Below the pieces are notes generated by a model. It was given only the letters and a program-made list of their open reading frames with translations. It was not told where the DNA came from and ran no database searches. This document shows positions 1 to 64,000 of a DNA stretch of 64,000 nucleotides, piece by piece (within the stretch, counting starts at the first letter, position 1; every line of letters starts with the position of its first letter). This stretch comes from Nocardioides sp. cx-173 (lineage in GTDB: Bacteria > Actinomycetota > Actinomycetes > Propionibacteriales > Nocardioidaceae), in contig NZ_CP088262.1 in assembly GCF_021117365.1 (NCBI RefSeq), positions 1,488,001 to 1,552,000 on the forward strand, in the 5' to 3' direction. The position numbers and the translations under genes are program-made.

Positions 1-118
1 GGTGAGCCTGGCCCGCGACAACAACCTCGACATGGTCTTCTTCAACCTCTCGACCCCCGGCACCATCCGCCGGGCGGTCAGCGGTGAGAAGATCGGCACC
101 ACGGTCTCGCGCGACTGA
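1..118 (+). CDS. pyrH: UMP kinase, C-terminal end (partial)
   Basis: The window opens inside this gene; the last 38 codons are read from base 2 to a TGA at 116-118. UMP kinase phosphorylates UMP to UDP in the cytoplasm during pyrimidine synthesis. The visible tail, with MVFFNLSTPGTIRRAVSGE and ending IGTTVSRD, matches the usual end of bacterial PyrH, where the substrate-binding core leads into a short terminal strand. The ribosome recycling factor gene follows after 46 bases, the classical pyrH-frr order. Only the tail is visible, so the call rests on it plus synteny. Confidence 0.85.
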   Translation, partial: VSLARDNNLDMVFFNLSTPGTIRRAVSGEKIGTTVSRD

Positions 119-164
119 GTCGCCGGATCGGCGCAGCACCCTCCCGACCAGCTAGGAGCACCAC

Positions 165-722
165 GTGATCAACGACATCCTCACCGAGGCAGACTCGAAG
201 ATGGACAAGTCCGTCGAGGCCACCCGCGAGGAGTTCGCCGCGATCCGGGCCGGACGGGCGCAGCCCAGCATGTTCAGCAAGATCACCGTCGACTACTACG
301 GCACCCAGACCCCGCTGCAGCAGCTGGCGTCGTTCACGGCCCCCGAGGCACGCATCATCCTGATCCAGCCGTTCGACATCGGGGCGATGCCCGCCATCGA
401 GCGCGCGATCCGCGACTCCGACCTGGGCGTCAACCCGTCCAACGACGGGAAGATGCTGCGCTGCGTCTTCCCCGAGCTGACCGAGGAGCGCCGCAAGGAG
501 TACATCAAGATCGCGAAGGCGAAGGCCGAGGACGGCCGGGTCGCGATCCGCAACCTGCGCCGCACCGCCAAGCAGAACCTCGAGAAGCTCGAGAAGGACG
601 GCGAGGTCGGCAAGGACGACGTGACCGGCGCCGAGAAGCGTCTGGACGGGGCCACCAAGAAGCACACCGACGCCATCGACGAGATGCTCAAGAACAAGGA
701 AGCCGAGCTGCTCGAGGTCTGA
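165..722 (+). CDS. frr: ribosome recycling factor
   Basis: Ribosome recycling factor splits the post-termination 70S complex together with EF-G. The protein is 185 aa, the standard family length. Its N-terminal helix (SVEATREEFAAIRAGRAQPS, about residues 16-35) carries the conserved RAGRA stretch, and the PLQQLASF and ARIILIQPFD segments belong to the small beta-rich domain. The C-terminal third is the long charged helix of the three-helix bundle. The GTG start at 165 is chosen because AGGAG lies at 154-158, six bases upstream. It sits between pyrH and cdsA as in most actinobacteria and is probably cotranscribed with them. Confidence 0.97.
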   Translation: MINDILTEADSKMDKSVEATREEFAAIRAGRAQPSMFSKITVDYYGTQTPLQQLASFTAPEARIILIQPFDIGAMPAIERAIRDSDLGVNPSNDGKMLRCVFPELTEERRKEYIKIAKAKAEDGRVAIRNLRRTAKQNLEKLEKDGEVGKDDVTGAEKRLDGATKKHTDAIDEMLKNKEAELLEV

Positions 723-742
723 GGACCCGCCGCCCCCACTCC

Positions 743-1618
743 ATGACCGACACCTCGCCCATGCCTGCGCCGCAGAAGGACCACGGCCGCGCCGGGCGCG
801 ACCTCAGGGCTGCCGTGGGCTCCGCGGTCGTGCTGCTCGCGGCGATCGCGCTGTCGCTGCTGTTCTGGAAGCCGGCGTTCATGGCGATCGTCGTGATCGC
901 CGTGGTCGTGGCGATCTGGGAGCTGCGCCGGGGGCTCTCGGCCAAGGGCATTGACATCCCCGAGGAGCCGCTCATGGTGGGCGGCGCGGTCATGGTCGTG
1001 GTCGCCTACCTGTACGGCGCCCCGGCGCTGGTCACCGCCACCGCGGTCACCGCCCTCGGCACGATGCTGTGGCTGCTGCGCCGCGGGATCGACGGCTACG
1101 TCAAGAACGCGACGGCCTCGGTCTTCACGCTCGTCTACGTGCCGTTCCTCGGCTCCTTCGTGGCGCTGCTGCTGGCCGAGGGCGGGCTGGGCGGCGGGGG
1201 GCTGGACGACGACGGCGTCGCCGGCATCCTGGTGTTCATCCTGGTCACGATCTGCTCCGACACCGGCGGCTACATCGCCGGCGTGCTGTTCGGCAAGCAC
1301 CCGATGGCGCCGGTGATCTCTCCCAAGAAGTCGTGGGAGGGCTTCGCCGGCTCGATGGCCGCCACGGTCGGAGCCGGCATCCTGCTGGTCGTCCACCTCC
1401 TCGACGGCGACTGGTGGGTCGGCGCCTGCCTGGGCGTCATCGTCGCCGTGATGGCCACGCTGGGCGACCTGTGCGAGTCGGTCATCAAGCGCGACCTCGG
1501 CCTCAAGGACATGAGCCAGGTCGTCCCGGGCCACGGCGGCCTGATGGACCGCCTGGACTCGCTGCTCGCGACGGTCGCACCGGTGTGGCTGCTGCTGCAC
1601 TACCTCGTCTTCACGTGA
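743..1618 (+). CDS. cdsA: phosphatidate cytidylyltransferase
   Basis: This integral membrane enzyme converts phosphatidic acid and CTP to CDP-diacylglycerol, the precursor of phosphatidylglycerol and cardiolipin. The 291-aa protein has about eight hydrophobic segments. Close to the C-terminus it carries the family signature SVIKRDLGLKD...GHGGLMDRLDSL (about residues 243-274), whose lysine, aspartates and HGG element bind metal and CTP. It starts 20 bases after frr. Its TGA overlaps the GTG of the next gene by four bases (1615-1618), implying translational coupling. A phospholipid-precursor gene just upstream of the Lgt-like/radical-SAM cassette is a relevant neighbour. Confidence 0.95.
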   Translation: MTDTSPMPAPQKDHGRAGRDLRAAVGSAVVLLAAIALSLLFWKPAFMAIVVIAVVVAIWELRRGLSAKGIDIPEEPLMVGGAVMVVVAYLYGAPALVTATAVTALGTMLWLLRRGIDGYVKNATASVFTLVYVPFLGSFVALLLAEGGLGGGGLDDDGVAGILVFILVTICSDTGGYIAGVLFGKHPMAPVISPKKSWEGFAGSMAATVGAGILLVVHLLDGDWWVGACLGVIVAVMATLGDLCESVIKRDLGLKDMSQVVPGHGGLMDRLDSLLATVAPVWLLLHYLVFT

Positions 1619-2133
1619 CCCTGCACCTGGTCCGCCACGGCCGGCCCCTGGTCGACCGCACCCGGCCCGCGGCCGAGTGGGAGCTGGACCCCGCGGGCTT
1701 CGACGACGTCTGGGCGCTGCGCGAGTCCGGCCGGCTCCCCGAGGACGCGGCGTGGTTCTGCTCCCCGGAGCCGAAGGCCGTCGCCACCGCCCAGCTCCTG
1801 ACCGAGGGCGACGTCGGCATCGTCGAGGACCTCCGCGAGCAGGTCCGCGACAGCACCGACTGGCTCGACGACCACGACGCCGTGGTCCGTCTGGCCTTCG
1901 CCCAGCCCGACCGGCCCGCGCACCCGGGCTGGGAGCCGCTCGCCACCTGCCGCGACCGGACCCTGACCGCCGTACGGCGGATCCTGGACGTGCACGCGGG
2001 CGAGGACGTCGTGCTCGTCGGCCACGGCACCGCCTGGACCCTCGTCGTCGCCGGGCTGACGGGCGCCCCGCCGGACCTGGTGCGCTGGGCCGCGTTGGCG
2101 ATGCCGGACGTGCTCGTGGTGCCCCCGGCATAG
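1615..2133 (+). CDS. histidine phosphatase family protein
   Basis: A 172-aa cytoplasmic protein of the phosphoglycerate-mutase-like histidine phosphatase superfamily. The catalytic motif LVRHG lies at residues 5-9 (nucleophile His8). The second conserved histidine is in VLVGHGTAW (about His137), and a family-typical acidic residue lies between. It is shorter than glycolytic mutases and closer in size to SixA/CobC-type phosphatases. The substrate cannot be read from sequence. The GTG start overlaps the cdsA stop (GTGA), so translation is probably coupled to the lipid gene; whether the function is linked to lipids is unknown. Confidence 0.85.
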   Translation: MTLHLVRHGRPLVDRTRPAAEWELDPAGFDDVWALRESGRLPEDAAWFCSPEPKAVATAQLLTEGDVGIVEDLREQVRDSTDWLDDHDAVVRLAFAQPDRPAHPGWEPLATCRDRTLTAVRRILDVHAGEDVVLVGHGTAWTLVVAGLTGAPPDLVRWAALAMPDVLVVPPA

Positions 2134-2237
2134 TGGCGCCCGCCCGGCCTTCCCGACCGCCCCGACACCGCCCCCGCATGGCGCAACACCTGAGCCGGTC
2201 CGCGGCCGGCTGCCGCCCGCCGGGCGGGAGCGATGAC

Positions 2238-2558
2238 ATGCTGACGCCCATGACCGCGCCCACCAGCCAGATCCGTGCCCTGCCGATCATCGGCGGCCTG
2301 GCGCTGGGCATGGTGGCCTGCTGGCTCTGGATCGCGGTGGCGCTCATCGTGGGCTTCGGCGCCGCCTACGGCAGCGACTCCGAGGCGCCTGCGATCCTCG
2401 CGCTGGCGGTAGCCGCGGTGCCGGTCGTCGTCGGCATCGTGCTGCTCCTGCGTCCCCGCACCCGTCAGCTGGGCGCCGGCTTCCTCATGGGCATCTCGAT
2501 CGGCTTCATCGCCGGCGCCGGCGTGTGCGCCTCGATGTTCTTCCCCGGGACGTTCTGA
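2238..2558 (+). CDS. small two-helix membrane protein (family A, copy 1)
   Basis: A 106-aa protein with two to three hydrophobic stretches: one near residues 12-36, one near 47-68, and a final one ending in GFIAGAGVCASMFF. The ATG at 2238 is favoured because GGGAG at 2226-2230 precedes it at good spacing; the in-frame ATG at 2250 is possible. A basic LRPRTRQLG loop precedes the last helix. The same layout (VP...L..RPTR..G.G...GI...AGVCA) recurs in the products at 5262 and 5660, so the three look like paralogues. It ends two bases before the Lgt-like gene and probably shares its transcript. No function is recognised. Confidence 0.75.
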   Translation: MLTPMTAPTSQIRALPIIGGLALGMVACWLWIAVALIVGFGAAYGSDSEAPAILALAVAAVPVVVGIVLLLRPRTRQLGAGFLMGISIGFIAGAGVCASMFFPGTF

Positions 2559-2560
2559 GC

Positions 2561-3346
2561 ATGCACGAGACCCTGGGCCCGATCCCCGCCCACGAGCTCT
2601 TCGTGCTGCTCGGCGTGCTCGCCGCGGGCGCGGTGTTCGCGCTGGAGGCGCGACGCCGCGGCCAGACCGACGAGCGGCTGGCCTACGTCATCCTCGGCGC
2701 GGTCGTCGGTGGGGCGGTCTTCATGCGCCTGGGCACCTGGATGCAGCACGTCGACCTGCGCGCCAACGCCTCGCTCGCCGAGCAGTGGCTCTACGGCAAC
2801 CGCTCGATCCTCGGCGGCCTGGTGGGCGCCTGGCTGGGCGTCCACGTCGCCAAGCGGGCGGTCGGCTACCGGGCGCGCACCGGCGACCTGTTCGCCCCCG
2901 CCGTCGCCCTCGGCATGGCCGTCGGGCGCATCGGCTGCCTGCTCACCGAGGCCCCGGGCACCCCGACCGCCGGCGGCTGGGGGATCACCCTGGACGCGGC
3001 GGCCGCCGAGCGCACCGGCGCCCCGGCCGGCGTGGGACTGCACCCCTCGTTCGTCTACGAGATCGTCTTCCACCTGGTCGCGTTCGGGGTGCTGTGGCTC
3101 TGGCTGCGCCACCGCGCGCTGCCGCCGGGGGAGTCGTTCGTCTGGTACGTCGCGTCGTACGGCGTCTTCCGCTTCCTCGTCGAGCTCGTCCGCGGAAACG
3201 AGGTCGCCTGGGCGGGGCTCACCCGCCCCCAGCTGTTCCTGATGGCGACGGTGCCGCTCGTGCTGCTCCGCATCGCCTACCAGGCGCGCCGCGGTGCCTA
3301 CCGCGGTGCGCTCCAACCCGCACCACGAGAGCAGGTCGACGCGTGA
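2561..3346 (+). CDS. Lgt-like membrane protein (divergent prolipoprotein diacylglyceryl transferase family)
   Basis: A 261-aa polytopic membrane protein related to Lgt, which moves diacylglycerol from phosphatidylglycerol onto lipoprotein cysteines. Family landmarks present are ILGGLVGAWLGV, GRIGCLLTE (Lgt usually reads GRIGNFxNxE), LHPSFVYE (Lgt HPSQLYE) and the C-terminal YGVFRFLVELVRGNE. Two hallmark positions differ: the His before GG in the usual HGG motif is Leu, and the Asn of GRxGN is Cys. The cell presumably has a true lgt elsewhere, so this copy may act on another acceptor or lipid. Its stop overlaps the radical SAM start by four bases, implying joint function. Confidence 0.8.
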   Translation: MHETLGPIPAHELFVLLGVLAAGAVFALEARRRGQTDERLAYVILGAVVGGAVFMRLGTWMQHVDLRANASLAEQWLYGNRSILGGLVGAWLGVHVAKRAVGYRARTGDLFAPAVALGMAVGRIGCLLTEAPGTPTAGGWGITLDAAAAERTGAPAGVGLHPSFVYEIVFHLVAFGVLWLWLRHRALPPGESFVWYVASYGVFRFLVELVRGNEVAWAGLTRPQLFLMATVPLVLLRIAYQARRGAYRGALQPAPREQVDA

Positions 3347-4920
3347 GCACGCAGGTCACCAGAGGACCCGGGATGCCGCTGCGCGGCGACCGGATCCACC
3401 GCTACGTCAACGCCTTCTGCCCGCTGTGCCACGAGGAGCGCCCCGACCGGCCGCTCGCCGAGGTGCGGAGGCTGTCCGGCTGGCTGGTCGAGCGGGACGA
3501 CCGGATCTGGCTCGAGCGGGGCTGCCCCGACCACGGGCTGGTCCGCACGATGTACGACGAGTCGCCCGAGATCCTGCGCTACCTCGAGGAGTGGACCGCG
3601 CCGACCAAGGTCCACGAGCCCGACCTGCGCGGCAACTTCAAGCCGGTGCCGTCGGCCTACGAGGACGGGCTGCCGGAGATGCAGACCCAGCACACCTGCA
3701 TCCTGCTCGAGGACCTGCTCGACCACTGCAACCTCAAGTGCCCGACCTGCTTCGCGGAGTCCTCGCCGGCGCTCGCGTCGGTCGCCCCGCTCGAGCAGGT
3801 GCTGGCCTCGATCGACGCGCGCCTGTCCCGCGAGAACGGCCGCATCGACGTGCTCATGCTCTCGGGCGGCGAGCCGACGCTCTACCCCCAGCTCGCCGAG
3901 CTGCTCGACGCGGTGGCCGCGCGCCCCGTCGTACGCGTCCTGGTCAACACCAACGGCCTGCGGGTGGCCCAGGACGACGAGCTGCTGGCGCTGCTGACCC
4001 GGCACCGGGAGCGGGTCGAGGTCTACCTGCAGTACGACGGCGGCTCGGCCGAGGCGTCGACGTACCACCGCGGCGCCGACATCCGCCGCTTCAAGGAGCG
4101 CGCAATCGAGCGGCTCTCGGCGGCCGGCGTCTTCACCACGCTGACCATGACCGCGGCGCTCGGGGTCAACGACGACGAGATCGGCCACGTCCTCAAGCGC
4201 GCCCTGGACACGCCGTACGTGGGCGGCGTGACCATCCAGCCGGTGTTCGGCAGCGGCCGCTCCGGGGCGATCGACCCGATGCAGCGGCTGACCCACACCG
4301 GTGTGCTGGCCCGGCTCGAGGAGCAGACGCAGGGGGTCGTGACCTGGCGCGACCTGACCGCGCTGCCGTGCTCGCACCCGCACTGCTGCTCCGTGGGCTA
4401 TCTGCTGCGCGACGACAGCGGAACGTGGAGCTCGCTCACGAAGCTGATCGGGCACGACAAGCTCAAGCAGTGGCTCGACCTCGAGCCGGACCTGCTGGCC
4501 AACCGGATCGCCGACGACACCATCCCCGACACGATGCGCCAGGTCGTCAAGGGCTCGCTGCTCGACCTGCTCTCGGAGCAGTCGTCGCTCTCGCACCCGT
4601 CCATGAGCACCATCTGGCGCGACATCTGCCAGAACTGCGACCTCGGCATCGGCACCCTCACGGCGCTGGCCGCCAGTCGCCTGCCCGGACAGCACCAGCG
4701 GCTGCGCAAGATGCTGGGGGAGCGGGTGCTGCGGGTGACGGTCAAGCCGTTCATGGACATGGACACGATGATCGAGGAGCGGCTCACGCAGTGCTGCGTG
4801 CACGTCGCGACGGTCAACGAGGGGACCGGCGGGCATCAGTGCGCGCCGTTCTGCGCGGTCCAGGCCTGGGCGCCGCTGAGCCGCACCCGCATCTCCACCG
4901 CCACCGGCGGGCGCGCGTGA
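3343..4920 (+). CDS. radical SAM protein, Tes/MJ0619-like
   Basis: A 525-aa radical SAM enzyme. The N-terminus has a rubredoxin/zinc-ribbon-like set, CPLC at 26-29 and CPDHG at 61-65. The radical SAM cluster motif is C129-x3-C133-x2-C136 (CNLKCPTC), followed by LSGGEPT for SAM binding. The C-terminal half has further cysteines suited to auxiliary clusters: PCSHPHCC, ICQNC, QCC, and C..FC in GGHQCAPFC. This plan resembles the archaeal tetraether lipid synthase family and its bacterial relatives, which couple lipid chains through unactivated carbons. Substrate identity is inference. The GTG start overlaps the Lgt-like stop and its own stop overlaps the next GTG, so three proteins are translated in tandem. 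Confidence 0.85.
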   Translation: MSTQVTRGPGMPLRGDRIHRYVNAFCPLCHEERPDRPLAEVRRLSGWLVERDDRIWLERGCPDHGLVRTMYDESPEILRYLEEWTAPTKVHEPDLRGNFKPVPSAYEDGLPEMQTQHTCILLEDLLDHCNLKCPTCFAESSPALASVAPLEQVLASIDARLSRENGRIDVLMLSGGEPTLYPQLAELLDAVAARPVVRVLVNTNGLRVAQDDELLALLTRHRERVEVYLQYDGGSAEASTYHRGADIRRFKERAIERLSAAGVFTTLTMTAALGVNDDEIGHVLKRALDTPYVGGVTIQPVFGSGRSGAIDPMQRLTHTGVLARLEEQTQGVVTWRDLTALPCSHPHCCSVGYLLRDDSGTWSSLTKLIGHDKLKQWLDLEPDLLANRIADDTIPDTMRQVVKGSLLDLLSEQSSLSHPSMSTIWRDICQNCDLGIGTLTALAASRLPGQHQRLRKMLGERVLRVTVKPFMDMDTMIEERLTQCCVHVATVNEGTGGHQCAPFCAVQAWAPLSRTRISTATGGRA

Positions 4921-5225
4921 GCCGGGACCCGCGGCTCGTCGAGCCGCAGCGCGTCGGGCCGGACGGCCAGGGCGGCCCGTCCGGACCGCCGGACCCGCTG
5001 CGGCTGTGCACGTTCGCGACGGTCGCGCTCCTCGGCTGGCTGCTGGGACCCGTCGCGGTCGTGGTGTTCGCTGCGGTCGGCTTCGCCGGCTACTGGCAGG
5101 CCCGCCGCGCGGGGCTGCTGCGCTCGCGCTGCAAGCTCGGCGACACCCGCCTGGTCCTGGTCTACCTCGCCGCACTGGCCGCCGCCGGCGTCGTCGGGAT
5201 CGTGCTCGGCTGGTGGGTGTGGTGA
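4917..5225 (+). CDS. small membrane protein coupled to radical SAM gene
   Basis: A 102-aa protein with a Pro/Gly/Asp-rich N-terminus of about 35 residues, a hydrophobic helix (about 36-60, TFATVALLGWLLGPVAVVVF), a short basic loop with RRAGLLRSRCKLGD, and a second helix ending GIVLGWWVW. The GTG start overlaps the radical SAM stop (GTGA). It is the last member of the tightly packed series that begins at 2238. No enzymatic motif is visible. It could be a membrane anchor or partner for the radical SAM protein; this is inferred only from gene coupling. Confidence 0.75.
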   Translation: MSRDPRLVEPQRVGPDGQGGPSGPPDPLRLCTFATVALLGWLLGPVAVVVFAAVGFAGYWQARRAGLLRSRCKLGDTRLVLVYLAALAAAGVVGIVLGWWVW

Positions 5226-5249
5226 CCCGGCTCCGGCCCCGCGGCGCCC

Positions 5250-5255
5250 TAGAGT
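5250..5255 (+). promoter_or_regulatory. -10 box TAGAGT, leaderless promoter for gene at 5262
   Basis: TAGAGT lies six bases before the GTG at 5262 with no ribosome binding site between. In actinobacteria a TAnnnT at this distance places the transcription start on the start codon. It makes copies 2 and 3 of family A an independent unit from the radical SAM operon 36 bases upstream. Confidence 0.55.
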
Positions 5256-5261
5256 GAGACG

Positions 5262-5663
5262 GTGAGCCAACACCCCCCGCCGCCGTACGGCGGCACACCT
5301 CCCGGGGGCTGGGGGCCACCGGGGCCACCGAGCTCGTGGGGACCACCGCAGCCGAGGCCGCCGGGTGGGCTGCCGGTCTGGGGTCAGGTGCTGGCGGGGG
5401 CCGGCATCGGCCTGTTCGCCGGGGTCTTGCTGCTGGTCGTGGTGCTCGCGGTGGTGGCCACCCAGGCCGGCTCCGCCGAGATCTCGGGCCAGACCCTCTT
5501 CTGGCTGGTGGTGCTGGTCCCGATCCTGTGCCCCGTCCCGATGCTGCTCTTCCGCCCGACGCGCATGTGGGGCGTCGGCCTGATCATCGGCATCGCGGTG
5601 TCGACCATCTCGCTCGCGGGGGTCTGCGCCGCGATCATCACCGGTCTGGACGGTTCCGCATGA
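5262..5663 (+). CDS. proline-rich small membrane protein (family A, copy 2)
   Basis: A 133-aa protein with a Pro/Gly/Trp-rich cytoplasmic-type N-terminus (about 40 residues, repeated PPxxW patterns) and three predicted membrane helices. The last two are joined by FRPTRMWGVG and end in AGVCAAIITG. That second half resembles the products at 2238 and 5660. The GTG at 5262 lies exactly six bases after TAGAGT (5250-5255) and lacks a Shine-Dalgarno sequence, so the mRNA is probably leaderless. Its stop overlaps the start of the next paralogue by four bases (ATGA). Function unknown. Confidence 0.75.
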   Translation: MSQHPPPPYGGTPPGGWGPPGPPSSWGPPQPRPPGGLPVWGQVLAGAGIGLFAGVLLLVVVLAVVATQAGSAEISGQTLFWLVVLVPILCPVPMLLFRPTRMWGVGLIIGIAVSTISLAGVCAAIITGLDGSA

Positions 5664-6061
5664 GCACCCAACACCCCCTCGACAACCCCCGTGAGCCCAC
5701 ACCGGTCGATGCGGACGGGCACCAGGAGGAGCGTCACGAGCCGCAGGGCGACCCGCCGAGCTGGTGGCACCGCGACCACCCGACGTTCACCTCGCTCATG
5801 GGCTTCTTCACGGGCCTGGCGTTCATCATCGTGGTGCCCGGCACGTTCGCCGCCCTCCTCAGCGCGTTCTTCGACACCGGCACCGCGGAGGACCTGTTCC
5901 CCTTCGTGGTGCTCACCCTGGCCGTGCCGATCGGCCTGGTGGTGGCGCCGCGCACCCGGCTCTTCGGGCGCTACATGCTGGTCGGGATGGTGACGACGCT
6001 GCTCGTGGTGGGCGGGGTCGCCGCGCTGGTGCTCTGGCTGCTCATCAGCCGCGAGGGCTGA
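5660..6061 (+). CDS. small membrane protein (family A, copy 3)
   Basis: A 133-aa protein with a polar, acidic/His-rich N-terminus (about 50 residues, ending [11 protein letters not shown]) and three hydrophobic segments. The [15 protein letters not shown] loop and [10 protein letters not shown] helix correspond to LRPRTRQLGAGFLMGI and AGVCASMFF of the 2238 product. The ATG overlaps the stop of the preceding paralogue, so the pair is translated together. No catalytic residues are recognised. The three copies have unrelated N-termini but a shared C-terminal two-helix unit. Confidence 0.75.
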
Positions 6062-6101
6062 CGTTTTCGCCCCCTCCCGCGCCGGTGGGAGACTGGGCCC
6101 G

Positions 6102-7229
6102 ATGTCCGAGCCGATCAAGACCCTTCCCCTCGTGTTCGACGAGCCCCGTGGGCGCAAGAAGCCGCCGCGGCACCTCGCCGACCTCACGGCCTCCGAGCGC
6201 AAGGCGCTCCTGGAGGAGAAGGGGCTGCCCGGCTTCCGCGCCAAGCAGCTCTCGACGCACTACTTCTCCCGCCTGGTCGACGATCCCGAGCAGATGACCG
6301 ACCTCCCCGCCGGCCAGCGCGCCGAGCTGGTCGAGGCGCTGCTGCCGACGCTGATGACGCCGCTGCGCACCATGGAGGCAGACAAGGGGACCACCCGCAA
6401 GACCCTGTGGCGGCTCTTCGACGGCGCCCTCGTCGAGTCGGTCCTGATGCGTTACCCCGGCCGGGTCACCATGTGCGTGTCCAGCCAGGCCGGCTGCGGC
6501 ATGGCCTGCCCGTTCTGCGCCACCGGTCAGGGCGGCCTGCAGCGCAACATGTCGACCGCCGAGATCGTCGAGCAGGTCGTCGCCGGCGCCCGCGCGCTCG
6601 CACGCGGCGAGGTGCCCGGCGGGCCCGGCCGTGTCTCCAACGTGGTGTTCATGGGCATGGGCGAGCCCCTGGCCAACTACAAGGCCGTGATCGGCGCCGT
6701 ACGCCGCCTCGTCGACCCCTCGCCCGACGGCCTGGGCATGTCCGCGCGCGGCATCACGGTCTCGACGGTCGGCCTGGTGCCGCGGATCCGGCAGCTGACC
6801 GAGGAGGGCATCCCGGTCACGCTGGCGCTGAGCCTGCACGCCCCCGACGACGAGCTGCGCAACGAGCTGGTGCCGATCAACACCCGCTTCTCGGTCGCCG
6901 AGACCGTGGAGGCCGCCTGGGACTACGCCCGGGTGACCAAGCGCCGGGTGTCGATCGAGTACGCCATGATGCGCGGCATCAACGACCAGGCCCACCGCGC
7001 CGACCTGCTCGCCGACGTCCTCAACTCCTACGGCGACTGGGGCTGGGTGCACGTGAACCTGATCCCGCTCAACCCGACGCCCGGCTCGAAGTGGACCGCC
7101 TCCGACCCCGCCGACGAGCGCGAGTTCGTACGCCGGCTCGAGGCGAAGGGCATCCCCACCACGGTCCGCGACACCCGGGGCAGCGAGATCGACGGAGCCT
7201 GCGGGCAGCTGGCCGCCGTCGAGGTCTGA
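6102..7229 (+). CDS. rlmN: 23S rRNA (adenine2503-C2)/tRNA methyltransferase
   Basis: RlmN is a cytoplasmic radical SAM enzyme that methylates C2 of A2503 in 23S rRNA and of A37 in some tRNAs. The cluster motif is C132-x3-C136-x2-C139 (CGMACPFC). The family-typical [12 protein letters not shown], the [12 protein letters not shown] helix and the C-terminal GACGQLA Cys, which forms the transient methyl thioether, are all present. Length (375 aa) is normal. Its radical SAM domain is unrelated in context to the Tes-like gene at 3343. The gene starts 40 bases after the membrane-protein pair and two bases before the GNAT gene. Confidence 0.95.
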
Positions 7230-7230
7230 C

Positions 7231-8010
7231 ATGACCCTGAGCCCGGACCGGGTCGCCGCGGCGAGCAGCGACTGGGTGTGGGTCCCCGACTCGGCGAGCG
7301 CCGTCGAGACCGCCGACTACCTGCTGGTCCGCTTCCCGGACTGGTTCGAGCATCCCGCGTCGCTGGTCCGCTTCGAGCCCACCGGTGATCCGGCGGCCGC
7401 GCTCGACGAGGCGGCGGCGAAGGCCCGCGAGCTCGGCGCCGACCGGCTGGTCGTGTGGGTCAGGGCCGGGGCGGAGCCCGGGCTCGAGAGCCTGCTCGTG
7501 GCCCGCCGCGGCGTGGTCGACGAGGTCCTCGACATCCTCGCCCTCGACCTCGCCTCGGCCACCCCCGAACTCGGCGCGCCCGAGCACCTCGGCCTTCGCT
7601 GGACCACCGAGGCCGAGGTGGTCCGTGCCGCGGAGGAGGTCTCGGTCCAGGTGTTCGGCGGCGCCGTGCCGCCCGAGGACGAGCTGGCCGCCATGCTCGA
7701 GCGGGACCGCAGGACGGTGGCGACCGGTGGTGGCGGCATCGTCGTGGCCTACGCCGACGACCGTCCGCTCGGCTTCGGCGGCGTCGGCGTCGTCGACGAC
7801 GTGGCCCGGCTGTGGGGCGGCGCCGTGCTCGAGGAGGCCCGCGGCCGCGGCGTCTACCGTGCCGTCCTCGCGGAGCGGCTTCGCTACGCCCTCGCTCAGG
7901 GCGCGGCGATGGCGCTCGTCAAGGGCCGGGTCGCCACCTCCGGCCCGATCCTGCGCCGGGCCGGCTTCGCGCCCTACGGGCAGGAGCGCTCCTACCTGCT
8001 GCCGCTCTGA
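7231..8010 (+). CDS. GNAT family N-acetyltransferase
   Basis: A 259-aa cytoplasmic protein with a C-terminal GNAT fold. Strand-rich GGGIVVAYADDRPLGFGGV is followed by VARLWGGAVLEEARGRGVYRAVL, which corresponds to the acetyl-CoA pyrophosphate loop (R/Q-x-x-G-x-G/A). The N-terminal 100 residues look like a second, degenerate half of a tandem GNAT. The substrate cannot be deduced. It begins one base after the rlmN stop, hence probably cotranscribed, and its 3' end overlaps the convergent MarR gene by 19 bases. Confidence 0.7.
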   Translation: MTLSPDRVAAASSDWVWVPDSASAVETADYLLVRFPDWFEHPASLVRFEPTGDPAAALDEAAAKARELGADRLVVWVRAGAEPGLESLLVARRGVVDEVLDILALDLASATPELGAPEHLGLRWTTEAEVVRAAEEVSVQVFGGAVPPEDELAAMLERDRRTVATGGGGIVVAYADDRPLGFGGVGVVDDVARLWGGAVLEEARGRGVYRAVLAERLRYALAQGAAMALVKGRVATSGPILRRAGFAPYGQERSYLLPL

Positions 8011-8408
8011 GGCGCCGCGGCCACGGCGGCCGGATGAGGCCCCTCGGGCAGCACGACGGCGCCCTCGGCGCGACGCAGCCGCCCGGCGAGCCTCTGACCC
8101 CGGGCCGAGAGCGCCACGACCGCGCGCCGGCGGTCGGCGGGATCGACGCGGCGTACGACGAGCCCGTGCTCCACCAGCTTGTCCATGTGGCGGGTCATGC
8201 TGGCCGCGGGGACGACGGCCTCGGCGCCGACGTCGCTCATGCCCAGGCCCGGCGTGTCCTCGACGACGGCCAGGATCCGCCAGTGCTCCAGGCTCAGCCC
8301 GTGCTCGTCGAGGACCGGCTGGAGCCGCTCGCGCACGGCCGCCTCGGCCCGCCGCAGCTGCACGGCGATGCTGCCGGTCTGAGCAGCGGTGGCGAGGCCT
8401 TCGGTCAC
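7992..8408 (-). CDS. MarR family transcriptional regulator
   Basis: A 138-aa winged-helix DNA-binding protein. The core (LEHWRILAVVEDTPGLGMSDVGA, then AASMTRHMDKLVEHGLVVRRVDPADRRR) is the MarR helix-turn-helix with the wing that carries the conserved D-x-R-x3-R. The GTG at 8408 is chosen because AAGGAG lies at suitable distance upstream; an open frame extends to a GTG at 8474. It is divergent from the UrtA/AmiC-like gene at 8578 across about 170 bases, so that gene is a plausible target. The 3' end overlaps the GNAT gene. Confidence 0.85.
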   Translation of the reverse strand: MTEGLATAAQTGSIAVQLRRAEAAVRERLQPVLDEHGLSLEHWRILAVVEDTPGLGMSDVGAEAVVPAASMTRHMDKLVEHGLVVRRVDPADRRRAVVALSARGQRLAGRLRRAEGAVVLPEGPHPAAVAAAPQSGSR

Positions 8409-8577
8409 GGCCTGCTCCTTCGGGCTGGGGGCGACGACGAGACGCGCGTGGCTACCTGGTGAACGGCGCCGCACCGTGGTCGTATCACCCCTATCCTAGG
8501 CAGAGCCACTGCGATTTCCGTTGGAACGTGCGCCCGCAACGACGCCGGCCCGCCCAGCCCAGGCACCCGGAGGTCTC

Positions 8578-9651
8578 GTGCCCGCCCGCTCTGCCGAGAT
8601 GCTCTCGGTCGCCCTCGTCGTCCCGCTGCAGGGGCCCACGGGGCTCTACGGCCCGTCCTGCCTGGCCTGCGCCGAGCTCGCCGCCGAGCAGCTCAACGAG
8701 CGCGACGGCATCGCGGGACGCCAGGTGGAGCTGGTGGTGGTCGACGCCGGGCGCGAGCCCCGGGTGGTCGCCGACGAGGTCGGCAGGCTGGTGGACGAGG
8801 GGCGGGTCCAGGCGGTCGCGGGGTGGCACATCTCCGCGGTACGACAGGCGATCACGCGGCGCGTCGGCGGCCGGGTCGTCTACGCGTTCGCCGCGATGCA
8901 CGAGGGTGGAGACGCCACCCCGGGCGTCTACATGATCGGTGAGCGCCCCATCAACCAGCTGCTGCCGGCGGCACACTGGATGCGCGAGGAGCTCGCGGTG
9001 GGCCGGTGGGCGATCGTGGGCAACGACTACGTCTTCCCGCGGGTCACCGGCGCCACGGCCAGGCTCGCGCTGGCCGACACCACCTCCGAGGTCGTCAGCG
9101 AGACCTACGTGCCGCTCGGGACCAGCGACTTCGGGGCGGTGATCGAGAGTCTGTCCCGCCAGCCGGTCGACGGGGTGATGATGCTGCTGATGGGGCAGGA
9201 CGCCGTCCACTTCAACCGCCAGTTCGCGCGCGCCGGGCTCTCGGCGCTGCTCCCGCGGCTCAGCCCGGCCGTCGAGGAGAACACGCTGCTGGCAGGCGGC
9301 GCCGGCGCCCACGAGGGCCTGTACGCGGCCGCGGCCTACTTCGACGCGCTCGGCACCGCCGAGAGCACCGAGCTGGCGCGCGCCTACTACGCCCGCTGGG
9401 GGCGCTGGGCGCCCACCCTCAACGCTGTGGGGGAGTCCTGCTACGAGGCGCTGTACTTCCTTGCCCGCGTCGGAGAGGTCTGCGGCTCCGTCGAGGTGGC
9501 GGCGGTCGCGGCGATGCCGTCCGGCCACTTCTACTCCAGCCCCCGGGGGCTGATGCGGCTCGACGGCAACCTCCTGGACCAGGACGTCTACGTCGCCGCT
9601 GCCGACGGCATGGAGTTCCGCATCGAGCAGCAGATCGCCCGGGCTCACTGA
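8578..9651 (+). CDS. cytoplasmic UrtA/AmiC-like ligand-binding protein
   Basis: A 357-aa type I periplasmic-binding-fold protein without signal peptide or lipobox. It begins directly with the first strand (MLSVALVVPLQGPTGLYG) and has AAEQLNERDGIAGRQVELVV, GNDYVFPR and NAVGESCYEALYFLA. UrtA at 17601 shares the fold and the DYVFPR stretch. AmiC, the cytoplasmic amide sensor of Pseudomonas, has this architecture, so sensing urea or a short amide is plausible. The GTG start is chosen for GGAGG at 8569-8573. It lies between a divergent MarR gene and the 3' end of the urease operon. No AmiR-like antiterminator is present. Confidence 0.75.
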   Translation: MPARSAEMLSVALVVPLQGPTGLYGPSCLACAELAAEQLNERDGIAGRQVELVVVDAGREPRVVADEVGRLVDEGRVQAVAGWHISAVRQAITRRVGGRVVYAFAAMHEGGDATPGVYMIGERPINQLLPAAHWMREELAVGRWAIVGNDYVFPRVTGATARLALADTTSEVVSETYVPLGTSDFGAVIESLSRQPVDGVMMLLMGQDAVHFNRQFARAGLSALLPRLSPAVEENTLLAGGAGAHEGLYAAAAYFDALGTAESTELARAYYARWGRWAPTLNAVGESCYEALYFLARVGEVCGSVEVAAVAAMPSGHFYSSPRGLMRLDGNLLDQDVYVAAADGMEFRIEQQIARAH

Positions 9652-9677
9652 CGCACTCACTGACGCACTTACTGGCG
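9644..9677. repeat. 12-bp tandem repeat, about 2.8 copies
   Basis: Two exact copies of CTCACTGACGCA (9644-9655 and 9656-9667) are followed by a decayed third copy. The first contains the TGA stop of the UrtA/AmiC-like gene, and the array ends just before the ureD stop on the other strand. It looks like slippage between convergent genes. Confidence 0.7.
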
Positions 9678-9680
9678 GGC

Positions 9681-10433
9681 TCACTGGCCCACCGCGCTCG
9701 CGTGCGCCGCGGCCCAGGCCGCCCCCAGCTCCGCCTCGTGGGCCTGCGCACCCAGCCGCCGCCACAGGGTGCCGCCGGCGTCCAGGTCGAAGCGGTACTC
9801 CGTCACACCGGCGACGGCCGGTGGCGGCCCCACCGACAGCACCGAGGAGACGACCCGGCGCCCGCCCAGCAGCCCCGCCGCCGCGGCCGGGTTCAGCGGC
9901 AGGTCCTCCACGAGGACCGGCCGGCCGGCCACCGTGACGTCGGTCCGCTGCCGGATAGAGCCGGGCGCCTCGCGGTGGCGGCCGAGCACCAGGGTCTCCC
10001 GCAGGGCCAGTCGGGCGCCGTCGGCCAGGCGCAGGACCGTCGTCCGGTCCACGTCGGCGCCGGCGGCCACGACGAACGGCTCCCCGGCCCAGGTCAGCAC
10101 CGCCCCCGGTCCCAGCGTCACCAGCACCGACCAGGAGGCGCTGCCGCCGCGCATGTCGAAGGCCACCGTCCCGCCGGGCTCGACCAGGTCCAGCCGGGCG
10201 CCCGCGTCGACGCTGACCTCGAGCGAGATCGCGTCGCCGGCGAGGAGCAGGGCGCCCTCCGGCACCAGCGAGACCAGCGCCTGCCGGGCGTCGTGGTGCA
10301 CGAGCACCGGGCGCAGCGAGGTCGCGCTGGGGTCCGAGAGGGTCACCTCCGTGCGCACCCGGCAGCGCGCGCCGTCGGGGGACGGGCTGACCCGCACCCG
10401 GGTGCGGGCGCCGCGCTCAGTGCTCGTGAGCAT
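9681..10433 (-). CDS. ureD: urease accessory protein UreD
   Basis: UreD (UreH) docks on apo-urease and, with UreF and UreG, passes nickel to the active site. The 250-aa protein has the family's beta-rich pattern, including [17 protein letters not shown] and [22 protein letters not shown], with an Asp/Glu-rich interior consistent with the nickel tunnel. It is the last gene of the leftward urt-ure unit and overlaps ureG by 17 bases. As in many actinobacteria the sequence is poorly conserved; position and motifs together make the call. Confidence 0.88.
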
Positions 10434-11106
10434 GCACGTGCCGCGCCATCGGTCCGGGGTCGCTCGGCACCAGCACTCCCGACGTGTGGCGCTCGCGCAC
10501 CCGGTCCAGCCACGCCACCAGGGACTCGACGCTGGCCGGGTCGGTCCGCGAGAGGCCGATGACCGGGCGACCGCTCCGGGCCGCCGCGGCCTCGGTGAGC
10601 ATCCGGGCTACGTCCACCCCGACGTACGGCGCCAGGTCGGTCTTGTTGACCACGAGCAGGTCGGCCCGCTCGATGCCGGGGCCGCCCTTGCGGGCCACGT
10701 CGCCGCCGCCGGCCACGTCGAGCACGAACACCTGGGCATCGACCAGGGCGGGGGAGAAGGTCGCGGTGAGGTTGTCGCCACCCGACTCCAGGAGCACGAC
10801 GTCGAGGTCGGGGTAGGTCTGCTCGAGCTCCTCGACCATCATCAGGTTGGCACTGATGTCGTCCCGGATCGCCGTGTGCGGGCAGGCTCCGGTCTCGACG
10901 GCGCGGATCCGGTCGGCCGCCAGCACCCCGGCCGAGCGCAGGAAGCGGGCGTCCTCGTCGGTGTAGATGTCGTTGGTGACGACGGCGAGGCTGAGCCGGT
11001 CCGACAGCTCTCGGCACAGCAGCGCGATCAGGGAGCTCTTGCCGGTGCCGACGGGTCCGCAGACCCCCAGGCGCAGCGGACGGCTCGGGTGGGTGTGCTC
11101 AGGCAC
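10417..11106 (-). CDS. ureG: urease accessory GTPase UreG
   Basis: UreG hydrolyses GTP to power nickel insertion. The 229-aa protein has the P-loop [10 protein letters not shown] (about 17-26), the nickel-binding Cys-Pro-His element in [13 protein letters not shown], the ESGGDNL switch segment and the base-recognition NKTDLA. The N-terminus has only [10 protein letters not shown], but the C-terminus ends RHVHAHEH, a short His-rich tail that might help hold nickel. This is noteworthy because no ureE metallochaperone gene is in the cluster. It overlaps ureF by eight bases and ureD by 17. Confidence 0.96.
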
Positions 11107-11761
11107 GGAACAGCCTCCTCGTGGTGCGGGCGTGGGCCTCTGCCCACTCCTCGATCTGGGGCGCGGTGACGGCGGGGATGTCGGCCGGGTCCTGCACCTC
11201 GGCCACCTCCAGCGCCACGACCGCGACGTCGGTCAGCGCGTCGGCGACCCAGCCGGCGACCGTGACCGGGTCCAGGGGCACCAGCTTGAGCGCCGCGGCG
11301 CACACGGTCTGCACGTCGTCGTAGGCCACCAGGTGCGCCAGCGCGGCGGCGCCGAGCCCGAGGTGCGCGGCGATGCACCCGAGCACGGTGGCTCGTGCGG
11401 GACGCTCGACGTGCGCGAGCGGGAGCAGGGCGTCCGGCCAGAGCCGGCCGGCGAGCCGCAGGAGGGCCTGCCCCTGGTCCCGCGAGGCCGTGCGCAGCGC
11501 CGGGGAGACGGTGCGCGCGGCCCATGCCCGCTCGACGTCGACCAGGCCAGGGCCGCCGGCCAGGACGGCGTGACGCGCGGCCACGGCGGTGCCGGCCTCC
11601 ACGCGGGTCACCCCTCGGAGCCGGGTGCGGACGTAGCCGGGCACCTGGTCCTCGGCGAGACCGTGGCGCAGCGCGCCCTCGAGGGTGGCCGACTGCGTGT
11701 GTCCGGCGACGGGTAGGCGCGCGTCGGCCAGCAGCAGGAGGACGAGGTCGGGGTGGGTCAT
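11099..11761 (-). CDS. ureF: urease accessory protein UreF
   Basis: UreF forms the UreD-UreF-UreG maturation complex and acts as a checkpoint for GTP hydrolysis. The 220-aa all-helical protein begins [26 protein letters not shown], matching the family's N-terminal LLQLADSxxPxGxxxxSxGLE pattern. It ends with an Arg-rich RTTRRLFRA tail, as needed for UreD/UreG contact. The start at 11761 follows the ureC stop by five bases. Assignment is supported by order (ureC-F-G-D) as much as by sequence. Confidence 0.88.
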
Positions 11762-11766
11762 GGCGC

Positions 11767-13465
<1,699 letters not shown>

Positions 13466-13473
<8 letters not shown>

Positions 13474-13792
13474 CCGACGAGCCGATCTGGATGCCGGGCA
13501 CCAGCCGGCGTCCGCGCAGCGCGACGATCGCGACCTCCTGGGAGGCCCCGGGCTCGAACCGTCGCGAGGTGCCCGAGGGGATGTCGAGGCGGAAGCCGGC
13601 CGCCCGCTCACGGTCGAGGTCGAGGGCGGAGTTCACCTGGGCCAGGTGCACGTGCGAGCCGATCTGCACCGGCCGGTCACCGGTGTTGGTCACGACCAGC
13701 CTGCGCCGCTCCTCGGGGGTGCGGTCGCCGTTCAGCACGACCGTGCCCGGTCCGGTCCTGGTCGCTCCGGGGCCGTCGGTCACGAGTCCCAC
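13466..13792 (-). CDS. ureB: urease subunit beta
   Basis: UreB is the beta-barrel structural subunit of urease. The 108-aa product has the typical [28 protein letters not shown] and [18 protein letters not shown] segments. The GTG at 13792 is chosen because AGGAGG ends five bases before it; a second GTG lies nine bases further in, and the frame continues uselessly upstream. Length agrees with the family (about 100 aa). It lies between ureA (25 bases upstream) and ureC (overlapping). Confidence 0.95.
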
Positions 13793-13817
13793 GGGTTCCT
13801 CCTGTGTCGTTGCCGGT

Positions 13818-14120
13818 TCATGCGATGGGGTGGTGCAGCGTGACGAGCTTGCGGCCGTCGGGGAACGTCGCCTCGACTTGGACGTCGACGACCATCTCGG
13901 GCACACCGGGCATCACCCGGTCCCGAGTGAGGACGTCGCGGCCGCGCTCCATCAGCTCTGCGACGCCGGCTCCCGCCCGGGCCTCCTCGATCACCCAGCA
14001 CGCGAGCAGGGCCACGGACTCGGGGTAGTTGAGCAGGACGCCGCGAGACAGCCGGTCACGGGCGACCATGCCGGCCACGCTGAGCAGCAGCTTCTCGGTG
14101 TCGGCGGGGGTCAGGTGCAT
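13818..14120 (-). CDS. ureA: urease subunit gamma
   Basis: UreA is the small structural subunit. The 100-aa protein begins [20 protein letters not shown] and has [22 protein letters not shown] and [20 protein letters not shown], all diagnostic, at exactly the usual family length. The ATG at 14120 is the canonical start, one base past the urtE stop, so the transporter and enzyme genes appear to be one transcript. Three separate structural genes (A, B, C) are the usual bacterial arrangement, without the fusions seen in Helicobacter. Confidence 0.97.
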
Positions 14121-14121
14121 C

Positions 14122-14802
14122 TCAGACCGCCATCGCGGAGCGGACGGCGTCGAGGGCACCCTCGCCACCGTCACCGGTGGACGTGACCCGGCCGGACTCC
14201 AGGACGTAGTACTGGTCGGTGCTGCGCAGGGCGAAGCCGACGTGCTGCTCGACGAGCAGCACCGACAGGTCGCCCCGCGCGGTGAGCGCCGCGATCACGC
14301 CCTCGATCTCCTGGACGACGTTGGGCTGGATGCCCTCGGTCGGCTCGTCGAGGATCAGCAGGCGCGGCTTGGTCAGCAGCGTGCGGGCGATCGCCAGCTG
14401 CTGGCGCTGGCCTCCGGAGAGGAGCCCGGCCCGGCGTGACAGCAGGGAGGAGAGGGCCGGGAACGTGTCCAGCACACCGGCGATCTCCGACCTCGCGGTC
14501 GTGACCAGCTGGAGGTTCTCCAGCGTGGTCATCTGCGGGAAGGACTGCTGGCCCTGCGGCACGTAGCCCAGCCCGCGGCGCACCCGGGCGCTCGGGCGGG
14601 TGCCGGTCACGTCCTCGCCGTCGAGCAGGACCGAGCCGGACCGCACCGGCAGCAGGCCCACGGCCACCCGCAGGAGCGTGGTCTTGCCGGCGCCGTTGTG
14701 GCCCATGATCGCCACCGCGCCGCCCGCAGGGACCTCGATCGTCACGTCGTTCAGCACCATGCTGCGGCCGTAGCCGGCGGTGATGCCCTTCAGCTCAAGC
14801 AT
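14122..14802 (-). CDS. urtE: urea ABC transporter ATP-binding subunit UrtE
   Basis: A 226-aa LivF-type ATPase. Walker A is [11 protein letters not shown], the signature is [15 protein letters not shown], Walker B is [10 protein letters not shown], and the H-loop is in [22 protein letters not shown] and the EGIQPNVV stretch fit the UrtE branch of the branched-chain-amino-acid transporter ATPases. It overlaps urtD by eight bases and ends just before ureA. With UrtD it powers high-affinity urea uptake. Confidence 0.93.
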
Positions 14803-15577
14803 GCTCGCCGCCCTCCGCGGTCCGGCCCAGGTAGACCTCCTGGACCCTCGGGTTCGCCTGGATCTCCGCGACCGTGCCCTCCGCGAGCACCTTCCCGGCG
14901 TGCATCACCGTCACGATGTCGGCGAAGGTGCGCACGAAGTCCATGTCGTGCTCGATGACGACGATGGTGCGCTCCGTGCCGATGCGGTGCAGAAGCTCTC
15001 CGGTCTGCTCGCGCTCCTCGGCGCTCATGCCCGCCACGGGCTCGTCGAGGAGCATCACCTTGGCGTCCTGGACCAGCAGCATCCCGATCTCCAGCCACTG
15101 CTTCTGGCCGTGCGCGAGGACGCCGGCGGGCCGGTCGCGCAGGTCGCCGAGCCCGATCGTGTCGAGCGCGTCGGCGACGTACGACGGCACGCCGCGCCGC
15201 GCCCGCACCATGCCCCACGCCGAGCGGTGCACCCCGCCGGCGATGTCGAGGTTCTGGAGCACGCTGAGCTCGTCGAAGACCGTGGCGGTCTGGAAGGTGC
15301 GGCCGATGCCGGCGCGCACGATGCGGTGCGACCGCATCGCCAGCAGGTCCTTGTTGCGGTAGCGGGCCAGCCCGGTCCCGCGCACAAGACCGGTGACCGC
15401 ATCCACCAGGGTCGTCTTCCCCGCGCCGTTGGGCCCGATCAGGAAGTGGACCTGCCCCTGGAGCAGGGTGAGGTCGACGCCGTCGACCGCCTTGAACCCG
15501 TCGAAGTCGACGGTGAGGCCACGGATCTCGAGGTAGTCGACGCCGAGGGCGTCGGGGCGCAGGGTCGCGGTGCTCAT
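14795..15577 (-). CDS. urtD: urea ABC transporter ATP-binding subunit UrtD
   Basis: A 260-aa LivG-type ATPase. Walker A is [11 protein letters not shown], the signature is LAHGQKQWLEIGM (the HGQKQWLEI form is characteristic of UrtD), Walker B is VMLLDEPVAGM, and the H-loop is VVIEHDMDFV. The ATG at 15577 overlaps the urtC stop by four bases, and the 3' end overlaps urtE. The much longer frame covering this gene upstream is urtC read in another frame. Confidence 0.94.
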   Translation of the reverse strand: MSTATLRPDALGVDYLEIRGLTVDFDGFKAVDGVDLTLLQGQVHFLIGPNGAGKTTLVDAVTGLVRGTGLARYRNKDLLAMRSHRIVRAGIGRTFQTATVFDELSVLQNLDIAGGVHRSAWGMVRARRGVPSYVADALDTIGLGDLRDRPAGVLAHGQKQWLEIGMLLVQDAKVMLLDEPVAGMSAEEREQTGELLHRIGTERTIVVIEHDMDFVRTFADIVTVMHAGKVLAEGTVAEIQANPRVQEVYLGRTAEGGEHA

Positions 15578-16635
15578 GCGGCGACCTCCTTCCGGCGGTT
15601 GCTGAGGGCCGCCCACCAGCGAGGGAACAGCGAGGCGAGCCCCGCGGGGACGAACAGGATGACGACGATGAACAGCGCGCCGAGGAAGTAGGTCCACTGC
15701 TCCGGGAACGACTCCGACATGTAGGTGCGGCCGAAGCCGACGGCGAGGGCGCCGATGGCCGGCCCGAGGAGCGAGGCGCGACCGCCCAGTGCGACGCCGG
15801 CGATGAGCATGATCGACGCCAGGGCGCTCACCTCGCGGGGGTTGATGAGCCCGGCCAGCGGGACGAACATGGCGCCGCCGATGCTGGCCATCACCGCGGC
15901 CACGACAAAGGCGACCACCTTGATGTTGGCCGGGTCGTGCCCGAGGAACCGCACCCGCTCCTCGGCGTCGCGCGTCGCGAGCAGCAGCTCGCCGAAGCGG
16001 CTGCGGTACAGCTGGAAGGTCACGAGCAGCATGGCGATCAGCAGGACCGCGGTGATGGTGTAGATCAGCCGCTTGTTGATCGGGTCGTAGAGGTTGTAGC
16101 CGAAGAACGAGTACAGCGAGTTGAGGCCGGTCTGGCCCCCGGTGTACTTGATCTGCGAGACCAGCAGCGCGGCGAACGCCACCGTCAGGGCCTGCGACAG
16201 GATCGCGAAGTAGGCGCCCTTGATCCGCCGCTTGAAGACCGCCAGGCCCAGCAGCGCCGCGACCAGCGCCGGGAGGACCACGATCGCGGCCACGGTGAAC
16301 GCCCCGCTGCGGAACGGCTCCCACCACGCGGGCAGGGTGCCGGAGCCGAAGTTCATCATGAAGTCGGGCACGGCGTCCGGGCCGGCCGCCTCGAGCTTGA
16401 GATGCATCCCCATGGCGTAGGCGCCGATGCCGAAGAAGAGCCCCTGGCCCAGGACGAGCATGCCGCCGCGACCCCAGGCGATGCCGATGCCGACGGCCGC
16501 GAGGGCGTAGCAGCAGTACTTGCCGAGGTTGTTGAGCCGGAAGTCGCTCAGCAGGGCCGGTGCCAGCACGAGCAGGAACACGGCGAGGACCGCGATCCCC
16601 AGCAGCGGGAGGAACGGTCGGAGACGGGCGCTCAT
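15574..16635 (-). CDS. urtC: urea ABC transporter permease UrtC
   Basis: A 353-aa LivM-type permease with about nine membrane helices. The N-terminal helix (LLGIAVLAVFLLVLAPALL) is followed by WGRGGMLVLGQGLFFGIGAYAMGMHL and, near the C-terminus, GGRASLLGPAIGALAVGFGRTYMSESFPEQW, typical of UrtC. The ATG at 16635 overlaps the urtB stop by four bases. It pairs with UrtB to form the urea channel in the cytoplasmic membrane. Confidence 0.94.
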   Translation of the reverse strand: MSARLRPFLPLLGIAVLAVFLLVLAPALLSDFRLNNLGKYCCYALAAVGIGIAWGRGGMLVLGQGLFFGIGAYAMGMHLKLEAAGPDAVPDFMMNFGSGTLPAWWEPFRSGAFTVAAIVVLPALVAALLGLAVFKRRIKGAYFAILSQALTVAFAALLVSQIKYTGGQTGLNSLYSFFGYNLYDPINKRLIYTITAVLLIAMLLVTFQLYRSRFGELLLATRDAEERVRFLGHDPANIKVVAFVVAAVMASIGGAMFVPLAGLINPREVSALASIMLIAGVALGGRASLLGPAIGALAVGFGRTYMSESFPEQWTYFLGALFIVVILFVPAGLASLFPRWWAALSNRRKEVAA

Positions 16636-17516
16636 ACGAGGCTCCTCGTGCGTACGGCGAACAGGCCCTGTGGTCGCAGCTGCAGGAAGACGACCACGAT
16701 GAGGAAGGTCAGGACGACGGCCATGCTGCCGTCGGTGAAGTAGGTCAGGAACGAGCGGGTGATCCCGATGGCGAACGCCGCGATGACCGCGCCCTTGATC
16801 TGGCCGATACCCCCGGCGACCACGACGAGGAACGCCCAGATGATGTACTCCGACCCCATCGTGGACTCGGTGGCCGTGATCCTGGTGACGGCCACACCGG
16901 CGATGCCGGCGAGCCCGGAGCCGAGGAAGAAGGTCAGTCGGTCGATACGGCGGGTGGAGACCCCCACGGTCTCGGCCAGGTCGCGGCTCTGGACCGTCGC
17001 CCGGATCTGGCGCCCCAGCCTCGTGTACCTCAGCAGCGCGGCGACCCCGACCAGGCAGGCGACGGCGAGCACCAGGATGAACAGCTGGCTGAGGGGGTAG
17101 CGGTAGCCGAGGATCGGGATCTGGCCGTGCAGCCAGCTGGGCGCCTCGACCGCCACGGCCTGCGCTCCGAAGATGTCCTTGGCGAGCTGCTGGAGCACGA
17201 GGCTGACGCCGAACGTGACCAGCAGGGTGTCGAGCGGGCGGTGGTACATCCACTGGATGACCGAGGCCTCGAGCAGCACGCCGAGGAGGCCGGCGACCAC
17301 GAAGGCCGCCGGGATGGCCAGCAGCAGCGAGATGTCGGCGTTGGGGACGACCTGCTGGGTGAGGTAGGCGGTGTAGGCCCCGGCCATGAGGAACTCGCCG
17401 TGGGCCATGTTGATCACGCCCATCTGCCCGAACGTGAGCGACAGCCCGAGCGCGATGAGGAGCAGGGCGGCGCCCGTCGAGGCGCCGGTGAAGAGCTGGG
17501 AGATGACGACATCCAT
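16632..17516 (-). CDS. urtB: urea ABC transporter permease UrtB
   Basis: A 294-aa LivH-type permease with about eight membrane helices. The start (MDVVISQLFTGASTGAALLLIALGL) and the INMAHGEFLMAGAYTAY motif are diagnostic for the urea/branched-chain permease family, as is the RATVQSRDLAETVGV cytoplasmic loop. An 84-base gap containing a strong stem-loop (17550-17581) separates it from urtA, which is unusual in this otherwise overlapping operon and may reduce permease expression relative to the binding protein. Confidence 0.94.
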   Translation of the reverse strand: MDVVISQLFTGASTGAALLLIALGLSLTFGQMGVINMAHGEFLMAGAYTAYLTQQVVPNADISLLLAIPAAFVVAGLLGVLLEASVIQWMYHRPLDTLLVTFGVSLVLQQLAKDIFGAQAVAVEAPSWLHGQIPILGYRYPLSQLFILVLAVACLVGVAALLRYTRLGRQIRATVQSRDLAETVGVSTRRIDRLTFFLGSGLAGIAGVAVTRITATESTMGSEYIIWAFLVVVAGGIGQIKGAVIAAFAIGITRSFLTYFTDGSMAVVLTFLIVVVFLQLRPQGLFAVRTRSLV

Positions 17517-17549
17517 GTGTTGCTTGCCTTCCTGGAGGGGCGACCGGGC

Positions 17550-17581
17550 GGCGTCCCCGCCCCGGGCGGGGCGGGGACGCC
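17550..17581 (-). terminator. stem-loop between urtA and urtB (attenuator or processing site)
   Basis: A perfect 14-bp GC stem (GGCGTCCCCGCCCC paired with GGGGCGGGGACGCC) closes a 4-base loop. It lies 19 bases after the urtA stop and 33 bases before urtB, with no T-run. Such hairpins after binding-protein genes commonly stabilise the upstream mRNA and partly terminate, making more binding protein than permease. Confidence 0.7.
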
Positions 17582-17600
17582 GGTGCGACTCAGGCCGCGG

Positions 17601-18860
17601 TCACTCCTTCGAGGGGTCCCACCAGTCGTAGCCCTCGAGGTACGGGTCCGGCTCGACGGGCTCACCGGAGGACCAGATGGTCTTGATGAGCTTGTCGGCC
17701 TGCACCTCGCCGATCAGCGCCGTCTTGGCGATGTGGTGGTTCTCGCCGTCGATGGTGACGGTGCCCTCGGGGGCGGCGAACGAGACGCCGTCCGCCGCCT
17801 CGATCACGTCGTCGACGTCGAAGGTCTCGGCCTTCTCGACCATGGCCTTGTAGAGGTACAGCGAGGTGTAGGCCGCCTCCATGGGGTCGGAGGTCACCGA
17901 CTTCTCGCCGTACTTGGCCTTGAACGCCTCGACGAACGTCTTGTTCTCGGGGGAGTCGACGGTCTGGTAGTAGTTCCACGACGTCATCTGGCCGGTGAGG
18001 TCGACCGGGATGGCGGCCGCCTCCTCCTCCGCGATCGAGACCGAGACGATCGGGGCGTTCGACGCGTCGAGACCCTTCTCGTCGTAGGCCTGGAGGAAGG
18101 CGACGTTGGAGTCGCCGTTGATGGTGTTGAAGACGACGTCGGGCTTGGTCGCCACGATCTTGTCGACCGCGGTGCCCCACGCGCCCTGGTCGAGCGGCTG
18201 GTACTCCTCGCCCACGACCTCGATGCCGTACTCGGCGGCGTACTGCTTGATGATCTTGTTGGCGGTGCGGGGGAAGACGTAGTCCGAGCCGGCCAGGAAG
18301 ATCGACTCGATCTTCTTCTCCTCGCGCAGGAAGTCCAGCGCCGGGATGATCTGCTGGTTGGTGGTCGCGCCGGTGTAGAAGATGTTGCGGTCGGACTCGA
18401 GACCCTCGTACTGCACGGGGTAGAAGAGGATCGAGTTCAGGCTCTCGAAGGCGGGCCGCATGGCCACCCGCGACGAGGACGTCCAGCCGCCGAAGACCGC
18501 GGCGACGCAGTCCTGCTGGATGAGCTTGGTCGCCTTCTCGGCGAAGACGGTCGGCTCCGAGGCGCCGTCCTCCTGCACGATCTCGATCTGCTTGCCGAGG
18601 ATGCCGCCGTCGGCGTTGATCTCCTCGGCCGCCATGGTCAGCGACTTGGAGACGGTGGTCTCGCTGATCGACATCGCGCCGGAGAGCGAGTTGAGGAACC
18701 CGAGCTTGACCGTGTCACCGGAGGTGTCGACGCAGCTGTCGATGCCGCCGCCGTCCTCTCCGGCGTCTCCGGTCTTGGAGCCGCCGCACGCCGAGACGGC
18801 GAGGGCGGTGGTGATGGCTACCAGGGTGCCGGCCAGCCATCGGGGGTGGGAAATGAGCAC
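17601..18860 (-). CDS. urtA: urea ABC transporter substrate-binding lipoprotein UrtA
   Basis: A 419-aa exported lipoprotein. The signal segment LAGTLVAITTALAVSACGGS supplies a lipobox (VSAC), followed by an acidic linker and the type I binding fold: VKLGFLNSLSGAMSISE, AAEEINADGGILGKQIEIV, FGGWTSSSRVAMRP, NIFYTGATTNQQIIPA, GSDYVFPR and EAAYTSLYLYKAMVEKA. These are UrtA hallmarks. The GTG at 18860 opens the transport and urease operon. The region upstream (18861-18985) is less G+C-rich and is the natural place for nitrogen control of the whole unit. Confidence 0.95.
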   Translation of the reverse strand: MLISHPRWLAGTLVAITTALAVSACGGSKTGDAGEDGGGIDSCVDTSGDTVKLGFLNSLSGAMSISETTVSKSLTMAAEEINADGGILGKQIEIVQEDGASEPTVFAEKATKLIQQDCVAAVFGGWTSSSRVAMRPAFESLNSILFYPVQYEGLESDRNIFYTGATTNQQIIPALDFLREEKKIESIFLAGSDYVFPRTANKIIKQYAAEYGIEVVGEEYQPLDQGAWGTAVDKIVATKPDVVFNTINGDSNVAFLQAYDEKGLDASNAPIVSVSIAEEEAAAIPVDLTGQMTSWNYYQTVDSPENKTFVEAFKAKYGEKSVTSDPMEAAYTSLYLYKAMVEKAETFDVDDVIEAADGVSFAAPEGTVTIDGENHHIAKTALIGEVQADKLIKTIWSSGEPVEPDPYLEGYDWWDPSKE

Positions 18861-18943
18861 GTGGAACAGCCCTCTCGGTCATCGACCTGCGACGCGGCGT
18901 CGTAGGCACTGGGCCAAGGGCACGGCGGCGGGCCCTGGTGCGA

Positions 18944-19000
18944 GAAACCTAGGGACGCCAGATTTCAAATCGCTACCAGATGGAATTAACTGCGTGTTAC
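18944..19000 (-). promoter_or_regulatory. A+T-richer segment upstream of urtA, tentative nitrogen-regulator site
   Basis: Read leftward this stretch has GTAAC (19000-18996) and then, at 11-base steps, TTAAT, TGGTA and TGAAA. The GlnR consensus of actinobacteria alternates GTnAC and GAAAC blocks at 11-base steps. Only the first block fits well, so this is weak. The segment begins at the 3' end of the phosphoesterase gene and runs to 84 bases upstream of urtA. Confidence 0.25.
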
Positions 19001-20590
19001 GGCGACGACCAGCTCGGTGTTGCGGTCGGCGGGTGCGCCCAGGCCGACGTCCGAGCGGCCGTGCCAGTCGTTGGCGGCGAGCTCGCGAGCGAGGCCGGCG
19101 AGCTGGACGGGGTCGTCCAGGTGGCCGTCGTACGCCGCCGGGCCGGCGTGGTCGAGCATCGTCGTGAAGATCGACAGGGTGCCGTCGAGGTTGTCGGCGA
19201 GCTCGAGCAGTCGTGACTGCTGGGGCCAGTCGATGTGGGAGGCGGTGGTGATCTCCCACAGCCCACCGCCCCCGGACCGGTGGCGCGCAGCGATGCGGTT
19301 GCGGTGGGTGTGGCCGTTGACCCAGGCGACGACCCGGCCGTGCGCCAGCAGCAGGTCAAGGACCTCCTCGCCGAGCACCCGCCGCTCCGCCTCCGGGTCG
19401 GCGCCGGGAGTCACGAAGGCGTTGTCCATCCGATCGGAGGGGTGGTGGCTGAAGGCGACGACCAGCCGGTCGGCGCAGCGCGCGAGCACCTCGCGCAGCC
19501 AGGCGAGCTGCGTCAGGTCGAGGGAGCCGTCCTCGAAGCCGTGCGGGTTGACGGTGTCCAGCACGACCAGGACCACCGGCCCCTGGTCCAGGACGTAGTA
19601 GGCGGTGTCCTGGCGCCGGTTGTCCTCGGTGAAGCCGTGGCCCACCGGGGTCCCGGTCGTGTGGAAGTGCTCCTCGACGATGTCGCCGCGCGCCAGCACC
19701 CGGCGGTCGGGGTCCGGCGTGACCGTGCGCGCACCGGCGGAGCGGGTGAGCGCCGTGATGAAGCCGGTGTAGTCCCCGGTCATCGCGGCCAGCGTGTCCT
19801 CCTCGCTCACGCCGGGCGGCGGGGAGACCAGCTTGCGCGAGCCGACCGCGACCGCGCCGACCGGCGCCGTGCGCGGGAAGTTGCCCTGCACCAGACCGTC
19901 GTGGTTGCCCAGGGCGGCGTACCACGGGATCGTCAGTCCCTCGGCCTGGAACGGGCGGCGCGCGGCGTCCAGCAGCCCCGGCACCCGGGGGAAGCCGTAC
20001 CTGGCATGGGCAACATCGTCGGTGGGATGGCCGGTGGTGGAGCCGTCCGGATGCCAGTAGTGCGGGTCATGGTGGTCCGGGTCGCCGTCGGCGACGCCCT
20101 CGTAGCGGGTGAGGTCACCGGAGTCGAGGCGGACCGGCCCACCGTCGAGGAGGTCGATGTTCCAGCGGACCTCGTTGTGCTGGGAGCTGTCGGAGTTGTC
20201 GCCGGTCTGGATCGCGAGCGACAGCGGCAGCCCGGTGACCGGGCCGCGGGCGACCCGGTTGACCGCGCGCACCATGGCGTCGGCCACGTGACCGGAGAGC
20301 ATCTCCTGTGGACGGTGGGCCGAGGCGAAGACCGGGTCGTCGAAGCGGTCGGCCCACTCGACGCGCAGCGGGGACTGGGCGTCCACGACGTGCACGTCGC
20401 TCAGCTGCACGAGCGCCAGCAGGGGACGTCGCCGGGCGGCCCGGCCGCGGCCGGCCTCTGCGAGGTCGGTGCGCACGAGATGGGGCTCGCCGTCGCGGCG
20501 CACGACGCCGACGTACCCGCCGGGGCCGGGCTCACCACGCCGGAGCACCGAGGCCGCGGTGGCGGCCTCGGTGCTCCGGGGAGGGGTCAT
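18986..20590 (-). CDS. metallophosphoesterase, probably PPA1498-type
   Basis: A 534-aa calcineurin-like phosphoesterase. All metal-ligand motifs are present in order: LSDVHVVD (D-x-H), TGDNSDS (GDxx), GNHDG, FSHHPSD and NGHTHRN (GHxH). The long inserts and the phrase WADRFDDPVFASAHRPQEMLS resemble the actinobacterial PPA1498 family, whose substrate is unknown. No convincing signal peptide is seen at the ATG (20590). TACGCT lies six bases upstream, suggesting a leaderless mRNA. It ends about 125 bases before urtA on the same strand and is probably unrelated to urea. Confidence 0.85.
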   Translation of the reverse strand: MTPPRSTEAATAASVLRRGEPGPGGYVGVVRRDGEPHLVRTDLAEAGRGRAARRRPLLALVQLSDVHVVDAQSPLRVEWADRFDDPVFASAHRPQEMLSGHVADAMVRAVNRVARGPVTGLPLSLAIQTGDNSDSSQHNEVRWNIDLLDGGPVRLDSGDLTRYEGVADGDPDHHDPHYWHPDGSTTGHPTDDVAHARYGFPRVPGLLDAARRPFQAEGLTIPWYAALGNHDGLVQGNFPRTAPVGAVAVGSRKLVSPPPGVSEEDTLAAMTGDYTGFITALTRSAGARTVTPDPDRRVLARGDIVEEHFHTTGTPVGHGFTEDNRRQDTAYYVLDQGPVVLVVLDTVNPHGFEDGSLDLTQLAWLREVLARCADRLVVAFSHHPSDRMDNAFVTPGADPEAERRVLGEEVLDLLLAHGRVVAWVNGHTHRNRIAARHRSGGGGLWEITTASHIDWPQQSRLLELADNLDGTLSIFTTMLDHAGPAAYDGHLDDPVQLAGLARELAANDWHGRSDVGLGAPADRNTELVVAVTRS

Positions 20591-20596
20591 GCGTGA

Positions 20597-20602
20597 AGCG
20601 TA
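20597..20602 (-). promoter_or_regulatory. -10 box TACGCT, leaderless promoter for phosphoesterase
   Basis: On the minus strand TACGCT is followed by six bases and then the ATG at 20590. There is no ribosome binding site between them. Confidence 0.55.
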
Positions 20603-20617
20603 GGTGCGTACGTGGCC

Positions 20618-21262
20618 TCAGAGGTCGGCCGGGCGGAGCACCTTGTTGATGCCGTGCGCGATCTGCTTGTTGCCGGCGTTGATGTTGAGCAGGTCCCCGA
20701 TGGCGCGGGCGTTGTTGTCGTTGTAGTCGCGGTCCACGATGACGACCTCGCCGTCGCGCAGGTCGACCTTGAAGCCGATGCCGGCCGCGGTCTGGACCCG
20801 CGCGCCGGCCTTGGCGGCGGCGATGACCTTCTGGGAGTTCAGGGTCGCGCCGGGGACCACGTGGTAGAGCAGCACCGTCTCGACGGTGTCGATGCCCAGG
20901 CCGGCCACGGCCTTGAAGGCGGCCTTCTCGGTGTGCGGCCGCTTGCCGGTCAGGTCGTGGACCATGTTGCGGAAGGCGGCGTCGGTGGGGACGAACGCCG
21001 TGGCCCGCTGGCGGCCCTTGGTCAGCAGCGAAACCGCGCTGTCGGGCTTGGCCTTCAGCACCGCGAGCACGGCCGCCTCGGTGACGTCGAAGTCGCCCCA
21101 GTTGCGGTCGAACCTGGTCCCGTCCGCGGCCAGCACCTTGGCCAGGCTGCGGTTGCCCTGGGCGGCCGGAGCGGCCTCGGCAGGGACGAGCATCGCGCTG
21201 CTGGTGGCCATCGCGGCGACGGTGGCGACGAGACCGGCGGCGACTCGATTGAGCTTCCTCAT
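20618..21262 (-). CDS. secreted fasciclin (FAS1) domain protein
   Basis: A 214-aa exported protein. The signal peptide (MRKLNRVAAGLVATVAAMATSS..., cleavage near AEA-AP, about residue 33) is followed by one FAS1 domain with the conserved AFVPTDAAFRNM (H1 region) and VLLYHVVPGATLNS (H2 region), ending in an INAGNKQIAHGINKVLRP strand typical of the domain end. FAS1 proteins mediate adhesion or bind small ligands; the partner is unknown. The ATG at 21262 is chosen because GGGAG lies seven bases upstream and it gives a full signal peptide; the open frame upstream is non-coding. Confidence 0.9.
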   Translation of the reverse strand: MRKLNRVAAGLVATVAAMATSSAMLVPAEAAPAAQGNRSLAKVLAADGTRFDRNWGDFDVTEAAVLAVLKAKPDSAVSLLTKGRQRATAFVPTDAAFRNMVHDLTGKRPHTEKAAFKAVAGLGIDTVETVLLYHVVPGATLNSQKVIAAAKAGARVQTAAGIGFKVDLRDGEVVIVDRDYNDNNARAIGDLLNINAGNKQIAHGINKVLRPADL

Positions 21263-21401
21263 GGTGTGGCTCCCTATCTGGCTGTCTGGATGTGGGAAGG
21301 GGCATCCGCCCCGAGGCGAGTACGGCGTCCACCGCACCCTCACCACGTCCTTCGTCGCCGCGCACCGACCGGATTGGCAGCTTCCCCACCAATTTCCCGC
21401 C

Positions 21402-21442
21402 CCCCGCTGACCCGTCAGAAACTTTCTGACGGGTCAGCGGGG
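21402..21442. repeat. 41-bp perfect palindrome (20-bp arms, 1-nt centre)
   Basis: The arm CCCCGCTGACCCGTCAGAAA (21402-21421) is exactly reverse-complemented at 21423-21442 around C21422. Each arm contains the small dyad CTGACccGTCAG. A third copy of the GCTGACGGGTCAGC unit lies at 21456-21469, covering the stop codon of the LOG-family gene. There is no T-run on either side. It may act as a terminator for the LOG gene, a protein-binding site or a REP-like element. Confidence 0.85.
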
Positions 21443-21455
21443 ATTCGCGCGAGTT

Positions 21456-21469
21456 GCTGACGGGTCAGC
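21456..21469. repeat. third copy of GCTGACGGGTCAGC dyad
   Basis: Self-complementary unit (six-base arms, GG centre) identical to the inner part of the 21402-21442 palindrome. It overlaps the TGA of the LOG-family gene (21465-21467) and is preceded by GCGCGAGTT, a sequence that also precedes the large palindrome at 32770. Confidence 0.7.
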
Positions 21470-22547
21470 GCTGGACGAGGGCGATCGCCTCGTCGACGGT
21501 GTCGACCAGGTGCACGTGTCCGTCCATGGCGCGGCCGTGGGCCAGGCGCGACAGGAGGGGCCAGGCGGGAACGGTCTGCGTCCAGTGGCGCACCCCCACC
21601 AGGACCATGGGCGCGACGGAGGTCTCGTCGGCGTAGTAGTTCTCGCAGGCGTCCTGGAAGACCTCCTGCACGGTGCCGGCCGCACCCGGCAGGAAGACGA
21701 TGCCGGCATCGCAGATCTCCAGCAGGATCGCCTCGCGGGTGGAGTTGCGGAAGTACTTCGCGATCGCCGTGGCGAACAGGTTCGCCGGCTCGTGCCCGTA
21801 GTGCCAGGTCGGGATGCTGAGGCTGTCGGTGGGCTCGCCGAAGGCGTCGCGCACCTCGCGCGCCGTCGCCACCCAGGCATCGACCGACGGGTGGTAGGAC
21901 GGCACCCGGGCCAGGATCTCCAGGGCCCGCACCAGGTCGTCGGGGGAGCGGTGCGCCAGCCGAGCGCCCAGGTTGGCCGCCTCCATCGCCCCGGGGCCGC
22001 CGCCGGTCGCGACCACGTGGCGACCGCCCAGCCCGGCGCCCAGCCGGGCGGCGTCGGCGTACGTCGCCTCGCCCCGCACCAGCGCGTGTCCGCCCATGAC
22101 GCCCACCAGCGAGCGCCCGTCGGTCCACTCCAGCAGCGCCCGGTCGACCGCGTGGTCGTGCAGCGCCCGCGCCAGCGTGCTGTCGGCGCCGGCGTCCTCC
22201 TGCGACCAGGCGTAGGCCCGGGCGTCGGTGCTGGCGGCGTACTCGGCGGCGTCGTACAGCTCGTCGGCGTCGTACAGGCCGGCCCGGTAGACGTCGACGG
22301 GGACGTCGCCGATCGCGGGGAGCACCAGCGCGCCGGCGGCCTCCACCCGACCCGCGTCACCCGGCGCGAACGTGCAGCCGAGGAACGTCGCGCCCGAGAG
22401 CCGGCAGCCAAGGAGCGCCTGGCCGTGCCCGGTGAGGTCGAGCCCGTGCAACCGCCAGCCCGAGAGCCGCCGCGCGCCCCGGTCCAGGCGCCGGTCGAGG
22501 TCCTCGAGCGAGTCGATGCGGACGCCGCGGCCCCTGGTGCGCTTCAC
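21465..22547 (-). CDS. LOG family protein with N-terminal extension
   Basis: A 360-aa protein. The C-terminal two thirds is a Rossmann-type LOG/'lysine decarboxylase-like' domain with SLVGVMGGHALVRGE, GGGPGAMEAANLGA and PGAAGTVQEVFQDACENYY (the family's PGGxGTxxE in altered form, Ala for the second Gly). LOG proteins release cytokinin-like bases from nucleotide monophosphates or act as nucleotide hydrolases. The first 110 residues carry pentapeptide-like phrases (LHGLDLTGHGQALLGCRLSGATFLGC) not found in short LOG enzymes. The GTG at 22547 is six bases after TAGGTT, so a leaderless mRNA is likely. Confidence 0.8.
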   Translation of the reverse strand: MKRTRGRGVRIDSLEDLDRRLDRGARRLSGWRLHGLDLTGHGQALLGCRLSGATFLGCTFAPGDAGRVEAAGALVLPAIGDVPVDVYRAGLYDADELYDAAEYAASTDARAYAWSQEDAGADSTLARALHDHAVDRALLEWTDGRSLVGVMGGHALVRGEATYADAARLGAGLGGRHVVATGGGPGAMEAANLGARLAHRSPDDLVRALEILARVPSYHPSVDAWVATAREVRDAFGEPTDSLSIPTWHYGHEPANLFATAIAKYFRNSTREAILLEICDAGIVFLPGAAGTVQEVFQDACENYYADETSVAPMVLVGVRHWTQTVPAWPLLSRLAHGRAMDGHVHLVDTVDEAIALVQR

Positions 22548-22553
22548 GCGGCG

Positions 22554-22559
22554 AACCTA
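22554..22559 (-). promoter_or_regulatory. -10 box TAGGTT, leaderless promoter for LOG-family gene
   Basis: On the minus strand TAGGTT, six bases (CGCCGC), then the GTG at 22547. No Shine-Dalgarno sequence is present. Confidence 0.55.
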
Positions 22560-22575
22560 CCCGGCGGCTCGACCC

Positions 22576-23454
22576 TCAGAACGCGTGCGCCATGAGCTCG
22601 CCGAACAGCTCCTGCTCGTCGACGGCCAGCCCCCGGGAGCGGAACCAGCCGCACACGTTCGTGCAGTCGCGCAGGAGGAAGTCCATTCCGGCGGGGTTGG
22701 CGACGAGGTCGACCACCTGCGGCAGGTCGATGACGACCAGCCGCTCACCCGCCGCCAGGATGTTGTACGGCGAGAGGTCGCCGTGCACCACGCCCTGCTG
22801 CACCAGGAGCACGAGTGTGTCGCGGAGCTGGTCGTAGTAGGACGCGAGCAGCTCCGGGTCGGGCCGGGTCTGGGCCAGCCGGGGCGCGGTCTCACCGTCG
22901 ACGGTGACCCACTCCATGAGGATCTCCGTGCCGTCGATCTGCACCGGGTAGGGGACCGGCGCGCCCAGGCGGTGCAGGCGGACCAGCGCCTGCCACTCCG
23001 CCCACGCCCACTGCCCGGCGGCGACGGAGCGCCCGAAGGCGCTCTTGCGGGAGAGCGCGCGGGCGTCGCGGGTGTTGCGCATCCGGCGGCCCTCGGTGTA
23101 GGCCGTCGAGCGGTGGAACGAGCGGTGCTCCTCGCCCCGGTAGCGCTTGGCGGCCATGACCACCGCGTGCTCCGGCTCGTGCGGGTCGGCGCGCTCCAGC
23201 AGGAACACGTCGGCCTCCTTGCCGGTCTTGAGGACGCCGAGGTCGGTGTCGATGGCGCCCTGCGAGGTCACCAGCCAGTCGGGCCGGGGCTCCGGCCCGC
23301 GGCACAGCGGCTCGACCGAGAGCCAGGTGGACCAGCGCTGGTGGGGATCCGCGAGGTCGTCGTACGCGGCGAAGTCGAAGACGAACGACGGGTCGAGCCC
23401 GTCGGTGGTTCCGGGGTCGTGCTGCTCAGGGGTGAAGCCGTCCTGGGTGGACAT
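22576..23454 (-). CDS. RIO-type serine protein kinase
   Basis: A 292-aa atypical protein kinase. The RIO nucleotide-binding loop is KTGKEADVFLLE (about 77-88). The invariant Lys follows in VMAAKRYRG, the catalytic loop is VVHGDLSPYNIL and the metal-binding segment is VVIDLPQVVD. The usual DxxQ after the metal loop is kept. Bacterial RIO kinases have unknown targets, unlike the ribosome-maturation role in eukaryotes. The ATG at 23454 has GGAG eight bases upstream. A short ORF with its own ribosome site and a pairing element precede it (23426-23535). Confidence 0.88.
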   Translation of the reverse strand: MSTQDGFTPEQHDPGTTDGLDPSFVFDFAAYDDLADPHQRWSTWLSVEPLCRGPEPRPDWLVTSQGAIDTDLGVLKTGKEADVFLLERADPHEPEHAVVMAAKRYRGEEHRSFHRSTAYTEGRRMRNTRDARALSRKSAFGRSVAAGQWAWAEWQALVRLHRLGAPVPYPVQIDGTEILMEWVTVDGETAPRLAQTRPDPELLASYYDQLRDTLVLLVQQGVVHGDLSPYNILAAGERLVVIDLPQVVDLVANPAGMDFLLRDCTNVCGWFRSRGLAVDEQELFGELMAHAF

Positions 23455-23518
23455 CGGTGGTGCTCCGATACGTCGAGAGGGGGTGGTCTGCGGACAGGCC
23501 GAGGACAGTCATGGGCAT
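23426..23518 (-). CDS. possible 30-aa leader peptide of RIO kinase gene
   Basis: An ATG at 23518 with AGGAG five bases upstream opens a 30-codon frame (starting MPMTVLGLSADHP, ending PGRLHP) that runs 29 bases into the RIO kinase gene in another frame. It has no recognised motif. Translation stopping inside the kinase gene could reinitiate at or control the kinase start. Its ribosome site can pair with 23471-23480 (see the stem entry). Coding is not proven. Confidence 0.35.
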   Translation of the reverse strand: MPMTVLGLSADHPLSTYRSTTDVHPGRLHP

Positions 23519-23535
23519 GTCAGCTCCTCTCGACG
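23471..23535 (-). promoter_or_regulatory. leader stem that would hide the leader-ORF ribosome site
   Basis: In the RIO kinase mRNA CGTCGAGAGG (23535-23526), which includes part of the AGGAG of the leader ORF, can pair perfectly over ten bases with CCTCTCGACG (23480-23471), leaving a 45-base loop. Ribosomes on the leader ORF would open the stem. It could be an RNA-level switch or chance pairing in G+C-rich DNA. Confidence 0.35.
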
Positions 23536-23616
23536 GGCGCCGGCCGACGCCGGCGGTGCGCGACCAGCCTGACGCGCGGCGGTGCGGGCGGGCAACCGGT
23601 TAAACGACGGATCCAC

Positions 23617-23622
23617 TAGGTT
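23617..23622 (+). promoter_or_regulatory. -10 box TAGGTT, leaderless promoter for M1 peptidase
   Basis: TAGGTT, six bases (GAGCCG), then the GTG at 23629. No ribosome binding site lies between. The 174-base gap upstream is shared with the RIO kinase leader. Confidence 0.55.
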
Positions 23623-23628
23623 GAGCCG

Positions 23629-25065
23629 GTGCCGCACCCCCCGGGCCTCCGGCGGCGACCGCCCTCGGCCCTGGTCGCCGCGCTGCCCCTTCTGCTCCTG
23701 CTGCTGGTGGTCGTCCCGGTGTCGGCGGACGAGCCCGCGCCGGTGCTGGGCGCCCCGGGCATCGGCGACCCCTACTTCCCGCTCGACGGCAACGGCGGCA
23801 TCGACGTGCAGTCCTACGAGGTGCACGACCGCTATGCGTTCCGCACCGAGCGGCTCTCGGGCTGGACCGTCGTCCGGCTCACCGCCACCCAGGCGCTGCG
23901 CCGCTTCAACCTGGATCTGCTGCTCACCGCGAGATCCGTCACCGTCGACGGGGTGCCGGCCGCCTTCGCCCAGCGCGACGGCCACGAGCTCGAGATCACC
24001 CCGACCGTGCCGCTCGCCGCGGGACAGGCGGTGGAGGTGCTGGTGCGCTACGCCGGCTCGCCCGCCGAGCTCACGTGGCGCGGCGAGTCGAACTGGCTGG
24101 CCAGCGACCGCGAGGTGCTCGCCGTCCACCAGCCACACATGGCCGCGTGGTGGTTCCCCGCGAACGACCACCCGAGCGACAAGGCGCTGGTCGACGTCTC
24201 CATCACGGCACCCACGCGCAAGGTCGTCATCTCCAACGGCGAGCGGGTGGGGCGGGTCGTACGCGGTGGGCTCGCGACCACCCGCTGGCGCTCGGCCCAG
24301 CCGATGGCGCCGTACCTCGCCTTCTTCGCCATCGGGCCGTTCCGCGTCGAGCGCGGCACGCTCGCCGGCCGCCCGTGGCTGGTCGCGGTGTCCAAGGCCA
24401 TGCCACGCCAGCACCTGCGCCGCTCGCTGCGGCTCATGCGGCGCTCGGCCGGCGTGACCCGGTGGCTGGAGCGGCAGCTGGGCCCCTACCCGTTCGGCTC
24501 GACCGGTGGCGTGACCACCAGCCTCAACCCCGGCTTCGCTCTCGAGACCCAGGGTCGCCCGGTCTACCCGATCCTCGCCCAGGGCGGACACTCGCTGCTG
24601 GTCCACGAGCTCGCGCACCAGTGGTTTGGCAACTCCGTGGCGCTGGAGCGGTGGGGCGACATCTGGCTCAACGAGGGGGCCGCGACCTTCCTGGAGGTGC
24701 GCTGGGCCGAGTCCCGCGGGGGAATGGACGGGCAGCGGTGGCTGGAGCAGGCCTACGCCCGCTACCCACGCGGCGCGCCGTTCTGGCGGGTACGCCTCGG
24801 CGACCCGGGCCCGCACCGGCTCTTCCACGAGGCGGTCTACCTGCGCGGCGCCATGACCTTCCAGGCGCTGCGCGTCCGCCTCGGCGAGGACGCCTTCTGG
24901 CGGCTGCTGCGTACCTGGGTGGCCGACCACCGCGACGGCAACGCCACGTCCGCGCAGTTCGAGGCCCTCGCCGAGCAGGTCAGCGGCCAGAACCTCGGCG
25001 CGTTCTTCGATGCCTGGCTGCGCGCGCCGGTCCGGCCGGCGCGGGCGGCCGCGCACGGCTTGTAA
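23629..25065 (+). CDS. secreted M1 family metallopeptidase
   Basis: A 478-aa exported zinc aminopeptidase-like protein. The signal peptide (LVAALPLLLLLLVVVPVSA, about 15-33) is followed by the N-terminal beta saddle domain and the catalytic domain with HELAHQWFGN (zinc His-His and catalytic Glu) and the third zinc ligand in NEGAATFLE 18 residues later. The family's GxMEN substrate element is replaced by TSLNPGFALETQ, so exopeptidase specificity may differ. It lacks the large C-terminal helical domain of PepN. The start at 23629 is supported by the leaderless -10. The stop lies inside a long inverted repeat shared with the convergent AsnC gene. Confidence 0.9.
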   Translation: MPHPPGLRRRPPSALVAALPLLLLLLVVVPVSADEPAPVLGAPGIGDPYFPLDGNGGIDVQSYEVHDRYAFRTERLSGWTVVRLTATQALRRFNLDLLLTARSVTVDGVPAAFAQRDGHELEITPTVPLAAGQAVEVLVRYAGSPAELTWRGESNWLASDREVLAVHQPHMAAWWFPANDHPSDKALVDVSITAPTRKVVISNGERVGRVVRGGLATTRWRSAQPMAPYLAFFAIGPFRVERGTLAGRPWLVAVSKAMPRQHLRRSLRLMRRSAGVTRWLERQLGPYPFGSTGGVTTSLNPGFALETQGRPVYPILAQGGHSLLVHELAHQWFGNSVALERWGDIWLNEGAATFLEVRWAESRGGMDGQRWLEQAYARYPRGAPFWRVRLGDPGPHRLFHEAVYLRGAMTFQALRVRLGEDAFWRLLRTWVADHRDGNATSAQFEALAEQVSGQNLGAFFDAWLRAPVRPARAAAHGL

Positions 25066-25132
25066 CTCAGCGTTACGACCTCTACCGCACCGTTGTAACG
25101 GCATGTAAGACGCAGTAACGGTGAGTTACAAG
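25059..25132. terminator. long inverted repeat rich in GTAAC between convergent genes
   Basis: CTTGTAACTCAGCGTTAC (25059-25076) and GTAACGGTGAGTTACAAG (25115-25132) are complementary at 17 of 18 positions. The 38-base interior contains another dyad, CCGTTGTAACGG. The left arm includes the TAA stop of the M1 peptidase; the AsnC gene ends 12 bases beyond the right arm. It could terminate both genes. GTAAC occurs five times counting both strands, and the element is more A+T-rich than its surroundings. Confidence 0.7.
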
Positions 25133-25143
25133 CACGCCGACCC

Positions 25144-25617
25144 TCAGCGCACCCCCCACGAGTAGGTCTGCTTGCGGAGCTTGAGATACATGAAGGTCTC
25201 GGTGGTGACGACGCCGTCGAGCGAGCGGATCTTGGCGGAGATCAGCTCGAGCAGGTGCTCGTCGGTCTCGCAGACGACCTCGACGAGCAGGTCGTAGCGG
25301 CCGGCGGTCACGACGACGTAGTCCACCTCGTCGAGCTCGGCGAGGGCATCGGCGACCGACTCGAGCGGGCCGTGGACGCTGACCCCGACCATGGCCTGGC
25401 GAGCGAAGCCGAGCTGGAGCGGGTCGGTCACCGCGACCACCTGCATCACGCCGCCCTCGACCAGGCGCTGCACGCGCTGGCGGACGGCGGCCTCGGACAG
25501 GCCGACCACCTTGCCGATCGCGGCGTACGACCGGCGGCCGTCCTGCTGGAGCTGCTCGACGATGGCCTTGGAGACCTCGTCGAGGACGATCCCGGGGCGG
25601 TCCTGCTTGCGCGTCAT
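25144..25617 (-). CDS. AsnC/Lrp family transcriptional regulator
   Basis: A 157-aa feast/famine regulator. The N-terminal winged helix (VSKAIVEQLQQDGRRSYAAIGKVVGLSEAAVRQRVQRLVEGGVMQVV) is followed by an AsnC ligand-binding domain with DYVVVTAGRYDLLVEVVCETDEHLLELI. The ATG at 25617 lies six bases after TACGTT, implying a leaderless mRNA. It is divergent from potD, and polyamine transport and degradation genes lie on either side, so it is probably their regulator. A 14-base motif in this promoter region recurs in front of the aminobutyraldehyde dehydrogenase gene. Confidence 0.9.
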   Translation of the reverse strand: MTRKQDRPGIVLDEVSKAIVEQLQQDGRRSYAAIGKVVGLSEAAVRQRVQRLVEGGVMQVVAVTDPLQLGFARQAMVGVSVHGPLESVADALAELDEVDYVVVTAGRYDLLVEVVCETDEHLLELISAKIRSLDGVVTTETFMYLKLRKQTYSWGVR

Positions 25618-25623
25618 GGCGGC

Positions 25624-25629
25624 AACGTA
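25624..25629 (-). promoter_or_regulatory. -10 box TACGTT, leaderless promoter for AsnC-type regulator
   Basis: On the minus strand TACGTT is followed by GCCGCC and the ATG at 25617, the same six-base spacing as other leaderless promoters in this window. Confidence 0.55.
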
Positions 25630-25677
25630 CCCGGGGAGCGCTGCCCCGGCACGTTTCCGGCCCGCGTCCGCGACGAG

Positions 25678-25691
25678 CGAATTCGTTGCCA
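25678..25691. promoter_or_regulatory. candidate polyamine operator, copy 1
   Basis: CGAATTCGTTGCCA in the divergent AsnC-potD region matches GGAATCCGTTGCGA at 34283-34296 in 11 of 14 positions. The core CGAATTCG is a perfect dyad. Both copies sit between divergent genes of the polyamine region, suiting an AsnC-type operator. Confidence 0.4.
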
Positions 25692-25779
25692 GAAGGTTTC
25701 CGATCGACGGTTTCGCTTGTCGGCCCCCCCGGCCCGTGGCACGATCCGATCGTTGGTCTCGCCAGGTCGAGGGAGTCGC

Positions 25780-26973
25780 ATGTCGCCAGACGTTCCCGCT
25801 CGCAGGTCGACACTGTCGCGTCGCGGGGTGCTGAGGGGCGGGGGAGCCGTCGCCTTCGCGGGCGTGAGCGTCGCCGCGCTGAAGCTGCCGTTCTTCTCGG
25901 TGCCGGGCGCCCAGCAGGACCCGGCATCGTGCCGGGCCGCCGACGTCTCCGACGCCGAGAAGGCCCTCGTCATCTCCAACTGGACCGGCTACATCGACCC
26001 GCGCAAGGACCCCGAGTCCACGTGGGCGGGCTTCCGGGACTCGACCGGGATCAAGGTCGACTACAACGTGGACATCAACGACAACGCCGAGTTCTACGCC
26101 AAGGTGAAGAACCAGCTCGGCTCCTGCGACCCCATCGACCGGGACCTGATCATGATGACCGACTGGATGGCCGCGCGGATGATCGGTCTCGGCTGGATCC
26201 AGCCGCTCGAGAAGCGAAACGTGCCGAACCTGCACGCCAACATCATCGACTCCCTGCGCCAGAAGCCCTGGGACCCGGACCTGGAGTACCACGCGCCCTG
26301 GCAGAGCGGCCTGACCGGCATCGCCTACAACGCGGCCGAGACCGGCGAGATCAAGAGCTTCGAGGAGCTCATCACCCGCACGGACCTCAAGGGCAAGGTC
26401 ACCCTGCTCTCGGAGATGCGCGACACGATGGGCTTCCTGCTCAAGGTGGCCGGCGCCGACCCCGCCGACTTCACCGAGGACCAGTGGCACGACGCGCTCG
26501 ACCTGCTCCGCAAGGCGATCGCCGACGAGCAGCTGCGCAGCTTCGCCGGCAACAACTACCTCCAGGAGCTCTCCGGCGGCAACGTCGTGGCCTGCGAGGC
26601 CTGGTCCGGCGATGTCATCCAGGCGCAGTTCGAGAATCCCGACATCAAGTTCGTCGTGCCGGAGGAGGGGCTGTCGCTGTGGAGCGACAACATGATGGTC
26701 CCCAACCTGGCCACCCACCAGGGCAACGCCGAGAAGTGGATCGACTACTACTACGACCCGGCCGTCGCGGCGAAGCTGGCCGCCTGGGTCAACTACATCT
26801 GCCCGGTCGCCGGTGCCCGCGAGGAGATGGAGAAGCTCGACGCCTCCCTCGTCGACAACCCGCTGATCTTCCCCGACGCCGACCTGCTCGCCAACACGTT
26901 CGACTTCATGGATCTCGACGACCGGCAGAACGCGCAGTACGAGAAGGAGTGGGCCGATGTCACAGCTGGCTGA
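25780..26973 (+). CDS. potD: polyamine ABC transporter substrate-binding protein, Tat-exported
   Basis: A 397-aa spermidine/putrescine-binding protein. The N-terminus carries a twin-arginine signal (TLSRRGVLRGGGAVAFAGVSVAALKLP), so it is exported folded. The mature part begins LVISNWTGYIDP, the PotD-type first strand, and has DLIMMTDWMAARMI, YHAPWQSGLTGIAYN and GGNVVACEAWSGDV. The ATG at 25780 is preceded by GAGGGAG. It is the first gene of a six-gene operon and overlaps potA by 17 bases. Specificity within polyamines cannot be read; neighbours favour putrescine. Confidence 0.92.
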   Translation: MSPDVPARRSTLSRRGVLRGGGAVAFAGVSVAALKLPFFSVPGAQQDPASCRAADVSDAEKALVISNWTGYIDPRKDPESTWAGFRDSTGIKVDYNVDINDNAEFYAKVKNQLGSCDPIDRDLIMMTDWMAARMIGLGWIQPLEKRNVPNLHANIIDSLRQKPWDPDLEYHAPWQSGLTGIAYNAAETGEIKSFEELITRTDLKGKVTLLSEMRDTMGFLLKVAGADPADFTEDQWHDALDLLRKAIADEQLRSFAGNNYLQELSGGNVVACEAWSGDVIQAQFENPDIKFVVPEEGLSLWSDNMMVPNLATHQGNAEKWIDYYYDPAVAAKLAAWVNYICPVAGAREEMEKLDASLVDNPLIFPDADLLANTFDFMDLDDRQNAQYEKEWADVTAG

Positions 26974-28144
26974 GGATGCCCCGGCGAGCGAGCCGGCCGA
27001 GCCCAGCGGGTCCGGCGGCGCGGCGTACGACGGGCTGCGGCTGCAGCGCCTGACGAAGTCGTTCGGCGGCGGGTTCACGGCCGTCGACCGCCTCGACCTG
27101 GACGTGCCGCGCGGCTCGTTCTTCGCGCTGCTCGGCCCGTCGGGGTGCGGCAAGACCACGACGCTGCGGATGGTCGCCGGGCTGGAGACGCCGACGTCCG
27201 GCTCGATCGTGCTGTCCGGCCAGGACATCACCGTCGCCAAGCCCTACCGGCGCCCGGTCAACACGGTCTTCCAGAGCTACGCGCTCTTCCCGCACCTCGA
27301 CATCTTCGAGAACGTCGCCTTCGGGCTGCGCCGGCGCAGGTCCGCGCAGGTGAAGGAGAAGGTCGGCGCGATGCTCGAGCTGGTGGAGCTGACCAGCCAG
27401 GCGCGCAAGAAGCCGGCCCAGCTCTCCGGCGGCCAGCAGCAGCGGGTCGCGCTCGCCCGGGCGCTGATCAACGAGCCCGAGGTGCTGCTGCTCGACGAGC
27501 CGCTGGGAGCGCTGGACCTCAAGCTGCGCCGGGCGATGCAGATCGAGATCAAGCGGATCCAGACCGAGGTGCAGCAGACCTTCATCCACGTGACCCACGA
27601 CCAGGAGGAGGCCATGACGATGGCCGACACGGTCGCGGTGATGAACGCCGGCGTCATCGAGCAGATGGGCGCGCCGGCCGAGCTCTACGAGAACCCGCGC
27701 AGCACGTTCGTCGCCAACTTCCTCGGCCAGTCGAACCTCATCTCCGGCACGGTGCGCTCGCGCAGCGCCGACGTCACGTCGGTCGACATGCACGGCATCC
27801 AGGTGTCGGTGCCGACCCGGCGCACGCACGTCGACGGCGACCAGAGCTGGGTGGGGATCCGCCCGGAGAAGGTGCTGATCGGCGAGGAGGGGGCCGAGCT
27901 GGACGCGCCGGGCAACACCATCCCCGGCGGCGTCATCAGCGACGTGAGCTTCGTCGGGGTGAGCACGCAGTACCTCGTGCGGATGCCATGGGGCCAGGAG
28001 TTGCAGGTGTTCTCGCAGAACACCGGCCGCACGCGGATCTTCCGCGCCGGGGAGCGGGTCGAGCTGTCCTGGCGGCCCGAGTACGCGTTCCTGCTCGACC
28101 AGTCCCAGGACGCGACGGCCGGGTCCCAGCGGGACGACGGGTGA
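26957..28144 (+). CDS. potA: polyamine ABC transporter ATP-binding protein
   Basis: A 395-aa ATPase. Walker A is [12 protein letters not shown] (about 61-72), the Q-loop is [21 protein letters not shown], the signature is [15 protein letters not shown], Walker B is [12 protein letters not shown], and the H-loop is [19 protein letters not shown] domain follows ([12 protein letters not shown]...). It starts within the potD 3' end and its TGA overlaps the potB GTG. It energises uptake through PotB and PotC. Confidence 0.94.
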
Positions 28145-29001
28145 GCGACACGGTGCGGCGCCGGGGGCGGGTCGGCTACCTGCTCCTGCTCCCGGCCGCC
28201 CTGTGGCTGCTGGTGTTCTTCGTGGTGCCGCTCTACTCGCTGGTCGCGACCAGCCTCTTCGACCCGGCCGGATCGGACTTCCGCGGCTACGAGATGAGCT
28301 ACGCGTTCGGCAACTACGGCGACGTCGTGCGCGACTACGCCGGCCCGTTCGGGCGCTCGCTCATGTACGGCGCGCTGGCCACGCTGTTCTGCCTGGTGCT
28401 CGGCTACGTGCTCGCCTACGCGATCGCGTTCAAGGCCGGCCGCTGGAAGAACCTGATGCTGGTGCTGGTGATCGCGCCGTTCTTCACCAGCTTCCTGGTG
28501 CGGACGCTGTCCTGGAAGCTGATCCTCGCCGACGACGGCTTCGTCGTGAACACCCTGCAGACCCTGCAGGTCCTCGGTGACGACGGCCGGCTGCTGGCGA
28601 CGCCGATCGCGGTCGTGGCGGGACTGACGTACAACTTCCTGCCGTTCATGGTGCTGCCGCTGTACGCCAGCCTGGACAAGATCGACCCTCGGCTCATCGA
28701 GGCCTCCGGCGACCTGTACGCCCACCCGGTCGTCGGGTTCTTCAAGGTGACCTGGCCGCTGTCGCTGCCGGGCGTCGTGTCCGGCACGCTGCTGACGTTC
28801 ATCCCGTCGGTCGGCGACTACATCAACGCGCAGTTCCTCGGCAGCACCAACGAGCGGGTGATCGGCAACGTCATCCAGGCGCAGTTCACCGACGCCAACA
28901 ACTACCCGGTCGCCTCGGCGCTGTCGGTGCTGCTGATGGTGATCATCCTGGCGATGGTGCTGGTCTACGTGCGGCGGGCCGGCACGGAGGAGCTGCTCTG
29001 A
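28141..29001 (+). CDS. potB: polyamine ABC transporter permease
   Basis: A 286-aa membrane permease with six helices. It has the PotB-type start (VGYLLLLPAALWLLVFFVVPLYSLVATSL) and the EAA loop EASGDLYAHPVVGFFKVTWPLSLPGV, which docks on PotA. The GTG at 28141 overlaps the potA stop by four bases, and the stop shares one base with the potC ATG (TGATG). This supports a single transcript. Confidence 0.93.
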   Translation: MSDTVRRRGRVGYLLLLPAALWLLVFFVVPLYSLVATSLFDPAGSDFRGYEMSYAFGNYGDVVRDYAGPFGRSLMYGALATLFCLVLGYVLAYAIAFKAGRWKNLMLVLVIAPFFTSFLVRTLSWKLILADDGFVVNTLQTLQVLGDDGRLLATPIAVVAGLTYNFLPFMVLPLYASLDKIDPRLIEASGDLYAHPVVGFFKVTWPLSLPGVVSGTLLTFIPSVGDYINAQFLGSTNERVIGNVIQAQFTDANNYPVASALSVLLMVIILAMVLVYVRRAGTEELL

Positions 29002-29792
29002 TGCGCTGGGTCAAGGAGCGGCTGGTCCTCGCCCTCGGGCTGCTGGTGCTCGTCTACACCTTCGTGCCGATCTTCATCGTGGTCGCGATGAGCTTCAACA
29101 ACCCCGGCGGGCGCAACGTCTACCAGTTCGGGAGCTTCACCTGGGACAACTGGAAGGACCCCTGCGGCCCCGACGACCTGTGCAGCACCCTGCTGACCAG
29201 CATCCAGATCAGCCTGTTGGCGACGCTGGTCGCGACGCTGCTTGGCACGCTGGCGGCGTTCGCGCTGGTGCGCCACGACTTCACCGGCCGCTCGGCGTCC
29301 AACCTGCTGATCTTCCTGCCGATGGCGGCCCCCGAGATCGTGCTGGGCTCCTCGCTGCTGGCGCTGTTCGTGGCGTCCGGCTTCGCAGGCCAGCTGGGCT
29401 TCTGGACGATCTTCATCGCGCACGTGATGTTCTGCCTGTCCTTCGTGGTGGTCACGGTGCGTGCGCGGCTGGCCGGCATGGACGACGACCTCGAGCAGGC
29501 CGCGATGGATCTCTATGCCACGCCGGGGCAGACGTTCTGGCGGGTGACGTTCCCGCTGGTCCTGCCCGGCATCCTCGGTGCGGCGCTGCTGAGCTTCTCG
29601 TTGTCCTTCGACGACTTCATCGTCACGAACCTCAACTCCGGCAACACCACGACCTTCCCGATGTACGTCTACGGCCAGGAGCGGGTCGGGGTGCCGATGC
29701 AGGTCAACGTGGTCGGCACCTTGATGTTCCTGGTGTCCATCGCGATCGTCGTCGGCATGGAGCTGCGCAGCCGGCGCCGCGCCCCGGCGTGA
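29001..29792 (+). CDS. potC: polyamine ABC transporter permease
   Basis: A 263-aa permease with about six helices. The first helix (LVLALGLLVLVYTFVPIFIVVAMSFN) and the EAA loop AAMDLYATPGQTFWRVTFPLVLPGILGA are typical of PotC, as is FSLSFDDFIVTNLNSG near the C-terminus. It overlaps potB by one base and the following oxidase gene by four. It forms the channel with PotB. Confidence 0.94.
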   Translation: MRWVKERLVLALGLLVLVYTFVPIFIVVAMSFNNPGGRNVYQFGSFTWDNWKDPCGPDDLCSTLLTSIQISLLATLVATLLGTLAAFALVRHDFTGRSASNLLIFLPMAAPEIVLGSSLLALFVASGFAGQLGFWTIFIAHVMFCLSFVVVTVRARLAGMDDDLEQAAMDLYATPGQTFWRVTFPLVLPGILGAALLSFSLSFDDFIVTNLNSGNTTTFPMYVYGQERVGVPMQVNVVGTLMFLVSIAIVVGMELRSRRRAPA

Positions 29793-31186
29793 CCACGCCC
29801 GCCGCCGCGCTCGCCGCCGCCGCCCCGTCGGTCTTCTGGCTGGACGACGCCGCGCGTCCCGGAGCCCTGCCCCCGCTCGCCGGTCGGGTGGGCGCCGACC
29901 TGGTCGTGGTCGGCGGCGGGTACGCCGGACTGTGGACCGCCCTGCGCGCCGTCGAGCGCGACCCTGGCCGATCGGTGGTCGTGCTCGAGGCCGGCAGGTG
30001 CGGGCAGGAGGCCAGCGGCCGCAACGGGGGCTTCGCCTCCGCCAGCCTCACCCACGGGTTCGCCAACGGGCTGGCGCGCTGGCCCACCGAGCTGGCCACG
30101 CTCGACCGGCTGGGCGCCGACAACCTGCGCGCCATCGGCGACACCGTCGCGCGCCACGGCATCGACTGCCACTGGGAGGAGACCGGCGAGCTGTCGGTCG
30201 CCGCCGCCCCGCACCAGCTGGCCGAGCTCGAGGAGCTGGCGGCGGCGATGACGGCCGCGGGCCACGAGGTCGCCCTGCTGGACCGGACCGCCGTACGGCA
30301 GCGGCTGGACTCGCCGACGTACGTCGGCGGGCTGGCCGACCCGCACGGCACCGCGCTGGTCGAGCCGGCCCGGCTCGCATGGGGCCTGCGCCGGGCCTGC
30401 CTGGACCTGGGGGTGCGGATCTTCGAGGACACCCGGGCCACCGCACTCGGCGACGACGGCGCGGGGATCGTGGTCTCGACGACCGGCGGCTCGGCGCATG
30501 CCGGTCAGGTGGCGCTCGCCACGAACGCGTTCCCCTCGCTGCTGCGGCGGCTGCGGCTGCGGACGGTGCCGGTCTACGACCACGTGCTCATGACCGAGCC
30601 GCTGTCGGCGGCGCAGCTGGCGTCGATCGGCTGGGCAGGTCGCGAGGGCGTCGGTGACTCCGCGAACCTCTTCCACTACCTCCGCCTGACGCGAGACGAC
30701 CGGATCCTGTGGGGCGGCTACGACGCGGTCTACCACTACGGCTCGCGCATCGCGCGCGACCTGGAGCAGAGCGACCGGACGCACGGGCTGCTGGCGGAGC
30801 ACTTCTTCGCGACGTTCCCGCAGCTCGAGGGGCTGCGGTTCACCCACCGCTGGGGCGGGGTGATCGACACGTGCACGCGGTTCGCGGCGTTCTTCGGGAC
30901 CGCTCGCGCCGGACGGGTCGGCTACGCGCTGGGCTACACCGGCCTCGGCGTGGCGGCGACGCGCTTCGGCGCCGACGTGGTGCTGGACCTGCTGGACGGC
31001 GAGGAGACCGAGCGGACGGCGCTGGAGATGGTGCGCCGGCGCCCGCCGCCGTTCCCGCCGGAGCCGGCGCGCTACGCCGGCATCCAGCTGACCCGGTGGT
31101 CGCTGGCGCGCGCCGACCGCCACGATGGACGACGCAACGTGTGGCTGCGCGCGCTGGACGCGGCGGGGCTGGGGTTCGACTCATGA
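29789..31186 (+). CDS. FAD-dependent amine oxidase, PuuB/DadA-like
   Basis: A 465-aa flavoprotein of the DAO family. The dinucleotide motif is ADLVVVGGGYAGLWTALRAVE (about 36-56), followed by GRCGQEASGRNGGFASASL, the covalent or close-FAD segment found in gamma-glutamylputrescine oxidoreductase-like proteins. The C-terminal LGYTGLGVAATRFGADVVLDL completes the FAD site. The GTG overlaps the potC stop, tying it to polyamine uptake. It probably oxidises putrescine or a derivative to an aldehyde. No gamma-glutamylpolyamine synthetase gene is in the window, so the exact substrate is open. Confidence 0.82.
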   Translation: MTTPAAALAAAAPSVFWLDDAARPGALPPLAGRVGADLVVVGGGYAGLWTALRAVERDPGRSVVVLEAGRCGQEASGRNGGFASASLTHGFANGLARWPTELATLDRLGADNLRAIGDTVARHGIDCHWEETGELSVAAAPHQLAELEELAAAMTAAGHEVALLDRTAVRQRLDSPTYVGGLADPHGTALVEPARLAWGLRRACLDLGVRIFEDTRATALGDDGAGIVVSTTGGSAHAGQVALATNAFPSLLRRLRLRTVPVYDHVLMTEPLSAAQLASIGWAGREGVGDSANLFHYLRLTRDDRILWGGYDAVYHYGSRIARDLEQSDRTHGLLAEHFFATFPQLEGLRFTHRWGGVIDTCTRFAAFFGTARAGRVGYALGYTGLGVAATRFGADVVLDLLDGEETERTALEMVRRRPPPFPPEPARYAGIQLTRWSLARADRHDGRRNVWLRALDAAGLGFDS

Positions 31187-31197
31187 GGGAGACGCAG

Positions 31198-32694
31198 ATG
31201 GACGTGGTGACGCACTGGCGCGCCGGCGAGCGGTGGACCGGCTCGGGCGAGCGGCTCGGCGACGTCTACGACCCCGCGACCGGTCGGGTTGCGCGGCAGG
31301 TGGCGTTCGCGTCGCCCTCCGACGTGGAGGCTGTGGTGTCCGCGGCGGTCGAGGCAGGGCGCGAGTGGGCAGCGGCGTCGCTGTCACGCCGTACGGCGGT
31401 GCTCTTCGCGTTCCGCGAGGTGCTCGCGCGCCGCCGCTCGGAGGTGGCCGCGGCGATCACCGCCGAGCACGGCAAGGTGCTCGACGACGCGCTGGGCGAG
31501 GTGCAGCGCGGGCTGGAGGTCGTGGAGTTCGCCTGCGGGGCGCCGCACTTGCTCAAGGGCGGCTTCAGCGACGGGGTCTCCAGCGGCGTCGACGTCTACT
31601 CGATCCGCCAGCCGCTCGGCGTCGTCGGCGTCATCTCGCCGTTCAACTTCCCGGCGATGGTGCCGCTCTGGTTCGTCCCCGTCGCGATCGCCTGTGGCAA
31701 CGCGGTCGTGCTCAAGCCGTCGGAGAAGGACCCGTCGGCCTCGATGCTGCTGGCCGAGCTGTGGGCCGAGGCGGGACTGCCGCCGGGCGTCTTCTCGGTC
31801 CTGCAGGGCGACAAGGTCGCGGTCGACGGCCTGCTCACGCACCCGGACGTCAAGGCGGTCTCGTTCGTCGGCTCGACGCCGGTGGCGCGCTACGTCTTCG
31901 AGACCGGCACGGCGCACGGCAAGCGGGTCCAGGCCCTCGGTGGCGCCAAGAACCACATGGTGGTGCTGCCCGACGCCGACCTCGAGGCCGCCGCCGACGC
32001 CGCCGTGTCCGCGGGCTTCGGCTCGGCCGGTGAGCGGTGCATGGCGATCTCGGCGCTGGTCTGCGTCGACCCGGTCGCCGACGAGCTGGTGCCGCTGATC
32101 GCCTCGCGGATGGCGGCGCTGGTGACCGGCGACGGCCGTCTCGGCTGCGACATGGGGCCGCTGGTGACGGGCGAGCACCGCGACAAGGTGGCGTCGTACG
32201 TCGAGGTCGGTGTCGCGGCGGGCGCGACATTGGTCGTGGACGGCCGGTCGGTGGTGCCGACGGGGGAGCCCGGCGGCTTCTGGCTGGGACCGACCCTCTT
32301 CGACCACGTGACGCCCGGGATGTCGATCTATGACGAGGAGATCTTCGGCCCGGTGCTGTCGGTCCTTCGGGTCCCCACCTACGACGACGCGCTGGCGCTG
32401 GTCAACGCCAACCCCTACGGCAACGGCACCGCGATCTTCACCCACGACGGCGGCGCGGCCCGGCGCTTCCAGCGCGAGGTGGAGGTCGGCATGGTGGGCA
32501 TCAACGTCCCGATCCCGGTGCCGATGGCCTACTACTCCTTCGGCGGCTGGAAGTCCTCGCTCTTCGGCGACACCCACGCCCACGGCACCGAGGGCGTGCA
32601 CTTCTACACCCGCGGCAAGGTCGTCACCTCCCGCTGGCCCGCCCCCGACTCGCCGCGTCCCGGTGTCGACCTGGGGTTCCCGCAGCACACGTGA
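31198..32694 (+). CDS. CoA-acylating-type aldehyde dehydrogenase, MmsA-like
   Basis: A 498-aa NAD-dependent aldehyde dehydrogenase most like methylmalonate-semialdehyde dehydrogenase: EHGKVLDDALGEVQRGLEVVEFACG, PFNFPAMVPLWFVPVAIACGNAV, the catalytic Cys in GSAGERCMAISALVCV, and NPYGNGTAIFTHDG. The position usually held by the general-base Glu is not evident, as in MmsA-type CoA-acylating enzymes. In this operon it may oxidise an amino-acid semialdehyde such as malonate semialdehyde from beta-alanine. The ATG at 31198 is preferred over 31183 for the GAGGGAG before it and the normal length, though 31183 overlaps the previous stop. Confidence 0.82.
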   Translation: MDVVTHWRAGERWTGSGERLGDVYDPATGRVARQVAFASPSDVEAVVSAAVEAGREWAAASLSRRTAVLFAFREVLARRRSEVAAAITAEHGKVLDDALGEVQRGLEVVEFACGAPHLLKGGFSDGVSSGVDVYSIRQPLGVVGVISPFNFPAMVPLWFVPVAIACGNAVVLKPSEKDPSASMLLAELWAEAGLPPGVFSVLQGDKVAVDGLLTHPDVKAVSFVGSTPVARYVFETGTAHGKRVQALGGAKNHMVVLPDADLEAAADAAVSAGFGSAGERCMAISALVCVDPVADELVPLIASRMAALVTGDGRLGCDMGPLVTGEHRDKVASYVEVGVAAGATLVVDGRSVVPTGEPGGFWLGPTLFDHVTPGMSIYDEEIFGPVLSVLRVPTYDDALALVNANPYGNGTAIFTHDGGAARRFQREVEVGMVGINVPIPVPMAYYSFGGWKSSLFGDTHAHGTEGVHFYTRGKVVTSRWPAPDSPRPGVDLGFPQHT

Positions 32695-32713
32695 GTCACC
32701 TCGACTGTCACAG

Positions 32714-32737
32714 GATTCACCGGGCACCCGGTGAATC
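32714..32737. terminator. palindrome between convergent genes (11-bp arms)
   Basis: GATTCACCGGG, a CA loop, and CCCGGTGAATC form a perfect hairpin 19 bases after the MmsA-like stop. Its core TTCACCGGGCACCCGGTGAA is repeated at 32778-32797. It probably terminates the rightward operon; there is no T-run. Confidence 0.7.
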
Positions 32738-32769
32738 TCCTGCCTCCGGTACGAAGCTTCGTCGGGGAG

Positions 32770-32805
32770 GCGCGAGTTTCACCGGGCACCCGGTGAAACT
32801 CGCGC
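32770..32805. terminator. large palindrome between convergent genes (17-bp arms)
   Basis: GCGCGAGTTTCACCGGG (32770-32786), a CA loop, and the exact complement at 32789-32805. It lies 21 bases from the aminotransferase stop. A third dyad, ACGAAGCTTCGT (32751-32762), lies between this and the 32714 palindrome, so the whole 132-base intergenic gap is nested structure. Confidence 0.75.
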
Positions 32806-32826
32806 GCGGCCCCAAGCCAGCCGCGA

Positions 32827-34215
32827 TCACAGCAGCGAGTACGCCTTGTCCAGCACTACCCGCAGGATCTGCTCGATCTCGTCGAAGTGGCTCTGGTCGG
32901 CGATGAGGGGGGGAGCGAGCTGGACGACCGGGTCGCCGCGGTCGTCGGCGCGGCAGTAGAGGCCCTCGGCGTAGAGCTGCTTGGACACGAAGCCGAACAG
33001 CAGCCGCTCGCACTCCTCGGCGGTGAAGGTCTCCTTGGTGGCCTGGTCCTTGACGAGCTCGATGCCGTAGAAGTACCCGTCGCCCCGTACGTCGCCCACG
33101 ATCGGCAGGTCCTTGAGCCGCTCGAGCGTCGCACGGAAGCCGGCCTCGTGGTCGCGCACGTGCTCGAGCACCTTCTCCTCCTCGAAGAGCTCGAGGTTGC
33201 GCAGGCCGACGGCGGTGGAGACGGGGTGGCCGCCGAAGGTGTAGCCGTGGGCGAACATCGCGCCCGGCTCCAGGAACGGCTCCATCAGACGGTCGGAGGC
33301 GATCATCGCGCCGAGCGGGGCGTAGCCCGAGGTGATGCCCTTCGCGCAGGTGATCATGTCGGGCTGGTAGCCGTAGCGCTCCGAGCCGAACATGTGGCCC
33401 AGCCGTCCGAACGCGCAGATGACCTCGTCGGAGACCAGCAGCACGTCGTACTCGTCGCAGATCTCGCGCACCCGCTGGAAGTAGCCCGGGGGCGGCGGGA
33501 AGCAGCCGCCGGCGTTCTGGACGGGCTCGAGGAAGACCGCGGCGACGGTGTCGGGGCCCTCGGCCTCGATCGCGACCGCGATCTGGTCGGCGGCCCAGCG
33601 CCCGAAGGCCTCGGGGTCGCTGCCGTCGAGGAAGCCGCCGGTGATCGCCTCGGCGCGGTAGGAGTTGGTGTTGGGCACCCGGAACGTCGAGGGCACCAGC
33701 GGCTCGAACTGCTGCTTGAGCAGTGGCAGCCCGGTGATCGACAGCGCCCCCTGCGTGGTGCCGTGGTAGGCGATGGAGCGGCTGACCACCTTGTGCTTCA
33801 TCGGCCGTCCGGTGAGCTTGAAGTAGTTCTTCGCGAGCTTCCACGCGGTCTCGACCGCCTCGCCGCCGCCGCTGGTGAAGAAGACCCGGTTGAGGTCTCC
33901 GGGCGCGTACGACGCCACCTTGTCGGCGAGCTCGATGGCGCTGGGGTGGGCGTAGGACCACAGCGGCATGAAGGCCAGCTCCTGGGCCTGCTTCGCCGCG
34001 GCCTCGGCGAGCTCGGTGCGGCCGTGGCCGAGCTGGGAGACGAACAGCCCCGCGAGCGCGTCGAGGTAGCGCTTGCCGTTGCTGTCCCAGAGGTAGGCGC
34101 CCTCGCCGCGCACGATCACCGGCACGTCGGCGTCGGCGTAGGAGCCGTGCCGGGTGAAGTGCATCCACAGGTGGTCCTTGGCGGCGCGCTGCAGCTGCTC
34201 GTTGTCCATGCTCAT
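32827..34215 (-). CDS. class III aminotransferase, putrescine/omega-amino acid type
   Basis: A 462-aa PLP enzyme. The PLP lysine is in TCAKGITSGYAPLGAMIAS (about 285). Upstream are FFTSGGGEAVETAWKLAKNYF for cofactor phosphate binding and VSDEVICAFGRLG with the Asp that contacts the pyridine nitrogen. The pattern is that of omega-amino-acid:pyruvate or putrescine:pyruvate transaminases (SpuC-like). It faces the oxidase/dehydrogenase operon convergently and is divergent from the aminobutyraldehyde dehydrogenase gene, so it probably supplies aminoaldehyde from putrescine. The first ATG is used. Confidence 0.88.
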   Translation of the reverse strand: MSMDNEQLQRAAKDHLWMHFTRHGSYADADVPVIVRGEGAYLWDSNGKRYLDALAGLFVSQLGHGRTELAEAAAKQAQELAFMPLWSYAHPSAIELADKVASYAPGDLNRVFFTSGGGEAVETAWKLAKNYFKLTGRPMKHKVVSRSIAYHGTTQGALSITGLPLLKQQFEPLVPSTFRVPNTNSYRAEAITGGFLDGSDPEAFGRWAADQIAVAIEAEGPDTVAAVFLEPVQNAGGCFPPPPGYFQRVREICDEYDVLLVSDEVICAFGRLGHMFGSERYGYQPDMITCAKGITSGYAPLGAMIASDRLMEPFLEPGAMFAHGYTFGGHPVSTAVGLRNLELFEEEKVLEHVRDHEAGFRATLERLKDLPIVGDVRGDGYFYGIELVKDQATKETFTAEECERLLFGFVSKQLYAEGLYCRADDRGDPVVQLAPPLIADQSHFDEIEQILRVVLDKAYSLL

Positions 34216-34282
34216 GCGTCCATGGTGGGGGTCGCCCCGGGTGGTGGCAAGTGAATCAGGGGTGAAGCGGCCCGATTTCGAC

Positions 34283-34296
34283 GGAATCCGTTGCGA
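34283..34296. promoter_or_regulatory. candidate polyamine operator, copy 2
   Basis: GGAATCCGTTGCGA, with the dyad ACGGAATCCGT overlapping it, lies between the divergent aminotransferase and aminobutyraldehyde dehydrogenase genes. It resembles the motif at 25678-25691 beside the AsnC-type regulator. Confidence 0.4.
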
Positions 34297-34324
34297 CTCC
34301 CCGCCGATGAGTCCGTGAATCCTC

Positions 34325-34330
34325 TAGGCT
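34325..34330 (+). promoter_or_regulatory. -10 box TAGGCT, leaderless promoter for aminobutyraldehyde dehydrogenase
   Basis: TAGGCT, six bases (CGCGCC), then the ATG at 34337. The candidate operator at 34283-34296 lies about 30 bases upstream, a position suited to control. Confidence 0.55.
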
Positions 34331-34336
34331 CGCGCC

Positions 34337-35773
34337 ATGGCCGACCAGACCTTCCGCAACGTCATCAACGGCGAGCTCGTCGACAGCGCGTCGGGCGAGA
34401 CCTACGACATCGTCGACCCGACCACCGGGGAGGTCTACGCGCAGGCGCCGAAGTCCGGCGCCGAGGACGTCGACCGCGCGTACGCCGCCGCGGCGGACGC
34501 GTTCCCCGGCTGGCGCGACGCCACCCCGCAGGACCGCTCCAACGCGCTGCTCAAGATCGCGACGGCGATCGAGGCGCGCGTGGAGGAGATCAACGCGGTC
34601 GAGTGCAAGGACACCGGCAAGCCGCTCGGGCTGACCATGGACGAGGAGATGCCCTACGCCTCGGACCACTTCAAGTTCTTCGCGGGCGCCGCTCGGGTCC
34701 TCGAGGGTCGCTCGGCCGGCGAGTACCTCGCCGACCACACGTCCTGGGTCCGCCGCGAGCCGGTCGGGGTCGTCGGGCAGGTGACGCCCTGGAACTACCC
34801 GCTCCTGATGATGATCTGGAAGATCGCCCCCGCGCTCGCCGGCGGCAACACCATCGTGCTCAAGCCCAGCGACACGACTCCCGCGAGCTCGACGCTGCTG
34901 GCCGAGCTCGCGCAGGAGTTCCTACCTCCCGGCGTCCTGAACGTGGTCTGCGGCGACCGCGACACCGGACGCGCGCTGGTCGAGCACCCGACCCCGCAGA
35001 TGGTGGCCATCACCGGCTCGGTGCGTGCCGGCATGGAGGTCGCCGCGTCCGCGGCCACCGACCTCAAGCGGGTCCACCTCGAGCTCGGCGGCAAGGCACC
35101 CTGCATCGTCTTCGACGACGCCGACGTCGCGAAGGCCGCCGAGGGCATCGCGGGCGCCGGCCTCTTCAACGGCGGCCAGGACTGCACCGCCGCCACCCGG
35201 GTGCTGGTCGCGCCCGGCATCCACGACGAGTTCGTCGCCGCGCTGACCGAGGCGGCCAAGGGCATGCCGACCGGGATGCCCGACGCCGAGGACACCTACT
35301 ACGGCCCGCTCAACAACGCCGACCAGCTCGCCCGCGTCACCGGCATGGTCGACCGCCTGCCCGACCACGCCACGCTCCAGACCGGCGGCGCCCGCCAGGG
35401 GAGCGCGGGCTACTTCTACGAGCCCACCGTCGTCTCCGGCCTGCGCCAGGACGACGAGCAGATCCAGTCCGAGATCTTCGGCCCGGTGATGACCGTCCAG
35501 AAGTTCGCCGACGAGGCCGAGGCGCTGCGCTGGGCCAACGGCGTCGAATACGGCCTCTCCTCCAGCGTCTGGACCCGTGACCACGCCCGCGCCATGCGGA
35601 TGTCCAAGGGCCTGGACTTCGGCGTCGTCTGGATCAACACCCACATCCCCTTCATCTCCGAGATGCCCCACGGCGGCTTCAAGCACTCCGGCTACGGCAA
35701 GGACCTCTCGATGTACGGCCTCGAGGACTACACGCGCATCAAGCACGTGATGTCGTACATCGGTCAGGACTGA
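34337..35773 (+). CDS. gamma-aminobutyraldehyde dehydrogenase
   Basis: A 478-aa NAD-dependent aldehyde dehydrogenase (PatD/PuuC role): 4-aminobutanal to GABA. It has TPWNYPLLMMIWKIAPALAGGN, the general-base Glu in HLELGGKAP and the catalytic Cys in NGGQDCTAATRVLV, the last being characteristic of aminobutyraldehyde/betaine-aldehyde-like enzymes. The C-terminal NTHIPFISEMPHGGFKHSGYGKDLSMYGLEDYTRIKHV also fits. It completes the putrescine-to-GABA route with the oxidase or aminotransferase. The saccharopine-dehydrogenase-like gene begins one base after its stop. Confidence 0.9.
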   Translation: MADQTFRNVINGELVDSASGETYDIVDPTTGEVYAQAPKSGAEDVDRAYAAAADAFPGWRDATPQDRSNALLKIATAIEARVEEINAVECKDTGKPLGLTMDEEMPYASDHFKFFAGAARVLEGRSAGEYLADHTSWVRREPVGVVGQVTPWNYPLLMMIWKIAPALAGGNTIVLKPSDTTPASSTLLAELAQEFLPPGVLNVVCGDRDTGRALVEHPTPQMVAITGSVRAGMEVAASAATDLKRVHLELGGKAPCIVFDDADVAKAAEGIAGAGLFNGGQDCTAATRVLVAPGIHDEFVAALTEAAKGMPTGMPDAEDTYYGPLNNADQLARVTGMVDRLPDHATLQTGGARQGSAGYFYEPTVVSGLRQDDEQIQSEIFGPVMTVQKFADEAEALRWANGVEYGLSSSVWTRDHARAMRMSKGLDFGVVWINTHIPFISEMPHGGFKHSGYGKDLSMYGLEDYTRIKHVMSYIGQD

Positions 35774-35774
35774 C

Positions 35775-36995
35775 GTGCGGATCCTGCTGGTCGGCGCGGG
35801 CGGCGTCGGCGCGGCCTTCACGGCGATCGCCGCGCGGCGCGACTTCTTCGAAGCGATCGTGGTCGCCGACTACGACGAGGCCAAGGCGGCGAAGGCGGCC
35901 GCGATCGACCCTCGCTACGCCGCCGCCCGCATCGACGCCTCCGACGCGGGCTCGGTCACGGCGCTGTGCCGCGAGCACCGGATCACCCACGTGATGAACG
36001 CTGTCGACCCGGTCTTCGACATGCCGACCTTCCACGGCGCCTTCCAGGCCGGCGCCGACTACCTGGACATGGCGATGTCGCTGTCCAAGCCGCACCCCGA
36101 GTCGCCGTACGAGCGATGCGGCGTCAAACTCGGCGACGAGCAGTTCGCCGCCGCCGACACCTGGGCGCAGGCCGGGCGCCTGGCCCTGGTCGGGATGGGC
36201 GTCGAGCCCGGCCTCTCCGACGTGTTCGCGCGGTACGCCGCCGACCACCTCTTCAGCGAGATCGACGAGCTCGGCACCCGCGACGGCGCCAACCTGGTGG
36301 TCACCGACGACGACGGCAACGAGGTCTTCGCGCCGTCGTTCTCGATGTGGACCACGATCGAGGAGTGCCTCAACCCGCCCGTGGTCTGGGAGGACGGCGA
36401 GTGGCACACGACCGCGCCGTTCAGCGAGCCGGAGATCTTCGACTTCCCCGAGGGCATCGGGCCGGTCGAGTGCGTCAACGTGGAGCACGAGGAGGTGCTC
36501 CTGATGCCGCGCTGGGTCGACTGCAGGCGCGCGACCTTCAAGTACGGGCTGGGCGAGCCGTTCATCAACATCCTCAAGGTGCTGCACACCCTCGGCCTCG
36601 ACAGCACCGAGAAGGTGCGCGTCAAGGCCGGCGACGGGCTCTGTGAGGTCAGCCCCCGCGACGTGGTGGCCGCCGTGCTGCCCGACCCCGCCACCGTCGG
36701 CCCGCGCATGAGGGGCAAGACCTGCGCCGGCCTGTGGGTGACCGGCAAGGACAAGCAGGGCCAGCCCCGCTCGACGTACCTGTATCACGTGGTCGACAAC
36801 CAGGACACGATGCGCGACTACGGCCACCAGTGCGTGGTCTGGCAGACGGCGATCAACCCGGTCGTCGCCCTCGAGCTCCTCGCCCGCGGCACCTGGAGCG
36901 GCGCCGGAGTCCTCGGCCCGGAGGCCTTCGACGCGGTGCCGTTCCTCGACCTGCTCACCGAGTACGGCAGCCCGTGGGGGATCAAGGAGCTCTAG
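35775..36995 (+). CDS. saccharopine dehydrogenase family protein
   Basis: A 406-aa NAD(P)-binding oxidoreductase. The Rossmann motif is MRILLVGAGGVGAAFTAIA at the N-terminus, and HVMNAVDPVFDMPTFHGAFQAGADYLDMAMS follows as in saccharopine and carboxyspermidine dehydrogenases. The C-terminal half forms the catalytic alpha/beta domain. It directly follows the aminobutyraldehyde dehydrogenase (one-base gap), so a role in polyamine or lysine interconversion is likely, such as forming or splitting an imine-linked adduct. The exact reaction is not readable. The start is GTG with no clear ribosome site, consistent with coupling. Confidence 0.82.
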   Translation: MRILLVGAGGVGAAFTAIAARRDFFEAIVVADYDEAKAAKAAAIDPRYAAARIDASDAGSVTALCREHRITHVMNAVDPVFDMPTFHGAFQAGADYLDMAMSLSKPHPESPYERCGVKLGDEQFAAADTWAQAGRLALVGMGVEPGLSDVFARYAADHLFSEIDELGTRDGANLVVTDDDGNEVFAPSFSMWTTIEECLNPPVVWEDGEWHTTAPFSEPEIFDFPEGIGPVECVNVEHEEVLLMPRWVDCRRATFKYGLGEPFINILKVLHTLGLDSTEKVRVKAGDGLCEVSPRDVVAAVLPDPATVGPRMRGKTCAGLWVTGKDKQGQPRSTYLYHVVDNQDTMRDYGHQCVVWQTAINPVVALELLARGTWSGAGVLGPEAFDAVPFLDLLTEYGSPWGIKEL

Positions 36996-36996
36996 C

Positions 36997-37728
36997 TCAG
37001 CGCATCTGGTTCAGGTCGGCGGGCGAGGCGATCCCGTCGATCCGGGCGCTGTCGGACCTCTGCCAGATCCACCAGTCCCGAGAGGGGCGCGCGCCCAGGC
37101 TGCGTACCCACTGGCGGCGGTCGAGGTCGTCGGCGATCGCGTAGCGCTCCTCGAGGTCCGGGTGGAGGTAGACGACCATCCGCTTCCCGGTGCGCGCCTC
37201 GACGGTGTCGATGAACGAGCGCAGCTCGACGAGCAGCTCCTCGCGGGGCGGGCCCGGGTCGCAGTTGCCGATGAGCTCCACGTCGACGGCCGGCGGCATC
37301 GTCGTCCGATCGCCGATGACCGACAGGAAGTGCGCAGCCTGCGGGGCGCCCGGGGCGCAGAGCGTGAAGTAGTGGTAGCCGCCGGCTCGCAGGCCGGCGC
37401 GCAACGCCCGAGGCAGGCTCTCGGCGAAGCGCGGGTCGATGAAGCCGGTGCCCTCGGAGGCCTTGAGATAGGCGAAGGAGATCCCGTCGGCACGCACCCG
37501 CGGCCAATCGACGACCCCCTTGTGGTGGGAGACGTCCACCCCCAGCGTCGGACGTCGGGGGGACTCGGGGGTCGCCGTGGTCGGGGGCGGCGTGGTCGGG
37601 CTGGGCGGCGGCGGTGGCGTGGCCGACACGGTGGGCGACGGCGCCGTGCGCTCCTCGTCGGCCGGGGCGGGCCCGCCGCACCCCGCCACGAGCAGCAGGA
37701 CGGCGATACCCACGAGCGACCTGCGCAT
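36997..37728 (-). CDS. GH25 lysozyme-like lipoprotein
   Basis: A 243-aa exported protein. The signal peptide MRRSLVGIAVLLLVAGC gives a lipobox (VAGC, Cys17), followed by a Pro/Thr-rich linker (about 25-60) and a glycoside hydrolase 25 domain: LGVDVSHHKGVVDW (catalytic Asp), AYLKASEGTGFIDPRF, and the DxE pair in PAVDVELIG. It would cut peptidoglycan at the cell surface. The ATG at 37728 is supported by the signal peptide and by TACGGT seven bases upstream on the minus strand; the longer frame would need a TTG start. It converges with the saccharopine-dehydrogenase-like gene, with one base between stops. Confidence 0.88.
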   Translation of the reverse strand: MRRSLVGIAVLLLVAGCGGPAPADEERTAPSPTVSATPPPPPSPTTPPPTTATPESPRRPTLGVDVSHHKGVVDWPRVRADGISFAYLKASEGTGFIDPRFAESLPRALRAGLRAGGYHYFTLCAPGAPQAAHFLSVIGDRTTMPPAVDVELIGNCDPGPPREELLVELRSFIDTVEARTGKRMVVYLHPDLEERYAIADDLDRRQWVRSLGARPSRDWWIWQRSDSARIDGIASPADLNQMR

Positions 37729-37819
37729 GAGCCGCACCGTAGCCCGCGCTCGTCGCCTCCTCCGGATCCGGGTCCGTACCTTGGTCGCCTCCGCCAAAGC
37801 GACGCGCCGGTGGCTGCCC

Positions 37820-37825
37820 TACGTT
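37820..37825 (+). promoter_or_regulatory. -10 box TACGTT, leaderless promoter for amidohydrolase
   Basis: TACGTT, six bases (GGTCCG), then the GTG at 37832. Confidence 0.55.
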
Positions 37826-37831
37826 GGTCCG

Positions 37832-39301
37832 GTGAGCTCTTCCGTACTCCTGACCGGTGGCACCGTCGTCGACCCGGAGAGCGGGTCGATGTCCGTGCAG
37901 GACGTGCTCGTCCGTGACGGCGTGGTGGCCGAGCTCGGCGACGTGACGGCGCCCGAGGGAGCAGACGTCCTCGACGTGTCCGGCCTCGTCGTCGGCCCGG
38001 GCTTCGTGGACCTGCACAGCCACGTGCACTCGGTCGCCGGCCAGCGGCTGCAGGCGTACGACGGCGTCACCACCGCCCTCGACCTGGAGGCTGGCCTGAT
38101 CCCGGTCGAGCGCGGCTACGCGGAGGCCGCGGCCGCGGGACGCCCGCTGCACTACGGGTTCTCCGCGTCGTGGGGCGGGGCTCGGGCGAAGGTGCTGCTC
38201 GGTGTCGAGCCCGACGCCACGATGGCCACCGGCCTGTCGGTCCTCGGCAACCCGGGATGGCAGCGCTCGTCGACCCCGCGCGAGCTGGCCGACAGCCTGG
38301 CGCTGATGGAGCGCGAGCTCGGTGCGGGCGCGCTCGGCATCGGCATCCTCCTCGGCTACGCGCCGCGGCTCGACCCGGCCGAGTACCTCGCGGTCGCGCG
38401 CCTCGCGGCCGCCGCCGGCCGACCGACGTACACGCATGTCCGGGAGCTCGTCGAGGCCGACCCGAGCACCCCGATCGACGGCTCCGAGGAGGTCGTGCGC
38501 GCGGCCGCCGAGACCGGCGCCGCGATGCACCACTGCCACGTCAACAGCACCTCGCGCCGCCATGTCGACCGGGTGCTCGGGATGCTCGACAAGTCCCGCG
38601 CGGAGGGGTCGCGGGTCACCGTGGAGGCCTACCCGTACGGCGCCGGCTCGACGGCCATCGGCGCGGCGTTCCTCGAGCCGTCGCTGCTCGGTCGCTGGGA
38701 CATCGGCCCGTCGAGCCTGGTCATGGTCGGCACCGGCGAGCGCATCCGGGACGAGCGGCGCCTGCGTGAGCTGCGCGCGGACTCGCCGGGGGAGACCTGC
38801 ATCATCGAGTTCCTCGACGAGACCGACCCGGCGGACGCGGCGCTGCTCCGCCGCTCGCTCGAGCACCCCGACGCGATGGTCGCCAGCGACGCCATGCCGG
38901 TCACCTGGGACGACGGTTCCTACGACACCCGGGACTGGCCGCTGCCGCCGGGCGGCACGACGCACCCGCGCACGGCCGGAACGTTCCTGCGCGCGATCCG
39001 GATGATGGTGCGCGAGGAGGGCGCCTGGACCTGGCCGGAGGCGTTCCGCCGCTGCTCCTACCTCCCCGCCCAGGTCCTCGCCGAGACCACCGACGCCATG
39101 CACGGCAAGGGCCGCCTCGCCGTCGGCTCGGACGCCGACCTCGTCGTCCTCGACCCCGACGCCGTGACCGACCGGGCGACGTACACCGACCCCACCCGGC
39201 CCTCCGTGGGCGTCCGCCACCTGCTCGTCGCCGGCCGCCTGCTCATCCGTGACGGCGCCCTCGACACCCAGGCCTACCCCGGCCGCCCCATCCGCGCCTG
39301 A
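37832..39301 (+). CDS. amidohydrolase, D-aminoacylase-like
   Basis: A 489-aa metal-dependent hydrolase. The first metal site is FVDLHSHVHSV (HxH), later ligands are in YTHVRELVEAD and HHCHVNST, and the catalytic Asp lies in the MVASDAMP segment. Domain layout is a small beta sandwich made of both termini (LLTGGTVVDPESG and GSDADLVVLDPDAV) around a TIM barrel. This matches D-aminoacylase/N-acyl-D-amino-acid deacylase and related amidohydrolases. The substrate is unknown. The GTG start is supported by the leaderless promoter. Confidence 0.85.
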   Translation: MSSSVLLTGGTVVDPESGSMSVQDVLVRDGVVAELGDVTAPEGADVLDVSGLVVGPGFVDLHSHVHSVAGQRLQAYDGVTTALDLEAGLIPVERGYAEAAAAGRPLHYGFSASWGGARAKVLLGVEPDATMATGLSVLGNPGWQRSSTPRELADSLALMERELGAGALGIGILLGYAPRLDPAEYLAVARLAAAAGRPTYTHVRELVEADPSTPIDGSEEVVRAAAETGAAMHHCHVNSTSRRHVDRVLGMLDKSRAEGSRVTVEAYPYGAGSTAIGAAFLEPSLLGRWDIGPSSLVMVGTGERIRDERRLRELRADSPGETCIIEFLDETDPADAALLRRSLEHPDAMVASDAMPVTWDDGSYDTRDWPLPPGGTTHPRTAGTFLRAIRMMVREEGAWTWPEAFRRCSYLPAQVLAETTDAMHGKGRLAVGSDADLVVLDPDAVTDRATYTDPTRPSVGVRHLLVAGRLLIRDGALDTQAYPGRPIRA

Positions 39302-39364
39302 GGGCCGCGCGCCGGACGTAATCCACGCGACGGCTGTCGGTGCCGCCGCGTAGCGTCATCCCTG

Positions 39365-42300
39365 ATGACCACGACTCTCGGCGACCGCCCCACCCTCACC
39401 CCGGCCGAGCGCCCCGCACCGGGGGTCACCGTCGACTGGCGCCGCCTGCGCGGACCGGTCGCCATCTGGGCGCTGTCGGCCTGCGCCGTGGCCGCCGTGG
39501 GCACCTCGCTGGGCTCGTTCGTCGCCGGCCTGCTCGCCGAGGACGCCTCCAGCCGGCTCATCGCCGTGCTCGCGCTCTGTGTGGTGGGTGCCGCGGTGCT
39601 CGACACGCTGGCACGCACGCTGTGGGCCGGCGTCGTCGACCGGGCCGAGGGGCGGCTGCGCGCCGACCTGCTCGACGCCGCGATGCACCAGCCGCTGTCG
39701 GCGCTGACCGAGCAGGCCGTGGGGGAGGTGCTCGACCGCGTCGACGACGACACCCACGAGGTCGGCACGCTGCTGCGCCAAGGCGCCTGGATGGCGATCC
39801 GTACGACGCTCGCCGCGGGCCCCCTGTGGATCGTGGCCGGCGTGACCTGGTGGCCGGCGTTCATCCTCTTCCCGATCACCGGGTGGGCGGCGCTGGCCGT
39901 GGTCCGCCCGATGCTGCCGGAGATCTCCCGGCGCAAGGTGATCGAGGAGGCCGCCTGGACCGACCACGCGGCCGCGCTCGAGGAGGGCATCGCCGGGCGC
40001 GACGACATGCGGGCCAGCGGCGGACAGGCCCACGTGCTGCGCCGCTGCACCGAGCTCGCCGCTCGCGTGCATGAGCTGTTCGACGCCGTGCTCCGGGTCG
40101 AGGCACGCGTGACGCGCCGCACCGGCACCATGCTCCACGCCGTCCTCGCCGCCACCGCGGTCCTCGGCGTCGCGCTGGTCACCACCGACCACCTCGACAC
40201 CTCGTCGCTGGTCACGCTGTTCCTGGTGACGACGATGTTCGTCGGCCAGGTCGACCAGCTCGCCCGCCACCTGCCGGATCTTCAGGCCGGCTTCGGCGCC
40301 GTGCTCCGCCTGCGCGGGCTGCTCGGCTCCGAGCGCGAGCCCACCGACGGCGCGCCGGTCCCCACCGGGCGCCTCGACATCCACTTCTCCGACCTGCACT
40401 TCGCCTACGACGAGGGGCGGTTCGCGCTGCGCGGCGTCGAGCTCGCGGTCCCCGCCGGCACCACCTGCGCGCTCGTCGGGCGCACCGGCTCCGGCAAGTC
40501 GACGCTCGCCGCGCTGCTCTCGCGGGCGGTCGAGCCCGAGCGCGGCACGGTCCTGCTCGGCGGCGTCGACGTGCTCGACCTGGAGCTGCAGTCGCTGCGC
40601 TCCGCCGTCGGCGTCGTCACCCAGCGCACCGAGATCCTGGCCGGCACGCTCGCGGAGAACATCGCGCTCTTCGAGGACCTCCCGCGTCAGCGGATCACCG
40701 CCGCGGTGGTGGAGCTGGGTCTGGACGACTGGGTCGCCGGGCTCTCCGACGGCCTCGACACGCTGCTCGGCCCCGGCGGCACGACGCTGTCGGCGGGGGA
40801 GGAGCAGCTGGTCGCGTTCGCCCGGCTGCTCGTGCGCGACGTCAGCGTCGTCGTGCTCGACGAGGCTACGGCCCGGATGGACCCGGTCACCGAGGCCAAC
40901 GTCGTCCGCGCCGCCGACCGCCTGCTCGCCGGCCGCACCGGCCTCCTGGTCGCCCACCGGCTCTCCACCACCGAGCGTGCGCAGCAGGTCGCGGTCCTCG
41001 ACGGTGGCCGCGTGGTCCAGCGCGGCCCGCGCGCGCGGCTCGCCACGACGCCCGGCCCGTTCCGCTCGCTGCTGGAGGCCTCCGCCGAGGAGGACCGCGC
41101 CCTGCCGTTCGAGTCCGCCTCGAGCCAGGTCGGCACCGCGCGTCGGGTGGGGGAGCCGCCGGCGCAGCCGGTCATGGAGCCCGTCCCGAGCCTGGCCCGC
41201 GCCACCAGCTCCGCCCTGTGGATCGAGCCCCAGTGGGGCGCCCTGAGCATCGTGATCTTCCTGGCCTCCGCGCTGTGCGGCGCGTTCGGTGCCATCACCG
41301 GCTGGATCTGGGGACACCTCGTCGTCGCGCTGCAGCGCGGGGAGACCCCGACCATGCTCACGATGTACGTCGTGGTGTCGCTGATCGCCTCGCCCCTGCT
41401 GCTGGCCGAGGCCATCCGTCTCTACCCGCGCTGGTGGGTCGCGGTCATGCTCCGGGTGCGCATGGTCGTCCTCGCTGGCCAGACCGACCAGCGCCGCCTG
41501 CGCCGTACGCCGCCGGGCGAGGTCGTGGCCCGCACCATGGACGCCGACCGGCTGGCGCGCTACACCGACCGGTGGGTCGACTTCATCAACGGCCTCGCGA
41601 TCGCCGCCGTGACCGCCATCCTCGCCCAGAGCTGGCTGGCCGGCGGGGTGCTGCTCGCCGTCATGGTCGCCTCCGCACTCGCCTCCTCGCTGGGCCGGCC
41701 GCTCGCCGGCCGCTCGGCCGCCGCGTCCGCCGCGGCGCGGGCGCAGTTCGGCCGCTCGCTGGTCTCGGCGCTCGACTCCGTACGCACCGTCAAGCTCGCA
41801 GCGTCCACCCCCAGCGTCCACTCCCACCTGCGCGAGGTCGACTCCGGCCGCGTCGACGCCGCCGTACGCGAGCACCGCGTCCAGGCCATGCTCGACGGGG
41901 TGCCGATCGTGATGGTCCAGTGTGGCGTCGTGGCCGCCTGGGGCGTCATGGTCGCCGGCGGCTGGGGCCTGGCCACGGCGCTGCTGGTGGCCGGCGCGGT
42001 CAACGGCTTCGACTGGTTCGGCCGGGTCGCCGGCGCGATCGTCACCGAGGCCCCCGGCACCCGCGCCTGGATGCAGACCACCAGCCGGCTCGGCGGCGGC
42101 GGCGACCTGATGCACCTGCCCGAGGGCATCGACCTGGTCCACGGCCACGCCCCGGCGCCCGTGCCCGGCCCCCGCGACCCGCTGCACACCCTCGAGCTGG
42201 TGGGCGTCTCCGCCATCCACGACGACGGCACCATCGGCGTCAGCGACGTCGACCTCACGGTCGGCTCCCGCGAGCTCGTCCTGCTGCTGGGCCAGGTCGG

Positions 42301-42865
42301 CTCCGGCAAGTCCAGCCTGCTCGCGACGCTGGCCGGGTTGGTCACCAGCACCGGCGAGATCCGCTGGAACGGCGTCCGCGTCGAGGACCCCGAGACCTTC
42401 CTGCGGCCCGGGCGGGTCGCCCACGTCGCCCAGGTCCCGCGGGTCCTGTCGGGCACCTTCACCGACAACGTCCGCCTCGACCACCCCGAGCGCGAGGTGC
42501 TGCCCGCCCTGGAGGCCGCTCGGATGCTGCCCGACGTCGAGGCCGCGGGGGGCCCCGACTCGCTCGTCGGTCACCGCGGCGTCCGGCTCTCCGGCGGTCA
42601 GGTCCAGCGCCTGGCCCTAGCGCGCGGCCTCGCCGCCGACACCGAACTCCTGCTCGCCGACGACGTCTCGTCCGCCCTCGACGCCGCCACCGAGATCGAG
42701 CTCTGGTCGGCCCTCCGGGCCCGTGGCGCCACGGTCATCGGCGCCACGAGCAAGCGCGCCGCGCTCGCCCAGGCCGACCGCGTCGTCGTCCTGGCCGAGG
42801 GCCGCGTCGCGGCCGTCGGGCCGTGGGCCGAGCTGGCGCCCACGTGGGGGCACCTGGCGGGGTGA
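39365..42865 (+). CDS. fused ABC exporter with two membrane and two ATPase domains
   Basis: A 1166-aa polypeptide arranged TMD-NBD-TMD-NBD. NBD1 has Walker A GRTGSGKST, a degenerate signature LSAGEEQ, Walker B VVVLDEATA with catalytic Glu, and H-loop AHRLST. NBD2 has Walker A GQVGSGKSS, a canonical signature LSGGQVQ, Walker B LLLADDVSS with Asp in place of the catalytic Glu, and no H-loop His (GATSKR). Thus one composite site is canonical (NBD1 Walker with NBD2 signature) and the other degenerate, as in asymmetric heterodimeric exporters. The cargo is unknown. TAGCGT lies eight bases before the ATG. Confidence 0.92.
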   Translation: MTTTLGDRPTLTPAERPAPGVTVDWRRLRGPVAIWALSACAVAAVGTSLGSFVAGLLAEDASSRLIAVLALCVVGAAVLDTLARTLWAGVVDRAEGRLRADLLDAAMHQPLSALTEQAVGEVLDRVDDDTHEVGTLLRQGAWMAIRTTLAAGPLWIVAGVTWWPAFILFPITGWAALAVVRPMLPEISRRKVIEEAAWTDHAAALEEGIAGRDDMRASGGQAHVLRRCTELAARVHELFDAVLRVEARVTRRTGTMLHAVLAATAVLGVALVTTDHLDTSSLVTLFLVTTMFVGQVDQLARHLPDLQAGFGAVLRLRGLLGSEREPTDGAPVPTGRLDIHFSDLHFAYDEGRFALRGVELAVPAGTTCALVGRTGSGKSTLAALLSRAVEPERGTVLLGGVDVLDLELQSLRSAVGVVTQRTEILAGTLAENIALFEDLPRQRITAAVVELGLDDWVAGLSDGLDTLLGPGGTTLSAGEEQLVAFARLLVRDVSVVVLDEATARMDPVTEANVVRAADRLLAGRTGLLVAHRLSTTERAQQVAVLDGGRVVQRGPRARLATTPGPFRSLLEASAEEDRALPFESASSQVGTARRVGEPPAQPVMEPVPSLARATSSALWIEPQWGALSIVIFLASALCGAFGAITGWIWGHLVVALQRGETPTMLTMYVVVSLIASPLLLAEAIRLYPRWWVAVMLRVRMVVLAGQTDQRRLRRTPPGEVVARTMDADRLARYTDRWVDFINGLAIAAVTAILAQSWLAGGVLLAVMVASALASSLGRPLAGRSAAASAAARAQFGRSLVSALDSVRTVKLAASTPSVHSHLREVDSGRVDAAVREHRVQAMLDGVPIVMVQCGVVAAWGVMVAGGWGLATALLVAGAVNGFDWFGRVAGAIVTEAPGTRAWMQTTSRLGGGGDLMHLPEGIDLVHGHAPAPVPGPRDPLHTLELVGVSAIHDDGTIGVSDVDLTVGSRELVLLLGQVGSGKSSLLATLAGLVTSTGEIRWNGVRVEDPETFLRPGRVAHVAQVPRVLSGTFTDNVRLDHPEREVLPALEAARMLPDVEAAGGPDSLVGHRGVRLSGGQVQRLALARGLAADTELLLADDVSSALDAATEIELWSALRARGATVIGATSKRAALAQADRVVVLAEGRVAAVGPWAELAPTWGHLAG

Positions 42866-42901
42866 GGCCGGCGCCGCCCTCCGGATACGGTGCCAGCCAC
42901 C

Positions 42902-43705
42902 ATGACCGGAGCGACGACGTACGAGGCGCCCATCGCTGTGCGTCGGGCGGTGGCATGGGAGCCCACTGGACGGACCTGGCTGGCGTTCGCCTCGGTCCCG
43001 TTGATGTGGGCCTGCTACTGGGGCGAGTCCGAGCTGGGTGATCGGGCCTTGTCGCTCGTGGTCTTCCTCGTGGGCGGCTGCCTGCTCGTGGCCACCGTCC
43101 TGCCGTTGCTGGCGACCCGCGCGGAAGGGCGCGGCCTCGCGGGCCTGGGGATCACCGGACACCGGTGGCGGTGGGCGCTGCTGGTCGCGCTCGTCTCCCT
43201 GGGCAGTCTGCCTGCTCTTCTCCAGCGCGCAGACACCGCGGGGCTCGACCCGTCCGTCCACCTGCTCTACAACCTCACGGTGCTGTGGGAGCCGCTGTTC
43301 CTCTTCGGCTGGCTGCAGCTCTCCTTCGAGCGGGCCTTCGGGTTCGCGGCCGCCCCGGTGCTCACCGCCGTCGCCTTCGGGGCCTACCACCTCGGCTCGG
43401 TGCCGGTGGGCACCGCCGCCGGGTTCGCCGCCTTCGGGCTGGCCCTGGGAGTGCTCTTCGCGCTCACGAACAACCTGCTGTCCATGTGGCCCCTGACGTG
43501 GGCGATCAGCTCCGGAATCGGCAGCATCGACGCCGGCCTGACGTTCGGCTGGGGCGCGGTGGCCGCCGGAGTCCTCGTGCTCCTCGTCCAACTGGTGTTG
43601 CTCGCGGTCTTTGCCGCGGCGTCGTCTGGCGGGGCAGGTGCCCGGTCCCGAACGCCGTACGGACGGCGGAGGAGACCCCACCGTCCGTACGACGTCACGC
43701 GCTGA
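42902..43705 (+). CDS. CPBP/CAAX-protease-like membrane protein
   Basis: A 267-aa membrane protein with about seven helices. WEPLFLFGWLQ corresponds to the CPBP motif EExxxRG and FGAYHLG to the FxxxH motif, but the second Glu of the first motif is Pro and the Arg is not at the usual place. It may be a degenerate, possibly non-proteolytic member. The ATG at 42902 is used; an in-frame GTG lies at 42890. It ends in an Arg-rich tail whose codons form the hairpin at 43656-43691, and it converges with the secreted amidase gene. Confidence 0.6.
   Translation: MTGATTYEAPIAVRRAVAWEPTGRTWLAFASVPLMWACYWGESELGDRALSLVVFLVGGCLLVATVLPLLATRAEGRGLAGLGITGHRWRWALLVALVSLGSLPALLQRADTAGLDPSVHLLYNLTVLWEPLFLFGWLQLSFERAFGFAAAPVLTAVAFGAYHLGSVPVGTAAGFAAFGLALGVLFALTNNLLSMWPLTWAISSGIGSIDAGLTFGWGAVAAGVLVLLVQLVLLAVFAAASSGGAGARSRTPYGRRRRPHRPYDVTR
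43656..43691 (+). terminator. hairpin at the 3' end of the CPBP-like gene
   Basis: CGTACGGACGG (43656-43666) pairs perfectly with CCGTCCGTACG (43681-43691) around a 14-base loop. It lies inside the last codons of the CPBP-like gene and 19 bases before the convergent amidase stop, so it may end transcription from either side. Confidence 0.5.
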
Positions 43706-43709
43706 GGCC

Positions 43710-45932
43710 TCAGCCCACCCGGACGGTCCGCACCTTCGACGTGCCGGCGGAGTGCAGTGCGGTCGGACTCAACACCACCTTGATCCGGTGGAGGCCAGTT
43801 GTGAGACCGCGGAGCCGGACGCGCACCACGTTGCCGTCACCGGCCGTCACGTAGCCGGTCGCGACGCGTCGCCCGTTGTCCCAGATGACGAGGCGACCGG
43901 TGGCCGGCGTCGTGCCCGCTCCGACCAGGCCGGTGCTGACGCGGAGGACGCGAGACCTCCCGCCTGTCGAGCGGAGCACCCGCAGTCCGACCGTCGCCTT
44001 GGCGCGGCGCACGAGGATCGTGTTGGACGCGGCCGACGGTGCGGAGGTGGTGCTCCCGGCGTACGTAACCCGGATGCGGTGGGCGCCGGGTCGCAGGGTG
44101 CGCGGGAGGGGGACCCTGGCAACGCCGTTTCGCAGCATCGCGGTGGTCGGCCGGCGAGTGCCGATCTCGACCTCGACCTCGCCGGAGGTCAGCCCGCTCA
44201 CGCGGATCTTGGCCGAGGTCCTCTTGCCGTACGTCGTTGCGGCGGGCGCGGTCACGGTGGTGGTCGTCGCCTTCCGCAGCAGGGACGGCGTGGCGGCGGG
44301 CGCCGTGCGGTGACCGGTGGCGTGCTCGAAGTCGTAGGCGTAGGACAGCAGTCCGGCCTCCGAGTAGGGCATGCCCATCAGGCTCAGGCCGACGGGGAGC
44401 CCGTCTTCGTCGAAGCCGGCAGGGACGCTCACGATCGGGAAGCCGGAGAAGTTCGCCCAGGCACAGTGCGAGCCGAACTGCCGTGCGTCGGCCGAGCTCG
44501 GCGTCGGGTCGTCGGCGAGCGTGACGGGCGGGTAGGCCATCGTCGGGAAGGACAGGGCGTCGAGGTCGTTGGCCTCGTAGAGCGCCCGCATGCCGTCGGC
44601 GAAGTGCGTGCGGTTGTCCTTGGCGAGCTGGTTGCGCTCGGCGTCGGCCGGCACGTTGTCGCTGCCGGTGAGCGAGGAGACGTCCTCGGGGAGCATGCGG
44701 TCGCTCGCCGCGACCAGGTCGGCGTAGTTGATCCGGTCGGTCGGTGCCGTGCGCTCCGCGAGGCCGACGGGCCAGGTCGCCTCGGTGCGGTCGAAGTAGG
44801 CCTGGCGACCGCCGGAGCCCCACAGCCTCCGGCCGTCGTAGTACTCAGCCATCCACGCGTCGGTGATCTCGATCGGGACCACGGTCGCGCCCTGGGCCTC
44901 GAGGTCGGCCACCGCGGCGTCGGCGGTCGCGAGCACGGAGTCGCTCTCCTCGCCGATCTCGAAGTCGCCGGCGCCCAACGGGTGCACCATGTAGCCGATC
45001 CGGGCGCCCTCGAGCGAGGTGGTGCTCAGGTCGTCGACGTAGGAGGCGGGCATGCGCGCGTCGGCCCCTGCGGTCAGCTCGTCCCTGGGGTCGGTGCCGG
45101 CCAGGACGTCGAGCGTGCGGGCGGCGTCCTCGACGCTGAGGGCGAGGGGGCCGACCGAGTCGCCGATGAGGTTGTAGTCGACGCCGGTGCGGCTCACCAT
45201 GCCCACGGTCGGCCGCACGCCGACCAGGTTGCTGAACGACGAGACGTCGGTGATCGACCCGCACGACTCGGTCCCGAGCCCCACGGCGCCCAGGCTGGCG
45301 GCGACCGCGGCCGCGGAGCCGCCGCTGGACCCGTTGACGTTGCGGGTCAGGTCGTAGGGGTTGTGCGAGCGCCCACGCACGGAGCTGTAGGTGTCCCACC
45401 AGGCGGCGAACTCGGCCATGTTGCTCTTGCCGAGGATGATCGCGCCGGCCTCCTCGAGTCGGCGCACCACCTCGGCGTCGTGGTGCGGCTGGTACGTCGC
45501 CAGCGCCTGGTTGCCGTGGGAGGTGGGCATGTCGGCGGTGTCGATGTTGTCCTTCACCACCACCGGCACGCCGTGCAGCGGCCCCCGGAGCGCGCCCGCC
45601 GCGCGCTCGCGGTCCAGCTCGGCCGCCTGCGCCACGGCGTCGTCGTTGAGGGTGACGAAGGCCCCCAGCCCGGCGCCGTAGGTCGTGCCGTCGTAGGCGG
45701 CGATCCGGCCGAGGTACTGCTCGACCAGCTGGACGCTGGTGATGTCACCGGCCTCCAGGGCCTCGAGGGCGCCGCTGACGCCGAGCTCCACGACGTCGAC
45801 CTGCGCCGCCGGGGTGGGGTCGGCGGCTGCCGGAGCGAGCGCGGCAGTCGTGGCCAGGAGGGCGAGGGAAAGTGCGGCGACGCCGGTCGCCGCGCGGCGA
45901 CGATCGGGGCGGCGTGGGGACAGGAAGGTCAC
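43710..45932 (-). CDS. secreted amidase-signature enzyme with Ig-like tail
   Basis: A 740-aa exported protein. The signal peptide (GVAALSLALLATTAALAPAAA-DP, about 15-36) precedes an amidase-signature domain with the Ser-cisSer-Lys triad: Lys in GVPVVVKDNID, the cis-Ser in NGSSGGSAAAV and the nucleophile in GTESCGSITDVSS. The enzyme would hydrolyse a carboxamide outside the cytoplasm. From about residue 525 two Ig-like repeats follow (TTTTVTAPAATTYGKRTSAK; RAKATVGLRVLRS), of the kind used for cell-wall or substrate binding. The GTG at 45932 gives a complete signal peptide; the frame upstream is the SDR gene's shadow. Confidence 0.88.
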   Translation of the reverse strand: MTFLSPRRPDRRRAATGVAALSLALLATTAALAPAAADPTPAAQVDVVELGVSGALEALEAGDITSVQLVEQYLGRIAAYDGTTYGAGLGAFVTLNDDAVAQAAELDRERAAGALRGPLHGVPVVVKDNIDTADMPTSHGNQALATYQPHHDAEVVRRLEEAGAIILGKSNMAEFAAWWDTYSSVRGRSHNPYDLTRNVNGSSGGSAAAVAASLGAVGLGTESCGSITDVSSFSNLVGVRPTVGMVSRTGVDYNLIGDSVGPLALSVEDAARTLDVLAGTDPRDELTAGADARMPASYVDDLSTTSLEGARIGYMVHPLGAGDFEIGEESDSVLATADAAVADLEAQGATVVPIEITDAWMAEYYDGRRLWGSGGRQAYFDRTEATWPVGLAERTAPTDRINYADLVAASDRMLPEDVSSLTGSDNVPADAERNQLAKDNRTHFADGMRALYEANDLDALSFPTMAYPPVTLADDPTPSSADARQFGSHCAWANFSGFPIVSVPAGFDEDGLPVGLSLMGMPYSEAGLLSYAYDFEHATGHRTAPAATPSLLRKATTTTVTAPAATTYGKRTSAKIRVSGLTSGEVEVEIGTRRPTTAMLRNGVARVPLPRTLRPGAHRIRVTYAGSTTSAPSAASNTILVRRAKATVGLRVLRSTGGRSRVLRVSTGLVGAGTTPATGRLVIWDNGRRVATGYVTAGDGNVVRVRLRGLTTGLHRIKVVLSPTALHSAGTSKVRTVRVG

Positions 45933-46069
45933 GATGGGGTGGTCTCTTCTCTCTTCGTTCGGAGGGGGACGGGCCGAACGTAGAGCTGGCCGGTGCGCGC
46001 AACGTTGCCGGTGTGTTACGCCCGAGGCCACCCGAGGGCCCGGAAGTAAACAGCCGGTCCCGCGCGGTG

Positions 46070-46855
46070 TCAGAGCGTCGCGATGAGCCCGCCGTCGACT
46101 CGGAAGTCGCTGCCGGTGATGTTGGCGGAGCGCTCGCTGGCCAGGAAGAGGGCCAGGTCGGCCACCTCCTCCGGGAGCGTGAAGCGACCGGTGGGCGCCT
46201 GGGCCTCCTGGCGACGTACGACGTCGCTGGGCGCGTCCTGGGTGCCGGCACCCACCGTCGCAGCGACACCGTCGGCCCCCAGCCAGAGGTCGGTGCGCGC
46301 CGGGCCGGGGCTGATCGTGTTGACCCGGATCGCGGGTGCGAGCTCCTTCGACAGGGACTTGCAGAGGTTGGCGAGGGCGCCCTTCGCGGCGCTGTAGTCG
46401 ATGACCCCGGGGTCGGGGAGGTAGGCGTTGACCGAGCCGATGGTGACGATGGTGGCTCCCGGACGGTCCACCATCAGGGGGATGGCGGCACGCATCGTGC
46501 GGACGGCGGCGAGGAGGTTGATGGTCAGCGTCCGGTCCCAGTCGTCGTCGGTGATGGCCAGGAAACCCTCGAGGCGCGGGCGAACGGCGCCGACGTTGTT
46601 GACCAGGATGTCGAGGCCGCCCCACTCCCTCGTGGCCGCGGCGACGAGGGCGCCGGGGCCGTCAGTGGTGGTGAGGTCGACGTTGAGCGTGCGGACGTCG
46701 GCGCGGGCCGCGAGATCGTCCAGCTCCGCGCTGCCGTTGCGGGCTCCGGCGATGACGGAGGCGCCCTGGTCGGCCAAGGCCCGGGTGATGGCCAGGCCGA
46801 TGCCCTTGCTGGCTCCGGTGACGACCGCGGTGCGGCCGCGCAGGCGCAGGTCCAC
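46070..46855 (-). CDS. SDR family oxidoreductase
   Basis: A 261-aa short-chain dehydrogenase. The cofactor motif TGASKGIG is at about 14-21, VNNVGAVRP follows, the catalytic Ser is in VTIGSVNAY, and YSAAK supplies Tyr and Lys. The C-terminus reads GSDFRVDGGLIATL as in typical NAD(P)-dependent SDRs. The product is unknown. It begins four bases after the alpha/beta hydrolase stop, so the two form a leftward operon divergent from the TetR gene at 47775. Confidence 0.9.
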   Translation of the reverse strand: MDLRLRGRTAVVTGASKGIGLAITRALADQGASVIAGARNGSAELDDLAARADVRTLNVDLTTTDGPGALVAAATREWGGLDILVNNVGAVRPRLEGFLAITDDDWDRTLTINLLAAVRTMRAAIPLMVDRPGATIVTIGSVNAYLPDPGVIDYSAAKGALANLCKSLSKELAPAIRVNTISPGPARTDLWLGADGVAATVGAGTQDAPSDVVRRQEAQAPTGRFTLPEEVADLALFLASERSANITGSDFRVDGGLIATL

Positions 46856-46859
46856 CGCG

Positions 46860-47657
46860 TCACAGTCCCTGCGTCTTGAGCCAGCTCAGGCACGAGTCGG
46901 CGACCTCGCGCCAGCCATGGTCGATGGTCAGCGAGTGGGCACGGTCGGGAAACTCGAGGATGTCGGTGACCGCGTCGCTGTGCCGGTACTGCTTGAGGGT
47001 CGCCTGGGTGACCGCCTTCGGGACGGTGTGGTCCTGGCCCCCCATGATCAGGAGCAGGGGGCCACGGCTCTGGTTGTCGGTGGCCACCTTGGCGGGGGAG
47101 TGGGGACTGAAGTTGGCGGCGGCGGCCTCGAACGGCGGTCGCCCCGGCGCCGGGATCGCCCACCTCTCGAAGAGGTCGTCGGACTCCTCGGCGGGGATGG
47201 CGTTGCCGAAGGCGAAGCGGAACTGCTCGGGGGTCAGCGAGACTGCTCGGTGCTTGTTGGCGGGGTTCTTGAAGACCGGCAAGGTCGCCTTGAGGGCAGA
47301 CAGCGGCAGGGGGAGCACGCCCTTGATCTGGGCCGCGTCGATCGCGATCGCGCCGACCGCCAGGTCCTCGCCCAGAAGCCGCTGCGCGATCATCCCGCCG
47401 AAGGAGTGGCCGACCAGGATGGGCTTGGTCGGCAGGGCCTCGATGACCTTCACGTAGTGGGAGACCACGTCATCGATGCCGTGGTCGGCGATCTCCTCGG
47501 GCCGCTCTCGCGCCTCCCCGACAGTGTCCGGATCACCGGGCCATCCCGGCGCCGAGGCGTCGTACCCGGCTTGGGCGAAGCAGTCCACCCAGCCCTCCCA
47601 CGAGCGCGCGTGCAGCCAAAGGCCGTGGATGAACAGGACAGGCGTGCTCGTGGACAT
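46860..47657 (-). CDS. alpha/beta hydrolase (family H, copy 1)
   Basis: A 265-aa alpha/beta hydrolase. The oxyanion segment is FIHGLWLHARSW, the nucleophile elbow GHSFGG, the acid in GGQDHTVP and the final His in DRAHSLTIDH. The phrase LTPEQFRFAFGNA recurs as FTPEQFHYAFTNT in the protein at 62838; the two share most of their length and are paralogues. The ATG at 47657 has AGAGGA before it. It is transcribed with the SDR gene and divergent from a TetR regulator, with a candidate operator at 47680-47701 just upstream. Confidence 0.88.
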   Translation of the reverse strand: MSTSTPVLFIHGLWLHARSWEGWVDCFAQAGYDASAPGWPGDPDTVGEARERPEEIADHGIDDVVSHYVKVIEALPTKPILVGHSFGGMIAQRLLGEDLAVGAIAIDAAQIKGVLPLPLSALKATLPVFKNPANKHRAVSLTPEQFRFAFGNAIPAEESDDLFERWAIPAPGRPPFEAAAANFSPHSPAKVATDNQSRGPLLLIMGGQDHTVPKAVTQATLKQYRHSDAVTDILEFPDRAHSLTIDHGWREVADSCLSWLKTQGL

Positions 47658-47679
47658 GGCGGTTCCTCTCGAGGGCCAT

Positions 47680-47701
47680 GGGTATACCGATCGGTCTACC
47701 C
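47680..47701. promoter_or_regulatory. candidate TetR operator
   Basis: GGGTATACCGA followed by TCGGTCTACCC is a 22-base dyad with one mismatched pair and a perfect ACCGATCGGT core. It lies 22 bases upstream of the hydrolase start and 74 upstream of the TetR-type gene, in their shared promoter region. Confidence 0.6.
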
Positions 47702-47774
47702 ACCTCTCGTTAAGGTAGGACTGCCACCCGCACCTGGCAAGAGGCAGACCGAGTCCATTTGAGAGTCGAGACCC

Positions 47775-48431
47775 GTGACGACGACCCCACCAGCACCGCC
47801 AGCCAGTCCGGCCCCGCCGGCCCCTGCCGCACCCTCGGCAGGGACGCCGGCGCGCCCCTCGGCAGCCAGGGAGAGGATCCTGGTCGCCGCGGATCGGCTG
47901 TTCTACAACGAGGGCATCCATGCCGTCGGGATCCAGCGCATCATCGCGGAGTCTCGGGTCACGCGGGTCACCCTCTACCGCCACTTCCCGTCCAAGGACG
48001 ACCTGATCTCGGCCTACCTCGAGCGTCGGGCGGCCTATGACCACGACCAGGTGAACGGCGTCATCGACGCCCACCCGGACGATCCCCGCCAAGCACTGGA
48101 CGAGCTGGCCACCGCCCTGACCGGGGACGACTTCGGGGCGGTGCGGCGCGGATGCCCCTTCATCAACTCCTCCGCGGAGTTTCCGGCGACCCATCCCGTG
48201 CGGGTCCACGCGCTGGAGATTCGCCGCTGGGTCACCGAGCGCATCGAGGAGCTCCTGCGGCGCCTCGGGCGCCGCGACGCCCGCTCCACCGCCGAGCAGC
48301 TGATGATGGTGCGCACCGGCGCGGTCGTCTCGGCGTCACTGGACGGCAACGAGCACCTCAACCACGACTTCCTCGCCTGCTGGGGCAAGCTGATCGACGA
48401 CGGCCTGCCCGGGGGGTCTCAGGCGGGGTAG
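47775..48431 (+). CDS. TetR family transcriptional regulator
   Basis: A 218-aa repressor-type protein. After a Pro/Ala-rich N-terminal tail (about 30 residues) comes the TetR helix-turn-helix: ARERILVAADRLFYNEGIHAVGIQRIIAESRVTRVTLYRHFPSKDDLI. The C-terminal ligand domain has a Cys in RRGCPFINSSAEFP, a pattern seen in many TetR proteins of redox or hydrolase loci. It is divergent from the hydrolase/SDR operon and most likely represses it through the dyad at 47680-47701. Confidence 0.9.
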   Translation: MTTTPPAPPASPAPPAPAAPSAGTPARPSAARERILVAADRLFYNEGIHAVGIQRIIAESRVTRVTLYRHFPSKDDLISAYLERRAAYDHDQVNGVIDAHPDDPRQALDELATALTGDDFGAVRRGCPFINSSAEFPATHPVRVHALEIRRWVTERIEELLRRLGRRDARSTAEQLMMVRTGAVVSASLDGNEHLNHDFLACWGKLIDDGLPGGSQAG

Positions 48432-48440
48432 GCGGCGCCC

Positions 48441-48446
48441 TACGCT
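48441..48446 (+). promoter_or_regulatory. -10 box TACGCT, leaderless promoter for membrane protein at 48453
   Basis: TACGCT, six bases (TCCCGC), then the GTG at 48453. It lies in the 21-base gap after the TetR gene, so the downstream gene can be expressed independently. Confidence 0.5.
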
Positions 48447-48452
48447 TCCCGC

Positions 48453-49043
48453 GTGCCTCGCTCTACGTCGCCCGTCGTCCCCACGCTTGCCGCCCTCGCC
48501 CTGGGTCTGGCCGTGGGTGTCCTCACCTCGTTCCTCCAGGCGGTGCTGGACTTCCCCTGGCTGGCGCTGGTCAATGCCGCGAGCCCGTGGCTGACCACCG
48601 CCTTCGTGGCCGGCGCGCTTCAATCGCGGCTGCGAACGGCGTGCTGGCTCGGCATGGCGGCCACGCTGCTGCAGGTGGCCGGCTACTACGTCACCGCGGA
48701 GCTCCGTGGCTATGACGCCGGCTTCACCTACGTCGCCCTCTGGACGGTCTGCGCGGTGGTCGGCGGCCCGGTCTTCGGCGCCGCCGGCCGCGCCTGGCGC
48801 ACGGCTGCCCCAGCCGGCCTCGGCATAGCCCTGCTGGTCGCCGCCTACGCCTCCGAGGCCCTCGTGGCCTACCAGCTCCGCCTCGACTACACCCCGACCG
48901 CGACCTTCTTCCTCGTCATCGCCGTCGTGCTCGCCGCGACGCTGCCACTGCACCGCCGGCAGTACGGCGGTCTGGTGCGCTGGTTGGGTCCGGCCTGCGC
49001 GGCAGGACTGGCCGGCCAGCTGGTGCTGGGACTTGTGGCCTGA
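48453..49043 (+). CDS. membrane protein, possibly DUF6518
   Basis: A 196-aa protein with about six membrane helices. The stretch DFPWLALVNAASPWLTTAFVAGAL, the ATLLQVAGYYVTAELRGY helix and AYQLRLDYTPTATFFLVIAV resemble the uncharacterised DUF6518 family of small actinobacterial membrane proteins; this is from memory of the pattern, not a search. No catalytic residues are seen. The nuclease remnant follows. Confidence 0.65.
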   Translation: MPRSTSPVVPTLAALALGLAVGVLTSFLQAVLDFPWLALVNAASPWLTTAFVAGALQSRLRTACWLGMAATLLQVAGYYVTAELRGYDAGFTYVALWTVCAVVGGPVFGAAGRAWRTAAPAGLGIALLVAAYASEALVAYQLRLDYTPTATFFLVIAVVLAATLPLHRRQYGGLVRWLGPACAAGLAGQLVLGLVA

Positions 49044-49081
49044 CCGACGTGTCTGGTCAAAGCCCCACCTGCGGAGTGTGA

Positions 49082-49246
49082 GCCCGCGAGGGCCTCCTGA
49101 GCATCGACCACATCGCGGTCCCCGCGACGTGGGAGGTTGGCGTCACCGAACGTCATCGAGCCTTCGTCGGCGAGACCCGCATCTCCGACCATGACGCCTA
49201 TGTGGTCGAGGTGACCACAGCGCTGGAAGAACTTGCGATTCGATAG
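49082..49246 (+). pseudogene. remnant of endonuclease/exonuclease/phosphatase-type gene
   Basis: A 54-codon open segment ending in TAG reads SIDHIAVPATWEVG ... GETRISDHDAYVVEVTT. The IDHI and ISDHDAYVVEV phrases are the C-terminal catalytic motifs (Asp-His pair) of the EEP nuclease/phosphatase family. A TGA directly precedes it in frame and there is no start codon, so the first four fifths of the gene are gone. It sits just upstream of the DUF222/HNH gene, whose insertion may have removed the rest. Confidence 0.7.
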
Positions 49247-49294
49247 CCACTTACCGTCCACAGTTATGGGCCGTCAAGGGCGGTCGGTGTAAAA

Positions 49295-49310
49295 TCGAAC
49301 ACATGTTCGA
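49295..49310. promoter_or_regulatory. LexA (SOS) box over the DUF222/HNH start codon
   Basis: TCGAACACATGTTCGA is a perfect match to the mycobacterial/actinobacterial LexA consensus TCGAAC-N4-GTTCGA. It contains the ATG (49303-49305) of the DUF222/HNH gene and directly follows TAAAAT (49290-49295), a good -10. LexA would block initiation until DNA damage. Confidence 0.8.
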
Positions 49311-50604
49311 CGACCTCATGCGGCAGATCGCCGAGACGCAACGCGCTCTCGCCGACTGCCCGCGCTCGCTCTCGGATGCGCAGCGAGTGCAGCTGCTCGG
49401 TGCCGCGGAGGGCCTCAAGTGCACCGCCACGGCGGCGCAGGCGACGACAACCGCGGATCTCGACGAGTCCCAGCGTGCGGCGCAGGTCGCGGCCGGGGTG
49501 CGTGCGGCGCGGGTGGGGGAGGGCATCGCCGAGCAGGTCGGCCTGGCGCGCCGGGAGTCCCCGACCAAGGGCGCGCGGCTGTTGGGTCTGGCCAAGGTGC
49601 TGCACCGCGAGATGCCCCACACCCTGGCGCTCATGCGGGCGGGCCGGCTCAACGAGTGGCGTGCCACGATCCTGGCCCGCGAGACCGCCTGCCTTTCCCT
49701 CGATGACCGGGCCGAGGTCGACCGCCGACTGTGCGGCACCGGTGCGGCCGCGACCATGAGCGACCTGCGCCTGACCCGCGCAGCGAAGAGGCTCGCGTGT
49801 GAGCTCGACCCCGCCTCGGTCGCCGAACGCGCCCGCCGCGCCGAGGCCGAGCGGCAGGTCACCATCCGCCCGGCCCCGGACACGATGTGCTGGGTCAGCG
49901 CCCTGCTCCCGGTCAAACAGGGCGTGAGCATCTACGCCACCCTCCTCGCCGCCGCGGCCGCGGCCCGCGCGAAGGGTGCTCAGCGGACGAAGGGGCAGGT
50001 CATGGCCGACACCCTCGTCGAGCGGGTCACCGGCGCCCCGGCCGATGAGCCGGTCAAGGTCGAGGTCAAGCTCGTCATGAGCGACCGCGCCCTCTTCGAC
50101 GCCGCCGACGACGCCGCCCATCTGGAGGGCTACGGGCCGGTGCCGGCTCCCTGGGCTCGGGCGTTCGTCAAGGACGCGATGCGCGCCACCCGGGTCTGGA
50201 TCCGACGCCTCTACACCAGCCCCTCCAGCGGCCAGCTCGTCTCGATGGACTCCCGCGCCCGTCTGGCCCCCGAGGCCCTGGCCGAGTTCGTCGCCACTCG
50301 CGACCAGGACCTGTGCCGCACCCCGTGGTGCGGAGCCCCGATCCGCCACATCGACCACATCCGGTCCTGGGAGCACGGCGGCGCCACCGCCGCGACCAAC
50401 CTCCAAGGCCTCTGCGAACGCTGCAACCACGCCAAGCAGGCCCCCGGCTGGACCGCGACGCCACGCATCGCGCCCGACGGCACCCACACCGTCGAGACCA
50501 CCACCCCCACCGGCCACCGACATCACTCCCGCGCACCCGACCCACCCGGCCCTGCCGATTACTTGATGCCCCTCGAGCGAGTGCCCACCAGCGTCATCGT
50601 CTGA
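49303..50604 (+). CDS. DUF222 and HNH endonuclease protein (13E12 family)
   Basis: A 433-aa protein with a helical DUF222 domain (about 1-290) and a C-terminal HNH nuclease: Cys pair in CRTPWCGAP, catalytic HIDHI, an Asn in AATNLQGLCERCNHAK, and the closing Cys pair. It belongs to the repeated 13E12 group known from mycobacteria and abundant in Nocardioides, thought to be selfish or mobile DNA elements. The ATG lies inside a perfect LexA box, and TAAAAT seven bases upstream suggests a nearly leaderless, SOS-induced transcript. No flanking repeats are evident. Confidence 0.9.
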   Translation: MFDDLMRQIAETQRALADCPRSLSDAQRVQLLGAAEGLKCTATAAQATTTADLDESQRAAQVAAGVRAARVGEGIAEQVGLARRESPTKGARLLGLAKVLHREMPHTLALMRAGRLNEWRATILARETACLSLDDRAEVDRRLCGTGAAATMSDLRLTRAAKRLACELDPASVAERARRAEAERQVTIRPAPDTMCWVSALLPVKQGVSIYATLLAAAAAARAKGAQRTKGQVMADTLVERVTGAPADEPVKVEVKLVMSDRALFDAADDAAHLEGYGPVPAPWARAFVKDAMRATRVWIRRLYTSPSSGQLVSMDSRARLAPEALAEFVATRDQDLCRTPWCGAPIRHIDHIRSWEHGGATAATNLQGLCERCNHAKQAPGWTATPRIAPDGTHTVETTTPTGHRHHSRAPDPPGPADYLMPLERVPTSVIV

Positions 50605-50727
50605 TGGCAGCAGTCCCTGGGGTCGCAGTCACGCGCGCGCGCCGATCCTGTGGATGCTGGCGGCACCTCCTCTGGGCGCCGGGGTGTTCACTGGAACCCA
50701 CAGGGTCGATGAGGTCCGGGAGGGTCC

Positions 50728-51630
50728 ATGTGCCGGTTGTTCGGGATGCATGCGGGGCGCACGCCACGACGAGCCACCTTCTGGTTGCTGAGCGCGCCGG
50801 ACAGCTTGGCCGAGCAGAGCCATCGGATGCCCGACGGCACGGGACTGGGGGTTTTCGGGCTCGACGGTCGCCCCGTCCTGGACAAGCAGCCGCTGGCGGC
50901 GTACGACGACCCTGCGTTCGCAACGGAGGCCAAGGACCTCGCCAGCACCACCTTCGTGGCCCACGTGCGCTACGCGACCACCGGTCCGGTCGGGCCTGAG
51001 AACACCCATCCCTTCGAGCAGGACGGACGCCTGCTCGCCCACAACGGGGTGGTGGAGGACCTGGACCGGCTCGAGGACCGCCTGCGAGAGCTCGAGGCGA
51101 TGAGCCTGGTCCAGGGGCAGACCGACAGCGAGCGGGTCTTCGCGCTGATCACCGCGGAGGCGCGGCGCAACGGCGGGGACGTCGGCGCGGCCATCACCGC
51201 TGCCCTGACCTGGATCGCGGACAACCTGACGCTGTACGCGGTCAACCTCATCCTGACCACCCCCACTGAGCTGTGGGCGGTGCGCTACCCCGACACCCAT
51301 GAGCTCCATGTGCTGGAGCTCCCCGGCCGTGGCGGCCTCGACCCGCTCTCGCACGCCACCCATCGGATCAGCGCGCGCAGCGAGGAGCTCGGCGGGCAGC
51401 GCAGCGTCGTGGTCGCGAGTGAGCCCATGACCGACGACCCCGGCTGGCGGCTGATGGACTCTGGAGAGGTGCTCCACGTCGGCCCCGACCTGGACGTGCA
51501 CAGCTCCCGCCCGCTGCCGGCGCACCCCGCCCACCTCGAGGCCGTCGGCGACCTCGACCGCGACACAGCGATCGCCCAGCATCCCGGCGGCCACGAGGGT
51601 CTGGCCGCAGCTCAGCCGGACCACGACTAG
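50728..51630 (+). CDS. class II glutamine amidotransferase (EgtC/YafJ-like)
   Basis: A 300-aa N-terminal-nucleophile amidohydrolase. After Met removal Cys2 (MCRLFGMHAG) is the catalytic residue. FVAHVRYATTG and HNGVVEDL are the glutaminase motifs that bind glutamine. The family includes EgtC (gamma-glutamyl removal in ergothioneine synthesis) and YafJ-type stand-alone enzymes; no egt genes are nearby, so the substrate is open. The ATG at 50728 follows GGGAGGG at optimal spacing, which fixes the start. Confidence 0.9.
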   Translation: MCRLFGMHAGRTPRRATFWLLSAPDSLAEQSHRMPDGTGLGVFGLDGRPVLDKQPLAAYDDPAFATEAKDLASTTFVAHVRYATTGPVGPENTHPFEQDGRLLAHNGVVEDLDRLEDRLRELEAMSLVQGQTDSERVFALITAEARRNGGDVGAAITAALTWIADNLTLYAVNLILTTPTELWAVRYPDTHELHVLELPGRGGLDPLSHATHRISARSEELGGQRSVVVASEPMTDDPGWRLMDSGEVLHVGPDLDVHSSRPLPAHPAHLEAVGDLDRDTAIAQHPGGHEGLAAAQPDHD

Positions 51631-51681
51631 TTGTGATATCCAGCGTCCGGACTGTCCCGAGAGCGACCGTTCTCTGGCTGG

Positions 51682-52095
51682 TTACTCACAGCCAGCGTTG
51701 GGGTCTTCGGCGCTGAGCGGAGCGCGTCGGAAGGATGCACTCTGACCGCCATCGGCCTCGAAGGTCGCGCGTCCTGGACCCGTCTGGACGAAGACCCCCA
51801 TTGTCTCGTTCTCATCCCAGCCCCGGGGCGGGTTGTGATCTCCGAGTGGTGGGTCAGCGAGCCACAGGCGACCCTTGACGGTGAGACCGAGGACCCCGCA
51901 GTGCGAGGGCACCGCTACGCGCACATCCTTCTCGGAAGGGCTAGTCGGCCGTGACTTCTCGGGTGACGCCGATGATGCTGGCGCGGAAGGGGACTCCTCC
52001 TCCAAAGCGCGACCGTCGGGGTCATTTCCGCATGCGGTCCCCACGGCGAACAACGCGACAACGACGCCCGCGCTTATGCAGCCTTCGACTGTCAT
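51682..52095 (-). CDS. hypothetical exported protein
   Basis: A 137-aa protein with a hydrophobic N-terminus (SAGVVVALFAVGTAC) and a Cys at about position 25. The lipobox is weak (Gly at -3), so either lipoprotein or cleaved export is possible. A Ser/Pro/Glu-rich linker follows (about 30-65), and then a small domain with Cys in PSHCGVLGLTVKGRLWLADPP and a terminal Cys (NAGCE) that could form a disulphide. The ATG at 52095 has GGAGG four bases upstream. Base composition here is less G+C-rich than its neighbours. No homologue is recognised. Confidence 0.6.
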   Translation of the reverse strand: MTVEGCISAGVVVALFAVGTACGNDPDGRALEEESPSAPASSASPEKSRPTSPSEKDVRVAVPSHCGVLGLTVKGRLWLADPPLGDHNPPRGWDENETMGVFVQTGPGRATFEADGGQSASFRRAPLSAEDPNAGCE

Positions 52096-52267
52096 GCCGC
52101 CTCCGTCCGTCACCATCACCGCGTGTCATGGAGACGCGTCCGGACGGGGACAAAGTTGCCTTCGCGCGGTGGTTGACGTCCCTACGGAGCGCTCGGCCGG
52201 CCGATCAGCGCTCAGCCGGCATCTTCTCGGAGCGATGAATCGACGTCACGCGATGCCCTCCATCCGC

Positions 52268-52984
52268 TCACTTGAAGTAGTAGTACCAGTTCGCTTCATA
52301 CCCCTCCTCGAAGCTCTGCCTGCTGTCGACGGGGACGGTGATCTCGTCGCGCCGCAGGTAGTCGAACTCGTCGTGCGCCTTCACGTACGGCCAGTACAGG
52401 TCGGCCCAACGCCGAGCAACGGCAGGCGTGGCCAGCGCCTCCGCCTGCGCCCTGGTGTGGACGAAGACGATCGGCGGACCGGCGAAGCGGTTGGTGCACC
52501 AGAAGCGGTCGCCGAGGTCGAGGGCGGCGACGAAGTCGTCCAGCTCGGCGCCCTGCACCTGGGCGTGGGCGTCGAGCTTGGCGACGGTCTCGAAGTCGCG
52601 GAAGTACCCGAAGATCCCGTCGGGGCCGATCGGGCCTGCGGCCCCGCCCGGCAGCGCGAAGCGGGCGTGCAGGTCGACGTCGGCCATCGACTCGACGAAG
52701 ATCCGCTTCACGGCGTCGTGCTTGTCGCGGTCGGGGGTGTCGAACTCGCCGGTGTGGAAGGCGTCGTGCTGCTCCTTCCGCTCCAGTACGACGAGCAGCC
52801 GCGGCCTGTGCCCCGTGCTGCGGGGGATGGCTAGCGCGTCCACCTTGACCGCGAGGGGGGTGACGCCGAACCGGTCGCGGAAGCGGGCGACGAAGGTGTC
52901 GAAGACCGGGTCGAGGCGCTCGTCGCCGCGACGCAGGCGTTTCACCCACTGGTAGTCGGCGTCGCGCGGCAGGTAGAAGCTCAC
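52268..52984 (-). CDS. hypothetical protein, 238 aa
   Basis: A soluble, acidic 238-aa protein starting [20 protein letters not shown] and ending in an aromatic tail ([10 protein letters not shown]). It has alternating charged helices and strands ([35 protein letters not shown]) but no motif I recognise. The GTG at 52984 lies six bases after TAGGCT, so it is probably leaderless and genuinely expressed. Strong third-position G+C bias supports coding. Confidence 0.7.
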
Positions 52985-52990
52985 GGCGGC

Positions 52991-52996
52991 AGCCTA
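52991..52996 (-). promoter_or_regulatory. -10 box TAGGCT, leaderless promoter for gene ending at 52268
   Basis: On the minus strand TAGGCT is followed by GCCGCC and the GTG at 52984. Confidence 0.55.
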
Positions 52997-53029
52997 GACA
53001 GGACGCGCGCTCAGGGCAGGCTCCCCTTA

Positions 53030-53044
53030 CTGGAATGAATCCAG
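53030..53044. promoter_or_regulatory. dyad upstream of the Dps gene
   Basis: CTGGAATGAATCCAG has five-base arms around ATGAA in an A+T-rich patch 57 bases before the Dps start. It is a possible operator for a metal or redox regulator; it does not match a Fur or IdeR consensus that I can recognise. Confidence 0.3.
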
Positions 53045-53100
53045 AAAAGAGGGAAGGATGCGGAGCACTGCACCACGTAGGTAGAGAAGAGAGGCGCACC

Positions 53101-53622
53101 ATGACCCAGACCATGCACCCCCAGCACACCGCTCACCCGGCCTTCCAGGCCTCCACCCGGCTCGGCGCCCACCTTCAGCAGCTCCTCGTCGATCTCACCG
53201 ACCTGCACCTGCAGGGCAAGCAGCTGCACTGGAACGTCGTCGGCAAGAACTTCCGCGACACCCACCTGGTCCTGGACGAGGTCGTCGACGCGGCCCGCGA
53301 GTTCTCGGACGTGGTCGCGGAGCGGATGCGCGCCATCTACATCACCCCCGACGCGCGCTCGAAGACCGTCGCCGCGACCACGAGCCTCCCCGACGTCTCG
53401 TCGGAGGAGATCGACACGGCCGACACCGTCGACGCGATCGTGGCCGCCCTCTACGCGACCGCAGGCACGGCCCGCCGGATCCACGACGACGTGGACGCGG
53501 AGGACCCGACCTCGGCCGACATCCTGCACACGATCCTCGAGCGGCTCGAGCAGCTCGCCTGGATGATCGACTCCGAGAACCGCGTCGCCAACGCCAGCAT
53601 CCCCCGCTCGATGCACAAGTGA
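53101..53622 (+). CDS. dps: Dps-type ferritin-like DNA-protection protein
   Basis: A 173-aa four-helix protein. Iron-site residues sit in [42 protein letters not shown], the Dps ferroxidase pattern (H..., D-E). The C-terminal helix is [16 protein letters not shown]. Dps oxidises and stores iron using peroxide and may coat DNA. The ATG at 53101 is chosen for GAGAGG just upstream; an in-frame ATG at 53035 would add an unconserved tail. The 116-base upstream region holds a small dyad. Confidence 0.9.
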
Positions 53623-53683
53623 CCCTGGCCTGAGTCCGGCCACCTGAGCACCGCCGCCCCTGGTCCGCCGAGGGCGGCGGCAC

Positions 53684-53689
53684 TAGCGT
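53684..53689 (+). promoter_or_regulatory. -10 box TAGCGT, leaderless promoter for folate pair
   Basis: TAGCGT, six bases (GGCCAC), then the GTG at 53696. It would drive both the cyclodeaminase-like gene and fhs. Confidence 0.55.
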
Positions 53690-53695
53690 GGCCAC

Positions 53696-54256
53696 GTGGT
53701 GCACGACGCTCAGCCGGACACCGGGACGGTCACCGACCTCCTGGACCGCCTCGCCGCCCGGACCCCGACCCCGGCCGGGGGTTCGGTCGCGGCGCTGTGC
53801 ACCGCCCAGGCCGCGGCGCTGGTGGCGATGGTGGCCCGCTACTGCGAGCTCCCGGACCTCGTCGAGCGGGCGGACCGGCTGGTCGTCCGTTCGCAGCAGC
53901 TGATGGTCGACGACGAGCGAGCCTTCGCCGCCGTGGCCGAGGCCTGGGCGCGCCCCCGCGGCGTTCCCAGCGAGGACGAGCAGCGGCGCGCCGTGGTGAG
54001 TACGGCGCTGCTGGGCGCGTCCGAGCCGCAGGCGCAGGTCGTGGAGACCGCGGTCGAGGTGCTGGTCCTGATCGACCGGCTGCGGCCCGCGGCCAAGGCC
54101 GGCCTGCTCGCCGATCTGGTCGCGGCGGGCGAGGTGGCCAGGGCCGGGTGCGCCATCGCGCGGATGAACGTCGGCTCCAACCTGCGCGGACTGCCGGAGT
54201 CCGACGACCGTTCGCGACTGCTGCGGCGCATGGGCGTCACCAAGGAGAGGGACTGA
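53696..54256 (+). CDS. cyclodeaminase/cyclohydrolase family protein (FchA-like)
   Basis: A 186-aa all-helical protein of the formiminotransferase-cyclodeaminase C-domain family. The family start TVTDLLDRLAARTPTPAGGSVAALCTAQAAALVAMVA is clear. FchA members act as methenyl-tetrahydrofolate cyclohydrolases. It ends directly against fhs (TGA then GTG with no gap), so it most likely interconverts methenyl- and 10-formyl-tetrahydrofolate for the ligase. A second in-frame GTG follows the first at 53699. Confidence 0.85.
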   Translation: MVHDAQPDTGTVTDLLDRLAARTPTPAGGSVAALCTAQAAALVAMVARYCELPDLVERADRLVVRSQQLMVDDERAFAAVAEAWARPRGVPSEDEQRRAVVSTALLGASEPQAQVVETAVEVLVLIDRLRPAAKAGLLADLVAAGEVARAGCAIARMNVGSNLRGLPESDDRSRLLRRMGVTKERD

Positions 54257-55936
54257 GTGCTGTCGGACATCGAGATCGCGAACGCCGCCGAGCTGCAGCC
54301 CATCGCCCAGGTTGCCCGAGAGCGGCTGGGGATCGACCCGGTCCACCTGGTGCCGTACGGACATCACAAGGCGAAGGTGGACCTGGGCTACCTGCGGTCC
54401 CTCGAGGAGCGCCCGGCCGGCAAGCTGATCCTGATGACGGCCCTGTCGCCGACGCCGGCGGGGGAGGGCAAGACGACCACCACGGTCGGGCTGGCCGATG
54501 CGCTGAGCGGGCTGGGGCTCAACGCGATGGCCTGCCTGCGCGAGCCGTCGATGGGCCCGGTCTTCGGCATGAAGGGCGGTGCCGCCGGCGGCGGCTGGGC
54601 CCAGGTGGTGCCGATGAGCGACATCAACCTGCACTTCACCGGTGACTTCGCCGCGATCGCGGCCGCCAACCACCTGCTGGCCGCGCTGATCGACAACCAC
54701 CTCCACCACGGCAACGCGCTCGGCATCGACGTCCGGTCGGTGGACTGGAAGCGCGTGCTGGACCTCAACGACCGCGCGCTGCGCGAGGTCGTGGTCGGCC
54801 TCGGCGGTCCGGCCAACGGCTACCCGCGCGAGGACGGTTTCGACATCGTGGTGGCCTCCGAGCTGATGGCGATCTTCTGCCTCACCGAGTCGTGGGCCGA
54901 CCTCAAGCGCCGGATCGGCGACATCGTGGTCGCCCACACCCGGGACAAGAGGCCGGTGACGGCGCGCGACCTCGATGCCCACGGGGCCATGGCGGTCCTG
55001 CTGCGCGACGCGCTCGCGCCCAACCTGGTGCAGACCCTCGAGCACACCCCGGCGTTCGTGCACGGCGGACCGTTCGCCAACATCGCGCACGGCTGCAGCT
55101 CGGTCGTCGCCACCCGCGCGGCGCTGCGGCTGGCCGACTACGTCGTCACGGAGGCCGGCTTCGGGGCCGACCTCGGTGCGGAGAAGTTCGTCGACATCAA
55201 GTGCCGCAAGTCCGGGCTCCGCCCCGACGCCGCGGTGGTCGTGGCTACCGTGCGCGCGCTGAAGTTCCACGGCGGCGTCGAGGTGGCCGACCTGGAGCGC
55301 GAGGACCTCAGCGCCGTCGAGCGCGGCATGGAGAATCTCGAGCGGCACCTGCGCAACGTGCGCGAGGTCTACGGGATCCCCTGCGTGGTCGCCCTCAACC
55401 GCTTCCCCTCCGACACCGACGCGGAGGTCGCCAGGGTCGTCGAGCTGGTCGACGCGGTGGGGGTCGCGGCCTACCCCGCCACCCACTTCGTCGACGGCGG
55501 CGCCGGGGCCACCGACCTGGCCAAGGGGGTGCTCGACCTGCTCGACGGCTCCGACCCGTCGACGTTCTCCTTCACCTATCCCGACGACCTCCCGCTGCGG
55601 GAGAAGGTGGAGACGCTCGCCCACCGGCTCTACGGCGCCTCGAGCGTGACCTGGGACGGCAAGGCCAAACGGCGCCTCGACCGGCTCCAGGCCGAGGGGT
55701 ACGGCGGACTGCCGGTCTGCGTCGCCAAGACGCAGTACTCGTTCTCGACCGACCCGACCCTGCGTGGAGCGCCCACCGGTCACGACCTGCACGTGCGCGA
55801 GGTGCGGCTCTCGGCCGGCGCCGGCTTCGTGGTGCTCGTGTGCGGGGACGTGATGACGATGCCCGGCCTGCCGCCGACCCCCGCCGCCTCCCGGATCGAC
55901 CTGCTCGACGACGGCACGATCGTGGGCCTGTCCTGA
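54257..55936 (+). CDS. fhs: formate--tetrahydrofolate ligase
   Basis: A 559-aa cytoplasmic enzyme making 10-formyl-tetrahydrofolate from formate, ATP and tetrahydrofolate. The P-loop is [18 protein letters not shown], followed by [48 protein letters not shown] and [19 protein letters not shown], all hallmark segments, at normal length. The GTG abuts the previous stop. With the FchA-like protein it allows formate to enter the folate one-carbon pool without a FolD cyclohydrolase. Confidence 0.97.
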
Positions 55937-55941
55937 CCCGG

Positions 55942-57105
55942 GTGAGGTACGTGGCGTTCTACCCGCCGACGGGATTCCGGGACCGTCGCTGGATCGCGGA
56001 CGACGCCTGCGACGCGCTGGTGAGGAGTGGACGCCGCGTGGCCGAGGCCTACAGCGAGGCGGTGCTGGGCCTCTCGCTCACGGGCTATGCCTCGGAGGTG
56101 CGCGTGTTCGTGGGCTCGGCGCCCGAGGGTCAGCAGAGCGTGAGCGTCGAGGTCCACCTGGACTTCTCCGAGGGCTACGAGTCGGCGCGGGCCCTGGTGC
56201 CGGCCTCGCTCGCCACTCTCAGCGCCGAGAGTCGGGCCGAGGTGGCACTGCAGATCTTGCACGGCGTGATGGTGGCGTTCGCGCCCCACCGAGGTTGGTC
56301 ACTCGACGACCTGGACCGGGCCGCCCAGCAGGTGCGGGAGTCCGGCCACGAGTTCCTCTGGCACAGCGCCTGGAAGGCCAGCCCTGACCGGCGCCGAGAG
56401 GCACGAGGGACGTTCTGGCTGCAGGACGACGCCTTCGGACGTGCGGTGATCGAGGTCCGAGAGCGGGGAGTGGAGGGGGCGAGCGTGCTGCGCTCGCCCG
56501 AGGCGCCGGCGTACTGCACCTCAGCGGGCTTCGTGCGCAGCACCAAGACGCTGCGCTGGGTGGGGCAGGAGCTCACCATGGTGCCCTCGATCGACAGCCT
56601 CGAAGGTCGCACCACCGAGCTGAGGTGGACGCCACGCACGGCGTCGTCGGACGCGCCGCTCGGCCGGACCCGGGCCGAAGGGGCGCCGCCGGAGTCGCTG
56701 CCGGCGGTCGAGATTACGGCAGAGGGGTGGGTGCCCGACCGCGCCGAGATCCGCTTCATCGGCGGAGGGCCTACCAACGACGTGCCGGGCCGCTACCTCA
56801 ACAACCTCAGGCACCACCTCCACCGACTGGAGGAGGACGGCTTGGCGTGGTGGTCCCAGGCGAACCGCAACCTGCTCGAGATCACCTACTCCATCACCGA
56901 CAGCGCCAGGGGCGTCCGGGTCCGTCGCCTCCACGACCGCACCACCGCGGTGATCCTCCGCCCGCTCGACTCGCTCGGGCAGCCCCACCCGGAGCGGCTC
57001 GCGCTCGAGGATGCCTGCGCTCTCGTCGCGGCGGTGTCGAAACGGATGGATCTGGAGGACCCGCCCGAGGTCGGGGCCACCTCGTGGAAGCCCGCCTGGG
57101 GCTAG
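55942..57105 (+). CDS. hypothetical protein, 387 aa
   Basis: A soluble 387-aa protein beginning with a GTG (MRYVAFYPPTGFRDRRWIADDACDALV) five bases after the fhs stop. Two similar-sized halves are suggested: one with FVGSAPEGQQSVSVEVHLDFSEGYESA and one with EITAEGWVPDRAEIRFIGGG. No enzymatic motif, signal peptide or membrane segment is visible. Codon bias supports coding throughout. Proximity to fhs suggests readthrough, but a one-carbon role is not implied by the sequence. Confidence 0.7.
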   Translation: MRYVAFYPPTGFRDRRWIADDACDALVRSGRRVAEAYSEAVLGLSLTGYASEVRVFVGSAPEGQQSVSVEVHLDFSEGYESARALVPASLATLSAESRAEVALQILHGVMVAFAPHRGWSLDDLDRAAQQVRESGHEFLWHSAWKASPDRRREARGTFWLQDDAFGRAVIEVRERGVEGASVLRSPEAPAYCTSAGFVRSTKTLRWVGQELTMVPSIDSLEGRTTELRWTPRTASSDAPLGRTRAEGAPPESLPAVEITAEGWVPDRAEIRFIGGGPTNDVPGRYLNNLRHHLHRLEEDGLAWWSQANRNLLEITYSITDSARGVRVRRLHDRTTAVILRPLDSLGQPHPERLALEDACALVAAVSKRMDLEDPPEVGATSWKPAWG

Positions 57106-57115
57106 GCGCCGCGGC

Positions 57116-58759
57116 TCAGCAGGTGGCGGAGTAGGCGCTCTTGCCCAGCACCTTCCCTGTCCTGGCCTGCCTGCCCGTCTTGAGCGACCAGGCACGCACC
57201 CAGTCGACGGAGAACTGGCTGCCGTTGTGCTCCGTGGCGTCGTCCGCGCCGACCAGGCTCATCCGGGGCACCAGTGCCTTGCCGGCGAGCGCGTTCCGCT
57301 TCACCGTCGCGAAGGCCTTGCCGTCGAAGAACCAGGTGATGTGGTCCTTGGCCACCTCGACCGCGAACGCGTGCACGCCGCTCGCGGCCGGCGTCGAGGT
57401 CTTCGTGTGCCTCCACTGCGCCTTGGCCCGCGCGGAGCGCACCCCCACGGAGTACGACCTGGAGCCGATCTCCATGTCGGCGACCTGGATCGCCTCGGGT
57501 GAGCACGCGACGGCCGCAGCGCCCTGGGGGACCAGCTCCAGCCGCATCCGGTAGTTGCGCGCCCCGTCCTCGAAGACGTTCTGCCAGGCGCTGAACTCCC
57601 AGCGGCCGTAGGTCTGGGCGTTGCCGCTCACCGTGGCCGACGTGGTGCCGCGGTCACCCTCGCCCTTGAGGATCAGCCGGCTCTGGAAGGCCAGCGCGCC
57701 GTTGAAGACGGAGGCCCGCCCGCTGCCGCTCGACGCATCCAGCCACCTCCCCTTGAGCACCTGGCCTCGGAAGGGCGCCGAGGTGAGCGACTCGCCGAAC
57801 TCCCACGCCCAGTCGTAGCGCGGCGTGTGCCAGCCCCAGCTGGAGCTCGCGACGCCGTAGCGGCTCGAGTCGGGCGCGGTCGCGGCGCGGACGCGAGCCG
57901 CGCGGTCCGGACCGTCGTCCTCTCGGATGGGGAGGTCGGAGGAAGCGAACCGCACGTACGTCGGCCACGAGGGCGTCCAGCCGATCCTGTGCCCGCCCGC
58001 GGTGACGTCCTCGGCCCGGGCGCGCAGCACGCGCTCGCCGGCGGGTGCCGCGGTGAGGGGGAAGAGCGCGATGCCGGCAGCGTCGGCCTTGCGGGTGGCC
58101 ACGGTGCGCCACTGGTTGCCGTTGACGCGCTCCTGCAGCGTGATGACCCGTCCGGCGAACGTCGGGGGCTCGAGGCGGCGAGCCGGGTAGAGGTCCGCGG
58201 CGGAGTCGACCTCCACGGTGTAGGGGAGGGCGGGCGGCACGGTCACGAACTGGTCCTTCTCGTCCTGCCCGTTGACCGACAGCGACACCGCCTGCGGCTT
58301 GGCGTAGAAGAGGTGCGGCGCGGTCACCATGCCGCCGCCCGCCACGCGGTACCTGATCTTGAACATCGACGGCGCCGGGAAGCGGAACTTGAAGGCCCCC
58401 GACGCGCTCGTCCTCGCCTTGCCGTTCTTGACGTCGGTCCACTTGTCGCCCGGCCGGTTCATGTGGAACTGCAGGCGGATCGCCCGCCGCCCGGGCTTGG
58501 GCAGCCTGCCCTGGAAGGTTACCGCCTGTCCGGCCACGTGCACCGCGGGGGAGACGGTGAGCGTGCCGACGGCGCGCTCGGACGTCGAGGCGGCGGGTGC
58601 GGCGGCGGGTGCGGGGGTCGCGGTCGCGCTGGAGGTGGCCGTGACCGTCGCGAGCGCGCAGACCGTCAGCGTCAGGGCGAGCCCGGCGGCCCGCGCGCGG
58701 CGCAGGCGACCGCCTAGCGGTGTCTGGCTCGACGGCGGGGTGGGTGGGTGTGTGGCCAC
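57116..58759 (-). CDS. secreted GH16-like (concanavalin-type fold) protein
   Basis: A 547-aa exported protein. After a basic N-terminus comes a signal segment (AAGLALTLTVCALATVTATSSATA), an Ala/Pro linker, two Ig-like beta domains (about 60-290) and a C-terminal GH16-like jelly roll: YGRWEFSAWQNVFEDGARNYRMRLELVP and HAFAVEVAKDHITWFFDGKAFATVKR. The usual ExDxxE catalytic string is represented by QVADME, lacking the nucleophile Glu and the Asp, so it is probably a carbohydrate-binding non-enzyme. The GTG at 58759 is favoured for the GGAG seven bases upstream; an ATG lies further out. Confidence 0.7.
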   Translation of the reverse strand: MATHPPTPPSSQTPLGGRLRRARAAGLALTLTVCALATVTATSSATATPAPAAAPAASTSERAVGTLTVSPAVHVAGQAVTFQGRLPKPGRRAIRLQFHMNRPGDKWTDVKNGKARTSASGAFKFRFPAPSMFKIRYRVAGGGMVTAPHLFYAKPQAVSLSVNGQDEKDQFVTVPPALPYTVEVDSAADLYPARRLEPPTFAGRVITLQERVNGNQWRTVATRKADAAGIALFPLTAAPAGERVLRARAEDVTAGGHRIGWTPSWPTYVRFASSDLPIREDDGPDRAARVRAATAPDSSRYGVASSSWGWHTPRYDWAWEFGESLTSAPFRGQVLKGRWLDASSGSGRASVFNGALAFQSRLILKGEGDRGTTSATVSGNAQTYGRWEFSAWQNVFEDGARNYRMRLELVPQGAAAVACSPEAIQVADMEIGSRSYSVGVRSARAKAQWRHTKTSTPAASGVHAFAVEVAKDHITWFFDGKAFATVKRNALAGKALVPRMSLVGADDATEHNGSQFSVDWVRAWSLKTGRQARTGKVLGKSAYSATC

Positions 58760-58857
58760 GGTGCGCTCCGCGAGGTGGGTGTGGGGTGTGCCCTGCAGTA
58801 CCACCATGATCACCCCGCGTCCCGGTCACGGGAGGGGTTTCAGGCAAACGCCGGCAC

Positions 58858-59436
58858 CTAGCCCCGACTCCTGCCGTCGGCCAGCATCGGCGGGCACTCG
58901 CCGCCGGGGCTCGTGGAGAGCTCGTAGTGCCACATCTCGTTGGCGAAGGTCTGGCACAGGCCGTAGCGGGACCCGTGCTGGCTCAGCCAGCTGAGGGCGT
59001 CGGTCGGTCCGAGGTCGACGGCGTCGCCGGTGACGTGCGCCGACGTGTCCGGCGTGGCGACATAGCGTCGTGCCTCCTCGTCGCTGCCGTAGGTGGCGAC
59101 GGCCTCGTCGTAGAGGCGCTGCTGGTGCTCACGGCTGCGCCAGCCGCTGGTGACGACCATCGGCACCCCCGCGCGGCGCGCGTCGCGCGCGGCCGTCACG
59201 ACCGCCTCGCGCAGATCGGGGTCCAGACGCGCGACGCCGGCCCGGCTGGTGTCGAACGCGCCGGCCTCACCGTCCGTGGCGGGGAGGTCGCCGGCCGGCG
59301 CCGGGGGTACGTCGCTCGACCCGGACGGGGCGGACCGGTCGCCCGCCTCCCCGTCGCCGCCGCCACAGGCCAGCGTGACGACGGCGACGAGCAGCAGGAC
59401 GCCGATGAGCAGGGAACGTGAGCGCTGGTAGGTCAT
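58858..59436 (-). CDS. M15 family D-Ala-D-Ala carboxypeptidase-like lipoprotein
   Basis: A 192-aa exported zinc peptidase. The signal LLIGVLLLVAVVTLACGGG gives a lipobox-like TLAC, followed by an acidic Ser/Pro linker and the VanY-type domain: TSGWRSREHQQRLYDEAV, the zinc motif SAHVTGDAVDLGP (HxxxxxxD) and NEMWHYEL (E, WHxE zinc ligand). It would trim D-Ala-D-Ala peptide stems in the cell wall. The ATG at 59436 gives the complete signal. Confidence 0.88.
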   Translation of the reverse strand: MTYQRSRSLLIGVLLLVAVVTLACGGGDGEAGDRSAPSGSSDVPPAPAGDLPATDGEAGAFDTSRAGVARLDPDLREAVVTAARDARRAGVPMVVTSGWRSREHQQRLYDEAVATYGSDEEARRYVATPDTSAHVTGDAVDLGPTDALSWLSQHGSRYGLCQTFANEMWHYELSTSPGGECPPMLADGRSRG

Positions 59437-59496
59437 GGCGTCGACGCTTCCAGCCGGGCCCGGCCCGGACCTCCCTCGCAGGTACCGCCGTGCCGC

Positions 59497-59523
59497 CCCG
59501 GAGGCCCTCCTGGCTCCTCCGGG
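59497..59523 (-). terminator. hairpin after the serine hydrolase gene
   Basis: CCCGGAGG (59497-59504) pairs with CCTCCGGG (59516-59523) around an 11-base loop, 17 bases beyond the hydrolase stop in its direction of transcription. No T-run follows. Confidence 0.45.
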
Positions 59524-59539
59524 CGGCTACCCCGACAGG

Positions 59540-60937
59540 TCAGACCCGCCGGTGCGCCCGGCCCCCGAAGTGCATGTACGTCGGCCGGCCACCGACCTCG
59601 TCGGGGTTGAAGAACGCCGCGAGCAGGTCGGCGTCGGCGATCGGCAGCTTGAGCAGGAACGAGTCGTCGCGGACGACCGGCACGAGGGGCAGGTCGATCA
59701 TCGGCGGCCAGCCCTGGTCCTGCGCGACCCCGTGCGACGGCGTCACCGTGGCGAGCAGGTGTCCTTCGTCGCTCGCGCGGATCTCAAAGGTCAGGCCCTC
59801 GCGGTGGTAGCTGCCGGTGTAGCGGTCGGGGTCGGTCACCGCGACGTCCTCGAGCGCGGCCGGGTCGGGTCGCGGGCCGACGCCGAGGCGCCGGCCGTAG
59901 AGCCAGTCGGCCAGCTCGCGGTAGAGGTTCAGCGCGCTCTCCACGTTGGTCTGCAGGCAGAAGCCGAACCGCTCTTCGGGGTTCACGCGCATGAAGGCGT
60001 TCTGCCCGATGGAGTTGCCGTCGTGGCCGACCACGGAGACCTCGCCCCAGTGGTCGAGGATCCAGCCGAGCCCCCAGCCCTGCCCGAGCACGGTGTCGTC
60101 GACCAGGGCGACCTGCTGCTCGAGCATGCTGGCGGCCAGGCCGGCGTCCAGGAGCCGGGTGCCGTCGGGGGCGACGCCGCCGTCCAGGTGCAGCTGCGTG
60201 AACTTGAGTACGTCGCCCGCCGACGCCACCAACGCGCTGCCCATCGGGGCGAACGCCCGCCACAGGCCCCAGGTCGGGCTGACCACCAGCGTGGCCGGGT
60301 CCTCCGGGTCGGGGACGTGCCCCACCGAGACGGGATGCACGATCGCCTCGTCGGCGAAGCAGACGCTGTGCTGCAGTCCCAGGGGAGTGAAGATCCGCTC
60401 ACGGAGCGCCTCCTCGAACGGCGTGCCCATGAGGACCTCGACCACGCGGCCGAGGATCGAGTAGCCGCTGTTGCTGTAGCTCCAGATCAGCCCCGGGGGA
60501 GCGATCTGCGGCAGGTCGGCGCAGCCGGCGACGTACTTCGCCAGCGCGTCGTCGCCGCGGCCGGTGTCGGTGAAGTGGTCCCCGTCGAAGCCGCTGGTGT
60601 GGGTCAGTAGGTCGCGCGCGGTGACGGTGTCGCGAGCGTGGTGGTCGGCGACCTCGAAGTCGGGCAGATAGGTCCGGATCGGGGTGTCCAGGTCGAGCTT
60701 GCCCTCGTCGACGAGCATCATCACCAGGGTCGCGGTGTAGAGCTTGCCGATCGAGCCGGGCAGGAAGAGGGCGTCGGTGGTGGTGGGTGCCCCCGTCCTC
60801 AGGCTGAGGACGCCGGCGGCGACCTCGGTGACGGCGTCGCCGTCGAGGACGGCCAGCTGGGCGCCCGGGACGTCGTGCTTGCGGATGAGCTCGCCGAGCT
60901 TCTGCTCGAGCTCCTGGTGCGTGAACGTGGCGGACAT
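59540..60937 (-). CDS. beta-lactamase-family serine hydrolase
   Basis: A 465-aa class C beta-lactamase/esterase-fold protein without a signal peptide. The nucleophile motif SxxK is LPGSIGKLYTA (about 78), the second motif is YSNSGYSILG, and the third region includes VVGHDGNSIG (HxG). A C-terminal beta domain follows (about 350-465). It is more likely an esterase or peptidase than a resistance enzyme, because it appears cytoplasmic. The ATG at 60937 has GAGGAG upstream. It is divergent from the TetR gene at 61024, with two identical operators between them. Confidence 0.87.
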   Translation of the reverse strand: MSATFTHQELEQKLGELIRKHDVPGAQLAVLDGDAVTEVAAGVLSLRTGAPTTTDALFLPGSIGKLYTATLVMMLVDEGKLDLDTPIRTYLPDFEVADHHARDTVTARDLLTHTSGFDGDHFTDTGRGDDALAKYVAGCADLPQIAPPGLIWSYSNSGYSILGRVVEVLMGTPFEEALRERIFTPLGLQHSVCFADEAIVHPVSVGHVPDPEDPATLVVSPTWGLWRAFAPMGSALVASAGDVLKFTQLHLDGGVAPDGTRLLDAGLAASMLEQQVALVDDTVLGQGWGLGWILDHWGEVSVVGHDGNSIGQNAFMRVNPEERFGFCLQTNVESALNLYRELADWLYGRRLGVGPRPDPAALEDVAVTDPDRYTGSYHREGLTFEIRASDEGHLLATVTPSHGVAQDQGWPPMIDLPLVPVVRDDSFLLKLPIADADLLAAFFNPDEVGGRPTYMHFGGRAHRRV

Positions 60938-60956
60938 GGGGACTCCTCGGTGGGTT

Positions 60957-60995
60957 ACCTACACTGTAGGTCTCACCATACCTACACTGTAGGTA
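60957..60995. promoter_or_regulatory. twin TetR operators
   Basis: The 15-base dyad ACCTACACTGTAGGT occurs twice, at 60957-60971 and 60980-60994, with centres 23 bases apart. The second is extended to 17 bases by flanking T and A. Both lie between the divergent serine hydrolase and TetR starts, ideal for repression of both. Confidence 0.8.
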
Positions 60996-61011
60996 CTCCT
61001 GTCAATGGCGA

Positions 61012-61017
61012 TATGCT
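61012..61017 (+). promoter_or_regulatory. -10 box TATGCT, leaderless promoter for TetR gene
   Basis: TATGCT, six bases (CCCCCG), then the GTG at 61024. The second operator ends 17 bases upstream, covering the -35 region, so autorepression is likely. Confidence 0.6.
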
Positions 61018-61023
61018 CCCCCG

Positions 61024-61638
61024 GTGGCGGCGCTGACGCGAGAGCGGATCCTGGCCTGCGCGGTGTCCATGGCCGACCGCGACGGGCTCGACGCGGTGAC
61101 CCTGCGCAAGATCGCGGGGGAGCTGGGCGTCCACGTCACCTCGCTCTACAACCACGTGGCCACCCGCGACGCCATCACCGACGGCATCGTCGACACCCTC
61201 CTGGACGAGGCGCACCTGCCCGTGACGCCCGTGGCGTGGGAGGAGTGGGCGCGCAGCTTCTTCGCCGCCATGAGCACCCTGGCCACCCAGCACCCGGGCG
61301 CCTTCACCGCGTTCTCCCGCCGCCCCGTCCAGGGCCCCCGCGCCGCCGCCTCCTTCGAGGTCGCGATGGCCGCGTTCAGCGAGGCCGGGCTGTCGACCGA
61401 GGACGCCTACAACGCCGTGAAGTCGGTCGCCTACATCGCGCTCATGGTCGGCGCCGAGCGCAGCATGGTGGCCCGCGGCGAGCTCCTGGAGACCGCCATG
61501 GAGGACCTTCCGGACGAGACGTTCCCGCAGTTCCACGCTCTCGAGGAGCACGATCCGACCACCGCGTGGGCGTTCAGCCTGGAGACGCTCGTCGCCGGGC
61601 TCCGGGCGCAGGTCGCTCGGCAGGCCGCGACCCGGTAG
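61024..61638 (+). CDS. TetR family transcriptional regulator
   Basis: A 204-aa regulator. The helix-turn-helix is ALTRERILACAVSMADRDGLDAVTLRKIAGELGVHVTSLYNHVATRDAITDGIVDTLLDE, of the TetR-proper type, and the C-terminal domain (about 75-200) resembles the TetR_C ligand pocket. It is divergent from the beta-lactamase-family hydrolase and presumably represses it and itself through the twin operators. The start is fixed by the leaderless -10. Confidence 0.92.
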   Translation: MAALTRERILACAVSMADRDGLDAVTLRKIAGELGVHVTSLYNHVATRDAITDGIVDTLLDEAHLPVTPVAWEEWARSFFAAMSTLATQHPGAFTAFSRRPVQGPRAAASFEVAMAAFSEAGLSTEDAYNAVKSVAYIALMVGAERSMVARGELLETAMEDLPDETFPQFHALEEHDPTTAWAFSLETLVAGLRAQVARQAATR

Positions 61639-61660
61639 CTGCGCAGCCGGAGCGCCCGGC

Positions 61661-62620
61661 TCACCTCGCCTCGGCGACCGCCTGCGTGCGCCAGTCGCGA
61701 GGCAGCACGCCGTACGCCGCACGGAACCGGCGGCCGAAGTGGGTAGTGTCCTTGAAGCCCCACGACCGCGCCACCTGCGAGATGGGGCGGTGAGCGGGGG
61801 CGCTCGCCAGCTCGGCCCTCGCCCCGGCGAGCCGTTGGGCGATGACGTGCTGCTCGAGGCTGAACCCCGCCTCGGCGCACGCCCGGAAGAGCTGGCGCCG
61901 CGAGACCGCCAACGCCCCGGCGACCTGGTCGGCATCGAGACCCGGGTCGCGCAGGTGCTGGTGGACGTAGGCGCGGACCTGGGCGGCCAGCGTCTGGTCG
62001 AGGACGTCGGGGTCGCGGCCGCCGTCGGCGACGGCGCCGCTCAGCAGTGCGCGCACGAGCTGGATGCTCGCCTCGCCCAGCTGCGGCGCGGCGGCGGAGG
62101 CGCTGAGGCGCTCGGCGTCCTGGGTGAGCTCGACGAGGTACCGGCTGACGATCCCGTGCAGGGGACTGCACGGCAGCCGGGATGACGCCCGCTGGACGAC
62201 CTCGAGCGGAAGCCCGAGCCGGGCGATCGGCACCTGTAGGGAGACCGAGGAGCCCCAGCCCGACCAGGCGAAGTCGAAGGGCCGGGTCACGTCGACCACC
62301 ATCAGGTCGCCGGTGTGGACCAGTCGTCGACGCTCACCCGTCTGGAGCCGGCCGACACCGTCGCCGTGCACGGCGATGGCGACCGCCTCGGGGGAGGCGG
62401 CCCGGGCCGTGCGCTCGTCGCGGTGCATAGTGATGCCGGTGCTGCGAGCCGTGAAGACGCGGGTCTCGCCGAGCTCGGCGAGCTCCATGCGGCCGACCAC
62501 GCCATGCGTGCCGGTCTCCAGCTCGATGCCCGTCGCGCCCGACGCCTCGGCCATCGCGGCGCGGAAGACCTCGTACCGATCGCGGCGATCGACGGCTGCG
62601 GTGTCGAGGAGGACGGCCAT
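61661..62620 (-). CDS. AraC family transcriptional regulator
   Basis: A 319-aa regulator. The N-terminal cupin-like AraC-binding domain (about 30-190) contains MHRDERTARAASPEAVAIAVHGDGVG. The C-terminal AraC pair of helix-turn-helices is DADQVAGALAVSRRQLFRACAEAGFSLEQHVIAQRLAGARAEL and ISQVARSWGFKDTTHFGRRFRAAYGVLPRDWR. The ATG at 62620 is chosen for AGGGA upstream and normal length; the frame extends to 62692. It is divergent from the alpha/beta hydrolase at 62838, its likely target. Confidence 0.92.
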   Translation of the reverse strand: MAVLLDTAAVDRRDRYEVFRAAMAEASGATGIELETGTHGVVGRMELAELGETRVFTARSTGITMHRDERTARAASPEAVAIAVHGDGVGRLQTGERRRLVHTGDLMVVDVTRPFDFAWSGWGSSVSLQVPIARLGLPLEVVQRASSRLPCSPLHGIVSRYLVELTQDAERLSASAAAPQLGEASIQLVRALLSGAVADGGRDPDVLDQTLAAQVRAYVHQHLRDPGLDADQVAGALAVSRRQLFRACAEAGFSLEQHVIAQRLAGARAELASAPAHRPISQVARSWGFKDTTHFGRRFRAAYGVLPRDWRTQAVAEAR

Positions 62621-62837
62621 GCGTCCCTGCCTTCCACGGGGGTACGCGGCGCTTCGCCGTCCAATGTAGGCCGCCCCTCCGCCCCCGGGCAACGGTCCTC
62701 TCCTCGCTCCGGCGGCCGAGATCCGGCGCTCGAGGCCGACCGTCAGGCACGCAGGACCGTTCCGGTGCGGAGTGCGCTCGTGTGAGCGTGGCCCTGCTCG
62801 AGTTCATCTCCCACTGACCCACCCACCTGGAGGACCG

Positions 62838-63695
62838 ATGAGCACCGACGAGACCACCCCCGCCACGCCCCCCGACGGCCCCGACACCATCGTGCTCGTC
62901 CACGGGCTCTGGGTCACCCCGCGCAGCTGGGAGCAGTGGGTGCCGCACTACGAGGCGCGCGGCTTCCGGGTCCTCACCCCGGCGTACCCGGGCTTCGAGA
63001 TCGAGGTCGAGGCGCTGCGCGGGGACCCCAGCGTGATCGCGGACTGCTCGATCACCGACACCATCGAGCACCTCTCCGCCGTGGTCCGGTCCGTGGAGCG
63101 GCCACCGATCATCATGGGTCACTCCTTCGGCGGGGCGCTGACCCAGATGCTGCTCGCCCGCGGCCTGGGGGCGGCCGGCGTCGCCATCGACTCCGCGCCC
63201 ACCGAGGGCGTGCGGCGCAACCCGCTGTCCCAGGTCAGGTCGCTCTTCCCGGCGCTGAACAACCCCGCGAAGCGGCACCAGGCGGTCGGCTTCACCCCCG
63301 AGCAGTTCCACTACGCCTTCACCAACACCCTTGACGAGGCCGCCGCCCGGGCCGCGTACGACCGGTACGCGATCGCGGCGCCCGGCCGGTGGGTCTGGGA
63401 GTACGGCCTCATCGCCAACTTCAAGCCCGGCCCTCAGGAGACGTGGGTCGACTACGCGAACGACGACCGCGCGCCGCTGCTGTTCCTCGCCGGCGGGGAG
63501 GACCACATCATGCCGCCGTCGGTGAACGAGTCGAACGCCCGCAAGTACCGCAGGTCGAGTGCGATCACCGAGTACCGGCTGCTCGACGGCCGGTCGCACT
63601 GGACCTGCGCCGAGCCCGGGTGGGAGGCCGTCGCCGACCAGGCGCTCGACTGGGCGCTCGCGCACGCGAGCGTCTCCCACCAGCCCGCTGGATGA
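62838..63695 (+). CDS. alpha/beta hydrolase (family H, copy 2)
   Basis: A 285-aa alpha/beta hydrolase. LVHGLWVTPRSWEQWVPHYEARGF supplies the oxyanion segment, GHSFGG the nucleophile elbow, GGEDHIMP the acid and DGRSHWTC the His. It aligns with the product at 46860 over most of its length, including FTPEQFHYAFTNT and the AIDSAP/AIDAAQ segment. The ATG at 62838 has GGAGG at 62829-62833. The 217-base gap upstream, shared with the AraC gene, shows no clear dyad. The substrate is unknown. Confidence 0.88.
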   Translation: MSTDETTPATPPDGPDTIVLVHGLWVTPRSWEQWVPHYEARGFRVLTPAYPGFEIEVEALRGDPSVIADCSITDTIEHLSAVVRSVERPPIIMGHSFGGALTQMLLARGLGAAGVAIDSAPTEGVRRNPLSQVRSLFPALNNPAKRHQAVGFTPEQFHYAFTNTLDEAAARAAYDRYAIAAPGRWVWEYGLIANFKPGPQETWVDYANDDRAPLLFLAGGEDHIMPPSVNESNARKYRRSSAITEYRLLDGRSHWTCAEPGWEAVADQALDWALAHASVSHQPAG

Positions 63696-63726
63696 GGCGG
63701 GGTCGTCCGTCGGTGGTCGAGGCGCG

Positions 63727-64000
63727 TCAGAGCTCCTCGAGCCAGGCGCGCCAGGCCGGCTCCTCACGCCGTACGTAGTCGGCGGCGTCGGCGGAGAACA
63801 GGTAGCCACGCACGCCCAGCGTCGCCTTGCCGTCGGCCTCGTCGAACACGAAGGCGCTGAGCATCCCGGGCACCGGCGCCGTGAGTCGCACCAGCGCCTG
63901 CCGTTCGCCGAGCCGCTCGACGGTGCCGGAGGTGTCGCGCACCTGGACCGCGGCGCCCTTTTCGACCGCCCCGAGCGCGTCGGAGAGGCTCTTCCAGAGC
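63727..64000 (-). CDS. hypothetical protein, 5'-truncated by window edge
   Basis: Open in one frame from the window edge to a stop at 63727; the last 90 residues are visible. The segment runs LWKSLSDALGAVEKGAAVQVRD... then VRLTAPVPGMLSAFVFDEADGKATLGVRGYLFSADAADYVRREEPAWRAWLEEL. A GTG at 63942 exists but the coding continues upstream of it, so it is unlikely to be the start. No family is recognised from this part. It converges with the hydrolase gene. Confidence 0.65.
   Translation of the reverse strand, partial: LWKSLSDALGAVEKGAAVQVRDTSGTVERLGERQALVRLTAPVPGMLSAFVFDEADGKATLGVRGYLFSADAADYVRREEPAWRAWLEEL

What the first reader, a model, noticed from the sequence alone, without database searches (positions are those of the whole stretch)
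2238..5225. Coupled cassette: Lgt-like protein, Tes-like radical SAM enzyme and small membrane proteins
Four genes are packed with a 2-base gap and two GTGA overlaps right after the phospholipid gene region: small membrane protein, Lgt-like protein, Cys-rich radical SAM protein, small membrane protein. The radical SAM protein has an N-terminal CxxC...CxxH metal site, CxxxCxxC, and several C-terminal Cys sets, like tetraether lipid synthase relatives that join lipid tails. Lgt-type enzymes handle phosphatidylglycerol. Together they suggest a lipid- or lipoprotein-modifying system in an actinobacterium; the product is unknown.
Basis: partly seen in the sequence, partly recalled or inferred. Interest (0 to 1): 0.7.

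Follow-up and report, generated by a model that had tools for sequence, protein, structure and literature searches.

The report
Lgt-like and tetraether-synthase-like lipid cassette
A set of neighbouring genes in actinobacteria pairs a relative of the enzyme that welds archaeal lipid tails together with an altered copy of the enzyme that fixes lipids onto proteins, and the two are so closely tied across genomes that they probably make an unknown lipid or lipid-anchored protein.

The parts
2238..2558 (+). SMP1: small 3-TM membrane protein of a family without Pfam model, G-x-C (G91, C93 counted from ATG 2250) near the predicted outer end of TM3
   Evidence: start ATG 2238 or 2250; 2-base gap to LGTL
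2561..3346 (+). LGTL: Lgt-like integral membrane protein (PF01790), keeps R143/R239/E243 equivalents (R123, R204, E208), has H11/L84/C126 in place of Y26/H103/N146
   Evidence: 240 of 240 homologues keep H11, R123, C126, R204, E208
3343..4920 (+). RSAM: Tes/GDGT-MAS-like radical SAM enzyme, 525 aa
4917..5225 (+). SMP2: small membrane protein, motif DPLRLC...GL.RS.C.LGDTR (C31, C72 invariant in the 9 sequences of A7), no Pfam family above cut-off
5262..5663 (+). SMP3: second cassette copy of the 3-TM family with Pro-rich N-terminus and G-x-C (LAGVC)
5660..6061 (+). SMP4: Cys-less 3-TM paralogue; a similar gene lies near rlmN in 5 of 8 Nocardioides-type genomes without the cassette, so probably resident and not part of the system
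743..1618 (+). cdsA (CDP-diacylglycerol synthase), flanking resident gene, not part of the cassette
   Evidence: PF01148, 182.7 bits; in 12 of 80 loci only
6102..7229 (+). rlmN, flanking resident gene
   Evidence: in 13 of 80 loci; present in 8 of 8 cassette-less relatives searched

Best explanation
The cassette encodes a phosphatidylglycerol-dependent lipid-modification system. Step 1 (inferred): RSAM, a Tes-fold enzyme without membrane spans, recruited to the membrane perhaps by SMP2, takes phospholipid acyl chains into a hydrophobic channel, abstracts hydrogen from an unactivated carbon with the 5'-deoxyadenosyl radical and, through its C-terminal [4Fe-4S] cluster, makes a C-C (or C-S) bond on the chain. 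Step 2 (inferred): LGTL, at the outer membrane face, binds phosphatidylglycerol (possibly the RSAM-modified one) and transfers the diacylglyceryl group to a thiol that is not a normal lipoprotein lipobox. The best candidate acceptor is the conserved G-x-C cysteine at the predicted outer end of TM3 of the cassette's own small 3-TM protein (SMP1/SMP3). Shown here: gene linkage, folds by prediction, which ligands and residues are kept or lost, and the tie between the TM3 cysteine and the cassette. Not shown: substrate, product, any catalysis.
Against: RSAM is below the Tes cut-off and nearer the TrsS model. [Fe4S4]N ligands are lost, Met439 is K468 and Tyr459 is V488 (M439A and Y459F/L were active in GDGT-MAS; the role of [Fe4S4]N is unknown). 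N146C is not special to LGTL: it also occurs in distant Lgts, among them that of L. interrogans, which partly complements E. coli (PMC13251419, passages). The 3-TM protein was not found at the locus in 5 genomes outside the class (G160, G310, G181, G392, G219; only weak hits elsewhere, best 22 bits), and SMP2 is absent from 32 of 37 carriers of G382's genus, so neither can be the universal acceptor. The TM3 motif is not a lipobox (position -1 is often P, V or F). The paper listings seen show no unusual lipid described from such strains, but they were capped lists.
Confidence: 0.42

Rival explanations
1. RSAM modifies the small membrane proteins rather than lipids, for example by a cross-link at their conserved cysteines (maturase-like), and LGTL then lipidates the product.
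For: Two small Cys-bearing membrane protein families travel with RSAM; radical SAM maturases with small partners are a common theme (recalled); RSAM lacks some GDGT-MAS features.
Confidence: 0.18
2. RSAM alters single acyl chains (methyl branch, desaturation or sulfur insertion) or another hydrophobic small molecule, as the TrsS branch might; LGTL transfers that lipid.
For: Best NCBIfam model is TrsS (195.1 bits); some 30%-identity relatives sit beside genes that look like methyltransferases (by eye); GDGT-MAS makes a sulfur-carbon intermediate (PMC9433317).
Against: The 9 distant relatives aligned keep the CPxDCGxC motif that RSAM lacks, and beyond the cassette families no neighbour family of five or more copies recurred in more than 3 genera.
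Confidence: 0.2
3. LGTL is a non-catalytic phosphatidylglycerol-binding scaffold that presents lipid to RSAM.
For: Three positions essential in E. coli Lgt (Y26, H103, N146; PMC13251419) are replaced in LGTL; the ordinary Lgt of the same genome has Y, W, N there.
Against: The replacements are themselves conserved (H11 240/240, C126 240/240, L84 236/240) and R143/G154/R239/E243 equivalents stay invariant, which fits an altered catalytic site better; H103 is W or Y in Actinobacteria and Firmicutes Lgts (PMC13251419).
Confidence: 0.12
4. LGTL is just a weak second Lgt and its place beside RSAM is coincidental.
For: [quoted passage not shown]
Against: Strict co-occurrence and two gene orders.
Confidence: 0.03

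Closest known systems
GDGT-MAS / Tes (MJ0619; PDB 7TOL, 7TOM)
   Same: Whole-length fold, rubredoxin-type C-C-C-H site, CxxxCxxC radical SAM cluster, cysteines aligned with C338/C455/C456/C470 (C348/C484/C485/C504)
   Different: About 22% identity; N-terminal auxiliary cluster ligands C73/C77/C80 absent in 22 of 22; Met439 is Lys (22/22), Tyr459 is Val (21/22); extra C343, C429, C432, C500; bacterial, beside an Lgt paralogue
TrsS radical SAM (seleno)protein (NCBIfam NF045646)
   Same: Best-scoring NCBIfam model (195.1 bits)
   Different: Far below its cut-off of 490; its function is unknown to me; the 9 distant actinobacterial relatives aligned keep the CPxDCGxC motif
Lgt, prolipoprotein diacylglyceryl transferase (PDB 5AZB)
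   Different: Below the TIGR00544 cut-off (62.4 vs 118.9); Y26H, H103L, N146C; a separate ordinary Lgt is present
MSMEG_5408, second Lgt of M. smegmatis (PMC13251419)
   Same: Described with the same two substitutions, Y26H and N146C, as LGTL
   Different: Its sequence was not examined here and the passages read do not mention its neighbours; kinship is inferred from two residues
Mss, bacterial membrane-spanning lipid synthase
   Same: Chemistry proposed by analogy: coupling of two acyl chains (PMC13274423, passages)
   Different: Mss sequences were not at hand for comparison

Membership tests
Tes / GDGT-MAS (NF045702) | NCBIfam equivalog cut-off 450 bits | tested here: not met
   155.6 bits
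Tes / GDGT-MAS | Whole-length fold of 7TOL/7TOM | tested here: met
Tes / GDGT-MAS | Rubredoxin-type site and radical SAM cluster ligands | tested here: met
   C26, C29, C61, H64, C129, C133, C136 in 22 of 22 and 121 of 121
Tes / GDGT-MAS | [Fe4S4]N ligands C73, C77, C80 | tested here: not met
   V/L/I, variable, P/G in 22 of 22
Tes / GDGT-MAS | C-terminal cluster cysteines; Met439 and Tyr459 conserved in archaeal homologues | tested here: inconclusive
   Aligned cysteines kept; M439 is K 22/22, Y459 is V 21/22; both dispensable in GDGT-MAS; which cysteines bind the cluster was not read in the passages seen
Tes / GDGT-MAS | Couples two lipid tails | not testable with these tools
   Needs biochemistry or lipidomics
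TrsS (NF045646) | NCBIfam equivalog cut-off 490 bits | tested here: not met
   195.1 bits
Lgt (TIGR00544) | Equivalog cut-off 118.9 bits | tested here: not met
   62.4 bits, 62.3
Lgt superfamily (PF01790) | Pfam gathering score 24.9 | tested here: met
   100.1 bits
Lgt | Residues required in E. coli: Y26, H103, R143, N146, G154, R239 | tested here: not met
   R143, G154 (= G133), R239 kept 240/240; Y26 is H 240/240, N146 is C 240/240, H103 is L 236 / I 4 (essential list PMC13251419)
Mss | Sequence relation to characterised Mss | not tested
   No Mss sequence was at hand

The most novel reading that the evidence does not exclude
A bacterial route to a protein-linked, tail-coupled lipid: RSAM welds acyl chains of two phosphatidylglycerols from the cytosolic side into a membrane-spanning (or cyclic) lipid, and LGTL at the outer face attaches its glyceryl end to an internal, uncleaved cysteine at the end of TM3 of a small membrane protein. 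This would be an internal lipidation without lipobox or signal-peptide cleavage, carrying a Tes-type lipid, in ordinary actinobacteria such as Nocardioides and Microbacterium.
Probability: 0.1. Interest if true: 0.9.

Novelty: new variant of a known kind. Interest (0 to 1): 0.66.

Why it matters
GDGT-MAS homologues of unknown function occur in bacteria not known to make such lipids (PMC9433317), and their proposed role in bacterial membrane-spanning lipids is unconfirmed (PMC8941075 and PMC11868695, passages). Here one bacterial branch is tied by strict co-occurrence to a phosphatidylglycerol-type transferase and two unnamed small membrane protein families, in cultured genera (Microbacterium, Knoellia, Nocardioides, Agromyces). 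That turns an open question (what do bacterial Tes relatives do) into a deletion-plus-lipidomics experiment. It may also explain the odd second Lgt of some actinobacteria.

Tried and rejected
Rejected: cdsA as functional partner (12 of 80 loci only). SMP4 as cassette member (Cys-less, similar copies without the cassette). LGTL as the cell's only Lgt (ordinary Lgt found). RSAM as an ordinary peptide maturase or MoaA-like enzyme (lower Z).

Led nowhere: neighbour clustering in the 80 loci (clusters of five or more copies, named by eye; proline-rich N-termini may join clusters artificially) found, beyond RSAM, LGTL, SMP2 and the 3-TM family, nothing in more than 3 genera. Pfam gave no family above cut-off for the 12 3-TM proteins or the 9 SMP2 proteins scanned. 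Paper searches: Lgt with radical SAM (20 of 134 listed, 15 of 518 listed), bacterial Tes in Actinobacteria (1 of 1), membrane-spanning lipids (20 of 60), MSMEG_5408 and neighbouring locus numbers (1 of 1, the mBio paper), second Lgt in M. smegmatis (11 of 11), membrane-spanning lipids in these genera (12 of 195). None of the listings shows this cassette; they cover one open-licence library and I saw titles and abstract starts only, besides the papers named. The last protein search was meant to find M. smegmatis by name; it is not among the best 120.

Limits: the 80 named loci are the best of 376 relatives, so close relatives dominate. The distance correlation does not correct for shared ancestry; 4 of 99 loci dropped for short or stop-bearing matches. 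Eight of the 20 3-TM hits in G382's genus have weak E-values (0.01-0.18) and rest on position and motif as well. The 3-TM HMM was grown from the same 80 loci, and its control was small (0 hits in 952 ORFs of 13 loci). The split of cassette and resident 3-TM copies uses sequence and place; only the locus-level count is free of circularity. TM topology is inferred. The models carry no metals.

Full report
Observation. I call them SMP1 (2238/2250-2558), LGTL (2561-3346), RSAM (3343-4920) and SMP2 (4917-5225). LGTL is a PF01790 protein; RSAM has the HMPTM zinc-ribbon domain and the radical SAM domain. Two more small membrane genes follow, SMP3 (5262-5663) and SMP4 (5660-6061), then rlmN. The best named relatives of RSAM and LGTL are from Nocardioides, so I take the window to be from that genus or near it.

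Do the genes stay together? In the genus, close RSAM genes occur in 3 of 37 genomes including this one, so the cassette is patchy. Among 396 genomes drawn from the phylum, 22 have some RSAM relative at E up to 1e-25; ten are cassette-type (58-100% identity, apart from a 48% C-terminal piece in G219), the rest 30-37%. A profile of LGTL over the same sample finds 324 bits or more in exactly those ten, and then drops to 144. In the nine besides this genome LGTL lies next to RSAM, upstream on the same strand (in G181 on one of the two contigs that hold RSAM pieces). In G382's genus (148 genomes), 40 match RSAM at E up to 1e-50; three (G508, G534, G568) have only the distant relative, leaving 37 cassette-type; all 37 have LGTL on the same contig, 100-879 bases from RSAM. 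Two more have LGTL at a contig end: G459 shows 90 residues of RSAM there, G584 is cut off. G534 has a broken LGTL and no cassette-type RSAM at E up to 1e-50. A scan of named genomes found 376 relatives and kept the best 80: LGTL is present in 79 (L089 is cut at the contig start), SMP2 in 77 (not L100, L157, L159). In 34 loci LGTL precedes RSAM; in 45 (Microbacterium, Agromyces, Leucobacter, Psychromicrobium, Tersicoccus, some MAGs) the order is RSAM-SMP2-LGTL. Protein distances of RSAM and LGTL correlate (rho 0.92 over 95 of 99 loci; 500 label permutations reach at most 0.16; shared ancestry not corrected); RSAM with SMP2 0.63 over 80 loci.

The small membrane proteins. SMP1, SMP3 and SMP4 share a 3-TM pattern; an HMM grown from them finds 92 copies in 75 of 80 loci, all on the cassette strand; L107, L110 and L153 end at contig ends, L108 and L155 show none; 0 of 952 ORFs in 13 loci of distant relatives match. 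84 of 92 copies have a G-x-C near the C-terminus; every one of the 75 loci has at least one such copy. The eight Cys-less copies are SMP4-like, in loci titled Nocardioides. In eight cassette-less relatives of the genus five have such a copy near rlmN, none with the Cys: SMP4 looks resident. Of 21 genomes of G382's genus whose loci I read, 20 have a diverged 3-TM protein, mostly between LGTL and RSAM, and all 20 keep G-x-C, usually followed by a polar TGxNPxxY tail; eight of these hits are weak. By the positive-inside rule (inference) TM3 runs in to out and the Cys sits near the outer face, where Lgt works. But the 3-TM protein was not found at the locus in G160, G310, G181, G392 and G219, and SMP2, present in those five, is missing in 32 of 37 carriers of G382's genus. 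The constant core is therefore LGTL plus RSAM; the small proteins are frequent companions. Neither has a Pfam family above cut-off.

Mechanism. The simplest account of a lipid-tail radical enzyme tied to a phosphatidylglycerol transferase is that both act on the same lipid. GDGT-MAS holds two phospholipids, should accept various head groups and picked up bacterial phospholipids from E. coli (PMC9433317, passages). I propose that RSAM modifies acyl chains from the cytosolic side and LGTL uses the product or ordinary phosphatidylglycerol at the outer face, with the TM3 cysteine as a likely acceptor in most carriers. Every step after gene linkage and predicted fold is inferred.

Novelty. The listings (several capped) show no paper that describes this pairing. 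The parts are variants of known families; the combination is new to me. I rate it a new variant of a known kind.

Noticed in passing
L080 (unnamed actinobacterial genome G417), 1978-5349: Two Tes/TrsS-like radical SAM genes separated by one small ORF, inside what looks by translation like a fatty-acid or polyketide gene set (ketosynthase-, acyl-carrier- and reductase-like ORFs).
   Followed up: no
L074 6082-8561 and L032 8288-10723: Distant (about 30% identity) RSAM relatives directly followed by ORFs whose translations look like a methyltransferase of arsenite-methyltransferase or TrsM type (KSCCAAAYEQ.../KGCCAASYSS...); names recalled, not searched.
   Followed up: partly
L077 6920-8278 and L078 7213-8559: Another RSAM relative beside a glycosyltransferase-like gene and a molybdopterin-oxidoreductase-like gene set, in two genomes of one family (recognised by eye).
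   Followed up: no
G534:C79 9514-9885 (L209): A broken LGTL with no cassette-type RSAM found in the genome, as if the pair decayed together.
   Followed up: partly
L043/L068 (G219): RSAM there aligns in two blocks (query 1-358 and 358-523) separated by about 220 bases in one open frame, suggesting an in-frame insertion.
   Followed up: no
window 1615-2133: Histidine-phosphatase (phosphoglycerate-mutase-like) gene overlapping cdsA by 4 bases; in 6 of 80 loci and in 2 of 8 cassette-less relatives near rlmN, so probably resident.
   Followed up: partly
window 9681-13611 (minus strand) and 8521-9651 (plus): Translations look like urease and urease accessory genes and a substrate-binding protein for amides or urea; recognised by eye only.
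   Followed up: no
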